Part shown: one piece after another, positions 1 through 64,000 of the stretch
How the letters are laid out: each line of letters begins with the position of its first letter
Position numbering within the stretch: the stretch's first letter is position 1
From: Treponema sp. J25
GTDB lineage: Bacteria > Spirochaetota > Spirochaetia > Treponematales > Breznakiellaceae
Assembly (NCBI RefSeq): GCF_004343725.1
Contig: NZ_PTQW01000010.1
Span: forward strand, 1 to 64,000
Length of the DNA: 64,000 bases
Reading direction: 5' to 3'
The notes under the pieces: generated by a model
Database searches by the model: none
The model's input: the letters and a program-made list of their open reading frames with translations, nothing else
What the model was told of the DNA's origin: nothing
Program-made: the position numbers and the translations under genes

Positions 1-145
1 TTTTATTTTGAGGCATTACGGTAGGAGGCTCGAAAAAGTACCCTTTGCATCGGCAGGAACCTGTTTTTTGGTGGGAGAAGGGGATCAATATGGTGCTCCC
101 CCTCGGGGTTCTCTGTAAAAATTTCAAAAAATAAAAACTTTAGTA

Positions 146-164
146 ACAAAATCCACTATTTTGT
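146..164. promoter_or_regulatory. Inverted repeat upstream of the lipoprotein/LysM pair
   Basis: Perfect 7-bp arms (ACAAAAT at 146-152, ATTTTGT at 158-164) around a 5-base centre, 57 bases before the ATG at 222. It could be an operator or a small hairpin. The rest of 1-221 holds no gene that I can support and no RNA family that I recognise. Confidence 0.3.
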
Positions 165-221
165 GTTGTGATAAATGAAAAATCGGTGTACAGTAAAGAA
201 ACTAAAAGTAAGGAGTTGCCT

Positions 222-1355
222 ATGCATAAGCAGTTAGGACGACTACTCGTATGGGTGGTGCTGGGGATGCTGGTGGCATCCTGTGCTGGTGCCCCCAAAC
301 CGGCAGTAGGTCCGGGGGAACAACCCACGGAAACCCCTACAGAACAGCCTGCGGTGGTACAGGAAACAGACCCTGATAAGTTGCCACCGGATCAGGCGAC
401 GGAAGCGGCCCTCCTTGATCAGCAGGGACGGACGGAAAAGGCCCGCAAGTTCGCCTTTGATGTGGGAAGCCCGGAATTCTTTGCCGATGAATGGAAAGCC
501 GTAGAGGCCCAGTTTATTCAGGCAAAGGAACTTTCTCAGCAGAAGACGATGGGTACCTATAAAAAGGCAACGGAGCTGTATCGTCAGGCCGCGGACACCT
601 ATGAAGCATTAGCGCAGAAGGCCCTTCCCCTCTATGCCCAGAAGCGGAAAGAGGATCTCCAGCGTCTTCGCTCTCAGGCTGTAACCGCAGGGGCTCAAGA
701 GCGGGTACCGGAGCTTCTCGTTACCGCCGACGAATCGGCGGATAAGGCCCAGGCCCTTTTCGATGCGAAGGAGTATTATGGAGCTATCGATGCTGCCATT
801 GTTGCGGAGAACCGCTATGTGATCCTTGCCATGGGCATGAAGGCCTATACGGTCCAGCAGGAAATCGATCGACGGAATTTCCGGGTGTATGATGAAAGTA
901 ACTATACCCTGGCGGAATCAAAGCTTCAGGAATCAATCCTGTCGTATAAAGAAGGGGACCTTGACAAGTCCCGCAATGCCGCAGAGGAATCCCTGTTACG
1001 CTTTAATCTGGCCCTGAATAAGGGGAAAGAGATGAATGCCCGAACCCTTTCTGATGGGGCAAATAAAGAACGACAGGCCGCATTGGATCTCAAGGCCCAT
1101 GTGGCGGTAAAACAGGACTATGATGCGGCGAATGCGGTTCTTGCAAAGGCAGAGGCGGCCTTTAAAGCAGAAAAATATGATGAGGCGGCAGAACTCTATC
1201 AAGAGGCGGCAGTTCAATTTGGCAAAGTTCGGCAGGTAGCGGCCCAGAAGCGACAACAGGCCGAAGAAGCGCTCCAGAAAGCCCAGGCAGGAATTACCGC
1301 AACGGAAGAATCCGCACGACGGGCAAATGAAATCCTGCAGGGAGGTGCCCAATGA
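222..1355 (+). CDS. Predicted helical (TPR-like) lipoprotein
   Basis: A 377-residue envelope lipoprotein. The start at 222 is chosen over an upstream in-frame start at 168 because AGGAG (211-215) precedes it and the product then begins with a basic n-region, a hydrophobic core and a lipobox V-A-S-C with Cys21. After a Pro/Glu/Thr-rich linker (about 25-70) the chain is almost wholly helical and Ala/Glu/Lys/Gln-rich. It shows TPR-like repeats (for example YKKATELYRQAADTYEALA and YDEAAELYQEAAVQF) and a coiled-coil-like C-terminus. The stop overlaps the next start (ATGA, 1352-1355), so the two are translationally coupled. Seen: lipobox and repeats. Inferred: a periplasmic scaffold partner of the LysM protein. 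No enzymatic motif is visible. Confidence 0.8.
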   Translation: MHKQLGRLLVWVVLGMLVASCAGAPKPAVGPGEQPTETPTEQPAVVQETDPDKLPPDQATEAALLDQQGRTEKARKFAFDVGSPEFFADEWKAVEAQFIQAKELSQQKTMGTYKKATELYRQAADTYEALAQKALPLYAQKRKEDLQRLRSQAVTAGAQERVPELLVTADESADKAQALFDAKEYYGAIDAAIVAENRYVILAMGMKAYTVQQEIDRRNFRVYDESNYTLAESKLQESILSYKEGDLDKSRNAAEESLLRFNLALNKGKEMNARTLSDGANKERQAALDLKAHVAVKQDYDAANAVLAKAEAAFKAEKYDEAAELYQEAAVQFGKVRQVAAQKRQQAEEALQKAQAGITATEESARRANEILQGGAQ

Positions 1356-2371
1356 AAGCCAAAATTTCTATGGCAATGATTTTTATCCTGTGGGTCTCTA
1401 TTTTTTCCCTGGGAGCCCAGGAAATAATAGGGGAAGAAATAGAACTGGTAGAGCCCAGGGGCGGAGAATTTGTTGAAACAGAAAGCCCGCAGGATCTCGT
1501 GGCGCTGGATGCTTTAGCGCCTTCTGAACTGGCCCTCGCAGAATCTGAGGTGGTTGCAGTAAGCGATAGTAACTCAGAGGTACTTGTGCAGGTTCTCCCT
1601 GTGCTGTGGAACCTCGATCTTGATTCTGGGGTGGGTGGTGTGGAACTGGACTTTAACTCTCTTGCCACGTTGGTGCAGGCTGTTGCTTCGGATTCTTCCC
1701 AGACGGTGGTAAGCGATCAGGAAGTTCCGCCGGGAGTCTTGAACAACGAGTATTATCGAGAAAGTCTCCGGTATAAGAAGCTTGCGCAGGAAGCCTTTGA
1801 GTATGGAGACTATGATGCGGCGGCCCAATATGCCGCGGAGTCCCTTAAATTTGCCCAGCAATCAAATGAATACATTGCGTTGCAACTTAAGATCCGGGAA
1901 GTAAATACCACGCTCCTTCAGGCAAAGACAAGGCTTGATTGGGCTGCATCGATTGGGGCGGATAAAACCTACCCCATTCAGGTAAGTCGGGCCCGGCAAT
2001 CCTACGATCAGGCCCTCCAGGCAAAGGAGGCGGAACAGTGGGATGAAGCCCTGCGTCTTGCCAGGGAAGCGGTTCAGGTTCTTGCGGAGGTCCAGGAATT
2101 GGCTCCTCTCCCGGCCAAATATACGGTTCGGCCCTGGGCGACCAGTCGGGATTGTCTGTGGAATATTGCGGGTTATAGCTGGGTGTACGGGGATCCGACT
2201 AAATGGAAGATCCTCTATGAAGCAAACAAAAAGAAGTTTCCGCAGCCGGATAATCCTAACTTGATTCACCCGGGAATGGTACTGGATATTCCCAGTATCC
2301 GGGGCGAATATCGGACGGGAGTGTGGGTAAGTGGCCGGGCCTATGTGCCTCTTCCTAAACCTGTAAAGTAG
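1352..2371 (+). CDS. Secreted LysM-domain peptidoglycan-binding protein
   Basis: A 339-residue exported protein. Residues 1-22 form a signal peptide ending near LGA-Q, with no lipobox Cys. The middle is acidic and then helical, with segments such as YDAAAQYAAESLKFAQQ that resemble the TPR-like repeats of the preceding lipoprotein. The C-terminus (about 257-316) reads as a LysM module: YTVRPW, then CLWNIA, GDPTKWKILYEANK, and NPNLIHPGMVLDIP. LysM domains bind the N-acetylglucosamine backbone of peptidoglycan, so the protein should be anchored to the wall in the periplasm. It overlaps the preceding gene by 4 bases and is followed by a terminator at 2463-2487, giving a two-gene operon. Partner function is inferred from repeat similarity and coupling. 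Confidence 0.85.
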   Translation: MKAKISMAMIFILWVSIFSLGAQEIIGEEIELVEPRGGEFVETESPQDLVALDALAPSELALAESEVVAVSDSNSEVLVQVLPVLWNLDLDSGVGGVELDFNSLATLVQAVASDSSQTVVSDQEVPPGVLNNEYYRESLRYKKLAQEAFEYGDYDAAAQYAAESLKFAQQSNEYIALQLKIREVNTTLLQAKTRLDWAASIGADKTYPIQVSRARQSYDQALQAKEAEQWDEALRLAREAVQVLAEVQELAPLPAKYTVRPWATSRDCLWNIAGYSWVYGDPTKWKILYEANKKKFPQPDNPNLIHPGMVLDIPSIRGEYRTGVWVSGRAYVPLPKPVK

Positions 2372-2462
2372 GGAAGTTCTCTCTTGGGCGAGTGGGGAGC
2401 TTTTAAAGGAGTTGATAAGAACCACCACCGCTAGATGAGATACAAAGTGTATAATGATCCAG

Positions 2463-2487
2463 GGGCCCCTTTTCAGGGCCCTTTTTT
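2463..2487 (+). terminator. Rho-independent terminator after the LysM gene
   Basis: A GGGCCC/GGGCCC stem (2463-2468 and 2476-2481) with a 7-base loop, followed directly by six T residues (2482-2487). It ends the lipoprotein/LysM operon. Confidence 0.8.
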
Positions 2488-2528
2488 ACGGGAAGGGCCG
2501 ATGCATACGACAACTGTTGGAGGTCCCT

Positions 2529-3116
2529 TTAGAGAGGGGCCGTTTGGGTAAGAGTTTTCCACTGTATAAACAGGGTGAGGGCGCTTGCCATAAGGGCATG
2601 CACATATGGGGGCTTCCCCATAGCAGAAAGCACCGTAGTAAAGGGGACCCGTTCCACATCTACATATTCATCGGCGTCAAGATGTTGGGTTCCTGTTTTT
2701 ACCAGGTCGGTGGCTAAAAAAACGTGAACGCGGTTTTTCATGATGGCAGGATTGGGACTGAACTCTCCGATTTTTTGGATGGTTCCGGCCACATACCCTG
2801 TTTCTTCCTGTAATTCCCGCCGGGCCCCTTCGATAGGATCTTCTCCCTTTTCTATGACCCCACCCGGGAATTCGGTGCTCAGACATTGGGACCCATGCCG
2901 CCATTGGTGAACCATCACAAAGGTATCTTCTGTTTCCTCTTGGAGGAGAGGAATAATAATGGCCCAATCGGGGGCATCTATCACTGAGAAACTTTTCGTA
3001 TCTCCCTCGGGAGAGCGACATGTCGTATCTTTTACGGAAAAAACTCGACATCGGTAGGTTTCATGTTCTTCCAGAAACGTCCATTGAAGATGTTGCTTTG
3101 TCATAGGAAGTATCAT
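2529..3116 (-). CDS. Nudix hydrolase, ADP-ribose pyrophosphatase-like
   Basis: A 195-residue Nudix enzyme. The complete Nudix box runs from G86 to Y108 and fits G-x5-E-x7-R-E-U-x-E-E-x-G-U exactly (E92, R100-E101, E104-E105, G107). These residues bind Mg2+ and place the nucleoside diphosphate-linked substrate. The upstream VMVHQWRHG segment and the length resemble ADP-sugar pyrophosphatases, so ADP-ribose is the most likely substrate, though Nudix substrates are hard to call. Neither the ATG at 3116 nor the in-frame ATG at 3104 has a clear Shine-Dalgarno sequence, so the start is uncertain by four codons. The gene is divergent from the sensor kinase at 3160, with only 43 bases between them. 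Confidence 0.88.
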   Translation of the reverse strand: MILPMTKQHLQWTFLEEHETYRCRVFSVKDTTCRSPEGDTKSFSVIDAPDWAIIIPLLQEETEDTFVMVHQWRHGSQCLSTEFPGGVIEKGEDPIEGARRELQEETGYVAGTIQKIGEFSPNPAIMKNRVHVFLATDLVKTGTQHLDADEYVDVERVPFTTVLSAMGKPPYVHALMASALTLFIQWKTLTQTAPL

Positions 3117-3124
3117 ATAAACTT

Positions 3125-3153
3125 TTGCATTTTTCGTATATCCCGGTTATACT
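3125..3153 (+). promoter_or_regulatory. Sigma-70-type promoter of the PAS sensor kinase
   Basis: TTGCAT (3125-3130), a 17-base spacer and TATACT (3148-3153). The ATG begins at 3160, so the transcript should start at or next to the first codon (leaderless). Confidence 0.6.
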
Positions 3154-3159
3154 ATTTTT

Positions 3160-4659
3160 ATGAAAAATAACGAGCCCATTCGTATCCTCTTTGCAAGCTC
3201 GGTGGAAGAAGAAAAAAAACGATTTGAACTTCTAATAGAGGTAAAAAAACTTCCCTACGAGGTGTATTATCCAAAGGATTTCCAGGAAGCGGATCGTATC
3301 ATCAGTACCGAACAAATTTCAATAATCATTACTGATACAAGTTTCTCCGCCGGGGCCTTCGCGGATTGGCTTTCCCTGTGGCCCTATCCCTATATACTCC
3401 TTGCCTATTATGGCGAAGAAGACATCGTCGATGAACTTATTCAGGATGAGGCCTGTAGTTTTATCATGAGGGATCCCTCATACCGCCATCTCGGGAGCCT
3501 TCCCACCATGATCCGGAAGGTTCTTAACATTCGGGAAAGTGTGGAACGGCAGAATGCTCACCTGCGGATTTCAGAGCAGCGCTACATGGAACTGGTAAGC
3601 TCCATCCCGGATATTGTGTATACCCTGGATGGAAAGGGCTGTTTTACCTATATAAACGACGCCATAACCCAGCTGGGGTATACCCCCTTGGAGTTAATTG
3701 GCAAGCACTTCTCCACCATTCTTGCGGAAGAAGAAATTCCCCGGGTAAGCCGGAAAGAGGTATTACCCCGCTATCGGGGTATACCGACCGGCCCGGAGCA
3801 TGCCCCGAAGTTGTTTGACGAACGTCGGCGGGGTCCCCGTATGACCCGACACCTGGTGGTAAAGTTAAAGCCTAAAACCGATTCTTCCGCTGAGATGGCT
3901 ACCACCGCCGTGGTCTATTCTTACGGAGAAGTGGCCGCGGTGGGGATTGAACTTCCCGAATATGAGGGGATGGAAATCGGAACGGTAGGCATTATTCGGG
4001 ATGTGACCCAGCGAAAAAAGAAGGAAATCGAGCTCGAAAATGAACTCTATCATAAAGATATGCTGTTACGGGAAATTTATCATCGTATAAAGAATAATCT
4101 CCAGGTGATTGCAAGTCTTATCCGGTACCGTTGCGATGATCTTCAGGATGAACAGAGTAAGGAGATCTTTCTGGACCTTCAAAATAAAATCGAAGCCATC
4201 GCCCTGGTGCATGAACAACTCTATTCTAATCGGGTCGTTGGAAAGGTAAATATAAAAGAATTCCTTTCCCAGCTGATAGAATTGTTGCAGGATTCCTATT
4301 CGGTGAACCGAACAAAAGTACAAACCACCCTTTCTTGTGAGGCGGTTCAGATTGATTCCGAACGGGCCCTCCCCCTCACCCTTTTATTGATAGAGATTTT
4401 GAACGAGAGTTATCAATATGGGGTGCAACGGAATGGGGGTAGCATTCACATTCTGCTTCAAGTAAAGAAAAACATTCTTCGACTTACTATTGATGATGAT
4501 AGAAAGGGTATACCATCTGCAGACATGAACCTCTTTAACGTGGTAGATGTACGGCTTATTAAGGCTTTTGTGGATCAACTCCATGGATCCTACCGATGGG
4601 ACCATACAGACGGAAGTCATTTTGAGCTGGAATTTTCTCTCCGAAATGGGAAAAACTGA
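3160..4659 (+). CDS. PAS-domain sensor histidine kinase (HisKA_2 type) with receiver-like N-terminus
   Basis: A 499-residue soluble kinase with no membrane segment. Residues 1-120 have the alternating strand/helix look of a CheY-like receiver but I cannot place the usual Asp/Lys set, so it may be a pseudo-receiver. Residues about 137-285 form a PAS domain (YMELVSSIPDIVYTLDGKG) with a long insertion, ending in the VGIIRDVTQRKK linker. The phosphoacceptor is H308 in EIYHRIKNNLQVIASLI, the signature of the HisKA_2 family. The C-terminal ATPase domain (about 390-497) has an N-box-like NESYQYG and a weak G-box. HisKA_2 kinases often signal to separate response regulators; none is adjacent, so this is an orphan. 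There is no Shine-Dalgarno sequence. Confidence 0.8.
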   Translation: MKNNEPIRILFASSVEEEKKRFELLIEVKKLPYEVYYPKDFQEADRIISTEQISIIITDTSFSAGAFADWLSLWPYPYILLAYYGEEDIVDELIQDEACSFIMRDPSYRHLGSLPTMIRKVLNIRESVERQNAHLRISEQRYMELVSSIPDIVYTLDGKGCFTYINDAITQLGYTPLELIGKHFSTILAEEEIPRVSRKEVLPRYRGIPTGPEHAPKLFDERRRGPRMTRHLVVKLKPKTDSSAEMATTAVVYSYGEVAAVGIELPEYEGMEIGTVGIIRDVTQRKKKEIELENELYHKDMLLREIYHRIKNNLQVIASLIRYRCDDLQDEQSKEIFLDLQNKIEAIALVHEQLYSNRVVGKVNIKEFLSQLIELLQDSYSVNRTKVQTTLSCEAVQIDSERALPLTLLLIEILNESYQYGVQRNGGSIHILLQVKKNILRLTIDDDRKGIPSADMNLFNVVDVRLIKAFVDQLHGSYRWDHTDGSHFELEFSLRNGKN

Positions 4660-4878
4660 TGTGGAACGTGTTTTTGGGGGCCGCTCCCCCTGTCCAAGAT
4701 CGATTTTTGACAATCTGCTTTTTTCCTTATATCCTTTACTATGGGTAGTTTACCTCACAGACGGGGAACGATCTCTCAAAGAGGAATGGGTGAGTAAGGA
4801 ACAAGGACGGAAGAAAGATGGTACGGTTTTAAAGGATTCCCTGGCTGTGCTCATTCTTTGTTGTAGGGAGGCGGTGCT

Positions 4879-5700
4879 ATGGCGGTGATTGCGATTTCTC
4901 GGGAATTAGCGGCCCTGGGAGATGAAACGGCGCGAGAATTGGCTATCAAGATGGGCTACCGTTTTGTAGATAAAGAAACGCTGGAACAGCGAATTGCCTC
5001 ATATGGTTTCAGTATAAAAAAAATTGAGAAATTTGATGAGAAAAAACCGGGCTTCTGGGCATCCATTTCTCGGGATAAGGATGATTATCTCCACTATCTT
5101 AAAATGGCCTTGTACGAAGAAGCTGAAATGGGAAACTGTATCTTTGTGGGTCGTGGTGCCTTTGCGTTACTCAAAGGCTTGCCTGCGGTTATATCGATTC
5201 GCCTTGTCTCTCCCCTTTCGATACGGTTGGAGCGGGTTAAAAGCTATTTCCATTGCGATGAAAAACGGGCCCGCATGATTATCGAACAAAGCGATCGGGA
5301 TCGCAGTGCCTTTCATCGGTACTTTTTCGATATTGATTGGGATGATGCGACGAATTATCATATCACCTTCAATACCGGCATTATCCATCCTACTATGGCT
5401 GCGGAATTGGTGGTACATTTTGTGCAGCACCTCGTACAGCCAGGGGAGGAAGAACTTCTTATGCATAAACTCGCTAATCTTTCGCTCGGAGAACGAATTG
5501 TACACCAGATTTTATATTCTTTGGGAATCCCTATTCATTTTATGGAAGCCCAGGTAGAAGGAGATCAGGTGATGCTCCGGGGGGTGGCGAGTTCTCCTTC
5601 TGCGGCTGAGGCTGCTGTGGCGGGGGCCCAGCAAGTGCCTGGTGTTCGCCATGTATCGTCTGAAATCCAGGTGGTGCAAGAGTATAGTGTTATGCCCTGA
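4879..5700 (+). CDS. Cytidylate kinase-like protein with C-terminal BON-like domain
   Basis: A 273-residue protein. Residues 1-190 match the cytidylate-kinase-like family: an AISRELAALGDETARELA start, VDKETLEQ, a GRGAFALL segment where the nucleotide-binding core lies, and the R-x6-Y-x5-D LID-like stretch around DRDRSAFHRYFFDIDW. In this family the canonical P-loop is reduced, so CMP kinase activity cannot be assumed. Residues about 198-270 look like a BON module (VEGDQVMLRGVASSPSAAEA, then VPGVRHVSSEIQVV), a small fold linked to membrane or ligand association. The combination is unusual. An AGGGAGG ribosome site lies 5-10 bases before the ATG. The gene stands alone; the 219 bases before it hold no gene I can support. 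Confidence 0.75.
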   Translation: MAVIAISRELAALGDETARELAIKMGYRFVDKETLEQRIASYGFSIKKIEKFDEKKPGFWASISRDKDDYLHYLKMALYEEAEMGNCIFVGRGAFALLKGLPAVISIRLVSPLSIRLERVKSYFHCDEKRARMIIEQSDRDRSAFHRYFFDIDWDDATNYHITFNTGIIHPTMAAELVVHFVQHLVQPGEEELLMHKLANLSLGERIVHQILYSLGIPIHFMEAQVEGDQVMLRGVASSPSAAEAAVAGAQQVPGVRHVSSEIQVVQEYSVMP

Positions 5701-5774
5701 GGTAATAGACCATATACCTGCTCTTTCTGAAAAAAAGAGGGCAAGCTTTTGTATATCTGTTTTTAAATGTTTTT

Positions 5775-5824
5775 AAAAAATCCCCTGCTCCTTTACCTTT
5801 ATAGATATGTGTAAGAGCAGGGGA
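5775..5824 (-). terminator. Terminator of pckG
   Basis: Ten-base perfect stem TCCCCTGCTC (5781-5790) with GAGCAGGGGA (5815-5824), extended by a few pairs. On the minus strand it is followed by six U residues (A tract at 5775-5780), as expected for an intrinsic terminator of the gene to its right. Confidence 0.8.
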
Positions 5825-5842
5825 ATTCTTAATTAAAAAGCC

Positions 5843-7663
5843 TTACTTCTGCAGCCGTTTTTCAATGGCATCCAGTTCATCCCAGAGTTCTTTGGGAAGC
5901 TTGGAGCCGAATTTGGGATAGTGATTCTCCCGAATATCGGCGATTTCTTTCTTCCAGCCTTCGATGTCCACCGCCAGGAGTTCCTTCATGTCTGCTTCGG
6001 AAACGCCTTCCGGCCGCTGGATAGCGTCGATAGTAGGCATATACCCGATCGGTGTATCCACCGCTTTACCCGTTCCGTCGCAGCGCTCGAAGATCCACGC
6101 CAGAACGCGGCTATTTTCACCGTAACCGGGCCACAGCCACTTGCCATCGGCGGTTTTCCGGAACCAGTTGACAAAGAAGATCTTGGGAAGTTTGTCTTCG
6201 GTGGTCTTCTTGCCAATGTTGATCCAGTGTTTAAAGTAATCGCCCATGTGGTATCCACAGAAGGGGAGCATGGCAAAGGGATCTCGCCGGATGGTTCCCG
6301 CCTTAAGGTCCAGGGCAGCGGTAGTAATTTCAGAGCCTACGATAGACCCCATGAAAACTCCATGAACCCAGTTTTTGGCTTCATGGACGAGCGGAACAAT
6401 GCTTGGCCGCCGACCCCCAAAGAGAATGGCATCGACCGGGACCCCGTTCGGATCTTCCCATTCGGGGGCCATAACAGGGCACTGACGGGCTGGAGCAGTA
6501 AAGCGGGCATTCGGGTGGGCCGCTGGTTCCTGGGCCTTGTTGTTCTTATCCTGTACCCACTCATTCCCCTTCCAGTCGATGAGTTTGCCGGGAGCGTCGT
6601 ACCCAATACCTTCCCACCACACATCTTTATCTTCGGTCATACCCACATTAGTAAAGATGGTGTTTTTCTCGATGGAACGCATAGCATTGGGGTTCGATTG
6701 CATGTTAGTACCAGGGGCTACGCCGAAGAACCCTGCTTCGGGATTAATCGCGTACAGCCGTCCATCCTTACCGAATTTCATCCAGGCGATGTCGTCACCT
6801 ACCGTTTCTACTTTCCAGCCGGGAATAGTAGGTACGAGCATGGCAAGGTTTGTTTTACCGCAGGCTGAGGGGAAGGCGGCGCAGATGTATTTGGATTTCC
6901 CCGCGGGGTTGGTAATCTTAAGGATAAGCATGTGTTCGGCAAGCCACCCTTCATCCCGGGCTATGACTGAAGCGATGCGAAGGGCAAGACACTTTTTCCC
7001 AAGCAGGGCGTTCCCACCATATCCAGAGCCGTAGGACCAGATTTCCCGGGTTTCGGGGAAGTGGGAGATATATTTTTTCTCAAGAGGAGCGCAGGGCCAT
7101 TTCCCATTGTCGCTTTCGCCGGCCGCGAGGGGCTTACCTACCGAGTGGAGACAGGGCACGTACTCACCGTTTTTGCCAAGTACATCCAGAACCTTCTTCC
7201 CAACCCGGGTCATGATGTGCATGTTGACCACTACGTACTCGGAATCGGTAATTTCCACCCCAATTTTGGCAATGTTGGAACCCACCGGCCCCATGGAGAA
7301 GGGGATGACATACATGTGTCGACCCTTCATACAACCCCGATACAGGTCGGTCATGGTCTTTTTCAGTTCCACGGGATCAAGCCAGTTATTGGTGGGACCC
7401 GCGTCATCCTGGGATTTACTTGCGATGTAGGTGCGGTTTTCTACCCGGGCTACGTCGGAAGGATCGGAACGGAAAAGGTAGCATCCAGGGCGTTTCTGGG
7501 GATTAAGGGGCGTTGCCATGCCAGAGTCTACCAGCTTCTTGATCATGGCATCATATTCCTGCTGAGAGCCGTCGCAGACATACACGTCTTCAGGCTGCAT
7601 GAGGGCGACCGCCTCCTGAATCCACTTTTTAAGACCTTCATGCTGAAGTTCTTCAACTTTCAT
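5843..7663 (-). CDS. pckG: Phosphoenolpyruvate carboxykinase (GTP)
   Basis: A 606-residue cytosolic enzyme interconverting oxaloacetate + GTP and PEP + CO2 + GDP. It is full length for the GTP-dependent family. The family-specific P-loop FPSACGKTN is at 264-272, preceded by [13 protein letters not shown] (118-129), and [18 protein letters not shown] and [13 protein letters not shown] further on, all typical of animal/actinobacterial-type GTP PEPCK and not of the ATP enzyme. In an anaerobic saccharolytic spirochaete it probably works in the PEP-carboxylating direction to make oxaloacetate (inference). The start is supported by AAGGAG upstream, a good promoter lies at 7743-7771 and a terminator at 5775-5824, so it is monocistronic. 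Confidence 0.98.
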
Positions 7664-7742
7664 AGGAGCTCCTTATGAGAAAAGGTTTGGCATCTGTGAA
7701 TACAGATGAGGGGGGCTGCCTTATACAGAGGCGAACACCAGT

Positions 7743-7771
7743 ATAGTACAAAAAAGATCGATATTAGACAA
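7743..7771 (-). promoter_or_regulatory. Predicted pckG promoter
   Basis: On the minus strand TTGTCT (7766-7771), a 17-base spacer and TACTAT (7743-7748). This lies 80 bases before the start codon and predicts a leader of about 70 bases. Confidence 0.55.
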
Positions 7772-7877
7772 GGGGGCGATAGTTAAAGAAGACAATTGAT
7801 TTTAGATAGAACCGGCAATTATGTGCTAAAAAGAGGCTTATTTCATTACACCTGCTTCAGAAACCCTAAAAAGGGGG

Positions 7878-8255
7878 TTATGCCACCATGTTGAGGAAAG
7901 TTCCTTCCCGTAAAGAGGGGCTGGGCTGATAGGGAAATGCTTGATGGGCCCTCTGGGCTGCCTTAAGTTCCTTTGTGTATTGATCTATGAGGGCATCTAT
8001 CTGTTTTTCTGAAAGGGCCGTGTTGGATAGGGTAGGGCTTCCCTTTTTGAGTTGAGAAAGCTGTTCTATCAGGGTATCCAAAATTTTAAGCCGGGTAATA
8101 CTTATCCCCCGTTCTCCTTCCGGGGCCGGGGTACCTGATACATGACGAAAATGGGAATAGATATAGGCATCAGGGGATACGGGCAAAGTAAATTTCCCCT
8201 GTCCCTGAAAGATTGCCTGAGGAAATAAAGAAACAGAAGATATGCCATATATCAT
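7878..8255 (-). CDS. Small hypothetical protein
   Basis: A 125-residue protein that I do not recognise. It has an AGAGGA ribosome site six bases before the ATG and its own intergenic space, which supports it as a gene. The first half is mixed and contains YIYSHFRHVSGTPAPEGERG; the second half is helical and charged (ISITRLKILDTLIEQLSQLKK and SEKQIDALIDQYTKELKAAQRAH), which could form a coiled coil. No signal peptide, membrane span or Cys/His cluster is visible. It is divergent from the TtcA-like gene and follows the pckG promoter region. A spirochaete-specific protein is likely, but no function can be assigned. Confidence 0.6.
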   Translation of the reverse strand: MIYGISSVSLFPQAIFQGQGKFTLPVSPDAYIYSHFRHVSGTPAPEGERGISITRLKILDTLIEQLSQLKKGSPTLSNTALSEKQIDALIDQYTKELKAAQRAHQAFPYQPSPSLREGTFLNMVA

Positions 8256-8426
8256 AGGTATCCTCTCCCCCGAAAAGATAAACGTTCTCTAACATGAGTA
8301 TCGGTAAAAAATGGCTCTTTTTTAGAAGATTTTTATATTCCTATCCCATTCCTCTAAAATCTTTATCCCTCTTGTAAAATATGGTATAGTCTACCCGTCG
8401 TTAAATTTGCTGCAGGAGAAATACCG

Positions 8427-9149
8427 GTGGCTCTGTATCATATAGAAAAACTCATCGCCAAAGCCGTGCTTGACTACCAGATGATTCAGGAAGGGGACCG
8501 CATTCTTATCGGTGCTTCGGGGGGAAAAGATTCAACCACCCTTGCCTGGGCCTTAAGTCGCCGCCGAAAATGGCAGAGGCCCTCTTTTGAGTTAGTAGCC
8601 CTCCGAATAGCCACGGATGTGCCGGGAGGACAGCTTCCTCCTGAGGCGGTTCGATATATTGAAAATCTATACCGTAGCTGGGAGATTCCCCTTATTACCA
8701 TAGAAGTCCCGGTGATGGCCCTGGTAAAACCAGGCCAGGCCATGAACTGCTATTGGTGTTCTACCCTGCGACGGACGGAGTTGCTCAAATATGCCCTGAG
8801 TCATGGGTGTAATAAGATTGCCCTGGGACATCACCTTGATGATATTTTAACCACCCTTTTGATGAACATGACAAAGAAGGGGGAATTAGGAACCATGCCG
8901 CCCCGGCTACGGTACGAAAAGTACCCCATCGAAATTATTCGTCCCCTTACGCTGGTAACGGAAGAACAGATTCGTAACTTTGCGGAGGAGATGGGCTGGG
9001 CTAAGCACACCTGTTCCTGTGCCTGGGGGGGTGATAAAGAACGAAAGGATTACCAGCGACGGCTTGAGGTGCTTACCGGGGGAAGTAAAGAAGCCAAATA
9101 CCTTATGCTCCGCTCCCTTTCCCACATAAAAGAAGGGTACTTAGCCTAG
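8427..9149 (+). CDS. TtcA-like tRNA 2-thiocytidine synthetase (PP-loop ATPase)
   Basis: A 240-residue member of the PP-loop superfamily. The ATP-binding SGGKDS is at 31-36. C108-Y-W-C111 is the CxxC pair that in TtcA holds an iron-sulfur cluster with a third Cys (here C196 or C198 in HTCSC). HHLDDILTTLLMN fits the conserved second motif of the family. TtcA adenylates and thiolates C32 of tRNAs. The protein is shorter than E. coli TtcA (about 310), so a paralogous PP-loop thiolase is possible. The start is GTG at 8427 with GCAGGAG at 8412-8418. A TATAGT hexamer lies about 40 bases upstream. Confidence 0.82.
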   Translation: MALYHIEKLIAKAVLDYQMIQEGDRILIGASGGKDSTTLAWALSRRRKWQRPSFELVALRIATDVPGGQLPPEAVRYIENLYRSWEIPLITIEVPVMALVKPGQAMNCYWCSTLRRTELLKYALSHGCNKIALGHHLDDILTTLLMNMTKKGELGTMPPRLRYEKYPIEIIRPLTLVTEEQIRNFAEEMGWAKHTCSCAWGGDKERKDYQRRLEVLTGGSKEAKYLMLRSLSHIKEGYLA

Positions 9150-9511
9150 CCTGATGGTCTGTTTTTATCTGAGTAAAGGGGTGCTATTCTCCCGTGGTGG
9201 AAAGGAGGGCTCACTGCGCCGCGTCCTGGTGGCCACAGCCCAGGAGCGTGTTACTCCAAAAATGGCGGAAAGGAGGGCGCCCTTGTTTTTTGTATCTATG
9301 TCCGTACCCTTCAAACATGGTAGCTTCTGAGGCCCTGGCTGCAGCGATGACCTTCCTGGGTATGCAGAGGGAGTGCACACACCCCATCTGGTCTATAGGT
9401 AAAAGGTAGGATATACTGGGGGTGCGTGTTCTATCCCTTGCTACAGCGTGTTAGCGCCGGGAAAAAGACCCACTCTGCACGGCCAGGCGCCACAAGGAAA
9501 GGAAGGGCCCG
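9150..9511. other. Gene-free GC-rich interval before the GT-PlsC gene
   Basis: No credible coding frame in 362 bases. It holds a 12-base direct repeat GGAAAGGAGGGC (9199-9210 and 9267-9278), a 6-bp hairpin TCCTGG/CCAGGA (9224-9245), and a GGGCGCCC palindrome followed by a T-rich run (9275-9291) that could act as a weak terminator. TATACT at 9412-9417 with TGGTCT 17 bases upstream is a weak promoter candidate for the next gene. Confidence 0.4.
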
Positions 9512-11476
9512 ATGGTTATCGTATTTGTGATTGATAATTACGGCATTCTCACTAATGGGACAACAATTACGGCCTATCGATTCGTGGAGGCCCTTAAAGC
9601 CCGGGGACACACCGTCCGGGTGGTAAGCGTGGGTGTTAACGGTCCCGATATGTACGCCCTGCCAGAGCGGTATATTCCCATAGTAAGCGAGATTGCCCGC
9701 GGACAATCGGTGTTGTTTGCTCAACCGGTAGATAGGGTATTGCGGGAGGCCTTTACCGGGGCCGATGTGGTGCACCTTTTCATGCCCTGGAAACTGGCTC
9801 GACGGGCCCGTCGTATTGCCCGGGAAATGGGGATCCCCTGTACCGCCGCCTTTCATGTACAACCCGAGAATATCACCTATGGGGCGGGATTGGGACCTGC
9901 GGGGAGCCCGGTGGCCCATTTTATTTACCGTTATTTTCGCTGGATACTGTATCGACACATTGATCATATCCACTGTCCGTCCCAGTTCATTGCCCGTGAA
10001 TTGCGACTCCATGGCTATACGGCCCATCTTCATGTGATTTCCAATGGTATCCATGATTTTTTCCATCCCGCGTCTTATCAAGAGGATAAAGAGGGAGGGA
10101 CCCATCCTTCAGGCAGTGAAAAAAAGACAGAAGATGCTGAAAGGGCCGCCGGGGAGGAAACATATCCTACCCCTGAAAAGGGCACAGGGGCTGACCCTGA
10201 AAATCAAGAAAGGGGCACCCCACAAACAAAGCCCTTTACCATTATGATGGTGGGGCGCTATGCCCCCGAAAAACGGCAGGATGTGCTTATCAGGGCGATA
10301 GGACGATGTCGGTATTGGGACCGGATTCGGCTTATTCTCGCCGGGGCCGGACCCCGGGAGGCCCATTTACGGCGGCTTGCAAAACGCTATGGGATACCCG
10401 TGACCTTTGGGTTTTATAAGCAGGAGGAACTGCGAAACCTCCTGTGGCAGGCGGACCTCTATGTTCACGCGGCGGATGTGGAAATAGAGGCCATTGCCTG
10501 TCTGGAAGCCATTGCCTGCGGCAAGGTTCCGGTTATTTCGGACAGCAAGAAGAGCGCCACCCGTCAGTTTGCTCTGGATGAGCGAAGTCTGTTTCGCCAT
10601 GGAAGTAGCCGGGACCTGGCTCAAAAAATTGAGTACTGGATTGAGCATCCCGAGGAACGGCATGCCATGGAAAAACGGTACTATCAGCGTTCTCGGATAT
10701 TCCGACTTGAATATTCCGTTAAGAAGGCCGAGCGGATGTTCGAAGAGGCCATGCTCGATGAGCGTATCCGGCGGACAGAAACCCAGAGTGAAGGAAGGGC
10801 CTATAAAAAGCGGATCCTTAAGGGACTGCCTACCCGGCTTTTTTCTCTGGTGTTTTACTATCTTGTGGCGATTCCGCTCCTCTGGCTGTATTGCCGTTTT
10901 GTCTTGCGTGTCCATTTTCATAATCGTAAGGTGATTCGAAAACTGCTCCTCCGACGGGAGGGGGCCGTGACCATTGCAAACCATGTGCATACCTTAGATT
11001 CCGCCATGGTAGGGCTTGCCACCTTTCCTCGAAAGCCCATCTTTACGAGCCTGCCCGCCAATTTTACCCTCCCTGTGGCGGGCTTTCTGGTGAACATCCT
11101 GGGGAGTGTGCCAATTCCTTCTACGGTTACTGAAAATGGCATCTTTTTTTATGAGCTCTCTCGACGGCTCCGTCGAGGCCGGTACGTGCACTTTTACCCT
11201 GAGGGTGAACTGGTCCAATTTGATGAAAACCTGCGTCCCTTTAAGCGGGGGGCCTTCCAGTTAGCGGTGGACGCCCAGGTGCCTATTATCCCCATTGGGA
11301 TTTCCTTTAAAAAAGGAAAGAGCGGCTTTCTTGGCTTCTTTTTCCGCCGTCAGATTCACGTGCGGATTGGGGACCCCCTCTACCCGGATGTGCACCTGCA
11401 ACGGCGGGATGCCCTGGAAGATCTGGGGCACCGGGCCTGGCAGGCCATGGAGATCCTGGTGGGTCCCCGTTCGTAA
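9512..11476 (+). CDS. Fusion of GT4 glycosyltransferase and PlsC-type acyltransferase
   Basis: A 654-residue two-domain protein for lipid or glycolipid assembly. Residues 1-395 are a GT4 (GT-B fold) glycosyltransferase: an N-terminal Rossmann half starting VIVFVIDNYGILTNG, then MMVGRYAPEKRQDVLIRAI and the donor-binding E324-x7-E332. Residues 440-640 are a PlsC/LPLAT domain with the catalytic H491-x4-D496 (NHVHTLD) and PEG at 563-565. The block usually read as PEGTR is PEGEL here. A hydrophobic segment at about 435-460 may sit in the membrane. Residues 187-240 are a charged low-complexity insertion rich in Glu, Gly, Pro and Thr, absent from normal GT4 folds. Joining the activities suggests sequential glycosylation and acylation of one membrane lipid (inference). 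AAGGAAAGG provides a ribosome site. Confidence 0.87.
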   Translation: MVIVFVIDNYGILTNGTTITAYRFVEALKARGHTVRVVSVGVNGPDMYALPERYIPIVSEIARGQSVLFAQPVDRVLREAFTGADVVHLFMPWKLARRARRIAREMGIPCTAAFHVQPENITYGAGLGPAGSPVAHFIYRYFRWILYRHIDHIHCPSQFIARELRLHGYTAHLHVISNGIHDFFHPASYQEDKEGGTHPSGSEKKTEDAERAAGEETYPTPEKGTGADPENQERGTPQTKPFTIMMVGRYAPEKRQDVLIRAIGRCRYWDRIRLILAGAGPREAHLRRLAKRYGIPVTFGFYKQEELRNLLWQADLYVHAADVEIEAIACLEAIACGKVPVISDSKKSATRQFALDERSLFRHGSSRDLAQKIEYWIEHPEERHAMEKRYYQRSRIFRLEYSVKKAERMFEEAMLDERIRRTETQSEGRAYKKRILKGLPTRLFSLVFYYLVAIPLLWLYCRFVLRVHFHNRKVIRKLLLRREGAVTIANHVHTLDSAMVGLATFPRKPIFTSLPANFTLPVAGFLVNILGSVPIPSTVTENGIFFYELSRRLRRGRYVHFYPEGELVQFDENLRPFKRGAFQLAVDAQVPIIPIGISFKKGKSGFLGFFFRRQIHVRIGDPLYPDVHLQRRDALEDLGHRAWQAMEILVGPRS

Positions 11477-11598
11477 TGGTGGCGGGCACAAAAAATGACT
11501 CCCTAAGTTGGAAAAATCGGTATCCCTATGATATGGTTTTAACAGAAATTGAACAAGAAAATAGCTGGTAACACATTAAAAAAGAAGGGAGAAAATGT

Positions 11599-14592
11599 AT
11601 GAAAAAAAAGGTCTTTTTGGGGATGGTGGTGCTTCTCTGCTATTTTGTGACAACAGGAGGAGGCCCCCTCTCGGCGCAGGTATATCGGGATTTTCGGCCC
11701 CTCTATCAGATAAAAACCCGGTATTTTACGATTATCTTCCCGAAGGAATCTTCCCTATCCGCCCGGTACCTGGCGAGTTTTGCGGATAGGGTGTACGAGG
11801 ATGTGGCGGCAAAGCTCGAAACACAACCGGAGCTTCCTATCCCCGTCCTTATTACCCCCGATCAGGAAGCCTTCAATGGGTACTTTAACTACTATCCTGG
11901 GCTGGTTATCGTGCTGTATGAGACTACCCTATCGCCCAATGGGAGTCTCCTCTTTGATGATATTTTGTATCGCCTGTTCTATCATGAACTTACCCACTTT
12001 GTGTCCCTTGTGGGAACCAGTCCTTCGGCAAAATTGTTGTATCGCCTTTTTGGTTCCCTGGGGGTGGCCTTGCCCTTGTTCCTGGTTCCTTTCCCGTTTA
12101 CCGAAGGGGTTACCGTTTCTTTTGAAAGCCAGGAAAGTTTAGGTCGCCCCGCCCTGGGACGAGCCCGGGACCCGCTTATTGCAGGCTATTTACGACAGGA
12201 TATTCTGGAAAACCGCTGGAAAAGCTTTCCCCAAACCCTGGGCTGCTATGACCAGTACCCCGGCGCTTCGCTGGGGTATTGGTATGGAGGCTATTTTTCC
12301 CGCTACCTTCAGGATACCTACGGGATGGAAAGGTATGCCCGCCTCTGGCGCTATCTATCGAACCCTTTTTCGCTGAGCCCCCTGGAGGATGTGTACCTCC
12401 CCTTTTCTAACCTGCGGATCGCGACGGGCGCTTTTAGAAACCTGTATGGCCTTTCTCTAGAAGAGGCCTGGAATAATTTCCGGGAAGCTATGGCTATCCA
12501 GGAACCGGTCTTAATGAACCCAACCCGGCTTTCGGATTTAGGGAATTATGGGGCCCTCACTACGGATGGAAAGGCCCTCTATTATTATGATAGCTCCCGG
12601 AGAACCGTATATCGGCGGAGTATTCAGCAAAAGATGGATGGACGGGAACGCCTCTTGGCAAGCCATACGGTAAAAGAACAGGGAACGCAGCAAACCCTGG
12701 GGAGCCCCCAGCCTCTTTTTACCACCTCTTTGCCGGTGGAAGGCCTTTCGGTACATCCTGAAACCGGGGAGATCCTGGTTTCTACCTATCGGGGCGATAG
12801 GTCTTTTCCCCAATTAGCCGTGGGAATCTGGAAAGATGGTCGGTGGAACTGGCTAGCGGTCCCTCGTTTGAGCGAGTCTACCTGGTGGGGGCCCCATATT
12901 CTGGCCATTCAAAGTGTAGGCTATCAACGGAACCTGGTACTGGTTACGAGGGATGGTCGGGTCCAGCTTTTGTTCCAGGGAAGTCTGAGCAGTATCATCT
13001 GGAATCCAGTTGCCTCGGCGGATGGGAAAAAGCTGTATTTCTGGATGCGCCAGGGGGACCAGCAGAAACTGGTTCGCCTGGAGCTAGAACACCAGGGGTT
13101 TGCTCCGGAAACCGTGAAAATTCGGCAGCTTCAAGAAGCCCGGCTTCCTGATAACATCGCCTGGCTGCGGTACCTTTCTCTTGGCAAGGAGGGGCTTCTC
13201 GCTGCCTGGAACGATAATTCCCTCTACCGGCTGGTTCGTTTCTCAGAAGATAGGGTAGAGTACCAGACCATTCCCTTGAGTGGGGGTATTCATCAGCCCC
13301 AGGATGTGGGAGGGACCCTGTTCTACCTGGGATACTTTTCTGAGGGAGAGCGGATTTGTCGCCTCGATTATAAGGATGAGGAGCTTGGTGTTAAAAGGGC
13401 GCCCCTTTCATGGATAGAAGCGGGGAACTTGATTAATCAAATTTCTCCACTGGGGTTCCAGCCAGCCCGATCTTCTACCAGCCCCGAAGGGGTAGACGAA
13501 ACGGCATTCCCTATCCGTCCCTATCGAGATTGGGGGGCAGTGCTCCCTCGCTCATGGTTTCCCCTGGTTACCTACAATTTTACTCAGAACTCCTGGGGGT
13601 TTGGGGGCGCTCTGTTGTTTGGGGACCTCACGGAACGGTGGAATACCCTTGTGTATGGCACCTACAATCCTCAGGGGCCCGGGGGGGTAAACCTTTCTTT
13701 AAGCTCCCAATTCATTCTTTATCCGCTACTTTTAAGTCTTACCGTATCTGACGACTTTTTCCCCGCCAGCGATGTGGGGCCAGCACAGCGTCAGAGCCTG
13801 CTGAGCCTTTCCGTTCAAGCGGGGGAGGAAGCCTACCTGGGTGGAAGTTTTTCTGTCGGTGGGGGTAGCCGTATCGAGGCCAATGAGTCCCCCTATAAAA
13901 ACTGGGACTGGCTTCGAGTGGGGGCTACGGCATCTCTGGGATACCAGTTCTGGTATTCGGTTTTTAGGGATCCTTCTAAAAAACCGGGCTGGAATGTGGA
14001 GCTTTTGAGTCGTGCTCTCTACCTTCCTCCTTCAGGGGGAAGCGATTTCTTTAAGGGCCCCCTCTATGGAGGGTTTGAGGTTTTCTCCCAGGGGAACCTG
14101 GAGTGGCCCTATGTGGAATTTACCCTGGAAGGCGCCTGGAGCCCTATGGAAGGCTTAGGCTATGGCCCCCGGGGAATGGGCTATAGAGTAGGGGGACAAA
14201 ACACGACGGAACAGGCACGGTACCGCTCCCTTGTGGCCCTGGATTCTCCCTACACCACCTCCTGGTACCTCCAGGGGACCGCGGCGGCGCGGCTTTTTAC
14301 CCTGGAAATTCAGAAAGACTGGGGAACGCTCTATAGCCAGCGGTTGTATGGTAATTGGGGCCTCCATGGCGCCTATGCGGCCACGCCCCTGTGGACCATC
14401 AGTTTCCCTATCGTCGCCGATGGAGAAGCCCAGCCTTCCCGGGCATTTGGGGCCCTCTTTGTCCAGGTGGGAATCGTGGTTTCACCCACGGTAACCCAAC
14501 TTGCCCGCGCCCACTTTGCCTTTGAGTTTGAAGGAGGCTATACCCTGGCGGGAAACCCCTATACTTACCTCGGCTTAAAGACGGCCCTTTAA
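11599..14592 (+). CDS. Exported gluzincin-like metalloprotease with propeller and outer-membrane barrel
   Basis: A 997-residue exported protein. Residues 1-31 are a signal peptide ending LSA-Q. Residues 35-290 form a peptidase-MA-like domain with H129-E130-x2-H133 (YHELTHFVS) and E169 (FTEGVTV) as a plausible third zinc ligand. Residues about 310-610 are strand-rich with repeated blades resembling a WD40/TolB propeller (SPQPLFTTSLPVEGLSVHPETGEILVSTY). Residues 640-997 have the alternating aromatic/polar pattern of an outer-membrane beta-barrel (for example WNTLVYGTYNPQGPGGVNLSLSSQ). The likely location is the outer membrane with the protease exposed. The substrate is unknown; loss of protease activity in an OMP-like scaffold cannot be excluded. 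It is monocistronic, ending at a bidirectional terminator. Confidence 0.78.
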   Translation: MKKKVFLGMVVLLCYFVTTGGGPLSAQVYRDFRPLYQIKTRYFTIIFPKESSLSARYLASFADRVYEDVAAKLETQPELPIPVLITPDQEAFNGYFNYYPGLVIVLYETTLSPNGSLLFDDILYRLFYHELTHFVSLVGTSPSAKLLYRLFGSLGVALPLFLVPFPFTEGVTVSFESQESLGRPALGRARDPLIAGYLRQDILENRWKSFPQTLGCYDQYPGASLGYWYGGYFSRYLQDTYGMERYARLWRYLSNPFSLSPLEDVYLPFSNLRIATGAFRNLYGLSLEEAWNNFREAMAIQEPVLMNPTRLSDLGNYGALTTDGKALYYYDSSRRTVYRRSIQQKMDGRERLLASHTVKEQGTQQTLGSPQPLFTTSLPVEGLSVHPETGEILVSTYRGDRSFPQLAVGIWKDGRWNWLAVPRLSESTWWGPHILAIQSVGYQRNLVLVTRDGRVQLLFQGSLSSIIWNPVASADGKKLYFWMRQGDQQKLVRLELEHQGFAPETVKIRQLQEARLPDNIAWLRYLSLGKEGLLAAWNDNSLYRLVRFSEDRVEYQTIPLSGGIHQPQDVGGTLFYLGYFSEGERICRLDYKDEELGVKRAPLSWIEAGNLINQISPLGFQPARSSTSPEGVDETAFPIRPYRDWGAVLPRSWFPLVTYNFTQNSWGFGGALLFGDLTERWNTLVYGTYNPQGPGGVNLSLSSQFILYPLLLSLTVSDDFFPASDVGPAQRQSLLSLSVQAGEEAYLGGSFSVGGGSRIEANESPYKNWDWLRVGATASLGYQFWYSVFRDPSKKPGWNVELLSRALYLPPSGGSDFFKGPLYGGFEVFSQGNLEWPYVEFTLEGAWSPMEGLGYGPRGMGYRVGGQNTTEQARYRSLVALDSPYTTSWYLQGTAAARLFTLEIQKDWGTLYSQRLYGNWGLHGAYAATPLWTISFPIVADGEAQPSRAFGALFVQVGIVVSPTVTQLARAHFAFEFEGGYTLAGNPYTYLGLKTAL

Positions 14593-14645
14593 CCAGAAAC
14601 AGAAAAACCTAAAGAGGGGCCGTACCTCGTTCTGTTCCCTTAGAT

Positions 14646-14687
14646 CAAAAACGGCGCCCTAACCAGAAAAGGGGCGCCTTGTTTCTA
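14646..14687. terminator. Bidirectional terminator between the barrel protein and GH35
   Basis: Stem GGCGCCC (14653-14659) with GGGCGCC (14672-14678). It is followed by a T-rich tract on the plus strand, and by GTTTTTG on the minus strand. The right arm lies inside the last codons of the minus-strand GH35 gene. Confidence 0.7.
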
Positions 14688-16794
14688 TTTCGACAGTTAC
14701 ATCGATAAGAGTGCAAAGTTCTCCTTCTGCGGGGAAGGATGGCCATTCCTCTAAAAAGAGGGGAGTCTCTTTAGAGAGCCCCTCGATTTCAAGAATGAAG
14801 GTACGGGGCTGCCTCTTCCCAAAACGTTTCAGTCCCACTTCCCACATGTGCCCTGGACCAGTGTAAAAATCATCGGCCACGAGGGAGCCATCAAGGTACA
14901 AACGGGCCACATCTCCTTCCCATTGGATTTGTAAGAAAAGATCTTCCCCTGTCCAGGAGGGCACTTCAAGACGCCAGTATCGGAGGACCCCCTGTAGAGG
15001 GGTTTCCGAACCCCGTAAATGGAGGGAGTCTCGATTTCCGCCGGTTAATTCTTTCCAGGTAAGGGTGGGGCCTGGTCGACGTTCGAAAATAAAAATGTAC
15101 TCCCCTTCTTCGATAACTGGCCCTTCATGAAACAGGAGTTGTTCACGAATCTTCCATGCTCGGAGGGCCTCTTCTCGACTTAGGGTAACAATCTCTACGT
15201 CGGTGGGCCACCGATTGTTTTTAAATTGATAAAGGGCATCAATCTTACCTGCTTGCCTTAGTTTTTCTGCGTACTGAAAAGGTGTATAAAAAATCCACTG
15301 GGGCCGAGGACCGGGAATAATACAGAGGGGACTTACCAGGGCTGTTCCAAGCACACTGTCCCCTACAGGCATATTCATGGGAAGAAAAAAGTATTCCCCA
15401 TCTTCAATATCCATGGGTGGAAAAAAGGATTGCCCTTGACTATCATCGAGCCCGGAAAAAGGTGCGCTATTCTCATGGCCCTGTGGTGAGGGGTGTCCCC
15501 CGACAGGATTGCTGTTTTCAGAGAGACCTCGAGGGAAAGGAATCCGCACCTCCCGATGGGGTGCCATCTTTTTTCGTCGTTGATAATTGTTTACAAATAG
15601 ATATCCCCACTGACCATTGTGTCGATAGGAATAGCGCAGGTGCTCATAATCGGTGGGATGGAGGGGGTTTTCGGACGGAATTTCTGCAGACATGGTACAG
15701 AGGTCCTGTCCAAAATCGTGGAGGAAAAGGGTAAAGAGCTTTAGTTCCCGATAGGTTTCGGAAATTTGACCATATTCCCGGATAGGGGCCCGGAAATCGT
15801 AGGAATATTCTGGTAGGTCGTTGATAAAGCCGGTGGCCCGGGATTCCTGAAGGGTACTGAGTTTCCCCCGCGGATTGGTTCCTCCGTGGTACATGTAGTA
15901 TCCCAAAAGGGTAACCCCACTTCCCAATTTTACAAGGCTCATGGCGCCAATGTCTCGGGCACGAGCTACAGGCCGCCGATGTCGGGTTACTTGCAGACCC
16001 CCGCCGAGTTCTGCCGTTAGATAAGGGAATTTCGAAATGTCAAAGGTAATCCCATGGCCAAACCCAAAATCACTGCCAATGTTGTGGTCATTCCGTTCGT
16101 GGGTAAAGATGTAGTTCCCTGAGGGTTCGATTTCGGTAAGCCGCTGGTCCCAGGGGGCTTCGCAGTATCCCCCCATGACAGGAATAAGACCGCCCGTTAC
16201 CGCTCCTCCCCAGCCGGTGGCACTCCAGTAGGGTGCCTCGAAGCCTATTTCTCGGGCAAGGGTGGTAAGGCGTTGCATGTGCCGTTCCCCCTCTTCTCCC
16301 CCCAGACCTCCACAGTGGCCGTATTCGTTTTCAATCTGGATGCCAATAATCGGCCCCCCATCTTTGTGCTGGAGTCCCCGGATTTGTTCGTAAATGGCCC
16401 GATAAAAACGGCTTACCGTGGCAAAATAGTCTTCGTTGTTTACCCGGACGGGGAAGGGCTTCTGTAATAACCAGTCGGGGAACCCTCCGTTCCGGACTTC
16501 CCCGTGGCACCAGGGCCCGATGCGGATCCAAAAGTATAGCCCGCATTCTGCCACGGTTTCTATAAAACGCCGGAGATTCCGTTGCCCTGAAAAGTCGTAT
16601 TCTCCTTCAATCTCTTCGTGATGAATCCAGATGACATATGAAGAAACAATGTCCACGCCTCCGGCCTTCATCTTAAGGAGGGATTCTTTCCAGTATTCCG
16701 CAGGATAACGGGAATAGTGAAATTCTCCCATTACGGGAAACCAGGGTAACCCATTTTTTGTAAGATACTGAGGTGTCATCCCAAAGCTGTCCAT
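14659..16794 (-). CDS. GH35 beta-galactosidase
   Basis: A 711-residue cytosolic glycoside hydrolase (no signal peptide). The ATG at 16794 is preferred to the one at 16800 because AAAGGA abuts the latter but sits six bases before the former. The GH35 core shows GEFHYSRYP, then IIGIQIENEYG with acid/base E157, and a likely nucleophile E262 in LTAELGGG. YYMYHGGTNPRG and the C-terminal jelly-roll region are also typical. It should release terminal beta-galactose from imported oligosaccharides. Residues about 416-460 are a Pro/Ser/Gly-rich low-complexity insertion. It is the last gene of the lacI-malEFG operon, 18 bases after malG. Exact linkage specificity is unknown. Confidence 0.92.
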   Translation of the reverse strand: MDSFGMTPQYLTKNGLPWFPVMGEFHYSRYPAEYWKESLLKMKAGGVDIVSSYVIWIHHEEIEGEYDFSGQRNLRRFIETVAECGLYFWIRIGPWCHGEVRNGGFPDWLLQKPFPVRVNNEDYFATVSRFYRAIYEQIRGLQHKDGGPIIGIQIENEYGHCGGLGGEEGERHMQRLTTLAREIGFEAPYWSATGWGGAVTGGLIPVMGGYCEAPWDQRLTEIEPSGNYIFTHERNDHNIGSDFGFGHGITFDISKFPYLTAELGGGLQVTRHRRPVARARDIGAMSLVKLGSGVTLLGYYMYHGGTNPRGKLSTLQESRATGFINDLPEYSYDFRAPIREYGQISETYRELKLFTLFLHDFGQDLCTMSAEIPSENPLHPTDYEHLRYSYRHNGQWGYLFVNNYQRRKKMAPHREVRIPFPRGLSENSNPVGGHPSPQGHENSAPFSGLDDSQGQSFFPPMDIEDGEYFFLPMNMPVGDSVLGTALVSPLCIIPGPRPQWIFYTPFQYAEKLRQAGKIDALYQFKNNRWPTDVEIVTLSREEALRAWKIREQLLFHEGPVIEEGEYIFIFERRPGPTLTWKELTGGNRDSLHLRGSETPLQGVLRYWRLEVPSWTGEDLFLQIQWEGDVARLYLDGSLVADDFYTGPGHMWEVGLKRFGKRQPRTFILEIEGLSKETPLFLEEWPSFPAEGELCTLIDVTVEIETRRPFSG

Positions 16795-16812
16795 ACGCAT
16801 TCCTTTAATTAT

Positions 16813-17676
16813 TTATTCTTTTACTGCTGCGCCACTGAAACTGTTCACCATGAACCGCTGAGAAAGTAAAAAGAAAATGATGAAGGGGATGGCTACGATC
16901 AGAGAACCGGCAGCAAAGGTGGTAAATTCGTTCTTTTTGTCGGTAACAAAACCAAATAATCCCAGGGCTAGGGTTTGCTTTTCCACAGAACGGAGTACCA
17001 TTCGGGGAAAAATGTAATCCATCCAGGGGGCGGTAAAGCTCGTAATCGCTAAAAACGAGATAACCGGTTTGGCCACGGGGAGCATGATGCTAAAGAAAAT
17101 CCTGAAATGTCCTGCTCCATCGATTTGGGCCGCTTCGTCGAGGTTACGGGAAACCGTATCCATGTAGTTTTTCACAAGCCAGGTGTTGTAGGGGAGATTT
17201 CCCGCCACGTACACCAGGACTAGTCCCCAGAGGGTATCAAGCCCATTGATTCGCAGGAGGATCACGTAGATTGCTACCATGCCCACGAAGGAAGGAAAAA
17301 TCTGAAGTATCAGGTATGACATGAGGAAGGGTTTCTTAAGCGAAAAATTAAAACGAGAATAGGCATAGGCTGCAATAGAAGTAATGAGGACCGTCAAAAG
17401 ACTCGTACTTGTGGCAATGTAAAGGGTGTTTAAAAACCATCGGCCGTATAGGGTTTCTGTAAAAAGACGAACAAAATGTTTTGCCGTAAAACCATCCCCG
17501 AAGGGAATTATGTTTACCGATGCGATACCGGTCCCTGGAGAGAAGGCTGCACTCACCACATATACAAGAGGATAGAGGACAAAAAGAGAAATAATGATGA
17601 ATATTATCATCGTGATGGTGGTGTTTATCTCTTCGATAACCCGATAGTTTTTTCGTTTTTTTAAGGTGTCTTTCAT
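16813..17676 (-). CDS. Sugar ABC transporter permease, MalG type
   Basis: A 287-residue inner-membrane permease of the CUT1 family with six predicted spans. The cytoplasmic EAA loop (LDEAAQIDGAGHFRIFFSIM) contacts the ATPase. The C-terminus FMVNSFSGAAVKE is typical of MalG. It overlaps malF by 4 bases and has AAGGAGG upstream. No ATPase gene is present in the operon, as is usual for CUT1 systems sharing a common MsmK-type ATPase. The substrate is inferred from the adjacent GH35 gene: a galactoside or galacto-oligosaccharide. Confidence 0.95.
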   Translation of the reverse strand: MKDTLKKRKNYRVIEEINTTITMIIFIIISLFVLYPLVYVVSAAFSPGTGIASVNIIPFGDGFTAKHFVRLFTETLYGRWFLNTLYIATSTSLLTVLITSIAAYAYSRFNFSLKKPFLMSYLILQIFPSFVGMVAIYVILLRINGLDTLWGLVLVYVAGNLPYNTWLVKNYMDTVSRNLDEAAQIDGAGHFRIFFSIMLPVAKPVISFLAITSFTAPWMDYIFPRMVLRSVEKQTLALGLFGFVTDKKNEFTTFAAGSLIVAIPFIIFFLLSQRFMVNSFSGAAVKE

Positions 17677-18995
17677 AGGTCGCCCTCCTTGAAAGCCTTG
17701 GTTTGCCGGAAGTTAAAGATTGCAAAGGGAGCCAGTACGAGGAATATCAATACCGCTATTACGGAAGCATAATTATACTTTAAGAGGGTGATGGTAAGTT
17801 TGTATATCCAGGTAACCAGAATATCGGTTCCTCCGGCACTGGTTATGGTACTATCTGCTACGGTAGGACTACCGCCAGTAAGAAAGAAGATGGCTCCAAA
17901 ATTGTTGATATTGTAGGTAAAGGACATAATGATAAGAGGCATAGTCTGGTATAATACCAATGGAAGCGTGATGTGTCGCAACACCTGAAAACGACTTGCC
18001 CCATCGATACGGGCGGCTTCAAAAATATCCTGGGAAACTGCGGTCATGGCCCCGGTTGCAAGGAGCATAAAATAGCCGAAACCGGCCCAAAGATTGATAA
18101 GGATGACCACGATTTTAGCAAGGAGGGGGTCTCCAAGCCACGGTATGGGGGTGTCTATGATATGGAGGGCCATCAAGGTGCGATTAATAGTTCCAAAGGT
18201 CCCATTCAGCAGATTCCGCCAGACGAGCATGCTTACTACCGAGGGAACCGCATAGGGAAGAATAAAAATCAGGCGGAAAAAGGGAACAAGGCGAATCTTA
18301 CTTTCCCGGAGAAGGATTGCCACGAAAAGACCGCCGAAATAACAGGTAAGGGTCGCAAAAAAAGCCCAGATTACCGTCCATGTGGCCACCCGGACAAAGC
18401 CGCTGGTCCAGGACGCCTCTCCTCCTAACAGGGTTTTAAAATTGGCAAGACCAACCCAATCGACCGTATTATTCGGCGGGATATTGTCGGGAGCCGAATA
18501 GTTGGTAAAAGCCACACTGGCGGAGAAGATAAGGGGAACCACGACGAGTACCAGAATAAGAAGAAAGCTGGGGGTTAATCCTATGACAGGGAAGGCCTTG
18601 CTCAAGATATTAGAAAAGGATTCTCCCATGTTCATAGGTCGTTTTTTTCGACAGTACTCCCGGTATCCCTGTCGTGCGCTGCGAACAGATATCACGTATA
18701 AACTGAAAAATACAATGAGCGCAACGATGGTAAGGATCCCATCGATCAACATAAAGATAGAATTATCCCGCATTTTTATGGGTAATTCAGGCTGAGGACT
18801 TCCAAGCGTAACGAGGTCTATTAGTTTTTTCCCAATAGAGGGAATCATAAAAATGTAAAAGATCTCCACCGCCGCAAAAAGAAGCCCCTTCACCGTATCC
18901 CGTAGCCACAGAAGATGGGCAAGCCCCATAAAAAGAACGGCCGTTCTTACTACCTTTTTTTCTCCTGTGCCATCTAAGGGTAAAGGATTGTGCAT
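17673..18995 (-). CDS. Sugar ABC transporter permease, MalF type
   Basis: A 440-residue CUT1 permease. It is longer than most MalF-like proteins without the periplasmic P2 domain because of about 120 extra N-terminal residues holding two or three hydrophobic segments (LFMGLAHLLWL, then SIFMLIDGILTIVALIVFFS), as in enteric MalF. The core permease begins near residue 145 (SFLLILVLVVVPLIFSAS), and the EAA loop reads IFEAARIDGASRFQVLRHITLP. It pairs with the MalG-type subunit to form the channel. The start has AAGGAGG. The gap before it (18996-19169) contains a hairpin that may lower expression relative to the binding protein. Confidence 0.94.
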   Translation of the reverse strand: MHNPLPLDGTGEKKVVRTAVLFMGLAHLLWLRDTVKGLLFAAVEIFYIFMIPSIGKKLIDLVTLGSPQPELPIKMRDNSIFMLIDGILTIVALIVFFSLYVISVRSARQGYREYCRKKRPMNMGESFSNILSKAFPVIGLTPSFLLILVLVVVPLIFSASVAFTNYSAPDNIPPNNTVDWVGLANFKTLLGGEASWTSGFVRVATWTVIWAFFATLTCYFGGLFVAILLRESKIRLVPFFRLIFILPYAVPSVVSMLVWRNLLNGTFGTINRTLMALHIIDTPIPWLGDPLLAKIVVILINLWAGFGYFMLLATGAMTAVSQDIFEAARIDGASRFQVLRHITLPLVLYQTMPLIIMSFTYNINNFGAIFFLTGGSPTVADSTITSAGGTDILVTWIYKLTITLLKYNYASVIAVLIFLVLAPFAIFNFRQTKAFKEGDL

Positions 18996-19026
18996 GAAAC
19001 CTCCTTGCTCCCTTTTTCAGAGGGGA

Positions 19027-19069
19027 AGAGGGCGAAAGAGCTCTTTTATATCAGCCTTTTTCGCCCCCT
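19027..19069 (-). terminator. Intra-operon hairpin after the binding-protein gene
   Basis: An imperfect stem of about 11 bp between AGAGGGCGAAA (19028-19038) and TTTCGCCCCCTCT near 19058-19070. It lacks a long U tract, so it is more likely an RNA-stabilising or partly terminating hairpin between malE and malF than a full terminator. Confidence 0.35.
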
Positions 19070-19169
19070 CTCTGATAGGGCTTGCTCTGACCGTTTAGAT
19101 GTTAACAAACCACTTTTTCTTAAATATCACCTTTTTCGGGACCTGGGCCCCGAAAAAACTGGGAAAACA

Positions 19170-20381
19170 CTATTTCCCCAGGATCGCCGCATTACAGGCA
19201 TCCAGTTCCTTTTTTACATCCGCCCCATCCCAGATGTTTTTGCTTGCATTTCCCATGGCTTCCCAGTACGCCCCCATTTGAGGAATTGAAGGCATGGGGA
19301 AGGCATAATTAAGCTGGGTAATAAAGCCCGCCATGTAAGGGCTATCGACCTTTACGTCGATGGCAGGCATGGCGCCGGTAATATCAAACCGGAGTTTCTG
19401 CATTTCTTCGGAAACAAGGAAGGAAGCAAAGAGATGAGCTTCTTCTGGGTGGTCCGAATAGGCGGAAACGAACATAGCCCGGGTTCCTGAGAAGGATGCC
19501 GGCGGAGTGCTTTCGCCCGGGAGGGCCGGAAGGGGGGCTACTCCGAAATCAATGCCTGCATTTTTAAAGGGAACCACGTTCCATAGGCCAGTAATGTACA
19601 TGGCCGCCTTTCCGGAGGAAAATGCCGTGTCAGCCACAGAGGTAGTAAGGTCTGCCGCAGGAACATTCAGAATAGAACGGAGGCTCTGGAAAAACTTCAT
19701 CCCTTTGATAGATTGTTCTGAGTTAATATTAGTAGCAGTTGTGTCATTCCCGTTGGGACCGAAAAGGCGATTTCCCCCACTGGTGGTAAAGATGATGGTG
19801 TAATACGCATTCCCAACATCCATGATAAAGGCATATTTACCAGGATTGGCGGGGTTAAACTTCTTCGCAAAATTTACAAGTTCTTCCCAGGTTTTGGGAA
19901 CCTCTGAGTCTTTGATATAGGCCCGGTTATAAAAGAGTGCATAGGTTTCGGCAGAAACGGGGTAGCCATACATGGTTCCATTATACGTAAGGGCCGTAGC
20001 ACAGGAACTCAGAACCTTTTTCTTTATTTCCTCGGGATTTTTAGTGGGAAGTACATGACCGCCGGAAACCAGTTCGCCCAGTTTGTCGTGGGGGGCCGCA
20101 AACACATCGGGACCGACGCCGGCAGGTCCATCAAGGGCAATTTGGCCTGCCGCATCCCCCAGTTCTACGTTCACGTATTTAATCTTGATGTGGGGGTATT
20201 TCTTGGTAAAGGCCTCTCCCGCTTGTTGAATGAATTTATCGGGACCATTGGTAGATTCCCACACGGTAAGAACCACCTCTTTGCCACCCTTTGCTGTTCC
20301 TGTTTTACCCTGGCATGAAAGGGCCAGTAGGGAAAGCAGGGCCACTAGGGCACTCAAAATTACGAGCCATCGCTTATTCAT
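19170..20381 (-). CDS. Sugar ABC transporter substrate-binding lipoprotein, MalE type
   Basis: A 403-residue family-1 solute-binding protein anchored to the inner membrane. The signal peptide ends in the lipobox A-L-S-C with Cys23. The mature domain shows VLTVWESTNGPDKFIQQ, then FTKKYPHIKIKYV, GPDVFAAPHDKLGEL and AAMYITGLWNV, all typical of maltose/oligosaccharide binders. The ATG overlaps the lacI stop (20378-20381) and AAAGGAGG precedes it. With GH35 in the operon, the ligand is probably a galactose-containing oligosaccharide (inference). Confidence 0.95.
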   Translation of the reverse strand: MNKRWLVILSALVALLSLLALSCQGKTGTAKGGKEVVLTVWESTNGPDKFIQQAGEAFTKKYPHIKIKYVNVELGDAAGQIALDGPAGVGPDVFAAPHDKLGELVSGGHVLPTKNPEEIKKKVLSSCATALTYNGTMYGYPVSAETYALFYNRAYIKDSEVPKTWEELVNFAKKFNPANPGKYAFIMDVGNAYYTIIFTTSGGNRLFGPNGNDTTATNINSEQSIKGMKFFQSLRSILNVPAADLTTSVADTAFSSGKAAMYITGLWNVVPFKNAGIDFGVAPLPALPGESTPPASFSGTRAMFVSAYSDHPEEAHLFASFLVSEEMQKLRFDITGAMPAIDVKVDSPYMAGFITQLNYAFPMPSIPQMGAYWEAMGNASKNIWDGADVKKELDACNAAILGK

Positions 20382-21553
20382 GATAAGCCTCCTTTGAAAA
20401 ATCCTATATTGCTCGGTTGCATCGCAACCGTCGAATCCTTTTGTACTGCCCTCGAAGAATCCCGTATCACAAAATCCGCTTTTAACCTGTGAATAGCATC
20501 AATCTTCCTTCCTTCAAGCATATCGATAAGAAGTGTGGCTGCAAGACTCCCAAGCTTCTGAATTTCCACATGAACTGCGGAAATAGGTGGAAGATGCTGT
20601 TCCATGGTTGTACTATCATGAAAAGAAACCACCGCAACATCATCGGGGATGCGAACTTTATAGCGATGCAGAATATGCAGAGCCTTAGCGGTGATAACGT
20701 CATCCATTCCGATGATACACTGGGGTCCTTGGGGGAGAATGTGGTGTATCAATTCTTCCAGAACAGTTTTACTTGTGGCATTCCAGAAAACAAGGGGGTA
20801 ACCTTCCTGTAATGGTAGTTGTCGGAGATCTGTGGGCACTTGAAAAAATTCTTTTACTTCTTTGATACCTCCTTCGGTGAGGGCTAGGCGATATCCTTCG
20901 TATCGATCCTTGTTTACCTGATGATGGGGATTACCCGCCAGAAGGACCTGCCGAGAAAAATCCTGCCGCAGAAGATGGAGGGTTGCATTTTTGCATGCTT
21001 CTCGATGGTCTGAATCGACCTGAACCACGGAAAGGTCTGCCACACTACCAATCACCACAAAAGGAAGGGATTGTTCTTTTAGAAACTCGATGCTTCGATC
21101 CGTGGTAAGGGGCCGAGTATGAATGACCCCATCCACTTTACGATAACGAATAAGGCGTTTAAGAGAGGCAATGTCGTGCTCCGTGGTCACCGCTACGACC
21201 GTATCGTATTCTGAACGAGAAAGGGTTTCCGCAATGGCATGAAGGCAGGTCTGAAAAAATGGGATTTCCTGGACTTCGGTATCGCTCGGCATAGTTACCG
21301 CAATGTTGTACGTACGGGCCTCTGCTAGTCCTTTGGCAATACGATTTATCTGGAATCCCTGTTGTTCAATAAAGGAACGGATTCGTTCTCGGGTTTCAGG
21401 GCTGATACGGCCTTTCCCGGAAATTGCCCGGGAAACGGTAGATTTAGACACTCCAAGAGCTCGGGCAATATCTTCGATATTTTTTACAGAGGTGGAAGGA
21501 GATAATTCCTGAGACGATAGTGAGCCATTGTCTAACAAGGAACCTTCTGACAT
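20378..21553 (-). CDS. LacI-family transcriptional repressor of the GH35/ABC operon
   Basis: A 391-residue LacI/GalR regulator. The start at 21553 is chosen over the ATG at 21592 because AGAGGA lies seven bases upstream and because the longer form would overlap the operator. The helix-turn-helix is at 24-50 (NIEDIARALGVSKSTVSRAISGKG), followed by the hinge and a periplasmic-binding-protein-like sensor domain (NIAVTMPSDTEV to the end). It is the first gene of its own operon, so it should be autoregulated. The palindromes at 21590-21615 are the likely operators. The effector is probably a sugar released by GH35. Confidence 0.93.
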   Translation of the reverse strand: MSEGSLLDNGSLSSQELSPSTSVKNIEDIARALGVSKSTVSRAISGKGRISPETRERIRSFIEQQGFQINRIAKGLAEARTYNIAVTMPSDTEVQEIPFFQTCLHAIAETLSRSEYDTVVAVTTEHDIASLKRLIRYRKVDGVIHTRPLTTDRSIEFLKEQSLPFVVIGSVADLSVVQVDSDHREACKNATLHLLRQDFSRQVLLAGNPHHQVNKDRYEGYRLALTEGGIKEVKEFFQVPTDLRQLPLQEGYPLVFWNATSKTVLEELIHHILPQGPQCIIGMDDVITAKALHILHRYKVRIPDDVAVVSFHDSTTMEQHLPPISAVHVEIQKLGSLAATLLIDMLEGRKIDAIHRLKADFVIRDSSRAVQKDSTVAMQPSNIGFFKGGLS

Positions 21554-21589
21554 TATACGGTCCTCTTTCTTATGGTGCGCAACAATGCG

Positions 21590-21615
21590 CAACCGGTTGT
21601 TCTATTGAATAGAAC
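21590..21615. promoter_or_regulatory. Two adjoining palindromic operators of the lacI-malEFG-GH35 operon
   Basis: CAACCGGTTG (21590-21599) is a perfect palindrome with the central CG typical of LacI-family sites. It adjoins a 17-base palindrome with 8-base arms, GTTCTATT and AATAGAAC, around one central G (21599-21615). The second overlaps the -10 hexamer and the first lies at the start of the transcript. Confidence 0.6.
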
Positions 21616-21642
21616 TATAGCACTATTTTTTTAGTCTGTCAA
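21614..21642 (-). promoter_or_regulatory. Strong promoter of the lacI-malEFG-GH35 operon
   Basis: On the minus strand TTGACA (21637-21642), a 17-base spacer and TATAGT (21614-21619): close to consensus. The leader to the ATG at 21553 would be about 55 bases. Confidence 0.75.
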
Positions 21643-21703
21643 ATTAAAAAGGTTTTAAGGGGAACCTTATGCCGTCGGGCCTGGTAGGTAAGGCGCAGGC
21701 TTG

Positions 21704-21924
21704 TCGGTCCCGTACACCGAACAGCTGGGGGCGTTGCGGGGGTGTCCCCCGCAGAGGGGGTAGCGGAGGCCGCCAGAGGGCGTGGTGGGGCTTGGCAGCG
21801 GTGACCTGCTGGCTGCAAGCCCGGGACCACCGGAGAAAAGCAGTGCCGCGGCGAATTGCGCGGTGACAGGGTGCCGGGAGTTTTTCCCCTCTGGCGGCCG
21901 GAGCGAGGGGGAGACTTCCCCCTC
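21704..21924. ncRNA. GC-rich folded element (putative structured RNA or mobile-element remnant)
   Basis: Much richer in G+C than both flanks and full of inverted repeats. There is a perfect 13-bp outer stem (21768-21780 with 21887-21899). It encloses a long arm (21782-21799 with 21812-21830, three helices, 16 pairs) and a second hairpin CCGCG/CGCGG (21846-21850, 21859-21863), which makes a three-way junction. Outside lie hairpins at 21704-21720, 21735-21753 (8 bp, 3-base loop) and 21905-21924 (8 bp, 4-base loop). The open frames here have no start signals and odd Pro/Arg/Gly composition, so I do not read it as coding. It sits between divergent promoters. It could be an RNA, an insertion-sequence end, or a chromosomal repeat; I recognise none of these families. 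Confidence 0.5.
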
Positions 21925-21964
21925 TTCTACTCAAGGGATTATGCTAAATTCTGTATTAGAATAC

Positions 21965-21998
21965 TTAACATTTTAGAAAAATGCGCTTATAATGTTAA
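21965..21998 (+). promoter_or_regulatory. hipA promoter with spanning inverted repeat
   Basis: TTAACA (21965-21970), a 17-base spacer and TATAAT (21988-21993). A perfect 8-bp inverted repeat TTAACATT (21965-21972) and AATGTTAA (21991-21998) covers both hexamers, as expected for autoregulation by the HipB-like protein. The ATG is at 22003, so the mRNA would be nearly leaderless. Confidence 0.6.
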
Positions 21999-22002
21999 TT
22001 AA

Positions 22003-23214
22003 ATGAATACAATAAAAGTACTGGTATATGTTAATCAAAAAGCAGCAGGGCTCCTTACGAGAGAAGGACGGGACTATGTGTTTACCTATCAAACAACCGA
22101 CCCTTCCTGCTTTGTTTCTTTAACCATGCCGGTACGAAATAAAAGCTATGTTTTTCCCCGGGACCAGCTTCATCCTATTTTTAACCAGTATATTCCGGAG
22201 GGGTACCTTTTTGAAATTTTTAAAGCCCTCCTTTCCAAAGAAGTGGGCGAACTTGATGAACTTACCTTGCTCGCGGTTCTCGCTCCATCAATTAAGGGGA
22301 GGCTTACCTTTTCCGCTGTGGATATGCCTCCGTCGCTCATCGATAAAGTGTCACCCCCGAAAACCCCTGAGCCTCTTCTTCTGGATGAACTTATCCATAG
22401 GAAAGACGACCTTTTTGAGGAACTCCTGGAGCGGTTTTTATACCGCTCTGCGATAGGGGGAATTCAACCTAAGGTTCTCGGGGTACTCCGTGACAAAATA
22501 AATCTTTGTATGGATGATTATATCATTAAAACCAGTGGAGAGGCCTATCCATTCCTTACGGTTAATGAATATTTTTGTTTACAGGTAGCTCGGCATGCGG
22601 GCTTATCGGTGCCTGAGTTTTTTCTCAGTGATAGTCAAAAGCTTCTCATTATTAAACGATTTGCAGGTAATCAGAACCCCGCTGTCGGCTTTGAAGAAAT
22701 GGCGGTCCTTCTGGGTAAAACTAATCGACAGAAATATGAAGGAAGCTATGAACAGATTGCGAGGGCTATTAGCCTGTTTACCGGTCCTTCTGAAACCAGA
22801 GGGTCTTTAGAGCAGTATTTTATGTTGATGGTCCTTATGGTTCTTCTCCGGAATGGAGACGCCCATCTTAAGAATTTTGGGGTCCTGTATGGTACTGGCC
22901 AAAGGGACTGCCGTCTTGCACCTCCCTACAACCTGGTTACTACGACCTGCTATCTTCCCCATGATACGCCGGCCCTCACTCTGTTTGGGAAAAAATCATG
23001 GTGGAATAAAAAAAGGTTGTTCCATTTTGCAGAACAGTACTGTATGATGACGCCCCGCAGGAGCGCCGAACTTTGGGATTCCTGTATTTCCGCGGTTTCT
23101 CAGGTTCGGAGGGAACTAGTAAAATACTGCAAGGAGCATCCTGATTTTAATGTTATAGGGGAACGAATGCTGAAAGAGTGGCAGATAGGAGAAAAAGCAA
23201 ATGGAGATATATGA
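22003..23214 (+). CDS. hipA: HipA-family serine/threonine kinase-like toxin, possibly inactive
   Basis: A 403-residue HipA homologue of normal length. Residues 5-100 are the N-terminal HipA subdomain. S149 in SAIGGIQPK corresponds to the loop that carries the autophosphorylated Ser150 of E. coli HipA. The catalytic loop N284-G-D286-A-H-L-K-N291 is intact. The metal-binding Asp that normally follows about 23 residues later (Y-D-L/V) is N310 here, in LAPPYNLVTT. In the family that Asp binds Mg-ATP, so activity may be reduced or lost. Canonical HipA phosphorylates glutamyl-tRNA synthetase and halts growth. The gene precedes its hipB partner, the reverse of E. coli, and overlaps it by 14 bases. 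No Shine-Dalgarno sequence is present. Confidence 0.9.
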   Translation: MNTIKVLVYVNQKAAGLLTREGRDYVFTYQTTDPSCFVSLTMPVRNKSYVFPRDQLHPIFNQYIPEGYLFEIFKALLSKEVGELDELTLLAVLAPSIKGRLTFSAVDMPPSLIDKVSPPKTPEPLLLDELIHRKDDLFEELLERFLYRSAIGGIQPKVLGVLRDKINLCMDDYIIKTSGEAYPFLTVNEYFCLQVARHAGLSVPEFFLSDSQKLLIIKRFAGNQNPAVGFEEMAVLLGKTNRQKYEGSYEQIARAISLFTGPSETRGSLEQYFMLMVLMVLLRNGDAHLKNFGVLYGTGQRDCRLAPPYNLVTTTCYLPHDTPALTLFGKKSWWNKKRLFHFAEQYCMMTPRRSAELWDSCISAVSQVRRELVKYCKEHPDFNVIGERMLKEWQIGEKANGDI

Positions 23215-23437
23215 TCTTGGGCCGGCCATTGCCCAACGAAGAAAGGCCCTGGGTATTACTCAGGAAGCCCTTTGCAAGGAACTGCACCTAAGTCGGGTAA
23301 CCCTTTCTGCCTTTGAGACAGGTAAAAAGCTTTCCCTCTCTCTGAGACAGTTGGGTCACATTCTTAAGCGGCTTGGGCTGGAACTCGACATAAAGGAACG
23401 GTCAAGTACACCTACCCTGGATGATTTGTTGAATTAA
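23201..23437 (+). CDS. hipB: HipB-like XRE-family antitoxin/repressor
   Basis: A 78-residue DNA-binding protein. The HTH covers about 8-62 (IAQRRKALGITQEALCKELHLSRVTLSAFE), followed by GKKLSLSLRQLGHILKRLGLELDI, the usual HipB dimer region. A short tail PTLDDLLN may correspond to the flexible antitoxin C-terminus. It starts within the last 14 bases of hipA in another frame, so translation is coupled. By analogy with HipB it would neutralise HipA and repress the promoter at 21965-21998 through the inverted repeat there. Confidence 0.9.
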   Translation: MEIYDLGPAIAQRRKALGITQEALCKELHLSRVTLSAFETGKKLSLSLRQLGHILKRLGLELDIKERSSTPTLDDLLN

Positions 23438-23472
23438 TTCAGAAATCAATGTTCATTTCTAAGAACGGGAAT

Positions 23473-23536
23473 GTCGAGACTAATCGGCATTTTATTGCAG
23501 AATCGTCAAGACTAAATCGCATTTCATTGCGGTTTA
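23473..23536. repeat. Two tandem imperfect 32-base repeats with hairpin
   Basis: Units beginning at 23473 and 23505 share GTC-(A/G)-AGACTAA and a following CATTT-ATTGC core. The second folds into a stem GACTAAA/TTTAGTC with an inner CGCA/TGCG pair (23510-23539). They lie between the convergent hip and HEPN-MNT genes. Confidence 0.5.
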
Positions 23537-23559
23537 GTCATATGAGTAAGAAAACCTAG

Positions 23560-23904
23560 TTAGTCGCCCACCTTCTCTGTTGTTGGCGGTATGCTCGCCG
23601 GGGCTTCGTAAATTAGCTGGCCAACCCTATCGATGTGCTCTTTTAAGGCTGGATTTTCTATGTCTTCGTAGTGGACAATATCAATAAAGTATGGTAAGGG
23701 GCCCTGGTCTTCGAGCAGAGCATGAAGTTTTGATATGGTGGTAAAGGTGATTGATGGACCCGCTATGGCAATATCAATATCTGAACCCCTTTTGTACGTT
23801 CCCTTTGCCCGGGAGCCGAAGATAAAGGCCCTCTGGATCTCTGGGAATTGTTTCAAAGCGGCTATGATATATGAAAGGTCCGCTTCGTCGAGGCCGTATT
23901 TCAT
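23560..23904 (-). CDS. MntA-like minimal nucleotidyltransferase antitoxin
   Basis: A 114-residue minimal nucleotidyltransferase (MNT). The active-site signature GS-x10-D-x-D is complete: G30-S31, D42 and D44 (FGSRAKGTYKRGSDIDIA). In HEPN-MNT pairs this protein neutralises the HEPN ribonuclease by adding AMP to it or by binding it. It follows the HEPN-like gene on the same strand with a five-base gap, so they are co-transcribed. Length and motif fit the HI0073/MntA group. Its antitoxin role is inferred from family and pairing. Confidence 0.88.
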   Translation of the reverse strand: MKYGLDEADLSYIIAALKQFPEIQRAFIFGSRAKGTYKRGSDIDIAIAGPSITFTTISKLHALLEDQGPLPYFIDIVHYEDIENPALKEHIDRVGQLIYEAPASIPPTTEKVGD

Positions 23905-23909
23905 ATTAT

Positions 23910-24305
23910 CTATGCCCGTCCTTCCAGAGTCCGGTAGAGGTCTTTTAGGATCTTATAATATGAATGCATTATCAGATTGGCCGCTTCTTCTGCCCGCGCT
24001 TCATCATAGGTGTGGGCCATAAGGTTCCGTTTTTCAAGGGCATCGATCCACAGATGCCCTTCGTGGATAAGGCCGGACTGAAAGGCGGTCTGAATGGTAT
24101 GCCGGGGGCTTTGAATGGTATACCCTTCGGCTTCTAGATAATCCTTCATGGTTTTCCAGGCAAGTTCAAAGGTGTACTCAAAGCATTGGATAAGCCCTTG
24201 TTTTTCAAATTTATTAAGATCCCCTTTGTTAATAAATTCGTCGAGTTGGGCCATGGCTTGCTTGTAATTGGAGAATCGTTGCTTCCAGCGGATATCCTGT
24301 TCCAT
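23910..24305 (-). CDS. HI0074/HepT-like HEPN protein (putative toxin)
   Basis: A 131-residue all-helical protein of the nucleotidyltransferase substrate-binding (HI0074) family. It carries the HEPN ribonuclease signature R93-x4-H98-x-Y100 (RNLMAHTY). FEYTFELAWKTMKDYLEAEG and IQTAFQSGLI are characteristic of the family. Paired with the MNT five bases downstream, it should form a HEPN-MNT toxin-antitoxin complex in the cytoplasm. Whether it acts as an RNase is unproven: some HI0074 relatives may only be binding partners. The pair converges on hipA-hipB. Confidence 0.87.
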   Translation of the reverse strand: MEQDIRWKQRFSNYKQAMAQLDEFINKGDLNKFEKQGLIQCFEYTFELAWKTMKDYLEAEGYTIQSPRHTIQTAFQSGLIHEGHLWIDALEKRNLMAHTYDEARAEEAANLIMHSYYKILKDLYRTLEGRA

Positions 24306-24370
24306 CTATGGGCGCCCCCTCCGGTGATAGTATAACGATAATATGGTTTTTTCTCAATGGAACTGAAAAG

Positions 24371-24404
24371 GGAAAAACTCAGGGCCCCCGCTGAAGGGGG
24401 CCCT
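24371..24404 (-). terminator. Terminator of the giant lipoprotein gene
   Basis: An 11-bp stem TCAGGGCCCCC (24379-24389) with GGGGGCCCTGA (24396-24406). On the minus strand it is followed by GTTTTT. A second hairpin ACACCCCC/GGGGGTGT (24445-24471) lies between it and the stop codon. Confidence 0.75.
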
Positions 24405-24488
24405 GAAGGGAACCTCCTTACGTATCCTTATGGCCCATAGTAGAACACCCCCTAAGAAATTTCGGGGGTGTATACCCAAACGGATAGA

Positions 24489-27400
24489 TTATTTTAATTG
24501 GGCTGTTTCAAGGCTAGTAGTTGTAGCATAACCAAGAATAGGCTGATTTCCCTTAATGCCTATACCTACTGTAAAGTCTTTGGGGATATTAGATGTGGGA
24601 ACAGTCATGATTTCCCAACTCCCAGTGTACATATCATTATTTACTCCGTCTGATAAATCACCATTCAACCAGGCAACCTTAACACTGAAGGATGTGGCGG
24701 TAAAAGAACTCATGTAATAACTTATATAAGGAATTCGTTTTGTTCCATTGGTTTTCCAGCTTATAGAAATATTTGTCCCCACTGCAAGGAAGGAGTCTAC
24801 CGTGACCACCGTGGCAGGCTGATTATAGGCACTCTTGTATGCGTACCGAAGATCGCCATTAGAAGAATTATAATATGCAATATGAATTCCCCCAAGATCA
24901 TCAACAACTAGATCTACATACCACCCAGAAAAATCTGCATCAATCACAGTTGCATTGGTTTGCCATTGGGAACTGGAAGCTCCAGTTGGATCAGTGTTAT
25001 AGCTAAACATAAGTTTTCGATTTGTTGCATCATACCATGCTATAACAGCAACAGAGCCATCTGGGGTAATTCCAATTGCAGAATATTGGCCGGCTTTATA
25101 AGTAGTAGTGGTGTTTCCATCGGCTACTACATGGTAACCTGCAGCAGAACCATCCGCCACATTACCATGATTTGCTATATTGCCTCCAAAAGTGGGACTC
25201 CCAGGATATGTACCGGACACAGTTCCATAGCGATACCGAACTTGATTATTAGAAGCATCGTAGTAACTCATGAATACATTTGTTGTACCACCATTAACAA
25301 ACGTGACCATCTTGGGACTTTGAATCCTATTCGGATTGAAATTCGGGGATGCAGCGGTATTGCTATTTGCATTTTCAATCATGCGTTTATGGGAACCACT
25401 GCTATAGGCTCCGGTACTATTTAGTATATTGGTTCCAGCTTGCCAAGCATAGAAACCAAAATTAGCCCAGCCTCCTCCTGTACCAGTATTCATATCTTGA
25501 TCACTACCAGTAACACCACTTCCTCCGTAATCTCCATTCATAGCTCCTGCATACCAGCGATCGTTTGAATCGATTGCAAAACCGGTATCATACCACTGGG
25601 TATAAGATCCATCTATTTTTGTATCTGTTCCATTGACGTTAACATGTACCTCTTGAGCCCCACTAGCGTATGCAAAGCCCACATATTCATTAGCGCTTCG
25701 GGATACCCGCATAGAAGGATAACGAATCATTGAACTGGTAACGAGACTATTGAATTTCCAGAGGTAGAGATAAGTATCATCGTTCAATTGAGCATTATTG
25801 ACTCCATTACTAAAGGAATTCCATTCTTTCTCGTTGTTATTGTTATTATTAATAGAAGATACTCCGTTTACGGTAAGTATGAGTGTTCCACTGGTAGCTG
25901 TTGTTCCGGTATTAATTACGATTTGGGTCGTAGATCCACTTGATGGTGTGATAGATGTTCCATTAATAGTCACTCCCGTACTTGTCCCATTCAAATTAAA
26001 TCCACTAATAGTAATATTTTCATTTTCTCTCACTGGATACCATCCAAGAGCAGACCTATTGAACGCACTCGGCTTAGATGCATACGCTGAGCTAAGCGCT
26101 GTTGTAATATCCTTGACATACGGCACCACGTCCACCTTCATGATGTTGAAGCCGGTGGTTAAGGCTGTGCTGTCAGTGGGAGTAGCGGGGGTCTGGACTG
26201 AGCCGTTGGGGCCGCCGCTTGCGGCAGGCCGGGCATCTTCTGCCCGCACCCGGATGCGCACATTCGCCCGGGCAACGCCGCTTACCTTACTGCTGTCCCA
26301 TTCAAACGTCCATTCCACCGTATGGCCGCCTGCCAGGGTAAGGCTCTCACTTGTGGCAGTCCATTTTCCAAGAGTATTGCTTGTGTCTTCTACAAGACTA
26401 CTGCCGCTAAATTTTGCTACCTGTTGCTCTTCGCCTGCATCAACTGTTCCGTTCCCATTCAGGTCTATCCAGATATAGAGGGCGTTAATCCGCTGATTGT
26501 CGCTGGCTCCGCCGCGGAACACGATGGTGCCGCTCACATCCGCATCGTTGCCAAAGACCTCATTCGTCTTATTAAATCCACTATCCTCGTTATCATAGGG
26601 GCTCTGGTTCCAGGGTTCGATATGGCCCTTCCATACGGACCGGTCGCTTGCGTTGTAATCCTTCACGTCCGAAGCAGCGAGCTGGTACAGCCATGCCGCG
26701 GGGGCCACCTCGTCCACATTGTCGATGGTAAGACCCACCGTAATGGTGGCGGTTAGCTCGTCGGTGGAATCATCATCGTCACTCGTGGTGCTGTCGTAGA
26801 CCAGGATGGTAAAGAACCTATCGTTGGCGCTGCTGCTCTCCGCAAAACTGCTGGTATTGATGGTGACCGTATTGGATGTCAGGGTCCCATTCTGTTCGGT
26901 CCCGTTGTATGTAATCGAGTAGCGCTTGGTCCCGTTGCCGCCCGTCGCATTCACCTGAATATACAGGCGGTTCCCCCGGGCGGTAAAGTTCGTAGCGCTG
27001 TAGCCCGAGCTAATTTCGCTTGTTTTTTCGCCCGAGTCATCGGTATCGTCATCCCCATTCAAGTCTGTTCCAAGGACTATAGAAGTAATGCTTGGCTTGT
27101 TGTTGGCCACATAGGCGTTGGTGCTGCCGCTCACGGTGTTGCCCGCAAAGTCATAGGCCACATAGTTTACTTCCGTCTTGCCATCAGAAACCAGGATTGA
27201 ATTGAACCGGGCCGCCCAGTTGTACACACCGCCGCTAATGGTAAGCCACTCGGCAAAGCCATCGTTATCTCCCGCAGAGCCAGTGTCGTTGCCGTCTTCC
27301 AGGCGGTTATCAATAACGATGCGGTAGTCGTTGTAGGCGCTGTCGCTCAGGTTCAGGACGCCGCTTGCATCAAGACTGCCACTACCGCCCTTTAAGCGGA

Positions 27401-30400
27401 CTACGCTGTCGCCTCGCTTGAGGTACACCACCACCTGCTTAATACCCGACACAATGCCCGTATCCCGGACCGTTCCTTGCACTTCTGCCTGGGTACCGAT
27501 GATTTCGCTCCCCGCCGTATAGGTCAGGTTCGAAGGCAGAATGTTGTCCACGTTAAAGCTCAGGCTTAGGATGCTGTGGAATCCACTTGAATCAATCGCA
27601 TCCAGGGCCACCGCCATGATACCTGAGGAAGCGGGGAAGAGCCCTGCTTCGGTGGTGTTAATCGGTATTTCAAGCCGGTAGGTCATGTAGCCTGCCACAT
27701 AGCCGGGTTCGCCGCTATTCACAAGCACCGCCCGGGGCTGGCCAGAGGCAGCCCCAATCAGTTCCTGACTGGAGATGCGGGGCCCTTCATGCTTAAAGAT
27801 GATGCTCTGAAGACCGCTTTCGTCCCGTACATAGCCGGTGATAGTAAAGCTGCCCCCTACGGTGCTCCCTGTTTCGTGGGATATGTCGGCGTACTGGGGC
27901 ACGGTCTTATCAAAGGTAATGGTCCGCACCACCTCAATTCCCGGAATACCATCGCCGGGGGTGGTCTTGTAATCCCAGGCTCGGACCTTGAACTTTATTG
28001 TCCGGGTGGTGTCGGTGCCGGTGGGATTGAATTCCCCATACAGGTTGATGGTCTGGTACCAGCTCGTGGTGCCGTTGACGAGGTACCAGGCGGTGGTACT
28101 GCTGTCCGATTCGTCCGCTGACGGCGGAGTAAAGCCGCTGATGCTCGGCCATACATCCCCCGCATCATTAAAATCACCGTCGTTATTCATATCAAAGGCA
28201 ATCTGGACCTTCCAGATGGACTGACCATCCTGGGCAATACCAAAGATCCGCTTGTACCCCCCGATGGTTGCCCCATCGTCGGGGTCAAGGACGGTCACTT
28301 CCGGCCGGTCCCGGTTGGGGTCGATTTCAAGGGTGTAGGTTGATACATAGGATATATTCCCCGTGCTTCCTAGTCCCGCGGTATCTTCAGCGCGGATATA
28401 GATCTTCATCCGCCAGATATTCAGCCAGGTTTCGCCCGCATCCTGGACACCGTCCTGGTCGGTATCCCCAATGTCCACCGCATAGGTAGTATTGGCATAG
28501 GCGCTGATATTATTAAAGGTGTAGGACCAGCTTACCGTTCCCGTAGCAGGATACCAGGGGCTTCCTTCATAGTCTTCCTCGTTGACGGTCTTGCCGATAC
28601 CGATCTTGATATTCTTAATCGTCGTGGTAGTATCCTCAGCGCTTCCGCGGATGCTTACCTTGCCATATACACTGGTTAAGTCCGCAGGATCGATGATGGT
28701 GACCACGGGGCCTGTGGTATCCACTACCACGGTGCGGCTTATAAGGGTGGTGCGACCCGCCGCATCGGTGACGCGGGCGTAGATGGTCCGGGTGCCATCG
28801 GGAATGGTAGCGAAGGTGTAGGTCCAGGTACCGCTCGTGCTGCCCGAACCACCTGACATGGTGGCCGTGACGGCGCCGCTCGTAAAGTCGCTAGAATCAA
28901 TCTTAAGCTGTACGGAAACGACCGGGTTTTCGTCCCCATAGGTTCCTGTAAAGGTAAGGTCTCTGGCCTTAAGCTTGCTGTTAGCCGCAGGAGCGGTAAA
29001 GGCTCCGTCCGGGGCTTCCCGGTCAACCAGGAAGGTAGCGTCACTACTGGTACCTACGATGGCGGGGCTTGAAACATCGGTTACCCGGACCCGCAGGCTA
29101 TACGCGCCGTCGGTGCTGCCCAGGTCGTAGTTCCAGCTTGCGCTGGTTCCCCAGCCACCGGTGGGGGCGGAGAGGGTAGTCCAGTTTGTACCACCGTCGG
29201 TGCTTACTTCTATAGAAGCAATACCATCATCATCGGTGGCGGTTCCGTAAATCTTAGAATCCGCAAGGTACACGCTCTGCTGGGTGGTAAAGCTTATCTG
29301 CGGTATATCGGTGCTCTGGTCGATCCTGAAGGTCCGGTCGACGGTGGCGATGTTTCCTGCCACGTCGGTTATGATGAGACGCAGGGTAATTTCATAGAGG
29401 CTGCCACTAATCAGGGTTGCGTAGGCGCTCTCGTCGTAGGTGCGGGTATCGAAACTCAGGCTCCAGTCATTTGCGCCAGTGGGGGCGCCAAGGTCGGCCA
29501 CTTCCGTACCATCCTTCATGATGGCGAGCCGGAGACTACCTAAACCAAAGTTATCTGAAGCGGTTCCCGACAGGGTGATGATGTTATTGGTGGTGCTGCC
29601 GCTTGCGGGACTTGCAAAACTTCCGGAGGGCAGGGTCCTATCCACCGTGTAGGCATAGCTTTCCTGCCGTTTGTTGCCCGCATTATCTTCGGTTTCAAAG
29701 GTTACCTGGTAAATGCCCGTGCCGCTGCTTGTGGGGATGAGTCCCGTGGTAAAGCTTGTTGTGGCAGAACCGGGGCTCCCGAGGGTACAGGCGGTCCAGT
29801 TTACAACCACCGTAGCGCCATCCTTGACAACCCGGTAACGCACCGCCGTGACCGTACCTTGACTATCAGTCGCAGTTCCGCTCACCGTAAAGTCCCCATT
29901 GCGGTAGCCCGTGGTTGCGGGGCTTATGTTGCTGATGGTGGGGGCCCCCGCATCCTGGGTAAAGGTGATGCTCTTGGTGGCCACGGTTCCGTTCACATCC
30001 GCAATCTTAAGCTGCAAGACTTTGGCTCCATCGATGCTATTGGTAAAGGAGAAGCTGCTTAAGGTTTTTGCTGTAGCCGAACCGGTAAGGTACGAAGCGG
30101 GAATTTGCGTCCAATCGGGGCTCCAGGTGGTGCCCCCATCGGCGCTTAAGCGGTAATACAGGGTAGCATCGTTAAGACCGTCATCGTCGGCAAGACTTCC
30201 GCTGATGGTAATGGTCTGGCTCGACACAAGGCCGCCTTCCGTGGGACTGCCAATCGTAAAGGTGGGTTTATCCGTATCCTGATCTACCCGGATGGTATAG
30301 GATGCAACGGCCACATTGCCCGCATTGTCGGTACCCCGTACTTCGATACTGAGGTCTGCCTTATCGGTGTATGCAGTGGTATTAACCGCGAAGGTAAAGC

Positions 30401-33400
30401 TGATGTAGGGAGCGGTTCCGACGCTCTGCCAGGTGCCGCCACCAACGCGGTATTCCAAACCCGCAAGGCCGTTGAGATCGCTGGCGGTGCCGCTCATGGT
30501 CATGGTGCCGTTGCCGTACACGGTTCCGCTTATTTCAATATACGGAGCCGGTTGGTTAAAGCTTACTACCGGCGCGGTAGTATCGATAGTAATGGTTTTG
30601 GTAACCGAGGTGGTCTTCAGGGCGCCATCGGTCACGGTGATGCGGTATTCATAGGTACCATCGGAAAGGCCAGTAATATTCCGAGTGTAGGACCAGATGC
30701 CCGTTCCGCTGTCGTAATCAGCCGTACCGATGTCAGTAAAGCTAGTATCACCGGGTTTCTTTTCTGCTACCGTAACCAGGGCCACGAGGTACGAGTCGCT
30801 GGCAGTCCCCGTAAAGGTAATCGAGCCATTAGCAAGGGTTGCCACTGGACCGGTAAGACTAATCGAGGGGGCGCTCTGGTCAATGCCAAAGGATCGTTCG
30901 GTCTGGGCCGAGACATTGCCCGCCTTATCCACCGCTTTAACAAAGAGCTTCTTGGCTCCTTCGCCCAGGGCTGTTAGATTGATAGTCCCGCTCCAGCTTT
31001 CGGTTCCACTTGCCAGGTTCCAGCCTGCCAGGTCTGTGGGGGGCGTATACCCCGTGGCGGGTCCGACGATGTAATAAACCGCACCGATGCCAGCGCTTCC
31101 CACGTCACTGGCGGTGCCGCTGACGGTGTAACTGGTCCCGAGGATCCAGCTATTCATGCCGGGGCTGCTCACCGTGGGAGCCGAGGGGGCCTGGGTGTCC
31201 ACAACCACCGTACGGGACGCACTGGTACTGCGGCCCGCTACGTCCGTTACCGTGATGGTGTAGGTATAGGAACCTTCTCCACTTAAGGAAATTGAGGCAG
31301 TCCAGGTTCTGCTCGTGCTCCCGGTTCCAAGGCTTACCGTAACAGGCTCAGAGGATCCCCCTTCTTTTGTCTGGGTAATGCTGACCGAAGCGACCCCATT
31401 GGTGTCGGTGACACTTCCTGCCAGGGTAAAGCCCGTGGTGCGGAAGACGGGGGATTCCCCAAAGGTGGTCCCATCAATCGTAATAGTTGCGAGGGCAGGT
31501 ATGTTCTGGTCGACCATAAGAGTGATACTCTGTACGCTGCTCTGGTTCCCCGCCTTGTCGGTTACATACACATCCAGAGTATGATTCCCTTCACTTAATC
31601 CTGTATCGGGACCGGTGCCATCCGTATCCAGATCCAGGGTAGTATTCCAGCTTGCGGTCCCCGAAGCTTCCTGCCAGGAGCCTCCATCAACACGGTAATA
31701 GACCTTATCAAGACCGCTGGCCTCACTTCCACTATCGCTACTTGTCCCCGTAATAGTAACACCAGGTCCTGCCACAAAGGTCCCCGGACTTGTTACTGAG
31801 ATGGTTGGCGCTACCGTATCGATAGTGACGGATACACTCGAAGATACGCCAACCCGTCCAAATTTATCCGTCGCCCGGACCAGCAGAACCTTTGTCCCAT
31901 TGCTACTCGCTGCCGTAATCAGCTTGCTCCAGGCCTTGTTTTCGCCGGATGCGGCGGTAATACCCAGGTCCTCCCAGCTTATTCCACTATTCATACTGAA
32001 CTCGACGTTGCTAATCCCGTTCGCATCCTGTACCGTTCCCTGGACCGTAAAGTCCGCCTTCCGGTAGGGGCCCACAGGGTTACCATCGCTGGCGTTTGCG
32101 TTCAATACCACCGTCGGTACCGCCGTATCGTAGGCAAACCACACCGGCGTCATCGAGGCATTAGAGACCCCCGTCGTATCGGTTACTTCAATCTTGAACG
32201 CATACGTCCCATCCGCAAGACCCGCCGTACTTACATCAAAATCAAAACTCTTCGAAAGGGTGCTCCCCGTCAGGTTTACCGTATAGCTTTCGCCAGAACC
32301 AAAACTTCCATCCTTGTTCTTGTCTATCCAAATCGTTGCCGTGTCCGGTACTCCATCGTCATCGGTAATTGTGCCGCTGATCTTTCCGCCGCTTACCAAC
32401 AGGTTCTTTATCGTCGACCCCAGAATCCCGGATTCCGCCGTAACCGATGGGTCGAGGGACGTGAGACTTACCACCGGCAGGTCCGTGCTCTGATCTACAT
32501 AGAAGCCCACCGCACTGCTCGCCCCTTCGTTCCCTGCTTTGTCCCGGGCTACTACCCACAGGTAATACTGGGTGTTGTCGGCCAGGGTTGTGGTATCGAT
32601 GGTCTGGCCTGTAAGTATCTGCACTATAGAACCACCCACAGTGGCATCATAGGCTGGCGCACTTGTCCCATTCGTACTCACAAAGTACTTGACTCCCTCA
32701 AGACCATTCGCATCACTTGCGAGGGAGTTAAAGGTTACTGTTTTATTGACTTTATTTGCTGTGGCATATTTGGTAAAGCTCGTGATTTCTACAACAGGCT
32801 TGGTATCGTCGAATACAATCCGGCGGGTAAGGCTTGTCTTTTTCCCCGCGAGATCTTCCACGGTGATCCGATAGGTGTACTCCGCATCCACCAGGGTTAA
32901 GGCCGCGGGATTCCCCGGATCCCGGGGAAGGTTGTTCACAGTCACGGAGCTCGTGGTTCCACTGACAGCCCCGGAGTAGATAGTAACGTAGGCCCCGCTT
33001 CCCTGTTGCTGTTCTACGAGGATACTCTTTAGTTGATACGTATCTCCCACCGTTGTGGCAAGACTAAAGGTAGCGTTCCGGTATTCCCCATCACCAACGG
33101 AAACTCCGCTGATGGTGGGATTGGCCTTATCAAGATAGAACTGTAAACTCTGGGGAGTACTCACGTTGCCTGCCAGGTCTTCTGCATAGACCCAGAATTT
33201 TTTAGAACCCTCCAAAGCAGTTGAAAGGTCTACCGTGGCGGACCAATTTACGTTTCCTGCCAGACTTGTCCATGCCGCATTTCCGACAGCGGGGGGGGTA
33301 TCGGTTTCGTTACCGATCCAATAGTAGATTGTCTTAATACCGGTGGTGTCGTTCGCGGTTCCGTCAAAGCGGGCAAGGCTTTCGAACCAGGAACCAGCGG

Positions 33401-35963
33401 CGGCCGGATTGGTGATGCTGATGGTGGGGGGCACCGTATCCAGGCGAATCTGGTGGGTTATGACGGTTTGTTTGTTAAAGAAATCCTGGGCCAGAATATA
33501 AAAGGTTTTTGTTTCGTCGATCCCCGCATTCACGGTGTAAGAGTAGGACCAGGTGCCGTCACTTGCGACGGTTACCAGGGTATTGTTGGCCGTATCAGTA
33601 AAATCTGCATTCAACGTACGGACGATAACCGCCTGGGTGCCCGCTGTGCCTGTATCAAGGTCTTTCAGGGCAAAGCTATCGCTGGCAGTTCCCTGGATCT
33701 GGAAAGTCCCGAGGCCTTTGTAACTACCGTAACTGGGAGAATTAACTGCCAGGGACGGAGGCTGTCGGTCTATGGCAACATAGAAGGGGCCAATGGTAGT
33801 GGAAACCGCGGGCTTCCCATCCTTGAGGGAGGCCTTATCAAATACCCTCACTTCCACCGCCCGCACTCCTTCGGGGATATCCGAGGGGAAGGTGTAATCG
33901 AAGCTGGTAGTGCTTGCGCTCGTTGCAGCCTGCCAGTCTCCCCACACAAGTGGATCGGATGAACTTTCAAGCCGGCTGGTATAGCGGATCTGCACTGTGG
34001 TGGCATCGATACCATCATCATCGGATAAGAGGCCGATGATACGGGCATTCGATTCAAGGAGGTTTGCTGCTGCCCCAGCCCAGGTACTCACCAATTGATT
34101 CAGGTTGGTAAGGTTAATCGTAGGATTATCGGTACTCTGGTCTATGGTAAGTGGGTCGTAAGTTATATATGTAGTGTTCCCAGCCTTATCTCGAGCCCCA
34201 AAACGGAGATACAAGGTACCAGTGAGACTTGTGGTGTCAATAGCTACCGCATAGGGAGCGCTGCTAAGTTCCACATAGCCTGAACCATTCCAGTTCTGGA
34301 TCGATTCGGCCGGTGGTGTCGTTGTGTACGTCCAATACCGAACCCCCGCAAGACCGTTGGTGTCCGCCGCAGTGACCGAGGCTTTGATGATACCGTTTAC
34401 TCGTTTATCGCTGGATTCTACAATTGGGTACACCTGGTTAAAACTAAGGTCGGGCGCGGTGTTATCTATAGTCACCTGCAAGTCTCGACTTGATTTTGAA
34501 CCGCCCCGATCTACCGATCTTACCTGCACATTGTAGTAGCCCTCGGTGGTGTTGGTGCCATTCCAAGTCCAGGTGTAGCTTCCGGCACTTCCTGAAAGAT
34601 TGGCGTCCTGCCAAGAAACACCGCCATCCAGACTTATCTGTACTGAATCTATATCCCATCCATCGCTCGCGGTACCCGAAAGGGCAAAGACGTCAGAACG
34701 GAGGACGTTGCTTGCTAAGGGATTCACCGTCAACGTCGGGGGACCGTTGTCGATAACGAAGGATTTGTTTTCTACTTTCGTGGTTGATGCATCTTTACCA
34801 TTTTTATAGGCCGCATCATCGGAGACTTCAAAAGAAAACTTGTATTCACCCTGCGGAAGAGACGTCTCTTGGGGCACCGTAAAGCGGAACCGCACACTGG
34901 TGGCTTTTGTTGTGCCTGAGGGATTTGCAGTGAGGCCCAAATTTGCGACAGTGTATTCATATTTAGTTCCAGTACCTGTTTCCAGCACCAACTTCGCACT
35001 GCTGCGGTCCACCGCATCGTCGTCTTCCACGGTGATATCGATGGTGTCCCCATTTTTAAAGATGTTGCCGCTGTACAGTGTGGGATTTCGAGGATAGTTT
35101 GCAGCGGTACTTACATCCAGACTGGCGGGCCAGGTAATCCGCGGCGCGTCATAGGTTAAATCCACATAGCAGGTTTGGGTAACCTCAGCGCTGTTTCCCG
35201 CCTGGTCGGTCACAATGAGTTTTAACTCAGCGCTGTAGAGGTTGCCTGAAATATTAGTAAACGCCGCGTCCTTCCATTTACTTCCATCAGTAACTAAACC
35301 AGTAACTACATCATCAAAATCAAGGTCTACGCTCCAGCTTGCCACCTCCGAGGCAGTGGGGGAAGGATTGGCGTCGGTAGGGAATATGCGGACGCCGCCG
35401 AGGGTTACTACCACACTGGAAAGCCGGCCGCTTCCGTCTTCGGCCATACCCTGTATTTTTTCTTTGCCATTATAAGGATTATCCTGAGAAGTTCCTCGGT
35501 CAGCTGCAAATATAAAGGCCCCTGAGGGGGGCGTGGTATCCACGTTTACCGTGCTCTGCCATTCACTGCTCTTATTGCTTGCGTCGGTGGCCCGGGCGGT
35601 AAATACATAGCGTCCATCCGCCAGTTCCCCCTTGTTAAAAGTCACCGACCAGCTATTTCCCGAAACCACGGCCCGTTTCGATTTAGTGCCACTTTCCCAG
35701 ATCAGCTCTACCGACGAAATAGCCCCATCGTCGGTAACGGTTCCGCTGATTACGATCTTACTATCGGTATAGTTCACATAGGCATTATTCACGGGGCTGG
35801 TGATCCGGACCTCCGGAGGATAGAGATCCACCTTATTCCCAAGACCCACGTTAAACAGTTCGCAGGAAAGGGGAACCATCACACCTATCAGGCTTATACC
35901 AAGAACTCCCCACCAATAAATTCTTTTATGAGGATTCTGTGATGGTTGCCTCATTGTATTCAT
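24489..35963 (-). CDS. Giant multi-domain Ig-like repeat lipoprotein
   Basis: A 3824-residue exported protein (11.5 kb). The start at 35963 is preferred to the far upstream in-frame ATG at 36098 because GGAGG lies eight bases before it and a signal peptide with lipobox V-P-L-S-C follows. The chain then holds about 27 bacterial Ig-like modules of 95-140 residues joined by linkers such as VDTTPP, IDTVAP and VDQSTD, with a recurring ISGTVTDDGAISSV-like strand. Ca2+-binding-like loops occur near 1209, 2495, 2588, 2960 and 3163 (for example DTDQDGVQDAGE). A TIG-like module lies near 3310. The last 430 residues repeat a YYNSSNGDLRYAY-type blade like BNR/sialidase propellers. Surface adhesion or polysaccharide binding is the likely role (inference). 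Confidence 0.92.
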   Translation of the reverse strand: MNTMRQPSQNPHKRIYWWGVLGISLIGVMVPLSCELFNVGLGNKVDLYPPEVRITSPVNNAYVNYTDSKIVISGTVTDDGAISSVELIWESGTKSKRAVVSGNSWSVTFNKGELADGRYVFTARATDASNKSSEWQSTVNVDTTPPSGAFIFAADRGTSQDNPYNGKEKIQGMAEDGSGRLSSVVVTLGGVRIFPTDANPSPTASEVASWSVDLDFDDVVTGLVTDGSKWKDAAFTNISGNLYSAELKLIVTDQAGNSAEVTQTCYVDLTYDAPRITWPASLDVSTAANYPRNPTLYSGNIFKNGDTIDITVEDDDAVDRSSAKLVLETGTGTKYEYTVANLGLTANPSGTTKATSVRFRFTVPQETSLPQGEYKFSFEVSDDAAYKNGKDASTTKVENKSFVIDNGPPTLTVNPLASNVLRSDVFALSGTASDGWDIDSVQISLDGGVSWQDANLSGSAGSYTWTWNGTNTTEGYYNVQVRSVDRGGSKSSRDLQVTIDNTAPDLSFNQVYPIVESSDKRVNGIIKASVTAADTNGLAGVRYWTYTTTPPAESIQNWNGSGYVELSSAPYAVAIDTTSLTGTLYLRFGARDKAGNTTYITYDPLTIDQSTDNPTINLTNLNQLVSTWAGAAANLLESNARIIGLLSDDDGIDATTVQIRYTSRLESSSDPLVWGDWQAATSASTTSFDYTFPSDIPEGVRAVEVRVFDKASLKDGKPAVSTTIGPFYVAIDRQPPSLAVNSPSYGSYKGLGTFQIQGTASDSFALKDLDTGTAGTQAVIVRTLNADFTDTANNTLVTVASDGTWSYSYTVNAGIDETKTFYILAQDFFNKQTVITHQIRLDTVPPTISITNPAAAGSWFESLARFDGTANDTTGIKTIYYWIGNETDTPPAVGNAAWTSLAGNVNWSATVDLSTALEGSKKFWVYAEDLAGNVSTPQSLQFYLDKANPTISGVSVGDGEYRNATFSLATTVGDTYQLKSILVEQQQGSGAYVTIYSGAVSGTTSSVTVNNLPRDPGNPAALTLVDAEYTYRITVEDLAGKKTSLTRRIVFDDTKPVVEITSFTKYATANKVNKTVTFNSLASDANGLEGVKYFVSTNGTSAPAYDATVGGSIVQILTGQTIDTTTLADNTQYYLWVVARDKAGNEGASSAVGFYVDQSTDLPVVSLTSLDPSVTAESGILGSTIKNLLVSGGKISGTITDDDGVPDTATIWIDKNKDGSFGSGESYTVNLTGSTLSKSFDFDVSTAGLADGTYAFKIEVTDTTGVSNASMTPVWFAYDTAVPTVVLNANASDGNPVGPYRKADFTVQGTVQDANGISNVEFSMNSGISWEDLGITAASGENKAWSKLITAASSNGTKVLLVRATDKFGRVGVSSSVSVTIDTVAPTISVTSPGTFVAGPGVTITGTSSDSGSEASGLDKVYYRVDGGSWQEASGTASWNTTLDLDTDGTGPDTGLSEGNHTLDVYVTDKAGNQSSVQSITLMVDQNIPALATITIDGTTFGESPVFRTTGFTLAGSVTDTNGVASVSITQTKEGGSSEPVTVSLGTGSTSRTWTASISLSGEGSYTYTITVTDVAGRSTSASRTVVVDTQAPSAPTVSSPGMNSWILGTSYTVSGTASDVGSAGIGAVYYIVGPATGYTPPTDLAGWNLASGTESWSGTINLTALGEGAKKLFVKAVDKAGNVSAQTERSFGIDQSAPSISLTGPVATLANGSITFTGTASDSYLVALVTVAEKKPGDTSFTDIGTADYDSGTGIWSYTRNITGLSDGTYEYRITVTDGALKTTSVTKTITIDTTAPVVSFNQPAPYIEISGTVYGNGTMTMSGTASDLNGLAGLEYRVGGGTWQSVGTAPYISFTFAVNTTAYTDKADLSIEVRGTDNAGNVAVASYTIRVDQDTDKPTFTIGSPTEGGLVSSQTITISGSLADDDGLNDATLYYRLSADGGTTWSPDWTQIPASYLTGSATAKTLSSFSFTNSIDGAKVLQLKIADVNGTVATKSITFTQDAGAPTISNISPATTGYRNGDFTVSGTATDSQGTVTAVRYRVVKDGATVVVNWTACTLGSPGSATTSFTTGLIPTSSGTGIYQVTFETEDNAGNKRQESYAYTVDRTLPSGSFASPASGSTTNNIITLSGTASDNFGLGSLRLAIMKDGTEVADLGAPTGANDWSLSFDTRTYDESAYATLISGSLYEITLRLIITDVAGNIATVDRTFRIDQSTDIPQISFTTQQSVYLADSKIYGTATDDDGIASIEVSTDGGTNWTTLSAPTGGWGTSASWNYDLGSTDGAYSLRVRVTDVSSPAIVGTSSDATFLVDREAPDGAFTAPAANSKLKARDLTFTGTYGDENPVVSVQLKIDSSDFTSGAVTATMSGGSGSTSGTWTYTFATIPDGTRTIYARVTDAAGRTTLISRTVVVDTTGPVVTIIDPADLTSVYGKVSIRGSAEDTTTTIKNIKIGIGKTVNEEDYEGSPWYPATGTVSWSYTFNNISAYANTTYAVDIGDTDQDGVQDAGETWLNIWRMKIYIRAEDTAGLGSTGNISYVSTYTLEIDPNRDRPEVTVLDPDDGATIGGYKRIFGIAQDGQSIWKVQIAFDMNNDGDFNDAGDVWPSISGFTPPSADESDSSTTAWYLVNGTTSWYQTINLYGEFNPTGTDTTRTIKFKVRAWDYKTTPGDGIPGIEVVRTITFDKTVPQYADISHETGSTVGGSFTITGYVRDESGLQSIIFKHEGPRISSQELIGAASGQPRAVLVNSGEPGYVAGYMTYRLEIPINTTEAGLFPASSGIMAVALDAIDSSGFHSILSLSFNVDNILPSNLTYTAGSEIIGTQAEVQGTVRDTGIVSGIKQVVVYLKRGDSVVRLKGGSGSLDASGVLNLSDSAYNDYRIVIDNRLEDGNDTGSAGDNDGFAEWLTISGGVYNWAARFNSILVSDGKTEVNYVAYDFAGNTVSGSTNAYVANNKPSITSIVLGTDLNGDDDTDDSGEKTSEISSGYSATNFTARGNRLYIQVNATGGNGTKRYSITYNGTEQNGTLTSNTVTINTSSFAESSSANDRFFTILVYDSTTSDDDDSTDELTATITVGLTIDNVDEVAPAAWLYQLAASDVKDYNASDRSVWKGHIEPWNQSPYDNEDSGFNKTNEVFGNDADVSGTIVFRGGASDNQRINALYIWIDLNGNGTVDAGEEQQVAKFSGSSLVEDTSNTLGKWTATSESLTLAGGHTVEWTFEWDSSKVSGVARANVRIRVRAEDARPAASGGPNGSVQTPATPTDSTALTTGFNIMKVDVVPYVKDITTALSSAYASKPSAFNRSALGWYPVRENENITISGFNLNGTSTGVTINGTSITPSSGSTTQIVINTGTTATSGTLILTVNGVSSINNNNNNEKEWNSFSNGVNNAQLNDDTYLYLWKFNSLVTSSMIRYPSMRVSRSANEYVGFAYASGAQEVHVNVNGTDTKIDGSYTQWYDTGFAIDSNDRWYAGAMNGDYGGSGVTGSDQDMNTGTGGGWANFGFYAWQAGTNILNSTGAYSSGSHKRMIENANSNTAASPNFNPNRIQSPKMVTFVNGGTTNVFMSYYDASNNQVRYRYGTVSGTYPGSPTFGGNIANHGNVADGSAAGYHVVADGNTTTTYKAGQYSAIGITPDGSVAVIAWYDATNRKLMFSYNTDPTGASSSQWQTNATVIDADFSGWYVDLVVDDLGGIHIAYYNSSNGDLRYAYKSAYNQPATVVTVDSFLAVGTNISISWKTNGTKRIPYISYYMSSFTATSFSVKVAWLNGDLSDGVNNDMYTGSWEIMTVPTSNIPKDFTVGIGIKGNQPILGYATTTSLETAQLK

Positions 35964-36296
35964 ATATGTTTCCTCCACTATCTCTAGCTGTCTTTCTAAA
36001 AATGACTCGAATGACCGAAAATAGCATGCAATAATCATGCCATATACGGTTTGATTAACAGGTCTTTCATGAATCTTAACTATTTGCATATAAATCATTT
36101 ATTATTTTTACATCTATTTTACATCTTTTATTTTGGAGATTCTTGTTAAAAAGTCGACAGATTCGTCGAATTCTAATAATTTGCGGCGAATGAGCCGTTT
36201 CTGGGGGGAAAACTGTGTTTTGTAAAGAAGGCGGTAAGAATGTAAAAGTTCCCTTTTTACGGGTATAGAGCTTTTGTGTTCTTTTTCAATCTTTGC
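35964..36296. other. AT-rich divergent intergenic region
   Basis: It separates the giant gene (leftward) from the two-component operon (rightward). It holds GGAGG for the giant gene at 35971-35975. Frames extending into it (minus 36098-35964 and minus 36323-36114) lack ribosome sites and are not credible extensions or genes. I see no clear minus-strand promoter. Confidence 0.5.
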
Positions 36297-36302
36297 TATA
36301 GT
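36274..36302 (+). promoter_or_regulatory. Predicted promoter of the two-component operon
   Basis: TTGTGT (36274-36279), a 17-base spacer and TATAGT (36297-36302). The ATG at 36316 implies a leader of only about seven bases without a Shine-Dalgarno sequence. Confidence 0.5.
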
Positions 36303-36315
36303 AAGTAGTACCATT

Positions 36316-38100
36316 ATGTACAAGCTCCGTCGTTACTGGTCCGTATGGATCCTTATTCCCCTTATTCCGATTCTGCTTATTCTTGCCTATGGACAGATCC
36401 GCTGGGCCATCGATGTGGGTAATAAGGAACAGCTTCGATTATCCCAGGATTTGTATTCCGCTGCCCTACAACTGCGGTCGGCCCTTCAAAATGAAATTGC
36501 CGTATTGCCAGGGATTTTTACGGTCTCGGCGGAAGATTTTTTGGAGATGCTTAAGGAGAAAAATTGGACCCCTTTCCAGGAGCGATGGAATAGTTACCAG
36601 CGCTATGCCCTGGTTCCCTCGCTTATTAAAGATCTTTTTATTGTGAAGAAAAACAAAAAAGAGGGTCAGATTATAGCCGCCTGGAAATGGGAAAAGGACC
36701 GTTTTGTTTCGACCACGGTACTGCCCGAAGGGCCGGGGGTGTTTTTTTCTCCCCTGGAAAAAAAAGAAAAAAGCTCTTCCGCGGCCCCTCCCGATGTTCC
36801 TCCCGGGGTTCCCCCGGGGGCTTCCCATAGTGAGTTTGAGCTTATTATCAGGATTGATTTGGAAGTCCTGGGAAACAAGCTTATTCCTCTTCTTGCAAAG
36901 GAACAACTTCAAAATAAAGGAGATTATTACTTTCGTATTCTTGATACCTATCAGAAAGCAACGGTGTATGTTAGCGGAACTAACAAGGCTTTTCTCCAGA
37001 TAGATGAACTGTTCTGCACGCCCGATCTTCGCTATCCTCTGTTTAATACTAATTTCTTCGTTCTGTTTTCCCGTCTTTCCCGGGATCTCTCCGCAGAAGG
37101 GTCCGCTCCGGCTATGAGTCTTCTGAAATTTCGTCGAGAAAACCTGTTTATAGAGCCGGTTCCCCAGGATGTACCGGTGCAATATCGTCCCATGGGTCCT
37201 CCGCCAGAAGAGGACCCCTTTCAAAGAAGCCGTTGGATTTTAGAAGCGGTTCATGTCTCTGGATCTCTTGCGGTGGTAACCCACTGGGCAGTGGTACGGA
37301 ACATTTCCCTGAGTGCTATCATTCTTTTCTTGATTACCGCGGCCCTTATAGCCCTTTCCCGGGGGGTCCGAAAAAACCAGGAGTTGGCGGAACGACAACA
37401 GGAATTTATCGCCACCGTAACCCATGAACTGAAAACCCCTATCGCGGTCATCCGATCGGGGGCTAATAATCTTGCTTCGGGGATAATAAGCAAGGGAGAA
37501 AAGACCCGTGAATATGGAGCGATGATAGAAGAACAGGCCCTGCGGCTTCTGAATATGGTAGATCACCTTCTGTTGTATTCCCGTCTGGGAAATCAGGATG
37601 GTCTTTCTCTTACAAGAATCAACATGAGCCATCTTACTGAAGGAATAATTCAGGAATACCTTCCCCGCCTTATGCAAGAGGGCTTTACCCATGAATTTCA
37701 TATTGAAGGCGATCTCTTTGTCGACGGGGATCCCCTTGCTCTGGAACTGGTCCTGACGAATCTTATAGAAAATGTGTTTAAACATGCCGTTTCAGGTCGT
37801 TTTCTGGGTATTGACCTTTGGAAAGAATCTTTGACACGATGGGGTAAAACGAAAGGATGGATTGTGATACAGGTCCGGGATCGAGGAAAACCGCTTCCCC
37901 GGAGGGAGCGCTTTTTAATTTTTGAAGCCTTTTATCGGGGAATTGATGCCCGGCGAGAACAGCGGCGGGGAAGCGGTCTGGGATTAAGTCTGGTACGTCG
38001 TATTATTTCTGCCCATGGGGGGACCGTCACGTATGAAACCGACGGTAACCTCGGTTCCCGTTTTATTGTTCGTTTACCGGAGGGAGTAAAAAATGAATGA
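36316..38100 (+). CDS. Membrane-bound sensor histidine kinase
   Basis: A 594-residue kinase. The start at 36316 places the first membrane span (VWILIPLIPILLILAYG) at the N-terminus; the upstream in-frame ATG at 36274 overlaps the promoter. A periplasmic sensor region of about 310 residues follows, with a Pro-rich low-complexity stretch near 147-173. The second span is about 332-352. H370 in EFIATVTHELKTPIAVIRSG is the phosphoacceptor. The ATPase domain has the N-box LVLTNLIENVFKH, a degenerate G1 box (DRGKPLP) and a good G2 box RGSGLGLSLVRRII. It pairs with the OmpR-type regulator that overlaps its end by 8 bases. The signal is unknown; neighbours suggest envelope or redox sensing, but this is weak. 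Confidence 0.92.
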   Translation: MYKLRRYWSVWILIPLIPILLILAYGQIRWAIDVGNKEQLRLSQDLYSAALQLRSALQNEIAVLPGIFTVSAEDFLEMLKEKNWTPFQERWNSYQRYALVPSLIKDLFIVKKNKKEGQIIAAWKWEKDRFVSTTVLPEGPGVFFSPLEKKEKSSSAAPPDVPPGVPPGASHSEFELIIRIDLEVLGNKLIPLLAKEQLQNKGDYYFRILDTYQKATVYVSGTNKAFLQIDELFCTPDLRYPLFNTNFFVLFSRLSRDLSAEGSAPAMSLLKFRRENLFIEPVPQDVPVQYRPMGPPPEEDPFQRSRWILEAVHVSGSLAVVTHWAVVRNISLSAIILFLITAALIALSRGVRKNQELAERQQEFIATVTHELKTPIAVIRSGANNLASGIISKGEKTREYGAMIEEQALRLLNMVDHLLLYSRLGNQDGLSLTRINMSHLTEGIIQEYLPRLMQEGFTHEFHIEGDLFVDGDPLALELVLTNLIENVFKHAVSGRFLGIDLWKESLTRWGKTKGWIVIQVRDRGKPLPRRERFLIFEAFYRGIDARREQRRGSGLGLSLVRRIISAHGGTVTYETDGNLGSRFIVRLPEGVKNE

Positions 38101-38821
38101 AAAACCTATGATTCTGATTATTGAGGATGAAAAAGATCTGGTGGTTACTATTGGCGATCGTCTTACTGCAGAAGGATATTCCTGCGAAGCGGCTACTACG
38201 GGTCCTGAGGGGTATGAGAAAGCCCTCAAGGGGAATTATGGGCTTATCCTTTTAGATATCATGCTCCCCGGGAAAAATGGTTTTGATATCTGTCGGGACC
38301 TGCGGGCCCAGGGTGTCCAGACGCCGGTTCTTATGCTTACCGCCCGGACCCAGACCATCGACAAGGTGCTGGGGCTTAAATTGGGGGCCGACGACTACCT
38401 CTGTAAACCCTTTGATATGGAAGAACTCATGGCCCGCATCGAAGCAATCCTGCGGCGGGCGGAGCTTTCTCGGGAACCCGCCGGGCCTGCCCTTTCTAAG
38501 GAAATCCTGCAGCAAAAGCGGGGAAGGGAGGTATATGAGCTTTTTACCGTGGATTTTTCCCAGGCCATCATAGAACGGGATGGCGAGAAGATCCCCCTTT
38601 CCGCCCAAGAGTATAAGGTATTGGTGTATCTTACCCAGCATCCCAACGAAGTGGTAAGTCGGGAGACCCTTCTAAATACCGTCTGGGGCTACGAAACCGA
38701 CACTACTACCCGGACGGTGGATGTGCACATTGCCTGGCTTAGAAAAAAAATCGGCGACCACGATCCCTTCCCCCGGCATATCCATACGGTTCGGGGCCTG
38801 GGCTACCGCTTTGTGCCATAA
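38093..38821 (+). CDS. OmpR-family response regulator
   Basis: A 242-residue regulator. The receiver (1-120) has the acidic pair E11-D12, phosphorylation site D55 (LILLDIMLPG), T83 and K105 (CKPFD). The C-terminal winged helix (about 150-240) has the family pattern LSAQEYKVLVYLTQ, then RETLLNTVWG, TRTVDVHIAWLRKKIG and TVRGLGYRFV. It is translationally coupled to the sensor kinase. GGAGGGAG near 38080 supports the start. Targets are unknown. Confidence 0.95.
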   Translation: MNEKPMILIIEDEKDLVVTIGDRLTAEGYSCEAATTGPEGYEKALKGNYGLILLDIMLPGKNGFDICRDLRAQGVQTPVLMLTARTQTIDKVLGLKLGADDYLCKPFDMEELMARIEAILRRAELSREPAGPALSKEILQQKRGREVYELFTVDFSQAIIERDGEKIPLSAQEYKVLVYLTQHPNEVVSRETLLNTVWGYETDTTTRTVDVHIAWLRKKIGDHDPFPRHIHTVRGLGYRFVP

Positions 38822-38954
38822 GGGATACTCGCTGCGCCGGGCCTTGCCTTTCTGGTGGTCAGGCCTGGCATAGAGGAGACAAAGCATAACACTCACATCT
38901 TTTCTCTTCCGTTGAGTCGATATCAATCATTCAAAAAATATCTATAAAAAAACC

Positions 38955-38983
38955 TTGCTTCTTTAAAAAAGAGGTCGTACAAT
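38955..38983 (+). promoter_or_regulatory. Promoter of the hydrogenase operon
   Basis: TTGCTT (38955-38960), a 17-base spacer and TACAAT (38978-38983). The predicted leader is about 70 bases, with GGGAGG near 39052 for hydC. I see no Rex-type operator. Confidence 0.65.
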
Positions 38984-39062
38984 AGCACTGTAACAGCTTT
39001 TGTCCAGGCAACGGTTTTCCTTCTTTGGTGGTACAACAGGATAGTAAACCAGGGAGGATGCT

Positions 39063-39542
39063 ATGGACCAGCTTAGCACGGTACTCCACAAATATCGAGA
39101 TAAGCCAGGGGCCCTCCTGGCCATGCTGGAAGAACTCCAGGAAACAAGTCCAGGACACTATCTAGAAGAACAAAAGCTTCGGGATCTTTCCCAGGCTACA
39201 GGAATTCCCCTCTCTCAGATATATTCGGTGGCTACTTTTTATTCCTATTTTAACCTTACTCCCCAGGGGAAGCACAGCCTTGTGGTGTGCCGGGGAACGG
39301 CCTGCCATACCCGGGGATCCCTCGGGCTTTTGCAGGAAGCCCTTCGCCACATTGGTATGGAGCTTCAAGGTGGAGAGGAGGAAGGCTCTTACACCAGCGC
39401 CGACGGTGCCCTTACCATCCGCACCGTGGCCTGTTTTGGCCAATGTGCCCTGGCACCGGTGATTGCCTTAGACGGCAAAATCCATTCCCGCCTTACCGTG
39501 GGAAGGCTTATCTCGATTATTGAACGACTGCGTCGGGGGTAG
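39063..39542 (+). CDS. hydC: NuoE-like [2Fe-2S] subunit of the hydrogenase (HydC)
   Basis: A 159-residue thioredoxin-like ferredoxin subunit of the NADH-dehydrogenase 24-kDa family. The four cluster ligands are C76, C81, C124 and C128 (CRGTAC and CFGQC), with the usual helical N-terminus (LEEQKLRDLSQATGIPLSQIYSVATFYSYF). In multimeric NAD-linked [FeFe]-hydrogenases it passes electrons within the complex next to the NuoF-like subunit. It is first in the operon, five bases before hydB, in the cytoplasm. Assignment to hydC rests on the hydB and hydA genes that follow. Confidence 0.95.
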   Translation: MDQLSTVLHKYRDKPGALLAMLEELQETSPGHYLEEQKLRDLSQATGIPLSQIYSVATFYSYFNLTPQGKHSLVVCRGTACHTRGSLGLLQEALRHIGMELQGGEEEGSYTSADGALTIRTVACFGQCALAPVIALDGKIHSRLTVGRLISIIERLRRG

Positions 39543-39547
39543 GGCCT

Positions 39548-42500
39548 ATGAATCGACTGACGACGATCCAGGAATTGCAAGAAGCCCAGAAACGGGCGGA
39601 ACCCCTGTTACAGCCCCCCTATCCGCGGGTCACTATCGGGATGGGCACCTGTGGTATGGGGAATGGGGCGGAAGAGCTCTATCAAGTATTGGCCCAGCAA
39701 ACCTCGAACGGGAAAGGCCGGGAAGCGTGGCGGCTCGTCAAAACCGGCTGTTTTGGCTATTGTGCCGCAGAGCCCCTGGTATTCATCACCCTGCCGGGCT
39801 CGCCGGTTCTTATGTTTTCCCGGGTAGAAAAGAAAAGGCTCCTTAAACTCATGGATACCCTCTTTTCTGATAGGGGAAGGGAAAAACTGTTTTCCCAGGC
39901 GGAGGGACAAATCGATAGCTGGGACTTTGTAACCCGCCTCCACGAGTTTGGTCCAGCCATTTCTTCGGTGCCTCGATGGAACGAGTGGGATTTTTTCCGA
40001 TACCAGACAAAGATTGTGTTACGGGATGCGGGGCTTATCAATCCCGAAAGCCTGGAAGAATACCTTGCCGCAGGGGGCTATTCGGCCCTGGCCAGGGTAC
40101 TTTCCGGTATGAAACCCAAGGAAGTAATCCAGCAAGTAGAGCTTTCCGGTCTCCGGGGCAGGGGAGGGGCGGGTTTCCCGACGGCTCGGAAGTGGCAGCT
40201 TCTGGCCGAACAGGCGGATTCCCTGAAATACCTCATTTGCAACGCCGACGAGGGGGATCCAGGGGCCTACATGAACCGAAACGAAATAGAAAGTGATCCC
40301 TTTGCTCTTATAGAAGGAATGACGATCGGGGCCTATGCTACAGGATCCAGGGAAGGGATCGTCTACATTCGGGCGGAATATCCCCTGGCGGTAGAACGGC
40401 TTAGCGCCGCGGTAGAACAGGCCCGTGCAGCGGGGCTCCTGGGGGCCCATATTCTGGGAACGGATTTTTCCTTTGATATCCACCTGGTAAAGGGCGCTGG
40501 GGCCTTTGTCTGCGGAGAAGAAACAGCCCTTATCGCCAGTGCGGAGAGTAAGGCGGGACGGCCCCGGCCCCGGCCCCCCTTCCCGGTTCAGCAGGGATAT
40601 CAGGGGCATCCTACGGTAATTAACAACGTGGAAACCTGGTGCACCGTTCCGGCCATTCTTGCCCGGGGCGGGGCATGGTATAGCCAGTTTGGCACCGAAA
40701 AAAGCAAGGGCACCAAGGTGTTTTCCCTGGTGGGTAAGGTACGCAACACGGGACTCGTGGAACTTACCCTGGGGACCTCCCTGGAGAAGGTAGTGTACCA
40801 GATGGGGGGCGGGGCCGGGGCCAGAAAGCGGGTAAAGGCCCTTCAATCCGGAGGCCCTTCAGGGGGCTGTATCCCCGCCGCCAAATTCAATGTACCCATC
40901 GATTATGAGTCCCTAGCGGCCCTGGGGTCTATCATGGGGTCCGGCGGCATGGTGGTGATGGATCAGGATACCTGTATGGTCGATGTGGCCCGCTACTTCG
41001 TGGGGTTTACCACCGCCGAATCCTGCGGGAAGTGCACCCCCTGTCGGGAAGGGCTTGCCCAGATGCGACGGATCCTGACGGCCATTACCCGGGGAGAAGC
41101 CACGGAAGAGGATCTTCAAACGTTGGAACGGCTTGCCCGGATCATAAAGGATACGGCCCTCTGCGGATTGGGGCAAACCGCCCCCAATCCGGTGTTAACG
41201 ACCCTTGAGTATTTTCGGCAGGAATATGAGGAACATATTCGGGATAAGCGCTGCCGGGCGGGGACCTGTGAAGATCTCTACCTGGCCCTCTGTGAAAATT
41301 CCTGTCCCCTTCACATGCATATTCCCGGCTACCTTGCCCTGGTACAGGAGGGGCGGCTGGAAGAAGCCTACGAACTTACCCTGCGGGATAATCCTCTGCC
41401 GGGGAGCATCGGCCGGGTCTGCCACTTTCACTGTTCTACCCGGTGTCGTCGGGAAATGCTGGATGATCCGGTGCAACAGGGCGAAATCCATCGATACCTG
41501 GCGGATGCCATGCGGAAAACCGGAAAGGACCGGGAGATATGGAAAAAACTGGCCCGGGAAAAGGCCGCCCCCACGGGGAAGAAGATCGCCATCCTGGGGG
41601 CGGGTCCTGCGGGACTTACCGCGGCCTTTTATCTTTCCCGTTTAGGCCATGAGGTGCACCTTTTTGATGCCCATCGCTTACCGGGGGGAATCCTTCGGTA
41701 TGGTATCCCCGCCTATCGGCTTCCCAAGGAGGTGCTGGACCACGAACTGGGGCTTTTTAAACAGTTAGGGGTCACCTTCCATGGGGAACTGCGACTCGGG
41801 GTGGAACTGCATCTTGAGGAGCTTGAAAAAGACTACGATGGGGTGGTGCTTGCTATCGGAGCAGAAAGGGACAGAAAGCTCCACATCCCCGGGGAAGAAC
41901 TTCCTGGGGTTCACCCGGGATATGAGTACTTGGATCTTTTTGCGGAGCGGCGGGCCCCAAAACTGGGGAATAGGGTGCTTATCATTGGGGGCGGTAATGT
42001 GGCTATCGATGCGGCCCGGACACTCCAGCGATTGGGTAAGCAGGTGACGGTGGTGTATCGGCGTATGCAGGAGGATATGAGCGCCAATCGGCAGGAACTG
42101 GAAGGTGCCCTGGAAGAAGGTATCGTCTTCCGATACCTTCGGGCCCCTAAGGAAATTGTACCTGCCCCTGAAGGCAAGGGCCTGGTACTCCGTTGTGATG
42201 TCATGGAAGCGGGTCCCATCGATGCGAGTGGTCGTCCCCGTCCGGTGCCCACCGGCACTGTAGAAGAACTTGGGGCGGATGATATTATTGTGGCGGTGGG
42301 AGAAACGGTGGAGACTCCCCTCCTGGAAAGGGAAGGTCTCCTTGTAAGTCCTGAGGGATCCCTGGCTATCGATCCTTTTACAGGAAAAACCAATCGACCC
42401 AAGGTCTGGGCCATGGGAGATGTGGTTTCGGGGCCTTCCACCGCTGCAGAGGCTATGGGGATGGCCAAGCGTCTTGCCCGGGAGATAGATCGATCCCTTA

Positions 42501-42730
42501 CCGGAGCGGATCGTTTCCGGAGTCTTTTCCGGGAGTTTTCTTACAAGCAGGAGATTCCCCTTACACCGGAGGGAAAGCGAAAAAATCGGCCGCCCCATCT
42601 TCCCCCGGACCAACGGATTGGAAACTTTGTGGAGATCAACCTGGGCTATGACGGAGATCAGGCCTTAAACGAAGCCCGTCGGTGCCTTCGCTGCGATGTA
42701 CGACCCAATGCCCGCAGTCCCTGGAGGTAA
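39548..42730 (+). CDS. hydB: NuoF/HydB-like flavoprotein fused to a GltD/NfnB-type NADPH oxidoreductase
   Basis: A 1060-residue fusion. Residues 1-105 are a thioredoxin-like [2Fe-2S] domain (TCGMGNG, CFGYC). Residues 110-545 are NuoF-like: FMN/NAD(H) site G204-RGGAGF-P211, CGEETALIAS, and cluster ligands C493, C496, C499 and C539. From about 565 the chain is GltD-like: Cys-rich N-terminal cluster region (C569, C574, C582, C586 and the later CHFHCSTRC), FAD-binding G684-AGPAG, and a second Rossmann site G814-GGNVAIDAA followed by VVYRR, whose arginines suit the 2'-phosphate of NADPH. Usual HydB proteins instead end in a two-cluster ferredoxin domain. This suggests exchange of electrons among NADH, NADPH and ferredoxin (inference). 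It is read through without a frameshift. Confidence 0.92.
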   Translation: MNRLTTIQELQEAQKRAEPLLQPPYPRVTIGMGTCGMGNGAEELYQVLAQQTSNGKGREAWRLVKTGCFGYCAAEPLVFITLPGSPVLMFSRVEKKRLLKLMDTLFSDRGREKLFSQAEGQIDSWDFVTRLHEFGPAISSVPRWNEWDFFRYQTKIVLRDAGLINPESLEEYLAAGGYSALARVLSGMKPKEVIQQVELSGLRGRGGAGFPTARKWQLLAEQADSLKYLICNADEGDPGAYMNRNEIESDPFALIEGMTIGAYATGSREGIVYIRAEYPLAVERLSAAVEQARAAGLLGAHILGTDFSFDIHLVKGAGAFVCGEETALIASAESKAGRPRPRPPFPVQQGYQGHPTVINNVETWCTVPAILARGGAWYSQFGTEKSKGTKVFSLVGKVRNTGLVELTLGTSLEKVVYQMGGGAGARKRVKALQSGGPSGGCIPAAKFNVPIDYESLAALGSIMGSGGMVVMDQDTCMVDVARYFVGFTTAESCGKCTPCREGLAQMRRILTAITRGEATEEDLQTLERLARIIKDTALCGLGQTAPNPVLTTLEYFRQEYEEHIRDKRCRAGTCEDLYLALCENSCPLHMHIPGYLALVQEGRLEEAYELTLRDNPLPGSIGRVCHFHCSTRCRREMLDDPVQQGEIHRYLADAMRKTGKDREIWKKLAREKAAPTGKKIAILGAGPAGLTAAFYLSRLGHEVHLFDAHRLPGGILRYGIPAYRLPKEVLDHELGLFKQLGVTFHGELRLGVELHLEELEKDYDGVVLAIGAERDRKLHIPGEELPGVHPGYEYLDLFAERRAPKLGNRVLIIGGGNVAIDAARTLQRLGKQVTVVYRRMQEDMSANRQELEGALEEGIVFRYLRAPKEIVPAPEGKGLVLRCDVMEAGPIDASGRPRPVPTGTVEELGADDIIVAVGETVETPLLEREGLLVSPEGSLAIDPFTGKTNRPKVWAMGDVVSGPSTAAEAMGMAKRLAREIDRSLTGADRFRSLFREFSYKQEIPLTPEGKRKNRPPHLPPDQRIGNFVEINLGYDGDQALNEARRCLRCDVRPNARSPWR

Positions 42731-42734
42731 GGTT

Positions 42735-44498
42735 ATGGAACATCAATCCATTCAAATTGAAATTAACGGGATGCCCATTACGGTACCGAAGGACACCCTC
42801 ATTGTGGAGGCCTGCAAAACCGCGGGCTTCCCGGTTCCTACCCTCTGTCATCTTCCGGGTCTTTGCAGCAATGCCTCCTGTGGGGTCTGTGTGGTGGAGG
42901 TAGGGGGAGCAAAAACCCTGGTTCGCTCCTGTGTTCAGAAGGTAAGTCCCGGAATGAAGATTGTTACCAATTCTTCCCGGGTTTTGCAGGCCCGGAAAAC
43001 GGTGGTGGAACTGCTTCTTGCCAACCATCCTGAGGACTGCCTTTCCTGTCTGCGGAACCAAACCTGCGAGCTTCAGGCCCTGGCAGAACAGGTGGGCGTT
43101 CGCCGGGGCAGCTATCGGCCTACGAAAAAATTTCCACCCCCCGACGATGCCGGAGCAACCATTGTTCGGGACAACACAAGGTGCATCCTGTGCGGTCGTT
43201 GTGTCGCGGCCTGTCGGGAAATTCAAGGGGTGGGGGCCATTGATTTTATGGGACGGGGGCTCCATACCCATATTGGGACCTTTATGGACCGTTCCCTGGC
43301 CCAGTCGGTATGTGTGTCCTGCGGTCAGTGTACGCTGGTGTGTCCCACCGGGGCCCTTACCGAACGGGACGAGAGTGACCCCGTGCTTGCGGCCATTCAT
43401 GATCCCGACAAGGTGGTAGTTGTGCAAACCGCCCCGGCCATCCGCTCCAGTTTGGGGGAGGCCCTTGGCATGCCCGCGGGGAGCCTCGTGACCGGTTCCA
43501 TGGTAGCGGCCCTCCGGCGACTGGGCTTTGATTATGTCTTCGATACCCAGTTTGCGGCGGATCTTACCATCATGGAAGAGGGAACCGAACTCCTCCATCG
43601 AATTTCGAATGGTGGGATCCTTCCGATGATTACGAGTTGTTCCCCCGGATGGATTAATTTCATTGAAACCTTTTATCCGGAATTGCTTCCCCACCTTTCT
43701 ACCTGTAAGAGTCCCCAGCAGATGTTTGGGGCCATAGCAAAGTCCTGGTGGGCAAAAAAGATGAACATCGATCCTGCCCGCATCGTGGTTGTTTCTATCA
43801 TGCCCTGTACGGCCAAGAAATACGAGGCCCGACGACCGGAAATGCGGGACGCATATCGTTGGTGGCAGGAGCAGGGGTATGGTAGGGCTCCCTTTGATGA
43901 CGTGGATTATGCCCTTACCACGCGGGAACTGGCCCGCATGATCCGGCGGGTGGGGATAGATTTTTCCCTGCTTCCGCAGGAAGACTTTGATGCCCCCCTG
44001 GGGCTTTCCACCGGCGCTGCTACTATTTTTGCGAGTACCGGTGGGGTGATGGAAGCGGCCCTCCGCACGGCCTACGAATTGGTAACCCACAAATCGCTCC
44101 CCCGGCTGGAGTTTGAAACCTTACGGGGTATGGAAGGCATAAAGACAGCCCAGGTAGAACTGGATGGTACTTCTCTTAAGGTAGGTGTAGCCCATTCCCT
44201 TAAAAATGCCCGGATGTTATTGGAGGAACTCCGTTCAGGTAAGAGTCCCTATACGTTTATAGAGATCATGTCCTGTCCTGGAGGCTGTGTCGGAGGTGGG
44301 GGACAACCCCTGCGGACCGATTGGAACAAAAGGGAACTGCGCCAAAAGGCCATATACCAGGAAGACGCGCGGCTTCCCCTCCGAAAGAGCCATGAAAATC
44401 CAGCAATTCAGGAACTATACCGGGACTTCCTTGGTAAACCTCTCGGGCATCTAAGCCATGAACTGCTCCATACTTCCTATGGGCCCCGGAAGGTGTAG
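42735..44498 (+). CDS. hydA: [FeFe]-hydrogenase catalytic subunit (HydA)
   Basis: A 588-residue iron hydrogenase. The start at 42735 is chosen because GGAGG (42723-42727) lies seven bases upstream and the product then begins with the [2Fe-2S] domain. Clusters in order: [2Fe-2S] (CHLPGLCSNASCGVC), His-Cys [4Fe-4S] (HPEDCLSC), and two [4Fe-4S] (CILCGRCVAAC, CVSCGQCTLVC). H-cluster motifs: L1 TSCSPGW at 300-306, L2 MPCTAKKYE at 356-364, and L3 with E510, C514 and C518 (MSCPGGCVGGGGQP). It evolves or oxidises H2 in the cytoplasm. The L1 serine is discussed under rejected items. The maturation genes hydEFG are not in the window. Confidence 0.97.
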   Translation: MEHQSIQIEINGMPITVPKDTLIVEACKTAGFPVPTLCHLPGLCSNASCGVCVVEVGGAKTLVRSCVQKVSPGMKIVTNSSRVLQARKTVVELLLANHPEDCLSCLRNQTCELQALAEQVGVRRGSYRPTKKFPPPDDAGATIVRDNTRCILCGRCVAACREIQGVGAIDFMGRGLHTHIGTFMDRSLAQSVCVSCGQCTLVCPTGALTERDESDPVLAAIHDPDKVVVVQTAPAIRSSLGEALGMPAGSLVTGSMVAALRRLGFDYVFDTQFAADLTIMEEGTELLHRISNGGILPMITSCSPGWINFIETFYPELLPHLSTCKSPQQMFGAIAKSWWAKKMNIDPARIVVVSIMPCTAKKYEARRPEMRDAYRWWQEQGYGRAPFDDVDYALTTRELARMIRRVGIDFSLLPQEDFDAPLGLSTGAATIFASTGGVMEAALRTAYELVTHKSLPRLEFETLRGMEGIKTAQVELDGTSLKVGVAHSLKNARMLLEELRSGKSPYTFIEIMSCPGGCVGGGGQPLRTDWNKRELRQKAIYQEDARLPLRKSHENPAIQELYRDFLGKPLGHLSHELLHTSYGPRKV

Positions 44499-44534
44499 AG
44501 TGGAATGATTGCGAAGGGCCCCGGGAAACCTCCC

Positions 44535-45524
44535 TTACCGAAGGATCAGTTCTACATCAAGTACTTGCTGCATCACCGGTGGTTTGCGGTGATGTAGCAG
44601 GGAAAAGAGCATGGAGGCCGCTAGCTCTCCCAGTCGGTCGATGGGCTGGCGTACGGTACAGACCGGTATATCGAGGTAATCAAAAAACCGGTAATCGTCA
44701 AAGGCTCCGAGGCCAAAGCGCTTTAAATGGATACCGGCCAGTCTGAGAACATCGATGCAGTCCAAAAGTAGATCTCCCCCAGCGGTCACGCAGAGGGCAT
44801 CCATATCAGGATGGTCCTGTAACATCTCTCCGAGAACCCGTCGGGTTTCTTCGCTTTTATATTCGGTATAATACATAGCTTGCCAGGTTATACCTGCTTT
44901 TTGGAGGGCCCGCTGATATCCCTGGACTCGTTCCTGGGTATAGAGATACTGAGGTGGACCACCAAGGCACCCTATTTTCCGATACCCCTGTTCTATCATA
45001 TGGCTCACGAGCCGTTCGCTTCCTCCAAGATTATCCACGTCCACCGCATAGTGGTGGATCCAGCTATTACGGCCAATGAATACAAAGGGAATTTCTTCTT
45101 CGATAAGCCGGGAAGTGGCCGCCGCATCGATCTGTTCTGCACCGATGATAAGGCCATCCACGTTTCTCCTCCGGATGACCGTGTTGATAGGGGCTGATAT
45201 TTCGCCTTCATGGGGGGTGGTGAGAATAAGAAGGGAGTAGTTATGACGGGTGGCTGTTTGGGCTATAGCGGTGATCATGGCAGACCAGTAGGCACCCGAC
45301 AGAGAGTAGGCCGCTTCATGGGGAATAAGGAGCCCAATGCTCCCGGTCCGATTCGAAGCTAAGGCCTGGGCAGTGGCACTGGGTTCGTAGTTTAATTTTT
45401 TCGCCAGCTCCAGGATGTACTGCCGCTTTTCTTCGCTAACCCCTTTGTGTCCATTCAGCGCTTTAGACACGGTACTCTTTGCAACCCGGGCGATGCGGGC
45501 AATTTCATTGATAGTGGTTTTCAT
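44535..45524 (-). CDS. LacI-family repressor of the mannan locus
   Basis: A 329-residue LacI/GalR regulator. The HTH is at 4-24 (INEIARIARVAKSTVSKALNG), followed by the hinge EPSATAQALASNRTGSIGLLI and the sugar-sensing domain (for example VDGLIIGAEQID, YRKIGCLGGPPQY, AFDDYRFFDYLDIPV). It lies downstream of the GH5 gene on the same strand with 184 bases between, and is convergent with hydA. It has its own palindrome near the -10 region. It is the natural candidate to bind the shared operators at 50214-50229 and 54164-54178, with a manno-oligosaccharide or mannosylglucose as inducer (inference). Confidence 0.92.
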   Translation of the reverse strand: MKTTINEIARIARVAKSTVSKALNGHKGVSEEKRQYILELAKKLNYEPSATAQALASNRTGSIGLLIPHEAAYSLSGAYWSAMITAIAQTATRHNYSLLILTTPHEGEISAPINTVIRRRNVDGLIIGAEQIDAAATSRLIEEEIPFVFIGRNSWIHHYAVDVDNLGGSERLVSHMIEQGYRKIGCLGGPPQYLYTQERVQGYQRALQKAGITWQAMYYTEYKSEETRRVLGEMLQDHPDMDALCVTAGGDLLLDCIDVLRLAGIHLKRFGLGAFDDYRFFDYLDIPVCTVRQPIDRLGELAASMLFSLLHHRKPPVMQQVLDVELILR

Positions 45525-45547
45525 TCAAACCTCATGGATGCTCTTGG

Positions 45548-45573
45548 TAGTAATATCGTATTACTATAGTATA
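45548..45573 (-). promoter_or_regulatory. Operator/promoter of the mannan-locus lacI gene
   Basis: Nineteen-base palindrome with arms TAGTAATA and TATTACTA around TCG (45548-45566). It overlaps TATAGT and TATACT hexamers on the minus strand (45563-45573). The -35 region is poor. It differs from the AAGAAACCGTTTTCT sites of the locus. Confidence 0.5.
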
Positions 45574-45616
45574 CCATGAGTTCCTTTTCCACTGGGGAAT
45601 GATTGTTACTTTTCTC

Positions 45617-45654
45617 CCGGCGGTTTTCTACGACGAGGGGTTGGAAACCGCCGG
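45617..45654. repeat. Ten-bp perfect inverted repeat between GH5 and lacI
   Basis: CCGGCGGTTT (45617-45626) pairs with AAACCGCCGG (45645-45654) around an 18-base loop. It has no U tract on either strand, so it is probably an mRNA-processing or stability hairpin, not a terminator. Confidence 0.5.
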
Positions 45655-45708
45655 CAAAAGCGCTACCCTAGGGGTACTCTCCGAAGAGGATGTGTTCTGC
45701 ACCGTTTC

Positions 45709-46707
45709 CTAGGGTTTTATGAGTTCGAAAAGTTCCCGATCCACCCGAAATCCGTCGATAGTCTCCCAGCGAGTTCCTGGCCGGCCGTGATCCACAATGC
45801 CAAAGTCTCCCCGAAAGTTCCAGAGGGCATAGCCCCAGCCAAATTCTCGAAATACCGAGAGAATATCCCGGAACCACCGGAGGGCAAGCTCGTTATCAAT
45901 CTTGTTATAGCACCCAAATTCCCCAATGTGGACTGATACCCCCTGGCTTTCTACTTCCCGCCAGGGGGCATAGTGGGTGTACAGGGTTTCCTTCGTCCAG
46001 CGCCGACCTTCATACTCGGTTCCCGGATAGACCGGATAGGGAAGGTGTTTGGAGTCCTCCCACCAGGAAGCCTGGTAGTGGGTGAGGGCCATAGGTTGAT
46101 AGCCGCGGCCACTGTGAATGACCCCAAGATGGGTAAGTTCGGGCATGGCGATGTTACCGCCCCCAAGGCCATCGAGGATGAGGGGACGATCGGAATCGAT
46201 GGCTCGAATGGCTGCCACGGTCCGTTCCATAAGGGCCTTATGGTTTTCTCGGCTCAGCCCATATTGACCGATGTTGGGGGGTTCATTAAGGAGGTCAAAG
46301 CTAAGCTCATCAGGTGAATAGGATTGATAGCGTCTGGCAAAGAGTTCCCATTGGTGCACAAAGGCATCCTGGGCTTCCGTATCGAGCCACAGGTTGTGTT
46401 TTTCCAGGTGGTTACCGTTGATACAGTAGCCGGGAGCCCGATGCAGGTTCAATGAGCAGTGAAGTCCCCGTGAAACGACCGCCTCCACACAACGGTCCAC
46501 CTCTTCGAGCATCGCCTCATCGACCTTGAAATACTGAAAATCCCGTACCCAGAATCGATAATCCAGCGGAAGTCGAATAAAGGTAAAGCCGTATTTGGCA
46601 ATAAAATCGAGTTCCCTTTTTTCAATATTGATGAGGGGGTTCCCCTCTGTGTCAAAGCGCCCCCGACTGAACATCCAGAGCATGTTAAAGCCTATCCACT
46701 GTTTCAT
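45709..46707 (-). CDS. GH5 glycoside hydrolase (intracellular, mannan-locus)
   Basis: A 332-residue GH5-like enzyme without signal peptide. The start at 46707 is chosen because GGAGG sits five bases before it; the upstream ATG at 46719 overlaps that site. Catalytic acid/base Glu lies in FDLLNEPPN and the nucleophile Glu in VHIGEFGCY. Other GH5 features are FIRLPLDYRFW, LNLHRAPGY and the final YALWNFRGDFGIV. As the last enzyme of the transporter operon it should cleave imported beta-linked oligosaccharides, mannosyl- or glucosyl-linked. Specificity is inferred from the phosphorylases and epimerase in the locus. Confidence 0.9.
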   Translation of the reverse strand: MKQWIGFNMLWMFSRGRFDTEGNPLINIEKRELDFIAKYGFTFIRLPLDYRFWVRDFQYFKVDEAMLEEVDRCVEAVVSRGLHCSLNLHRAPGYCINGNHLEKHNLWLDTEAQDAFVHQWELFARRYQSYSPDELSFDLLNEPPNIGQYGLSRENHKALMERTVAAIRAIDSDRPLILDGLGGGNIAMPELTHLGVIHSGRGYQPMALTHYQASWWEDSKHLPYPVYPGTEYEGRRWTKETLYTHYAPWREVESQGVSVHIGEFGCYNKIDNELALRWFRDILSVFREFGWGYALWNFRGDFGIVDHGRPGTRWETIDGFRVDRELFELIKP

Positions 46708-46793
46708 GATGACCTCCATTTGGTTGTAATGTACCCTCTCGTTGATAGCAGCCAGGGCCGCCTTGCAAATACCATGTTTTGGCTCAGGGCTTG

Positions 46794-47633
46794 TTACTCT
46801 TTTACCGCCCCCTGTACGAGACCATTATATATCCGTTTTTGCATGGTCACAAAAACAATAAAGGTCGGTAAAAGGGCCAACATAACCCCCGCACAGATTA
46901 CTTCCCATCGGGCTCCGTAGGGCCCTTTAAAAGTAAAAAGCACCGTACTAATAACACGAAGGGATTGTTTTGGCATATACAGGAAGGGCATGTAGAAATC
47001 ATTATAGAGTCCAATACACTTAATGATGAGCACCGTTACCGTGGCAGGTTTTAAGAGGGGAAGAATTATTTTTCGGTAGATGGTCCAGAAACTGGCCCCA
47101 TCTATTAAGGCCGATTCATCAAGAGAACGGGAAATGCTATCTAAAAATTGAAGATAGATGTACACCCCAATGATATCAGTCCCCATGGAAAGAATGATTC
47201 CGGCAAGTCGGGTGTTGTACAAACCCAGTCGCTGAACAATTTGAAAGGTCGCTACCTGGGCCGTGACGTTAGGGATAAGGGTAATCCACAAAAAAAGGAG
47301 GCGGATAAAATTTTTCAGGGTAAAATCAAAACGATGGAGTACATAGGCCGTCATAGTCCCGGTGAGTACCGTCCCAATGGAAGAAAAAAACAATAAAACC
47401 AGGGTATTCCAGAACCCCAGGAGCATGTTCCCCTGCTGGATAGCTACTTTAAAATTCTCAAGGTAGAGAAAACTATGGGGAAGCTCGAAGGGGCCTGTGG
47501 TGGCAAATTCCTGGTTTGTTTTGAAGGCTCCGAGAAACACCACGATAATAGGTAAAAGGGTGATGAGGGCGGCAAGACCCAATACAAAATACTGGGCAAG
47601 GCGAAAGAAAAAATCCCGTTCTTTTATAGTCAT
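46794..47633 (-). CDS. Sugar ABC transporter permease, MalG type (mannan locus)
   Basis: A 279-residue CUT1 inner-membrane permease with six predicted spans. The EAA loop reads LDESALIDGASFWTIYRKIILPL and the C-terminus RIYNGLVQGAVKE is typical for MalG-like subunits. It overlaps the preceding permease by 4 bases, and AGGAG lies upstream. It should import beta-manno- or gluco-manno-oligosaccharides with the adjoining permease and the lipoprotein at 48723. The ATPase gene is not in the locus. Confidence 0.95.
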   Translation of the reverse strand: MTIKERDFFFRLAQYFVLGLAALITLLPIIVVFLGAFKTNQEFATTGPFELPHSFLYLENFKVAIQQGNMLLGFWNTLVLLFFSSIGTVLTGTMTAYVLHRFDFTLKNFIRLLFLWITLIPNVTAQVATFQIVQRLGLYNTRLAGIILSMGTDIIGVYIYLQFLDSISRSLDESALIDGASFWTIYRKIILPLLKPATVTVLIIKCIGLYNDFYMPFLYMPKQSLRVISTVLFTFKGPYGARWEVICAGVMLALLPTFIVFVTMQKRIYNGLVQGAVKE

Positions 47634-48493
47634 AGGGAGCGCTCCTCTTTAAACATTTTTTCCTGGATAGCGGTGATGAGAAGAATGATGATGGTAAGCA
47701 CCACCGCCATGGCTGAGGCCAGGCCGATTTTATTGAATTTAAAAGCCGTATCGATGGTTCGAATTACAAAGGTGGAACTTCCATTGCCTCCACCGGTCAT
47801 GATATAGGGAATTTCGAATACACTGAGGGCACCCTTAATTGAAAGGATAAGATTCAATTTAACCACCGGTTTTATGATGGGGAACATGATATATCTAAAA
47901 AGATTCCACCGCTCTGCCCCATCAATGGCGGCGGCTTCGTAAATCTCTTGAGAAATAGACTGAAAGGCCCCAAGGAACATAACCATGTTAAAGCCCATGT
48001 ATCGCCAAATGGATGTTGCCGCAAGGGAATAGTTGATTACCCGGGGATCGGTAAGCCAGAGAATTTGCCCTTTAAAGCCAAGAAAGCGAAGGAAGGTGTT
48101 TAAGGTACCGGTATCTCGGAAAAAATACAAAAAGATAAAACCAATAGCCACCCCATTAATCAAGTTGGGAAAAAATAAAATTCCTTTAAAGATGTTTTGT
48201 CCTTTGATAGGAAAATTCAGGAGGGTTGCAAAAAAGAGGGCCAGGGCAAGTTGGATAAAGGCTCCTACAAAATAGTAAATACTCACAAAGAAGACCCGGA
48301 AATTCTCTATCCGCGTAAAAAGTTCCAGGTAGTTGGCTAGCCCAACCCATTCCTTTTTGCCCAGCCCATCCCAACGGGTAAAGCTGTAGCCAATCATATT
48401 AAGGATGGGAAGATACCCAAAGACAAGGAGTAACAACAAGGGAACACATAGAAAGAGGGTGATAATCACTTTCTTTTGTACTGTATAGGTCAT
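47630..48493 (-). CDS. Sugar ABC transporter permease, MalF type (mannan locus)
   Basis: A 287-residue CUT1 permease with six spans (first LFLCVPLLLLLVFGYLPILN). The EAA loop is IYEAAAIDGAERWNLFRYIMFP. Conserved GYSFTRWDG and VGLANYLELF near the N-terminus are typical of MalF/UgpA-like subunits without an extra periplasmic domain. It lies 229 bases after the binding-protein gene, with an internal terminator in the gap, so it should be expressed at a lower level than the binding protein. Confidence 0.95.
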   Translation of the reverse strand: MTYTVQKKVIITLFLCVPLLLLLVFGYLPILNMIGYSFTRWDGLGKKEWVGLANYLELFTRIENFRVFFVSIYYFVGAFIQLALALFFATLLNFPIKGQNIFKGILFFPNLINGVAIGFIFLYFFRDTGTLNTFLRFLGFKGQILWLTDPRVINYSLAATSIWRYMGFNMVMFLGAFQSISQEIYEAAAIDGAERWNLFRYIMFPIIKPVVKLNLILSIKGALSVFEIPYIMTGGGNGSSTFVIRTIDTAFKFNKIGLASAMAVVLTIIILLITAIQEKMFKEERSL

Positions 48494-48511
48494 ACTGGCA
48501 TCCTGCCTTTT

Positions 48512-48555
48512 CTAAAAAATAGGGGACCCCGGACTCTCCCGAGGGCCGGTGTCCC
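48512..48555 (-). terminator. Internal terminator between binding protein and permeases
   Basis: On the minus strand GGGGACACCGG (48545-48555) pairs with CCGGGGTCCCC (48522-48532), followed by TATTTTTTAG. Partial termination here would give more binding protein than permease, a common design in CUT1 operons. Confidence 0.65.
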
Positions 48556-48722
48556 CCGGGAGATAATCTTCTTTATTAATCAGCTAGTACGAGCGGGCCC
48601 ACCAGAGGGTCCCCTCTCTCGCTGACCATAGTAACTTTACTGATCAAAAAGCTGATTTTTAATTCCTTTTTTCCCGATAAGAGGGGACCTTTTCTGGTCT
48701 CTCTTTTAGCCCCCTTGTTCTG

Positions 48723-50045
48723 TTATTTAATCCCCAGGGTTTGCCGGGCCCGGGCCCACCGTTTGTTCCAGTCATTCATGATATCGTCGAAACTTTCCTT
48801 GGTGGTCCCCATGGCGGCATCAACGATGCGGATCTTCTGAGGAGCCTGCCAGAATCCAATTTCCGATTCCTTGTCAAGCTTGTCCAGAAGGCCTTCTTCT
48901 CCTGGTTTTGCCGGCGCCCCAATGATAAATTGTACCCCCAGATCCTTAAATGCGGTAAGAACCGCAGGGAACTGGCCGCCTTTTAAAGCGGGAATGGACT
49001 CACAGTCTTGGGCATATCCCGATTCGGTAGCGAACCATTTTGCCCAGGCCTTTGCGGCTTCCTTGTTTTTGCTGTTTTTATTTATAGCCAGATTGTAGTC
49101 AAGGCCTACTTCTGCATATACCTTGCCGTTTACCGTTACGGGGTAGGGCATATACCCGATGTTTTCAGGGGTTTTTGAAAGGGCCCGAATCTGGCCAAGA
49201 GCCCAGGAACCGAGGGCCATAACGCCGATTTTCCCATCCGCCATCAGCTGTTTGGAAAGTTCCCAGTCAGAGGTAAGGATATCCTTTTCGCAGAGCCCCC
49301 GTTTCACCACTTCATACATGATCTTATAGAGTTCGTAGTGGGGTTTCCCTGGGGAGAATGGTGCATCATCATGGATCATCTTATTGAGGTAATCGGGATC
49401 TCCGGCAAAGGAAAGTCGCCCTCCTTCCCACTGAACTAGGGTCCACTGGGCAGGGTAATTCAGATACAGAGGGACTGCACTCGTCTTGGCCTTTATTTTT
49501 GCCAGGGCTTCGTAGAATTCTTCGGGGGTAGTGGGAAGTTTTTCGATCCCCGCATCTTTAAAGACCTGTTTGTTATACACGAGGCCACCGGCTACGTTCG
49601 CATTGATGGGGTAGCCATATACGATGCCATTATAGGAAATGGTGGTACTGGTATCCACAAAATCAAAGATTTTAGAGAATTCCTCTACGGTCCCCAGGGG
49701 CTCGTAGAAATTGGCAAATTCCTGTGGTGTGGGCGGAACGGTTACCATGCAGAGTACATCCCCGTACTCTTTAGTGCTCATCCGGGTTCGCACCGTTCCT
49801 TCGTAGTCCGTGATGGCTTCGAATTCTACCTCTACTTTGGGATACTTGGCAGTAAAGGCCTTTTTGTAGTCCTGGAATTTTGTGTTTACCCAGTCGGTTC
49901 GATGGGTAAGAACCACGATTTTCCCGGCTATTTCCCCTTCTTTTGTTGAAGAGCCGGTCTTACCGGTACAGGACCCGAGTACAAGTCCAAGAATTCCCAG
50001 TATCCCGAGGAGGATACGGAAACCGTGAGACAACTTCCTTTTCAT
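48723..50045 (-). CDS. Sugar ABC transporter substrate-binding lipoprotein (mannan locus)
   Basis: A 440-residue family-1 binding protein. The signal peptide ends in the lipobox V-L-G-S-C with Cys26, followed by a Thr/Ser/Lys linker. The mature protein has KIVVLTHRTDWVNTKFQDY, then FTAKYPKVEVEFEAI, GIVYGYPINANVAGGLVYNK and KIGVMALGSWAL, typical of oligosaccharide binders of the UgpB/MalE type. AAGGAG precedes the ATG. It heads the second mannan transcription unit, with the promoter at 50243-50271. Ligand: probably beta-1,4-manno-oligosaccharide or glucomannan fragments (inferred from neighbours). Confidence 0.95.
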   Translation of the reverse strand: MKRKLSHGFRILLGILGILGLVLGSCTGKTGSSTKEGEIAGKIVVLTHRTDWVNTKFQDYKKAFTAKYPKVEVEFEAITDYEGTVRTRMSTKEYGDVLCMVTVPPTPQEFANFYEPLGTVEEFSKIFDFVDTSTTISYNGIVYGYPINANVAGGLVYNKQVFKDAGIEKLPTTPEEFYEALAKIKAKTSAVPLYLNYPAQWTLVQWEGGRLSFAGDPDYLNKMIHDDAPFSPGKPHYELYKIMYEVVKRGLCEKDILTSDWELSKQLMADGKIGVMALGSWALGQIRALSKTPENIGYMPYPVTVNGKVYAEVGLDYNLAINKNSKNKEAAKAWAKWFATESGYAQDCESIPALKGGQFPAVLTAFKDLGVQFIIGAPAKPGEEGLLDKLDKESEIGFWQAPQKIRIVDAAMGTTKESFDDIMNDWNKRWARARQTLGIK

Positions 50046-50113
50046 AGAGTAACTCCTTTCCTAAAAATTCTTTCCGCCCCAAGGCGGCTGTTCTCATTTT
50101 TGCTTTTCAATAA

Positions 50114-50123
50114 AAACCGGTTT
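50114..50123. promoter_or_regulatory. Secondary LacI-type palindrome in the leader
   Basis: AAACCGGTTT, a perfect palindrome with central CG. It lies within the predicted leader of the binding-protein gene and continues as CGGTTTCTTTTCG, 13 bases identical to the site before the GH130_2 gene. Confidence 0.5.
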
Positions 50124-50213
50124 CTTTTCGGGCTAATAAGGGGGAAAAATTTGTCAGGACCTCCGAGGGCTTCCTGCTCCTTTCCCCTGGTTTGTTTCAA
50201 TTTCCTTTTTTAT

Positions 50214-50229
50214 AAGAAACCGTTTTCTT
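50214..50229. promoter_or_regulatory. Mannan-locus operator, copy 1
   Basis: AAGAAACCGTTTTCTT, a near-perfect palindrome. It lies about 7-22 bases after the predicted transcript start of the transporter operon, a position that blocks elongation or open-complex formation. AAGAAACCGTTTTCT recurs exactly, on the other strand, at 54164-54178. Confidence 0.65.
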
Positions 50230-50242
50230 TTTTTAAGTAGAC

Positions 50243-50271
50243 ATTTTATTTCCTATTCTTATACCTGTCAA
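50243..50271 (-). promoter_or_regulatory. Promoter of the mannan transporter operon
   Basis: On the minus strand TTGACA (50266-50271), a 17-base spacer and TAAAAT (50243-50248). The leader to the ATG at 50045 is about 190 bases. The interval 50046-50347 holds this promoter, two operators and no gene. Confidence 0.75.
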
Positions 50272-50347
50272 TGAAAATTTTCTTGTGGTATCTGTTAGAT
50301 TACCAAAATTTCTGGTGACGGCCATTTATCTTCCGACCCTTGCCCTT

Positions 50348-51523
50348 TTATTCATGCAAATTCCGCCGAATAAGCTCGATTCGCTGTCGTACCGAAGCCT
50401 GGGTAGAAAGGCCATCGGGAGGGGTGTGGAGACAGTAATCTACCATCCGGTCGATGGTACTTTCCGCTACATGCAGTCGGGTATCCGATGAGGCGTAGTA
50501 CATAAGAAGACGCCCGTCCCGCTCGGCAATGGCCCCGTTGATAAACACCACATTGGAGACATCCCCAACCCGCTCTTCCCCTTCGGGGGCGATAAGGTAG
50601 CCCCCGGGACGGGCAATGACCCGGGTTGGATCGTCCAGGGCGGTCATGAAAGCATAGATCACATACCGGAGCCCCGCGGCGGTATTCCGAACCCCATGGG
50701 CCAGATGAAGCCAGCCGGCACTTGTTTTTATAGGCACCGCCCCTGCTCCGTTTTTTACTTCTTTTATGGTGTGGTACACCTTTTCGTCCAGGAGAAATTC
50801 TTGAGTAATAACCGGTTTTTCCATCGATTCGGTAAATCCGTAACAGATACCGCCCCCCGAACCGGTGTCGATAAAGCCATCCTGGGGGCGGGTATAGAGC
50901 ATATACTTGCCCTGCACAAACTCGGGGTGAAGTACCACATTCCGTTGCTGAGGCGAAGGGGTTACCAGGTCGGGTAGTCGAATCCAGGTTTTTAGGTCCC
51001 GGGTCCGGACAATTCCTGCGGCGGCGACGGCACTGGAGGTATCTCCCTTAGGAGCCTGTGGATCCTTCCGTTCTGAACAAAAAATCCCATAAATCCAGCC
51101 GTCTTCGTGGACCGTAAGACGCATGTCATAGACATTTACATCGGGATTTTCTGTCTGGGGTAGTTCGATGGGATAATCGTGGAAACGGAAATGGTCGATC
51201 CCATTGGGGCTTTCTGCGAGGGCAAAAAAGCTTTTGCGATCCGCCCCTTCCACCCGTACCATGAGGTAGTATTTCCCTTCCCACAGGAGGGCCCCCGCAT
51301 TAAACGTCGCATTGATACCCATCCGTTCCATAAGATAGGGGTTGGTTTGGGGATTAAGATCATAGCGCCAGAAGAGAGGAGTGTGGGCCGCCGTGAGGAC
51401 CGGGTATTTATATCGAAGATAAATACCATTGCCGGGATAGATAGGTTCGTTAGGCCGATTGATGAGAGCCTCATATTCAGCCTGTAGCAGGGTAAGTCGG
51501 TCTTTAAAATTTTGCATCATCAT
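50348..51523 (-). CDS. GH130 4-O-beta-D-mannosyl-D-glucose phosphorylase-like enzyme
   Basis: A 391-residue GH130 enzyme, close to the usual length of subfamily 1. It shows [24 protein letters not shown] with [12 protein letters not shown], and the catalytic Asp in [24 protein letters not shown] and [20 protein letters not shown] are also characteristic. Phosphorolysis of mannosyl-1,4-glucose gives mannose 1-phosphate and glucose in the cytoplasm, saving ATP. It follows the cellobiose 2-epimerase gene by 28 bases, the enzyme that makes its substrate from mannobiose. Subfamily assignment is from remembered motifs and should be read as likely. Confidence 0.9.
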
Positions 51524-51551
51524 AGAAGCGTTCCTTGTGTATTAGGGTGAT

Positions 51552-53078
51552 TTATAATGTAGCGGCAGGTTTTGCCCGCCGTATCAGTTCCATGCAGCAG
51601 CGGCCGTTATGATAGGAAGCTTTCCAGTTTCCTCCCTTGGGTTGAGAAAGGTCGGGAATGCCCTCTCTGCTGACCGCCCAGAACCATTCTCCATCGATGG
51701 GGTCGATCTGGAATTGACTGATCCAGTTTTTTACCTGATAGGCCGCATCAAGAAAAGCCGACTTGCCACTAAGCTGGTAGGCATTTATGTACCCCACCAG
51801 GGCTTCTGCCTGACACCACCAGATCCGGGTATGGTCCCGATGGTTCCCGTGGTGTTCGTTGTCCAGGGCCCCGGAGGAGGGCTTTCCTGAGAAACCTTTC
51901 GGCGGTTCCTTGAGTTCCCCCTGGGGCTTCTCCGGGGAATCGAAGCCTTCTTGCAGAGAAACCTCCGCCATTCTTACGGCGGTGTCCCGGTAGAATTGTA
52001 CGGCCCCTGTACTCAGGTCTCCACCACTTGCAAGGGTTTCGGCCGCTTCCCACAGGAGCCAGCTTGCTTCAATATCATGACCATAGGAAATGAGGGGTTC
52101 GCCCAGGGGACGCCAGGTTTCATCAAAATAAAGGATGAGGTGCCCCTCTTTCCCTAAAATATGCTGCGTTGTGATTTCGAGGAGATCGCGAAGGCTTTCT
52201 GCTACCTGATGGGGGGAGACTATCCCTTCCTTCTGGGGGAGCTTTTTTTCTTCGTGGCTCATCTCGCGAAATTTCGCCTTGGGTTCCGATTCTTGCTGGT
52301 GGGCCCTTAGGTGTTGTAACAGCCGGTAGTAGGTGGTGTAGGCCTCGAGGACATGGAGGTTCGTGTTCATCGATTTCTGGCAATTCATATCCCGGGGCGA
52401 AAGCCGCATGTCATCGGTTACCGACCAATCCTGACTGCGGGCTTCCCAGTAGCCCCCATATGTTGGATCCCGGCCATAGGTTTCCATCAAGGTAAAAAGC
52501 CTATGGGCGAGTTGAAGTACCGCGGGAAGTTCTGTTTCCCGGTGAACATCTAGGGTTCTTTGTAAGGAAGGCGAAAAAACCGAGGTATATCTTGTTTTTT
52601 CTAGGAGCCGAGAGGAGGATGCCTCTGGCGAAGGGGCCTCTTTGGCGCCTCCTTCCAGCAAAGCCAGGGCATACTCGCTTAACCCATAGAGGGCAAAGGC
52701 CTGCCCATATAACTGTTTCTTGGCAACCTCTGGCTTCCCATCGGGATGGACCGTCCAGAAGACCCCACCGTGCACGGGGTCCACATACTGCTGGCGCAAC
52801 ACCTGGTAGGCATAGGTAGCCATTTCGAGGTACCGCGGCCGATATTGGGGAAAAAGTCGGCTTGCGGCACTGTAGGTCCACAGATGCCGGGCCGTCATTA
52901 CCACCGATCGGGGAACAGAGGAATTTCCCCGCCGCTGGTTATCCAACTCGCCATAAAAGCCAGGATGCTCTGGATCCCGGCCATAGCACTCCCAGAAGGG
53001 AAGAATATGGCCTACAAGTTCCTGCTCTCCCCATAGGGCAAAAGGCCCAAGACCCTCAGTAACGTACGAATGGTCCAT
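51552..53078 (-). CDS. Cellobiose 2-epimerase (AGE family), with insertions
   Basis: A 508-residue (alpha/alpha)6-barrel epimerase. AAAGGA favours ATG 53078 or 53081; the upstream TTG frame start is rejected. Family motifs: FWECYGRDPEHPGFYGELD, RSVVMTARHLWTYSAAS, LISYGHDIEASWLLWEAAE with a catalytic His, and IWWCQAEALVG and GEWFWAVSREG. It should epimerise the reducing-end sugar of beta-1,4-mannobiose to give mannosylglucose for the GH130 enzyme next to it. Typical members have about 390-410 residues; the excess lies in low-complexity insertions near 143-173, 259-288 and 376-410 that fall between barrel helices. N-acylglucosamine epimerase is less likely. Confidence 0.9.
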   Translation of the reverse strand: MDHSYVTEGLGPFALWGEQELVGHILPFWECYGRDPEHPGFYGELDNQRRGNSSVPRSVVMTARHLWTYSAASRLFPQYRPRYLEMATYAYQVLRQQYVDPVHGGVFWTVHPDGKPEVAKKQLYGQAFALYGLSEYALALLEGGAKEAPSPEASSSRLLEKTRYTSVFSPSLQRTLDVHRETELPAVLQLAHRLFTLMETYGRDPTYGGYWEARSQDWSVTDDMRLSPRDMNCQKSMNTNLHVLEAYTTYYRLLQHLRAHQQESEPKAKFREMSHEEKKLPQKEGIVSPHQVAESLRDLLEITTQHILGKEGHLILYFDETWRPLGEPLISYGHDIEASWLLWEAAETLASGGDLSTGAVQFYRDTAVRMAEVSLQEGFDSPEKPQGELKEPPKGFSGKPSSGALDNEHHGNHRDHTRIWWCQAEALVGYINAYQLSGKSAFLDAAYQVKNWISQFQIDPIDGEWFWAVSREGIPDLSQPKGGNWKASYHNGRCCMELIRRAKPAATL

Positions 53079-53105
53079 CATGGTTCCTTTATACAAAGAG
53101 GGCCC

Positions 53106-54104
53106 TTATAACCGGTTGTCCAGGACAAAACGGACCACTTCGTCAATTTTGCCAAAGGCAAGACCGGTTACCGTATCGGCACAGCCGTAATAAATGGCCA
53201 GGCGCCCCGTGTCCTTATCCACCAGGGCCGCACAGGGGAAGGTTACGTTGGGTACATCTCCGACGCATTCGTAGTCCCGTTGAGGGGAAAGAAGGTATGG
53301 TCGGGCCCGGGCAATAACTTTCCAGGGTTTTTCTAAATCCAGAAGGGCCGCACTAAAGGAATAGACAAAACCATTACAACTGGTAAGTACCCCATGGTAT
53401 ATGAGGAGCCATCCTTCTGAGGTCTCAATGGGAACAGGTCCCGCTCCTATTTTGGTGCTTTGCCAGGGACTTTCGCTCCCTAAGGGGCCCATCACATGAC
53501 GATGCTTCCCCCAGTACACCAGGTCGGGGCTTTCGGAGTAAAAAATATCCCCAAAGGGGGTGTGGCCTGAATCGCTGGGCCTGCTGAGCATAGCGTAGTT
53601 TTTGCCGATCTTCCGGGGAAAGAGAACCCCGTTTCGATTGTAGGGCATGAGAGGATTTTCCATCTGGTAGAATTTCTTAAAATCGAAGGTGTAACCGAGC
53701 CCAATACTTGCCCCATGGTATCCATTACACCACATGATGTAGTATCGATCTTCGATAAAGATTACCCGGGGATCGTACTTGTATTCCGAATCGGGAAGTT
53801 CCGGATCGGTTTTAATAAATTGAATGGGTTCATCTTCTATCTTCCAATTGATACCGTCCTGGCTGAAACCAGCATGGATGTTCATGCGGCGGGCGGTATC
53901 GTCGCAACGGAAAACCCCCGCAAAGGCCCCATTAAAGGGAACCACCGCACTGTTGAATATGCTGTTTGAGCGGGCAGTGGCATCTCGCCGGATAACAGGA
54001 TTCCCCGAATAGCGCCAGAGCACTTCCTTTCGTCCCTGTTTTGGTGGTTCTTCCCATGGCATATTGGGTAAGGACATACCGTTTCGAATCAAGCTATTGG
54101 ACAT
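53106..54104 (-). CDS. GH130 beta-1,4-mannooligosaccharide phosphorylase-like enzyme
   Basis: A 332-residue GH130 enzyme, shorter than the paralogue at 50348 and resembling subfamily 2. The start at 54104 has GGGGGA seven bases upstream; the in-frame ATG at 54161 would add 19 unconserved residues and abut the operator, so it is less likely. Motifs: [20 protein letters not shown] with [20 protein letters not shown], the catalytic Asp in [18 protein letters not shown], and [21 protein letters not shown]. It should shorten beta-1,4-mannooligosaccharides by phosphorolysis, releasing mannose 1-phosphate. It is first gene of the epimerase/phosphorylase unit. Confidence 0.9.
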
Positions 54105-54163
54105 GCTGCGTTCCCCCTTTGCGGTGTTCTGAAACTTATCTTCTGGGTTTTTCTCCTTCATAG

Positions 54164-54178
54164 AGAAAACGGTTTCTT
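54164..54178. promoter_or_regulatory. Mannan-locus operator, copy 2
   Basis: AGAAAACGGTTTCTT, the exact reverse complement of AAGAAACCGTTTTCT at 50214-50228. It sits about 4-18 bases after the predicted transcript start of the GH130_2 gene. Confidence 0.65.
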
Positions 54179-54188
54179 TTCGATTTAT

Positions 54189-54217
54189 ATCATGTACGAG
54201 GGGATAGCTTTTGTCAA
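54189..54217 (-). promoter_or_regulatory. Promoter of the phosphorylase/epimerase unit
   Basis: On the minus strand TTGACA (54212-54217), a 17-base spacer and CATGAT (54189-54194). The -35 is consensus and the -10 is weaker. Confidence 0.6.
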
Positions 54218-54285
54218 GGGGATTGAGGAATAAGACCTGGACCAGCTAGGCTGTATCAAAGGCGGTTTAGAAAAAAGGAGTTCCT

Positions 54286-55983
54286 ATGCGATTTTGTAAT
54301 CCCATAATTCCGGGTTTTTATCCTGATCCCAGTATTTGTCGTTACGGTAATGACTATTACCTCGTAACAAGCAGTTTTGGGTATGTACCGGGGATCCCTA
54401 TTTTTCACAGCACCAATTTGATCGAATGGAAGCAGATTGGTTATGTATTATCTCGTCCCAACCAAATTCCCCTAGGGGAAGGAAAAAATACTGGCCTTTC
54501 GGTTATTGCCAGTGGTATCTATGCACCTACTATCCGGTATTATAATGGCTGGTTTTATGTGATAAGTACTAATGTTACCGCAGGAATAAATTGTATTGTT
54601 CGTGCTCAAGATCCTGCGGGGCCCTGGACGGATCCCCTTATTCTGGAATGGGGTGGAATCGATCCATCGCTTCTCTTTGATAATGATGGGAAGGTGTACC
54701 TTACCGGTACTGGCACGGTCAACGAACTCCCGGGGATTTATCAAGCTGAAATAGATATAGAAACAGGGTGTCTTTGTTCTCCCCGACGTCGTATCTGGCA
54801 AGGTACGGGAGGTAAATATCCAGAGGGTCCCCACCTGTATCACATTGATGCATGGTATTATCTTATGATTGCTGAAGGTGGAACGGAATACGGGCATATG
54901 GAAACTATTGCCCGAAGTACCAGCCCCTGGGGGCCCTTTGAGAGCTGTCCTTACAATCCTATCCTTACCCATCGCAGTACGGATGAACCCATTCAGTCGG
55001 TAGGTCACGGGGATTTAATTCAGGCCCACGATGGTTCCTGGTGGATGGTCCATTTAGGGGTACGGCCCCATGGATATCCTCCGGTTCACCATCTGGGTCG
55101 GGAAACCTTTCTTGCGCCTGTTCAATGGGATAAAAACGGCTGGCCCCGAGTGGGAGTAGATGGCCGTACTTTTCTGGAGATGGAAGGCCCCCGTTTTTAT
55201 CAAAACAATACTTCTGACAGTCCTGGTAAAGACAAAAATTCGGCAGTGTTTCGGGATGATTTTGATGGTATTGCCCTTTCTTCTCCCTGGTGTACTCTAC
55301 GGAATGTGCCCCCCGGAATACTTTCTCTTACTGAGCACCCTGGATGGCTTATCCTTAGAGGAACCGCTGCTACGTTAGATGATGCTCTTCCCATGGCCTT
55401 TGTGGGGTGTCGTCAGCGTCATTTTTCCTGTCGGGTCAGGACATTGATTACATTTGTTCCCTTGCATGCCGGCGAAGAAGCGGGACTTGTGGTGTACATG
55501 AGCGAACGATTCTATTATGAACTGGCCCTTTGTAAATTACAGGAAACCACTTACCAGGCCCTTCGAAGTGATGAAGCGGGGGGCTCTCTTATTTTTCGAC
55601 GTCGAATAGGCTCCCTTCAAAAGGTAGAGACGTTGCTTCCTCTTACGGTACCTTCCCTGGAACTGTGGATCGAAGCTACGGAAGAAACATATCGATTTGG
55701 GTATCGATTGACGGATGAAACACTTTATCCCTCTGGAGGAGAGTCTCCTCACCTACTATCCAGTGCTGTCTTCTCTGAAAAGCCAGAAGGGTTGGCTGTT
55801 CTGCAGAGCCAGACAGGATCAGTGCCGGCAGTGCATTGGATAGGAGAGGGAGAAACCCGTCTTCTTTCTACCGAAGTAGCCGGTGGTTTTACGGGTATCT
55901 TTTTCGGTTTGTATGCCACAGGGAATGGAAAGGCCTGTCAAAGCCCCGCCTCCTTTGATTTTTTTGAATATCAACCGGAATGA
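54286..55983 (+). CDS. GH43 beta-xylosidase/alpha-L-arabinofuranosidase
   Basis: A 565-residue GH43 enzyme without signal peptide, hence cytosolic. The five-bladed propeller (1-310) has the catalytic triad: base D14 (FYPDPSI), pKa modulator D126 (GGIDPSL) and acid E180 (YPEGPHLY). HHLGRETFLAPVQW ends the propeller. Residues about 320-565 form the C-terminal beta-sandwich (GH43_C2 type: FRDDFDGIALSSPWCTLR, then AGLVVYMSERFYYEL and GGFTGIFFGLYATGNG). This architecture is typical of beta-xylosidases acting on imported xylo-oligosaccharides; some are arabinofuranosidases. AAAGGAG precedes the ATG. The gene is divergent from the mannan unit and stands alone. Confidence 0.94.
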   Translation: MRFCNPIIPGFYPDPSICRYGNDYYLVTSSFGYVPGIPIFHSTNLIEWKQIGYVLSRPNQIPLGEGKNTGLSVIASGIYAPTIRYYNGWFYVISTNVTAGINCIVRAQDPAGPWTDPLILEWGGIDPSLLFDNDGKVYLTGTGTVNELPGIYQAEIDIETGCLCSPRRRIWQGTGGKYPEGPHLYHIDAWYYLMIAEGGTEYGHMETIARSTSPWGPFESCPYNPILTHRSTDEPIQSVGHGDLIQAHDGSWWMVHLGVRPHGYPPVHHLGRETFLAPVQWDKNGWPRVGVDGRTFLEMEGPRFYQNNTSDSPGKDKNSAVFRDDFDGIALSSPWCTLRNVPPGILSLTEHPGWLILRGTAATLDDALPMAFVGCRQRHFSCRVRTLITFVPLHAGEEAGLVVYMSERFYYELALCKLQETTYQALRSDEAGGSLIFRRRIGSLQKVETLLPLTVPSLELWIEATEETYRFGYRLTDETLYPSGGESPHLLSSAVFSEKPEGLAVLQSQTGSVPAVHWIGEGETRLLSTEVAGGFTGIFFGLYATGNGKACQSPASFDFFEYQPE

Positions 55984-56271
55984 GAGGGACAAGAGGCTGG
56001 TTTTCCCCTTCAAATCTATAATTTTTTAATATTTTCCCTCTAATTTTTTACATTTTTTTTATCCTCTTCCCACCCCTACAATACTCTCCAAGGCCTGTAC
56101 AGGCCAGGACGGTGTAGGTTCTGGGTGTTTGCGATTAAGAAATTCGGAGGGTTTGAGCCTTCCCCTCCGGAGCCTCCTTAAAATGCAAAGCCTTCCAGGG
56201 CCTGCCGTCCTTTTAGTGGGGTATCTATCCCACCCGTAGGGGAGGGAATATTAATACAAAGGAGAACTCGT
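55984..56271 (+). promoter_or_regulatory. Leader region of the porin-like gene
   Basis: A gene-free region of 288 bases. TACAAT near 56077-56082 is a candidate -10 but no good -35 stands 17 bases before it. A perfect 14-bp palindrome GGCCTGTACAGGCC (56093-56106) and a G/C-rich hairpin-prone stretch (56149-56175) would lie in a leader of about 180 bases. It resembles no riboswitch that I know. Confidence 0.35.
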
Positions 56272-57357
56272 ATGAGTATTCTAAGAAGAAGGCCGCTCCT
56301 TATTGCCTGTATCCTGGCCGTGGTTGGAGGCCTTGTATTTGCCGACATGTCCGCCAGTGTGTACATGACCGGCCAACTCTGGGGAACCGATGGGTTCAAG
56401 TTAAACAACCAGGAGCAAAAGGATGCGGATATGCTCACCTTCCAGATCAACAACGAACGGGCTGGGGCCTACTTCCGCCTGTGGTCCGATCTGGATGAAA
56501 GCAACGCGGTGGATGTAAAGGTCCGCTCCGCCAAGATCTGGTTTAAGCCCATAAGCCAGCTTAAGATGGAAATTGGAGGTGTAGAATACGGGCTTTATAC
56601 GGAACAGCTGAACTGGTGGAAGGTTCCCACCGGGGCAAGCTATGCCCAGTTTACCTCCTGGGATACCCGCTGGTCCAGTGCGGCCACCAACACGGGGGCC
56701 GGTTTCCAGGCCGAATTTAAGCCCATAGATGACCTTACCCTGGCGGCTACCTTTACCCCCGGGTTTGGCACTATGATAAAAGAATATGACGGCAATACCG
56801 ATTGGGGCGTCCTGGCCAAATATAATATCCAGGGCATTGGTTCTGTGGGAGCCGCCTACCGGGATAATGGAAAGGACCAGGAAAAGATTGCCCGAGTGGG
56901 CTTTGACCTGAATGCGGTCAAGGGTCTCTATGCCTTCCTTACCCTTATCGCCCGCTTTGATAATACCGCTGGAGCTTATGCTTCATCTACCAATCCTGTA
57001 GAACTCATGGGCCTTTCTATCGATAACTATGTGGCCTATAGCATCGATAAGATCAGCCTGAAGGGCCGCTTCCCCGTGACCCTGCGGACAAAGGGCGAAG
57101 CCAGCGATCCTTCCTATATGTGCTATGATGTAAAGGCCGCCTATAGCCTGGAAGGCCTTACCCCCTATTTCCGGATTCAACAGGAAGAAAAGCTTACCTT
57201 TAATAGCGACCTTAAGTTCGCTCCCCAGTTTAATCTGGGGGCCGAATGGGGGTATGATGGGGCTTCCTTTAATGTAAGCTTCCAGGTGAACATGCCCTCC
57301 GAAAGTGGCGCCGAAATGAAATGGTCTATCCCCTTTGAAGTACGGGTAAGCTTCTAA
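56272..57357 (+). CDS. Outer-membrane porin-like beta-barrel protein
   Basis: A 361-residue exported protein. The signal peptide (MSILRRRPLLIACILAVVGG and on to FA-D, cleavage near residue 24) is followed by alternating amphipathic strands with aromatic girdles, for example ERAGAYFRLWSDLDE, VRSAKIWFKPISQLKMEIGG and FNVSFQVNM. It ends in Phe (VRVSF), the C-terminal signal of outer-membrane barrels. Its position between glycosidase genes suggests uptake of sugars across the outer membrane. AAAGGAG is upstream and a UUCG-loop terminator follows. A specific substrate cannot be read. Confidence 0.85.
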   Translation: MSILRRRPLLIACILAVVGGLVFADMSASVYMTGQLWGTDGFKLNNQEQKDADMLTFQINNERAGAYFRLWSDLDESNAVDVKVRSAKIWFKPISQLKMEIGGVEYGLYTEQLNWWKVPTGASYAQFTSWDTRWSSAATNTGAGFQAEFKPIDDLTLAATFTPGFGTMIKEYDGNTDWGVLAKYNIQGIGSVGAAYRDNGKDQEKIARVGFDLNAVKGLYAFLTLIARFDNTAGAYASSTNPVELMGLSIDNYVAYSIDKISLKGRFPVTLRTKGEASDPSYMCYDVKAAYSLEGLTPYFRIQQEEKLTFNSDLKFAPQFNLGAEWGYDGASFNVSFQVNMPSESGAEMKWSIPFEVRVSF

Positions 57358-57421
57358 GGGCCGAAACATGGTGATAAACAGGGGTTGCCAGTCATCTGGC
57401 TGGTAGCCCGGGTTCTGGATG

Positions 57422-57447
57422 GGGCCTTCTTCGGAAGGCCCTTTTTT
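57422..57447 (+). terminator. Terminator of the porin-like gene
   Basis: Perfect 8-bp stem GGGCCTTC/GAAGGCCC (57422-57429, 57434-57441) with a TTCG tetraloop and six T residues (57442-57447). Confidence 0.92.
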
Positions 57448-57622
57448 ATGGGGTTATAAGCTTGTTGAAGAAGGGCCACGGAAGCTTGTTTGTAGGGTCT
57501 TTTTTAAAAAGTTTGTTATCAAGATTGAACAGAAGCTCGTGCCTTCCCTTCTTTTTGTGCTTTTAAATTGATATTGTGAAAACCATGTCGAAGTGATACA
57601 GATAGAAAACAAGAGGTCTATG

Positions 57623-58924
57623 ATGATGTATATTCACAAACCGCTATGGGTAAGCGTAACGTTAGGTTCCTTGTTGCTCCTTATTTCTTGTGCGGCTACC
57701 GGTAGCCCTATTTCCGGAGGCGAAGGGGAACTTCCCATTCCTCAGATAGGTCCTGCCCTTTCTGAACCAGAGCAGATGGATATGAATCGTTCTGCCCTGG
57801 CATATGTTTCAGCCCTTCATATAGGCTGGAATCTGGGGAATAGCCTGGATGCTTATACCAATGGGGTTGCCTCCGAAACTGCCTGGGGGAATCCCCGGAC
57901 TACACCTCAACTGTTTAAAGGGGTTGCTCAGGCAGGTTTTGATGTGGTTCGGATCCCCGTAACCTGGCTTGGTCACATTGGTTCTGCCAGTTCGGGGTAT
58001 AAAATCGATGAGGCCTGGTTGCGCCGGGTAGCGGAAGTAGTGGGCTATGCCCGGGATGCGGGTTTAAAAGTGATTATTAATATTCATCACGATGGGGCCG
58101 ATAGTCAGCACTGGCTCAGTATCCGAGAAGCTTCCGCTTCAGAGGCAAAGCGAATCCAAATCACTCGCCAACTTGTAGCAGTGTGGACCCAGATTGCCAG
58201 TTATTTTAAGAATCATGGGGACTACCTCCTCTTTGAGACGATGAATGAAATTCATGACGGTGGATGGGGGTGGGGGGATAATCGCAAAGACAATGGAAAA
58301 CAGTATGCCATTTTGAACGAGTGGAACCAGGCGGTGGTAGAAGCAATTCGAAGTACCGGCGGAAATAATAGGTATCGGTATATTGTTATTCCCGGCTATG
58401 TTACTAACCCCGATTTAACCGTGGAACATCTGCGGTTACCCCGGGATCCAACGCCGGGAAAACTTATTGTGACGGTTCACTTTTATGATCCTGCGGATTT
58501 TGCTATCTTTGCTACCGTTTCCCAATGGGGAGCCGGAGCTCGTTCTCTTGGAAATACTTCGTGGGCCCAGGAAGCTCACGTGAAAAATACCTTTGCAAAA
58601 CTTAAGGTTACCTTTATTGATTCGGGGGTTCCCGTATATCTTGGCGAATATGGGGCGGTTAGACAAAAGGAAACAGAAGCTTTTCGTTCATATTATATGG
58701 AATATGTTACGTTGGCTGCCCGAACGTATGGAATACTTCCTATTTACTGGGATAATGGGGCCACGGGGGTCGGGAAAGAGCAGTTTGGAATTATTGATCG
58801 ACAAACAGGAAGTATTCAGCCCTATGCAAAAGATATGGTGCAACGGATAGTCAAAGCCAGTCGCTGGCATGGAGAGCCCTCTTATACCCTGGAACTCCTG
58901 GAAAAACAGGCCCCTACCCCGTAG
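57623..58924 (+). CDS. GH5 endo-beta-glucanase/mannanase-type lipoprotein
   Basis: A 433-residue lipoprotein. Three consecutive in-frame ATGs (57620, 57623, 57626) follow AAGAGG; 57623 has the best spacing. The lipobox is L-I-S-C with Cys23. After a 40-residue linker comes a GH5 domain resembling subfamily 4: HIGWNLGNSLDAY, FDVVRIPVTW, VIINIHHDG, acid/base Glu in FETMNEIHDG, HFYDPADF, and nucleophile Glu in VYLGEYGAV. It should cut beta-1,4-glucans, xyloglucan or mannans at the cell surface or in the periplasm. It is followed 19 bases later by GH95, consistent with a xyloglucan-directed pair (inference). Confidence 0.93.
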   Translation: MMYIHKPLWVSVTLGSLLLLISCAATGSPISGGEGELPIPQIGPALSEPEQMDMNRSALAYVSALHIGWNLGNSLDAYTNGVASETAWGNPRTTPQLFKGVAQAGFDVVRIPVTWLGHIGSASSGYKIDEAWLRRVAEVVGYARDAGLKVIINIHHDGADSQHWLSIREASASEAKRIQITRQLVAVWTQIASYFKNHGDYLLFETMNEIHDGGWGWGDNRKDNGKQYAILNEWNQAVVEAIRSTGGNNRYRYIVIPGYVTNPDLTVEHLRLPRDPTPGKLIVTVHFYDPADFAIFATVSQWGAGARSLGNTSWAQEAHVKNTFAKLKVTFIDSGVPVYLGEYGAVRQKETEAFRSYYMEYVTLAARTYGILPIYWDNGATGVGKEQFGIIDRQTGSIQPYAKDMVQRIVKASRWHGEPSYTLELLEKQAPTP

Positions 58925-58943
58925 GTAGAGAGGATAAGGGAAC

Positions 58944-61649
58944 ATGAAGAAACTACACTTTTCCCTTCCCGCCCGGGACTGGAACGAAGCCTTGCCTATC
59001 GGGAATGGCCGCCTCGGAGCCATGGTGTTTGGGGGTATCGCCCGGGATCGGATTCAGCTCAATGAAGAGTCCATCTGGTCTGGCTGTTGGCGGAATCGGA
59101 ACAACCCATCTGCATTCGACAACCTTGAGTATCTGCGTCGCCTTGTAGAAAAAGGCCAATTCCATGACGCTGAAACGATAAGCCTCGAGGCCTTTTCCGG
59201 CATTCCTCCGAGCCAACGGGTGTATCAGACCGCGGGGGACCTGGTCATTGATTTTGGGCCTCCCCTGGCGGAGGGCCCCTATGCTATGTGGGGGGAACCC
59301 CAGCCCGCATCAGTACAGGCCTACCGCAGAGAACTGGATCTGGAAACCGCCACGGTCCGAACAATGGTCCGGCTAGGAGAACGTTTAAGCTGCCGGGGGG
59401 CGCCCCCTGGCAGCCAGGCCACCACCCGAACGACGGTCCGGCTGGGAGAAGGGGAATATGGCCGGGAGTATTTTGTTTCGGCCCCAGAGGATGTTCTGGT
59501 AATCCGCCTGTGGGCCAGTCAGGAAGGGGCCCTTTCGTTCCGGGCTTTTCTGGATCGGGGGGTCTTTGTCGATCGAATGGCTGCCGAAGGTTCTGATACC
59601 ATTGCCCTGTATCATGGCGAAGAAATTGCCTTCGCCGTCAAAGTTCGGGCCTATGCGCCGGGGGCACGGGTGTATACCCGCGGAGCCTTTCTGGTGGTGG
59701 AAGGGGCCACGGAAGCCCTGCTCCTTGTGGATATTCGGACCTCTTTTCGTTCTCAGGATTATGGGGCCCTCTGTGATAGGTCCCTACGGCAGGGACTTGC
59801 CATGGGGTATTCCGTCCTGTATGCAAACCATGTGAAGGACTATCAATCCTACTGGAATCGGGCATCCCTTTCGCTCAACGGCAGTGAACACAGGGACCTC
59901 GCGATCCCTGCCGAATGGAAAAGTGGCGAGCCCCTTCCCCGTATCCAGTCTGGGCCAGCCGAAAATCCCTTGTCACATAAAGAAGCTGCGCGAGAGGAAC
60001 CCCCTTCTGGGTCCCGGGTTGAGGACTCCCCAGAACAAGGATCCCCCCTGCATGCGGTAAAAGGGAAACCGCTGCACGCCGGGGCTTCTGGCGGAGATAC
60101 AAGCCCTGCTATTGATCTGACCCACCTTGTCCTTACCCTCTGGGACTTTGGGCGCTACCTTCTCATTAGTTCCAGTCGCCCGGGGACACTTCCCGCAACG
60201 CTCCAGGGGCTGTGGAACCCCTTTATGGATCCTCCCTGGGGGTCAAAGTACACCATCAATATCAATACCGAAATGAATTACTGGCCCGCATGTATGGTGG
60301 GTCTTGCGGAGTGTGAAACACCTCTCTTTGATCTGTTGCATCGGGCCCATCCCCATGGGGCAGAGACAGCCCGTACCATGTACCGTTGCCGGGGAATTGT
60401 GGCCCATAGCTATATGGATCTATGGGGCGATACGGCGCCCCAGGATCATTGGCTCCCTGGCACAAGTTGGGTTCTGGGCTTTGCCTGGCTTGCAACCCAT
60501 ATCATCGAACACTATCGGTATACCCTGGACAGGGAATTCCTGGCCCGACATTTTTTCATTTTGAAGGATGCTTGCCTTTTTTTTGTGGATTACCTTGTGG
60601 AGGCGCCGGCGCCTTTTTTAAACCCTGGGGCCCCCGAGCCTGCCGATCGTACAAAACCTCCCCTCATTGTGCATCCTTCCCTTTCGCCGGAAAATCGTTT
60701 CCGCCATCCCCTCTCCGGGGAAGTGGGCTCCCTCTGTGCGGGTTGTACCATGGATAGCCAGATTCTCCGGCATCTTTTTGAAGGAACCCTGGAGGCTTTG
60801 GACCTGTTGGGAAGCGATGCCTCGAGAATGGCTCCCCTTTCAGAACGGGGGGAGCCCCCCGAAAACGGCGAACGGGAAGAAACCTCGATGGCCGGGCAAG
60901 ATACAAAAACAAGGGGAGCGGAGGGCCTCTCCAGTTTTCGCCAAAGCCTGGAAGAGGTGCTTCAGCGACTTCCACCGACGATGCTCCATTCCAATGGAAC
61001 CATTCGGGAATGGAACGAAGAATACGAAGAGGTTGAACCCGGCCATCGGCATATCTCTCACCTCTATGGGCTGTTCCCGGGCCATGAGATTCATCCCCTG
61101 AGGACGCCCGAACTGGCGGAGGGGGCCCGGAAAACCCTGGAGCGGCGCCTTTCCTATGGGGGTGGTCACACCAGTTGGAGCCGGGCCTGGATCATCAACT
61201 TTTATGCCTCCCTGTTTGATGGAGCGGCGGCCTACGAGCATCTGGTGGCCTTTATGGAGAAATCCCTGTACCCCAACCTTTTTTCTGCCCATCCACCTTT
61301 TCAGATCGATGGCAATTTTGGGGTTCTGGCAGGCATTACCCGCATGCTGATGCAGAGTGAACTCCGCCGGGATGGTTCGGTGGGCCTGTATCTGTTACCG
61401 GCCCTGCCTGCTGCCTGGCCGAATGGTTCCATCCGGGGCCTGCGCGCCCAGGGCGCCCTGGAAGTGGATCTTACCTGGCAGGAAGGAAGGGTGCAACACC
61501 TGGTGCTGTACCGTCGGCCAAAAGGATCGATCCCTTCAGAGGGATTCCCGGGGAGAAAAGATTCTCAGCCCCTCCAGGTTCATCTATACGAAGGTAACCA
61601 GTTCCGTACCACCCTATCCTTAGAAAAGGAACTGGTTGTGCGGTGGTAA
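58944..61649 (+). CDS. GH95 alpha-L-fucosidase or alpha-L-galactosidase
   Basis: A 901-residue cytosolic GH95 enzyme. The N-terminal beta domain starts ARDWNEALPIGNGRLGAMV with LNEESIWSG. The (alpha/alpha)6 core has N439-I-N441 (INTEMNYWP), which assist the water molecule, REWNEEYEEVEPGHRHISH with the acid Glu, SWSRAWIINFYA, and D789 in FQIDGNFG. It inverts alpha-1,2-fucosyl linkages, as on xyloglucan side chains or mucin; some members act on alpha-L-galactose. Two low-complexity insertions lie near 324-389 and 630-666. It has no signal peptide, so it would act on imported oligosaccharides. It is co-transcribed with the GH5 gene. Confidence 0.93.
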   Translation: MKKLHFSLPARDWNEALPIGNGRLGAMVFGGIARDRIQLNEESIWSGCWRNRNNPSAFDNLEYLRRLVEKGQFHDAETISLEAFSGIPPSQRVYQTAGDLVIDFGPPLAEGPYAMWGEPQPASVQAYRRELDLETATVRTMVRLGERLSCRGAPPGSQATTRTTVRLGEGEYGREYFVSAPEDVLVIRLWASQEGALSFRAFLDRGVFVDRMAAEGSDTIALYHGEEIAFAVKVRAYAPGARVYTRGAFLVVEGATEALLLVDIRTSFRSQDYGALCDRSLRQGLAMGYSVLYANHVKDYQSYWNRASLSLNGSEHRDLAIPAEWKSGEPLPRIQSGPAENPLSHKEAAREEPPSGSRVEDSPEQGSPLHAVKGKPLHAGASGGDTSPAIDLTHLVLTLWDFGRYLLISSSRPGTLPATLQGLWNPFMDPPWGSKYTININTEMNYWPACMVGLAECETPLFDLLHRAHPHGAETARTMYRCRGIVAHSYMDLWGDTAPQDHWLPGTSWVLGFAWLATHIIEHYRYTLDREFLARHFFILKDACLFFVDYLVEAPAPFLNPGAPEPADRTKPPLIVHPSLSPENRFRHPLSGEVGSLCAGCTMDSQILRHLFEGTLEALDLLGSDASRMAPLSERGEPPENGEREETSMAGQDTKTRGAEGLSSFRQSLEEVLQRLPPTMLHSNGTIREWNEEYEEVEPGHRHISHLYGLFPGHEIHPLRTPELAEGARKTLERRLSYGGGHTSWSRAWIINFYASLFDGAAAYEHLVAFMEKSLYPNLFSAHPPFQIDGNFGVLAGITRMLMQSELRRDGSVGLYLLPALPAAWPNGSIRGLRAQGALEVDLTWQEGRVQHLVLYRRPKGSIPSEGFPGRKDSQPLQVHLYEGNQFRTTLSLEKELVVRW

Positions 61650-61735
61650 AAAAAAAAAGGGCTGCCCCGAGGCTACGAGAAGGGGCGGCTTGCAGCAACC
61701 GTGGTTGTGTGGTGGTAAAAAAAGGGGCTGCCCCT
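61633..61735 (+). repeat. Duplicated tail of the GH95 gene
   Basis: GGTTGTG-C/T-GGTGGTAA, a run of A, then GGGCTGCCCC occurs at 61634-61669 (with the GH95 stop codon) and again at about 61704-61734. This looks like a 70-base local tandem duplication. Confidence 0.6.
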
Positions 61736-61748
61736 TACGAGGCAGCCC
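61718..61748 (-). terminator. Terminator of the last ABC operon
   Basis: Stem GGGCTGCC (61725-61732) with GGCAGCCC (61741-61748). On the minus strand a run of seven U residues follows. It also lies at the end of the GH95 transcript. Confidence 0.85.
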
Positions 61749-61775
61749 TTGCTTACAAACTAAGGGGAGAAACTT

Positions 61776-63449
61776 TTATGGTTTTTTACTCCACATCTCC
61801 ACTTTTTCTTTGATAAGCCGGGACACTACCTTGTTAGCCTCTTCGATACCCATGGCTTTAAGATCGCTTACGATTTTTGCCCAGGATTTATCAAAGTCTT
61901 CCGGCTTACCCATGATGATGCGAACCAGGGCATTCTTTATGTATTCATCTGCCTCGGCCACTTTGGCGTTGGTCTCTGGCGGTAAGGCATACTGCCAGAC
62001 CTGCCCATGACGGGATATCCCCAGTTCTTCCGGTTTGGGGAAGAAATCAATCCACATCTTCTTGCCATAGGCCGCAAGGGTCTCTTTTTCAACGGGGAGG
62101 TAGTTCTTTATAATGGTCTCCGGGCTGGTACGGGTAATGTAGTTTCCGGTGGAGTCGATATATGCGGTCCCCCGCTGCGGGAAGGGATAGACCCAACGAC
62201 CCACGCCGGTCTTCTTGGAGTAGTCCGGGTCCGTATCGGCCCACTTCTGTTCTTTTTCGGGAACCACCCGTTTGCCGTTCTGGATCACATAGTTCACATC
62301 CTTAAGTCCCCAGTTGACGAGAATCTGGGCTTCTTCGGAGCAGTACCAATCGAGGAATTCAAAGGCCCGTTCCGGGTCCTTACAGGACTTGGAAATAGCA
62401 ATACCCCAGCCACCAGAGAATCCGTAATCCTTGAGCATCGGGGACTTATACTTCTTGTCTGCCACGATGGGAAGGTACGCATAGGTCCGCTCGGGCATCC
62501 CCTGTTGAATAAGGGATGTCCGGGCATCTCCATATCCCCAACGGGGATAGGCAATCCCTAAGACCCGACCGCTCGCGATCTTGGCCTTCCAGACATCCTC
62601 TTTCTGGGTAAAGGATTCGGGATCCAACAGACCTTCGTGATAGAGCTGGTTGAGCCACTTATAGTACCGGTACATTTCGGGGTGAAGGAACTTGTACTGG
62701 GCATCCAGGGTTTTCTGGTCCACGATCCACTGACCGTCATCGGGGAAGCCAATCACATAGTTACCCGGATTGGAAAGATCGATGTACCACTGCCAGGTGT
62801 CGATAAGCAGGGATAGGCCGATGGTCTTCTGCCCGTTGATGGTGGGGTACTTCTTCATGTAAGCCCGCAGGGCATTGGCATAATCGTCCAGGGTTTCGAT
62901 CTTGGGATAGCCCAGTTCTTTTAGTACCGCATGTTGAATCTGCATACACCCATCGGTGTCCCAGATACCATTCTTCACGCCGTAGGTTCCCACCGTGTAA
63001 ATGTGGGGATCCTTTACGGAGTTGCGGAGCCGCACAATCTGATCCCCGTAGAGTTCCTTGATGTACTTGCCCCGTTTAGCGATAAGATCGTCCAGGGGGA
63101 TCACCGCACCGGCCTCGATCAAAAGGGTTAGGTCTCCCTTTGCGTAGATCAGGTCGGGGTACTGACCGCTGGCAATCATGAGGGGAATCGCCTGCTGGTC
63201 CCCCGCCACCGGTCGATCTACCTTCAGGGTAACGCCGGTAAGCTCGGTGATTTTCTTTGCCACCGGATCCGTAAAGGGCATGTCCTCGGTCGCATCCACC
63301 GTAAAGAAGGTAAAGGTAATGGGAGTCTTGGTCCCCGCCGTCGTTTTACTACTGGTGGCGGCTTTTTGGTCTTTCTGTCCCTCTGCAAAACCAGAGAGGG
63401 TCACTGCTGTGGCCAGAAGTACGAACAGCATTTTTCGTACCACGTTCAT
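61776..63449 (-). CDS. Large family-1 sugar-binding protein (LplA/YtcQ-like)
   Basis: A 557-residue substrate-binding protein, longer than MalE types and like the large binders that pair with LplB/LplC permeases. The signal peptide ends near GFA-E. It has no lipobox Cys, unusual among the other binders here. Motifs: FTFFTVDATEDMPFTDPVAKKITELTG cut at the mature start, MIASGQYPDLIYA, and GGWGIAISKSCKDPERAFEFLDW. AGGAGG lies upstream. It should bind complex plant or host oligosaccharides; the ligand is unknown. It is the last gene of an operon that continues beyond the window, downstream of the permease at 63488. Confidence 0.93.
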   Translation of the reverse strand: MNVVRKMLFVLLATAVTLSGFAEGQKDQKAATSSKTTAGTKTPITFTFFTVDATEDMPFTDPVAKKITELTGVTLKVDRPVAGDQQAIPLMIASGQYPDLIYAKGDLTLLIEAGAVIPLDDLIAKRGKYIKELYGDQIVRLRNSVKDPHIYTVGTYGVKNGIWDTDGCMQIQHAVLKELGYPKIETLDDYANALRAYMKKYPTINGQKTIGLSLLIDTWQWYIDLSNPGNYVIGFPDDGQWIVDQKTLDAQYKFLHPEMYRYYKWLNQLYHEGLLDPESFTQKEDVWKAKIASGRVLGIAYPRWGYGDARTSLIQQGMPERTYAYLPIVADKKYKSPMLKDYGFSGGWGIAISKSCKDPERAFEFLDWYCSEEAQILVNWGLKDVNYVIQNGKRVVPEKEQKWADTDPDYSKKTGVGRWVYPFPQRGTAYIDSTGNYITRTSPETIIKNYLPVEKETLAAYGKKMWIDFFPKPEELGISRHGQVWQYALPPETNAKVAEADEYIKNALVRIIMGKPEDFDKSWAKIVSDLKAMGIEEANKVVSRLIKEKVEMWSKKP

Positions 63450-63487
63450 CGTTGCCTCCTTTCACTCAAAAATATATTCACCGGGGG

Positions 63488-64000
63488 TTATTCCTTAATG
63501 GCCCCCAGGGTGATTCCGGTGACAAAGTAGCGCTGGAGAAATGGGTACACCAAGACGATAGGCAGGGTTGCCACCATGGTGATGGCCATCTTGATGGCCT
63601 CGGGATTTTTTCGCGCCATTTTGATCGATTCGGAGTAGATATCTACCCGGCTTGAAGTCTGGGCACTATCTAACACTTTCATGAGTTCGTACTGCAGGGT
63701 GGTAAGGTTTTCGTTTCCCCGGGCGTAGAGGTACGTGTCGAACCAACTGTTCCATTGCCCCACGGCAATGAAAAGACCAATCGTTGCAAGAACGGGGGTA
63801 CACAGGGGGAGGATGATCTTAAAGAAGATGGTGATATCATTGGCCCCATCGATCCGGGCCGATTCCTGCAGGGATGGCGGAATCGTATCGATGTAGGAAC
63901 GGATCACAATCACATTAAAGGCGTTGATGAGGCCCGGGATGATATACACCCAAAAACTGTTGATAAGCCCCAGACTGCGGATTAAGAGATAGCCGGGAAT
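63488..64000 (-). CDS. ABC transporter permease, LplC/YtcP-like (partial, cut by window end)
   Basis: The C-terminal 170 residues of a CUT1 permease. The frame stays open to the window edge, so the apparent GTG start at 63949 is not the true start. The EAA loop is LQESARIDGANDITIFFKIILP. The end QRYFVTGITLGAIKE is the characteristic C-terminus of the LplC/YtcP group, which partners the large binder encoded 38 bases downstream. Hydrophobic spans around FWVYIIPGLINAFNV and LATIGLFIAVGQW are seen. The rest of the gene and the other permease should lie at higher coordinates. Confidence 0.93.
   Translation of the reverse strand: MPGYLLIRSLGLINSFWVYIIPGLINAFNVIVIRSYIDTIPPSLQESARIDGANDITIFFKIILPLCTPVLATIGLFIAVGQWNSWFDTYLYARGNENLTTLQYELMKVLDSAQTSSRVDIYSESIKMARKNPEAIKMAITMVATLPIVLVYPFLQRYFVTGITLGAIKE

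Follow-up and report, generated by a model that had tools for sequence, protein, structure and literature searches.

The GC-rich block at positions 21704 to 21924 of the 64,000-nucleotide stretch of Treponema sp. J25 DNA analysed here (the window) very probably represents a copy of a palindromic mobile element that is non-autonomous and whose moving unit is a cluster of three hairpins. On our best reading the nearest kind of repeat is that of the protein-coding palindromes of the RPE/REP type known from Rickettsia, although the element appears to constitute a distinct family. Its copies share conserved ends and paired stems, are dispersed in both orientations and end sharply within unrelated flanking sequence; orthologous sites are found both filled and empty, and there are in-frame insertions in essential genes. 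We infer that the element spreads as selfish DNA. The family appears to be undescribed: its core sequence was not found in the literature that we searched, nor was any description of it found in the literature on palindromic repeats and MITEs of treponemes and other spirochaetes or on those of sphingomonads.

The initial annotation had drawn attention to a multi-hairpin, GC-rich block from 21704 to 21924. The block is real, but the conserved unit within it is slightly narrower (21727-21922); its G+C content of 70% compares with 29% and 25% in the AT-rich flanks and 51% over the whole window. The parts of this copy and its two neighbouring genes are as follows.

21727 to 21922, plus strand (the orientation of the family consensus): whole element copy, with conserved ends and an enlarged P4; copies in the same genome and in relatives share both ends.
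21727 to 21734, plus strand: 5' G-tract and CGTT motif (GGGGGCGT...), kept in the 36-copy alignment.
21735 to 21753, plus strand: P2 hairpin, TGCGGGGG-tgt-CCCCCGCA, with perfect arms; in other copies, changes on both sides preserve its pairs.
21753 to 21767, plus strand: conserved linker AGAGGGGGTAGCGGA, a 15-mer that occurs six times in the J25 genome and in at least 191 exact copies in one relative (G013), the reversed-pattern control giving 0.
21768 to 21899, plus strand: P4, the variable stem; in this copy it has 13 perfect base pairs and encloses about 106 nt, within which lie two inner hairpins. P4 covaries across copies.
21900 to 21904, plus strand: GGAGC strand opposite AGCGGA, a conserved purine-rich internal loop in the copy alignment.
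21905 to 21924, plus strand: P5 hairpin, GAGGGGGA-GACT-TCCCCCTC, with which the element ends on its 3' side; every one of the 36 aligned copies keeps it paired.
20378 to 21553, minus strand: neighbouring LacI-family regulator (Pfam LacI, Peripla_BP_3), outside the element.
22003 to 23214, plus strand: neighbouring HipA-like kinase (Pfam Couple_hipA, HipA_C), outside the element.

The outer stem is complementary at 13 of 13 positions (arms 21768-21780 and 21887-21899), a length reached in none of 200 dinucleotide shuffles, where the longest perfect arm averaged 7.8 and never exceeded 11. Predicted folds also contain both of the nested hairpins that had been proposed, an inner arm at about 21782-21831 and a second inner hairpin at about 21843-21866, as well as the flanking hairpins at 21735-21753 and 21905-21924; a third flanking hairpin near 21703-21722 is weaker. 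The three-way junction that these elements were thought to form is the enlarged P4 of this copy and not the conserved core. When both strands were folded, the energy of the minus strand was significant (z -3.39), whereas that of the plus strand was ordinary for its composition (z -1.35). The latter value is what might be expected of a chance GC-rich fold or of decayed coding sequence; such an origin is scarcely credible, however, for a block that has hundreds of homologous and covarying copies.

The block does separate divergent genes, the LacI-family gene being read leftward and the hipA-like gene rightward, and the AT-rich sequence on either side contains promoter-like sites. The window copy is an intergenic insertion near the hipA-like gene and probably has no dedicated role at its site, though an incidental effect on the expression of hipA or lacI is possible. 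Farther along the window, a nucleotidyltransferase with its substrate-binding partner (MNT/HEPN-like, 23560-24305) adjoins the hipA-like pair, and a 3869-codon reading frame, very long and containing many repeated segments, occupies 24489-36098.

The consensus of the element reads 5'-GGGG(G)CGTT-[P2 hairpin]-AGAGGGGGTAGCGGA-[P4, variable stem]-GGAGCGA-[P5 hairpin GGGGGAGACTTCCCCC], with the tetranucleotides GTAG and GGAG standing immediately 5' of P4 and P5. The length is typically 75-100 nt in relatives, where the middle is mostly a short hairpin, and about 104-253 nt in the J25 genome; in the longer copies, P4 or a hairpin loop has grown. In the J25 copies two near-invariant terminal blocks, 5' GGGGGCGTTGCGGGGGTGTCCCCCGCAGAGGGGGTAGCGGA and 3' GGAGCGAGGGGGAGACTTCCCCC, enclose a middle of varying length. 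Covariation, which the initial annotation had advised looking for, is present in P2 and P4: among 36 diverse copies, 94.6% of the cells in P2, P4 and P5 together are paired, compared with 85.9% after shuffling, two-sided changes occur in 58 cells compared with 17, and sliding the stem partners lowers pairing to 41-67%. P5 adds little to this evidence because it barely varies. The AGCGGA and GGAGC strands beside P4 could form G-A pairs. To judge informally from variants that keep the 3' C5 although their 5' G-run is impure, the G-tract and the C-tract at the two ends probably do not pair with each other.

Strong covariation in P2 and P4, conserved linkers and nearby promoter-like sites are also what one would look for in a functional structured RNA or a regulatory element, such as a terminator or a processing or attenuation site, that is maintained by selection. 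We consider this quite unlikely, since the copies are of mixed orientation and patchy number, lie in frame within unrelated enzymes and have no relevant match in Rfam (the window and eight other loci were searched, and permissive thresholds gave only chance-level matches); moreover, the same covariation is expected of an element that is recognised as a folded strand. Within the J25 genome, the combination of conserved cores and diverged P4 stems could alternatively reflect selection for function at each site.

Among the possibilities that had been raised at the outset, that of a dispersed chromosomal repeat proved right, copies, conservation and covariation all having been found. The J25 genome contains six copies, the one in the window and five on three other contigs. 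Matches were present in 30 of 59 genomes of near relatives (J25 included) and, with a covariance model, in 80 of 393 sampled genomes of the Spirochaetota, almost all in the same order; at most 11 candidates were scored per genome in this survey, and its copy counts are lower bounds. Occurrence is patchy, with copy numbers that range from 0 to at least 191 per genome. A scan of named genomes gave at least 120 stretches, and among the matches listed nearly all are from Treponema or from Spirochaetaceae metagenome bins, the complete genome of Treponema ruminis being among them. Many of the sampled genomes are metagenome bins, and the few matches in bins labelled Fibrobacter or Prevotellaceae may be binning errors.

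The element also occurs on extrachromosomal replicons and in phages. Plasmids of Sphingobium, Sphingomonas, Tardibacter, Magnetospira and Treponema saccharophilum bear copies that span most of the consensus, and those of Phenylobacterium and Paracoccus gave partial BLAST matches that were full-length by the covariance model; there are up to three places per plasmid. In seven Microviridae from the rodent gut a reading frame has a shortened copy at its end (the model confirmed both of those that were retrieved), and the element was likewise confirmed in nine IMG/VR contigs.

The limits of the moving unit are sharply defined. In 105 copies aligned on their ends, conservation falls to background within 1-4 bases beyond the element; C occupies position -1 in 70% of them and T position +1 in 80%. 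Unrelated flanks surround cores with 96-99% likeness, the variable P4 included, and the orientation of copies with respect to the neighbouring genes is mixed. There was no excess of flanking direct repeats indicative of a target-site duplication among the end-aligned copies, the ends of the aligned copies are not inverted repeats of each other, and none of the fetched loci held an autonomous version with a gene between two ends. Other repeats were seen in the vicinity of some copies. L094, L124, L189 and L235 (also L066 and L180) contain a repeat that consists of a GTTA-loop hairpin and, after it, CGAATCCGTGTGACAATAT; this repeat often forms an inverted pair, and at four loci the element begins directly after it. 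On contigs of termite-gut spirochaetes (L068, L086, L102, L132, L158) several copies are embedded in a larger repeat, the arms of which resemble GTTCCAAAAC ... GTTTTGGAAC.

By a heuristic, reading-frame-based analysis of copy context, many copies fall inside long reading frames that encode conserved proteins, and uninterrupted orthologues of such proteins exist. The claim that the structure is not explained by coding holds for the window copy and fails for the family, which is read through in frame in many genes. Isoleucyl-tRNA synthetase (IleRS) has the insert, a proline-rich segment, in five relatives and lacks it in others, J25 included; its position would correspond to a short linker, chain residues 211-216 of a solved yeast enzyme. 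MurE is filled in two species of one genus and empty in the other genomes aligned, and two close relatives bear a different repeat at the place where the element is inserted. CarB has the element at two different sites, in two loci, and for one of these the orthologues, including that of J25, match only the parts of the protein that flank the insert. Further in-frame cases include genes that by eye resemble those for an ABC transporter, an MMPL exporter, subunits of type III and type I restriction enzymes, MBOAT, RlmL and SufS. The essentiality of enzymes in this series suggests that the proteins with inserts work. A second palindromic repeat (GGTAGGGAGCGAC ... GGCAAAACTC ... GAGTTTTGAGCGAGTCTCGG) was observed inside the P2 loop of one element copy (L397), in frame in MurE of two related species (L382, L383), and at L290.

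Copies average 4.07 open reading frames out of six, compared with 3.34 in shuffled sequences (maximum 3.55), the excess being mostly on the antisense strand. Intragenic copies would survive because most of their frames are free of stops and because the sites at which they persist are tolerant protein linkers.

The initial annotation had also suggested that the block, which adjoins a toxin-antitoxin island, might be the folded end of a mobile element. This was not supported, for the element is complete in itself, and toxin-antitoxin families were not among the commonest in 140 sampled neighbouring genes, which were compared with a control set. The genes next to copies are ordinary and without common function, and the island in the window therefore looks coincidental. 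Within J25, copies on contigs C16 and C34 flank genes that by eye are Fic-like, VapBC-like and AAA-ATPase-like, and some of the copies on these contigs share an extra structured stretch of 100-130 nt upstream.

This arrangement bears on a further alternative, an integron attC-type recombination site that delimits toxin-antitoxin gene cassettes. Several J25 copies are co-oriented at distances of 1.4-2.6 kb, with genes resembling Fic and VapC (by eye) between them, and a copy on a T. saccharophilum plasmid comes after a Fic gene. The ends of integron attC sites are, however, marked by RYYYAAC and GTTRRRY boxes, which are missing from the ends of the aligned copies; intragenic copies and a wider sample without cassette-like gene content also argue against such a site, and we regard it as very improbable.

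How, then, might a palindromic mobile element of this type move? Strong end hairpins, together with the lack of terminal inverted repeats and of target duplication, suggest that it would be recognised as a folded single strand, presumably by an enzyme supplied in trans. Our first guess for that enzyme, which we would expect to be wrong somewhat more readily than right, is a transposase of the HUH/Y1 type or a replication nuclease from a phage or plasmid; the mobiliser may have been lost, may be unrelated, or may be borne by phages or plasmids. The J25 genome gave no match to a Y1 transposase (PF01797), to TnpB or to a reverse transcriptase. Across 58 genomes there was no association between Y1 genes and the element: 17 carriers had a Y1 gene and 13 did not, compared with 15 and 13 of the non-carriers (Fisher p = 1).

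Another conceivable origin is a REP/REPIN-type element for which the transposase would be a RAYT (Y1) enzyme descended from IS200/IS605. Such an element would share the end hairpins, the lack of target duplication and the placement of GTAG and GGAG just 5' of P4 and P5, and REPs too have documented intragenic copies (PMC3733652). But REPs measure 20-40 bp and have a terminal tag, GTAG or CGTC (PMC3733652), whereas the present unit is a block of three hairpins with the tag inside it. The absence of a Y1 gene from J25, the lack of association across genomes and the absence of the element from the four Y1 loci that were fetched also weigh against this origin, which we judge unlikely. A broader proposal is that of a single ancient family of protein-coding palindromes with its own folded-single-strand mobility, which has crossed phyla via plasmids and small ssDNA phages and inserts peptides into essential enzymes of gut spirochaetes; we advance it tentatively, its chances being only a little short of even.

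The best-known examples of RPE-type palindromes come from obligate intracellular bacteria. How palindromes of this type move has been an open question, and no transposase is known for them (PMC3733652). The present family offers sharp ends, covarying stems and, in some genomes, a very high copy number. In related species IleRS, CarB and MurE exist naturally with and without the insert, which makes both mobility and the effect of the peptide insert directly testable, and some of the carriers, T. ruminis and T. saccharophilum, are cultured.

Several known systems resemble the element in part. MITEs such as Correia/NEMIS, ERIC and RUP are likewise non-autonomous and dispersed and can fuse with reading frames; the MITE of a DDE transposon has terminal inverted repeats with target-site duplication, however, neither of which was detected here. 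With attC sites the element has in common a folded-strand character, an imperfect palindrome and a variable middle, but it has no attC core boxes and in the wider sample is not tied to cassettes. The GTAG and CGTC families of REP/REPINs are also dispersed hairpins, some of them intragenic, with GTAG beside a hairpin; the element differs in being longer, in its non-terminal tag, in the lack of a RAYT in J25 and in the missing association with Y1. The closest likeness is to the Rickettsia palindromic elements, which are small, lie both between genes and in frame within genes of conserved proteins and have no known transposase (PMC2229807, PMC3733652). The element is similarly a folding palindrome, intergenic as well as in frame in conserved genes and without an identified transposase, and of comparable size (RPEs being about 100-150 bp). 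The ends of the aligned copies bear no CGTC tag, and the distinction from RPEs is drawn on architecture and tag: the element consists of three hairpins in a row with internal GTAG and GGAG motifs, and its hosts are the Spirochaetota, alphaproteobacterial plasmids and ssDNA phages.
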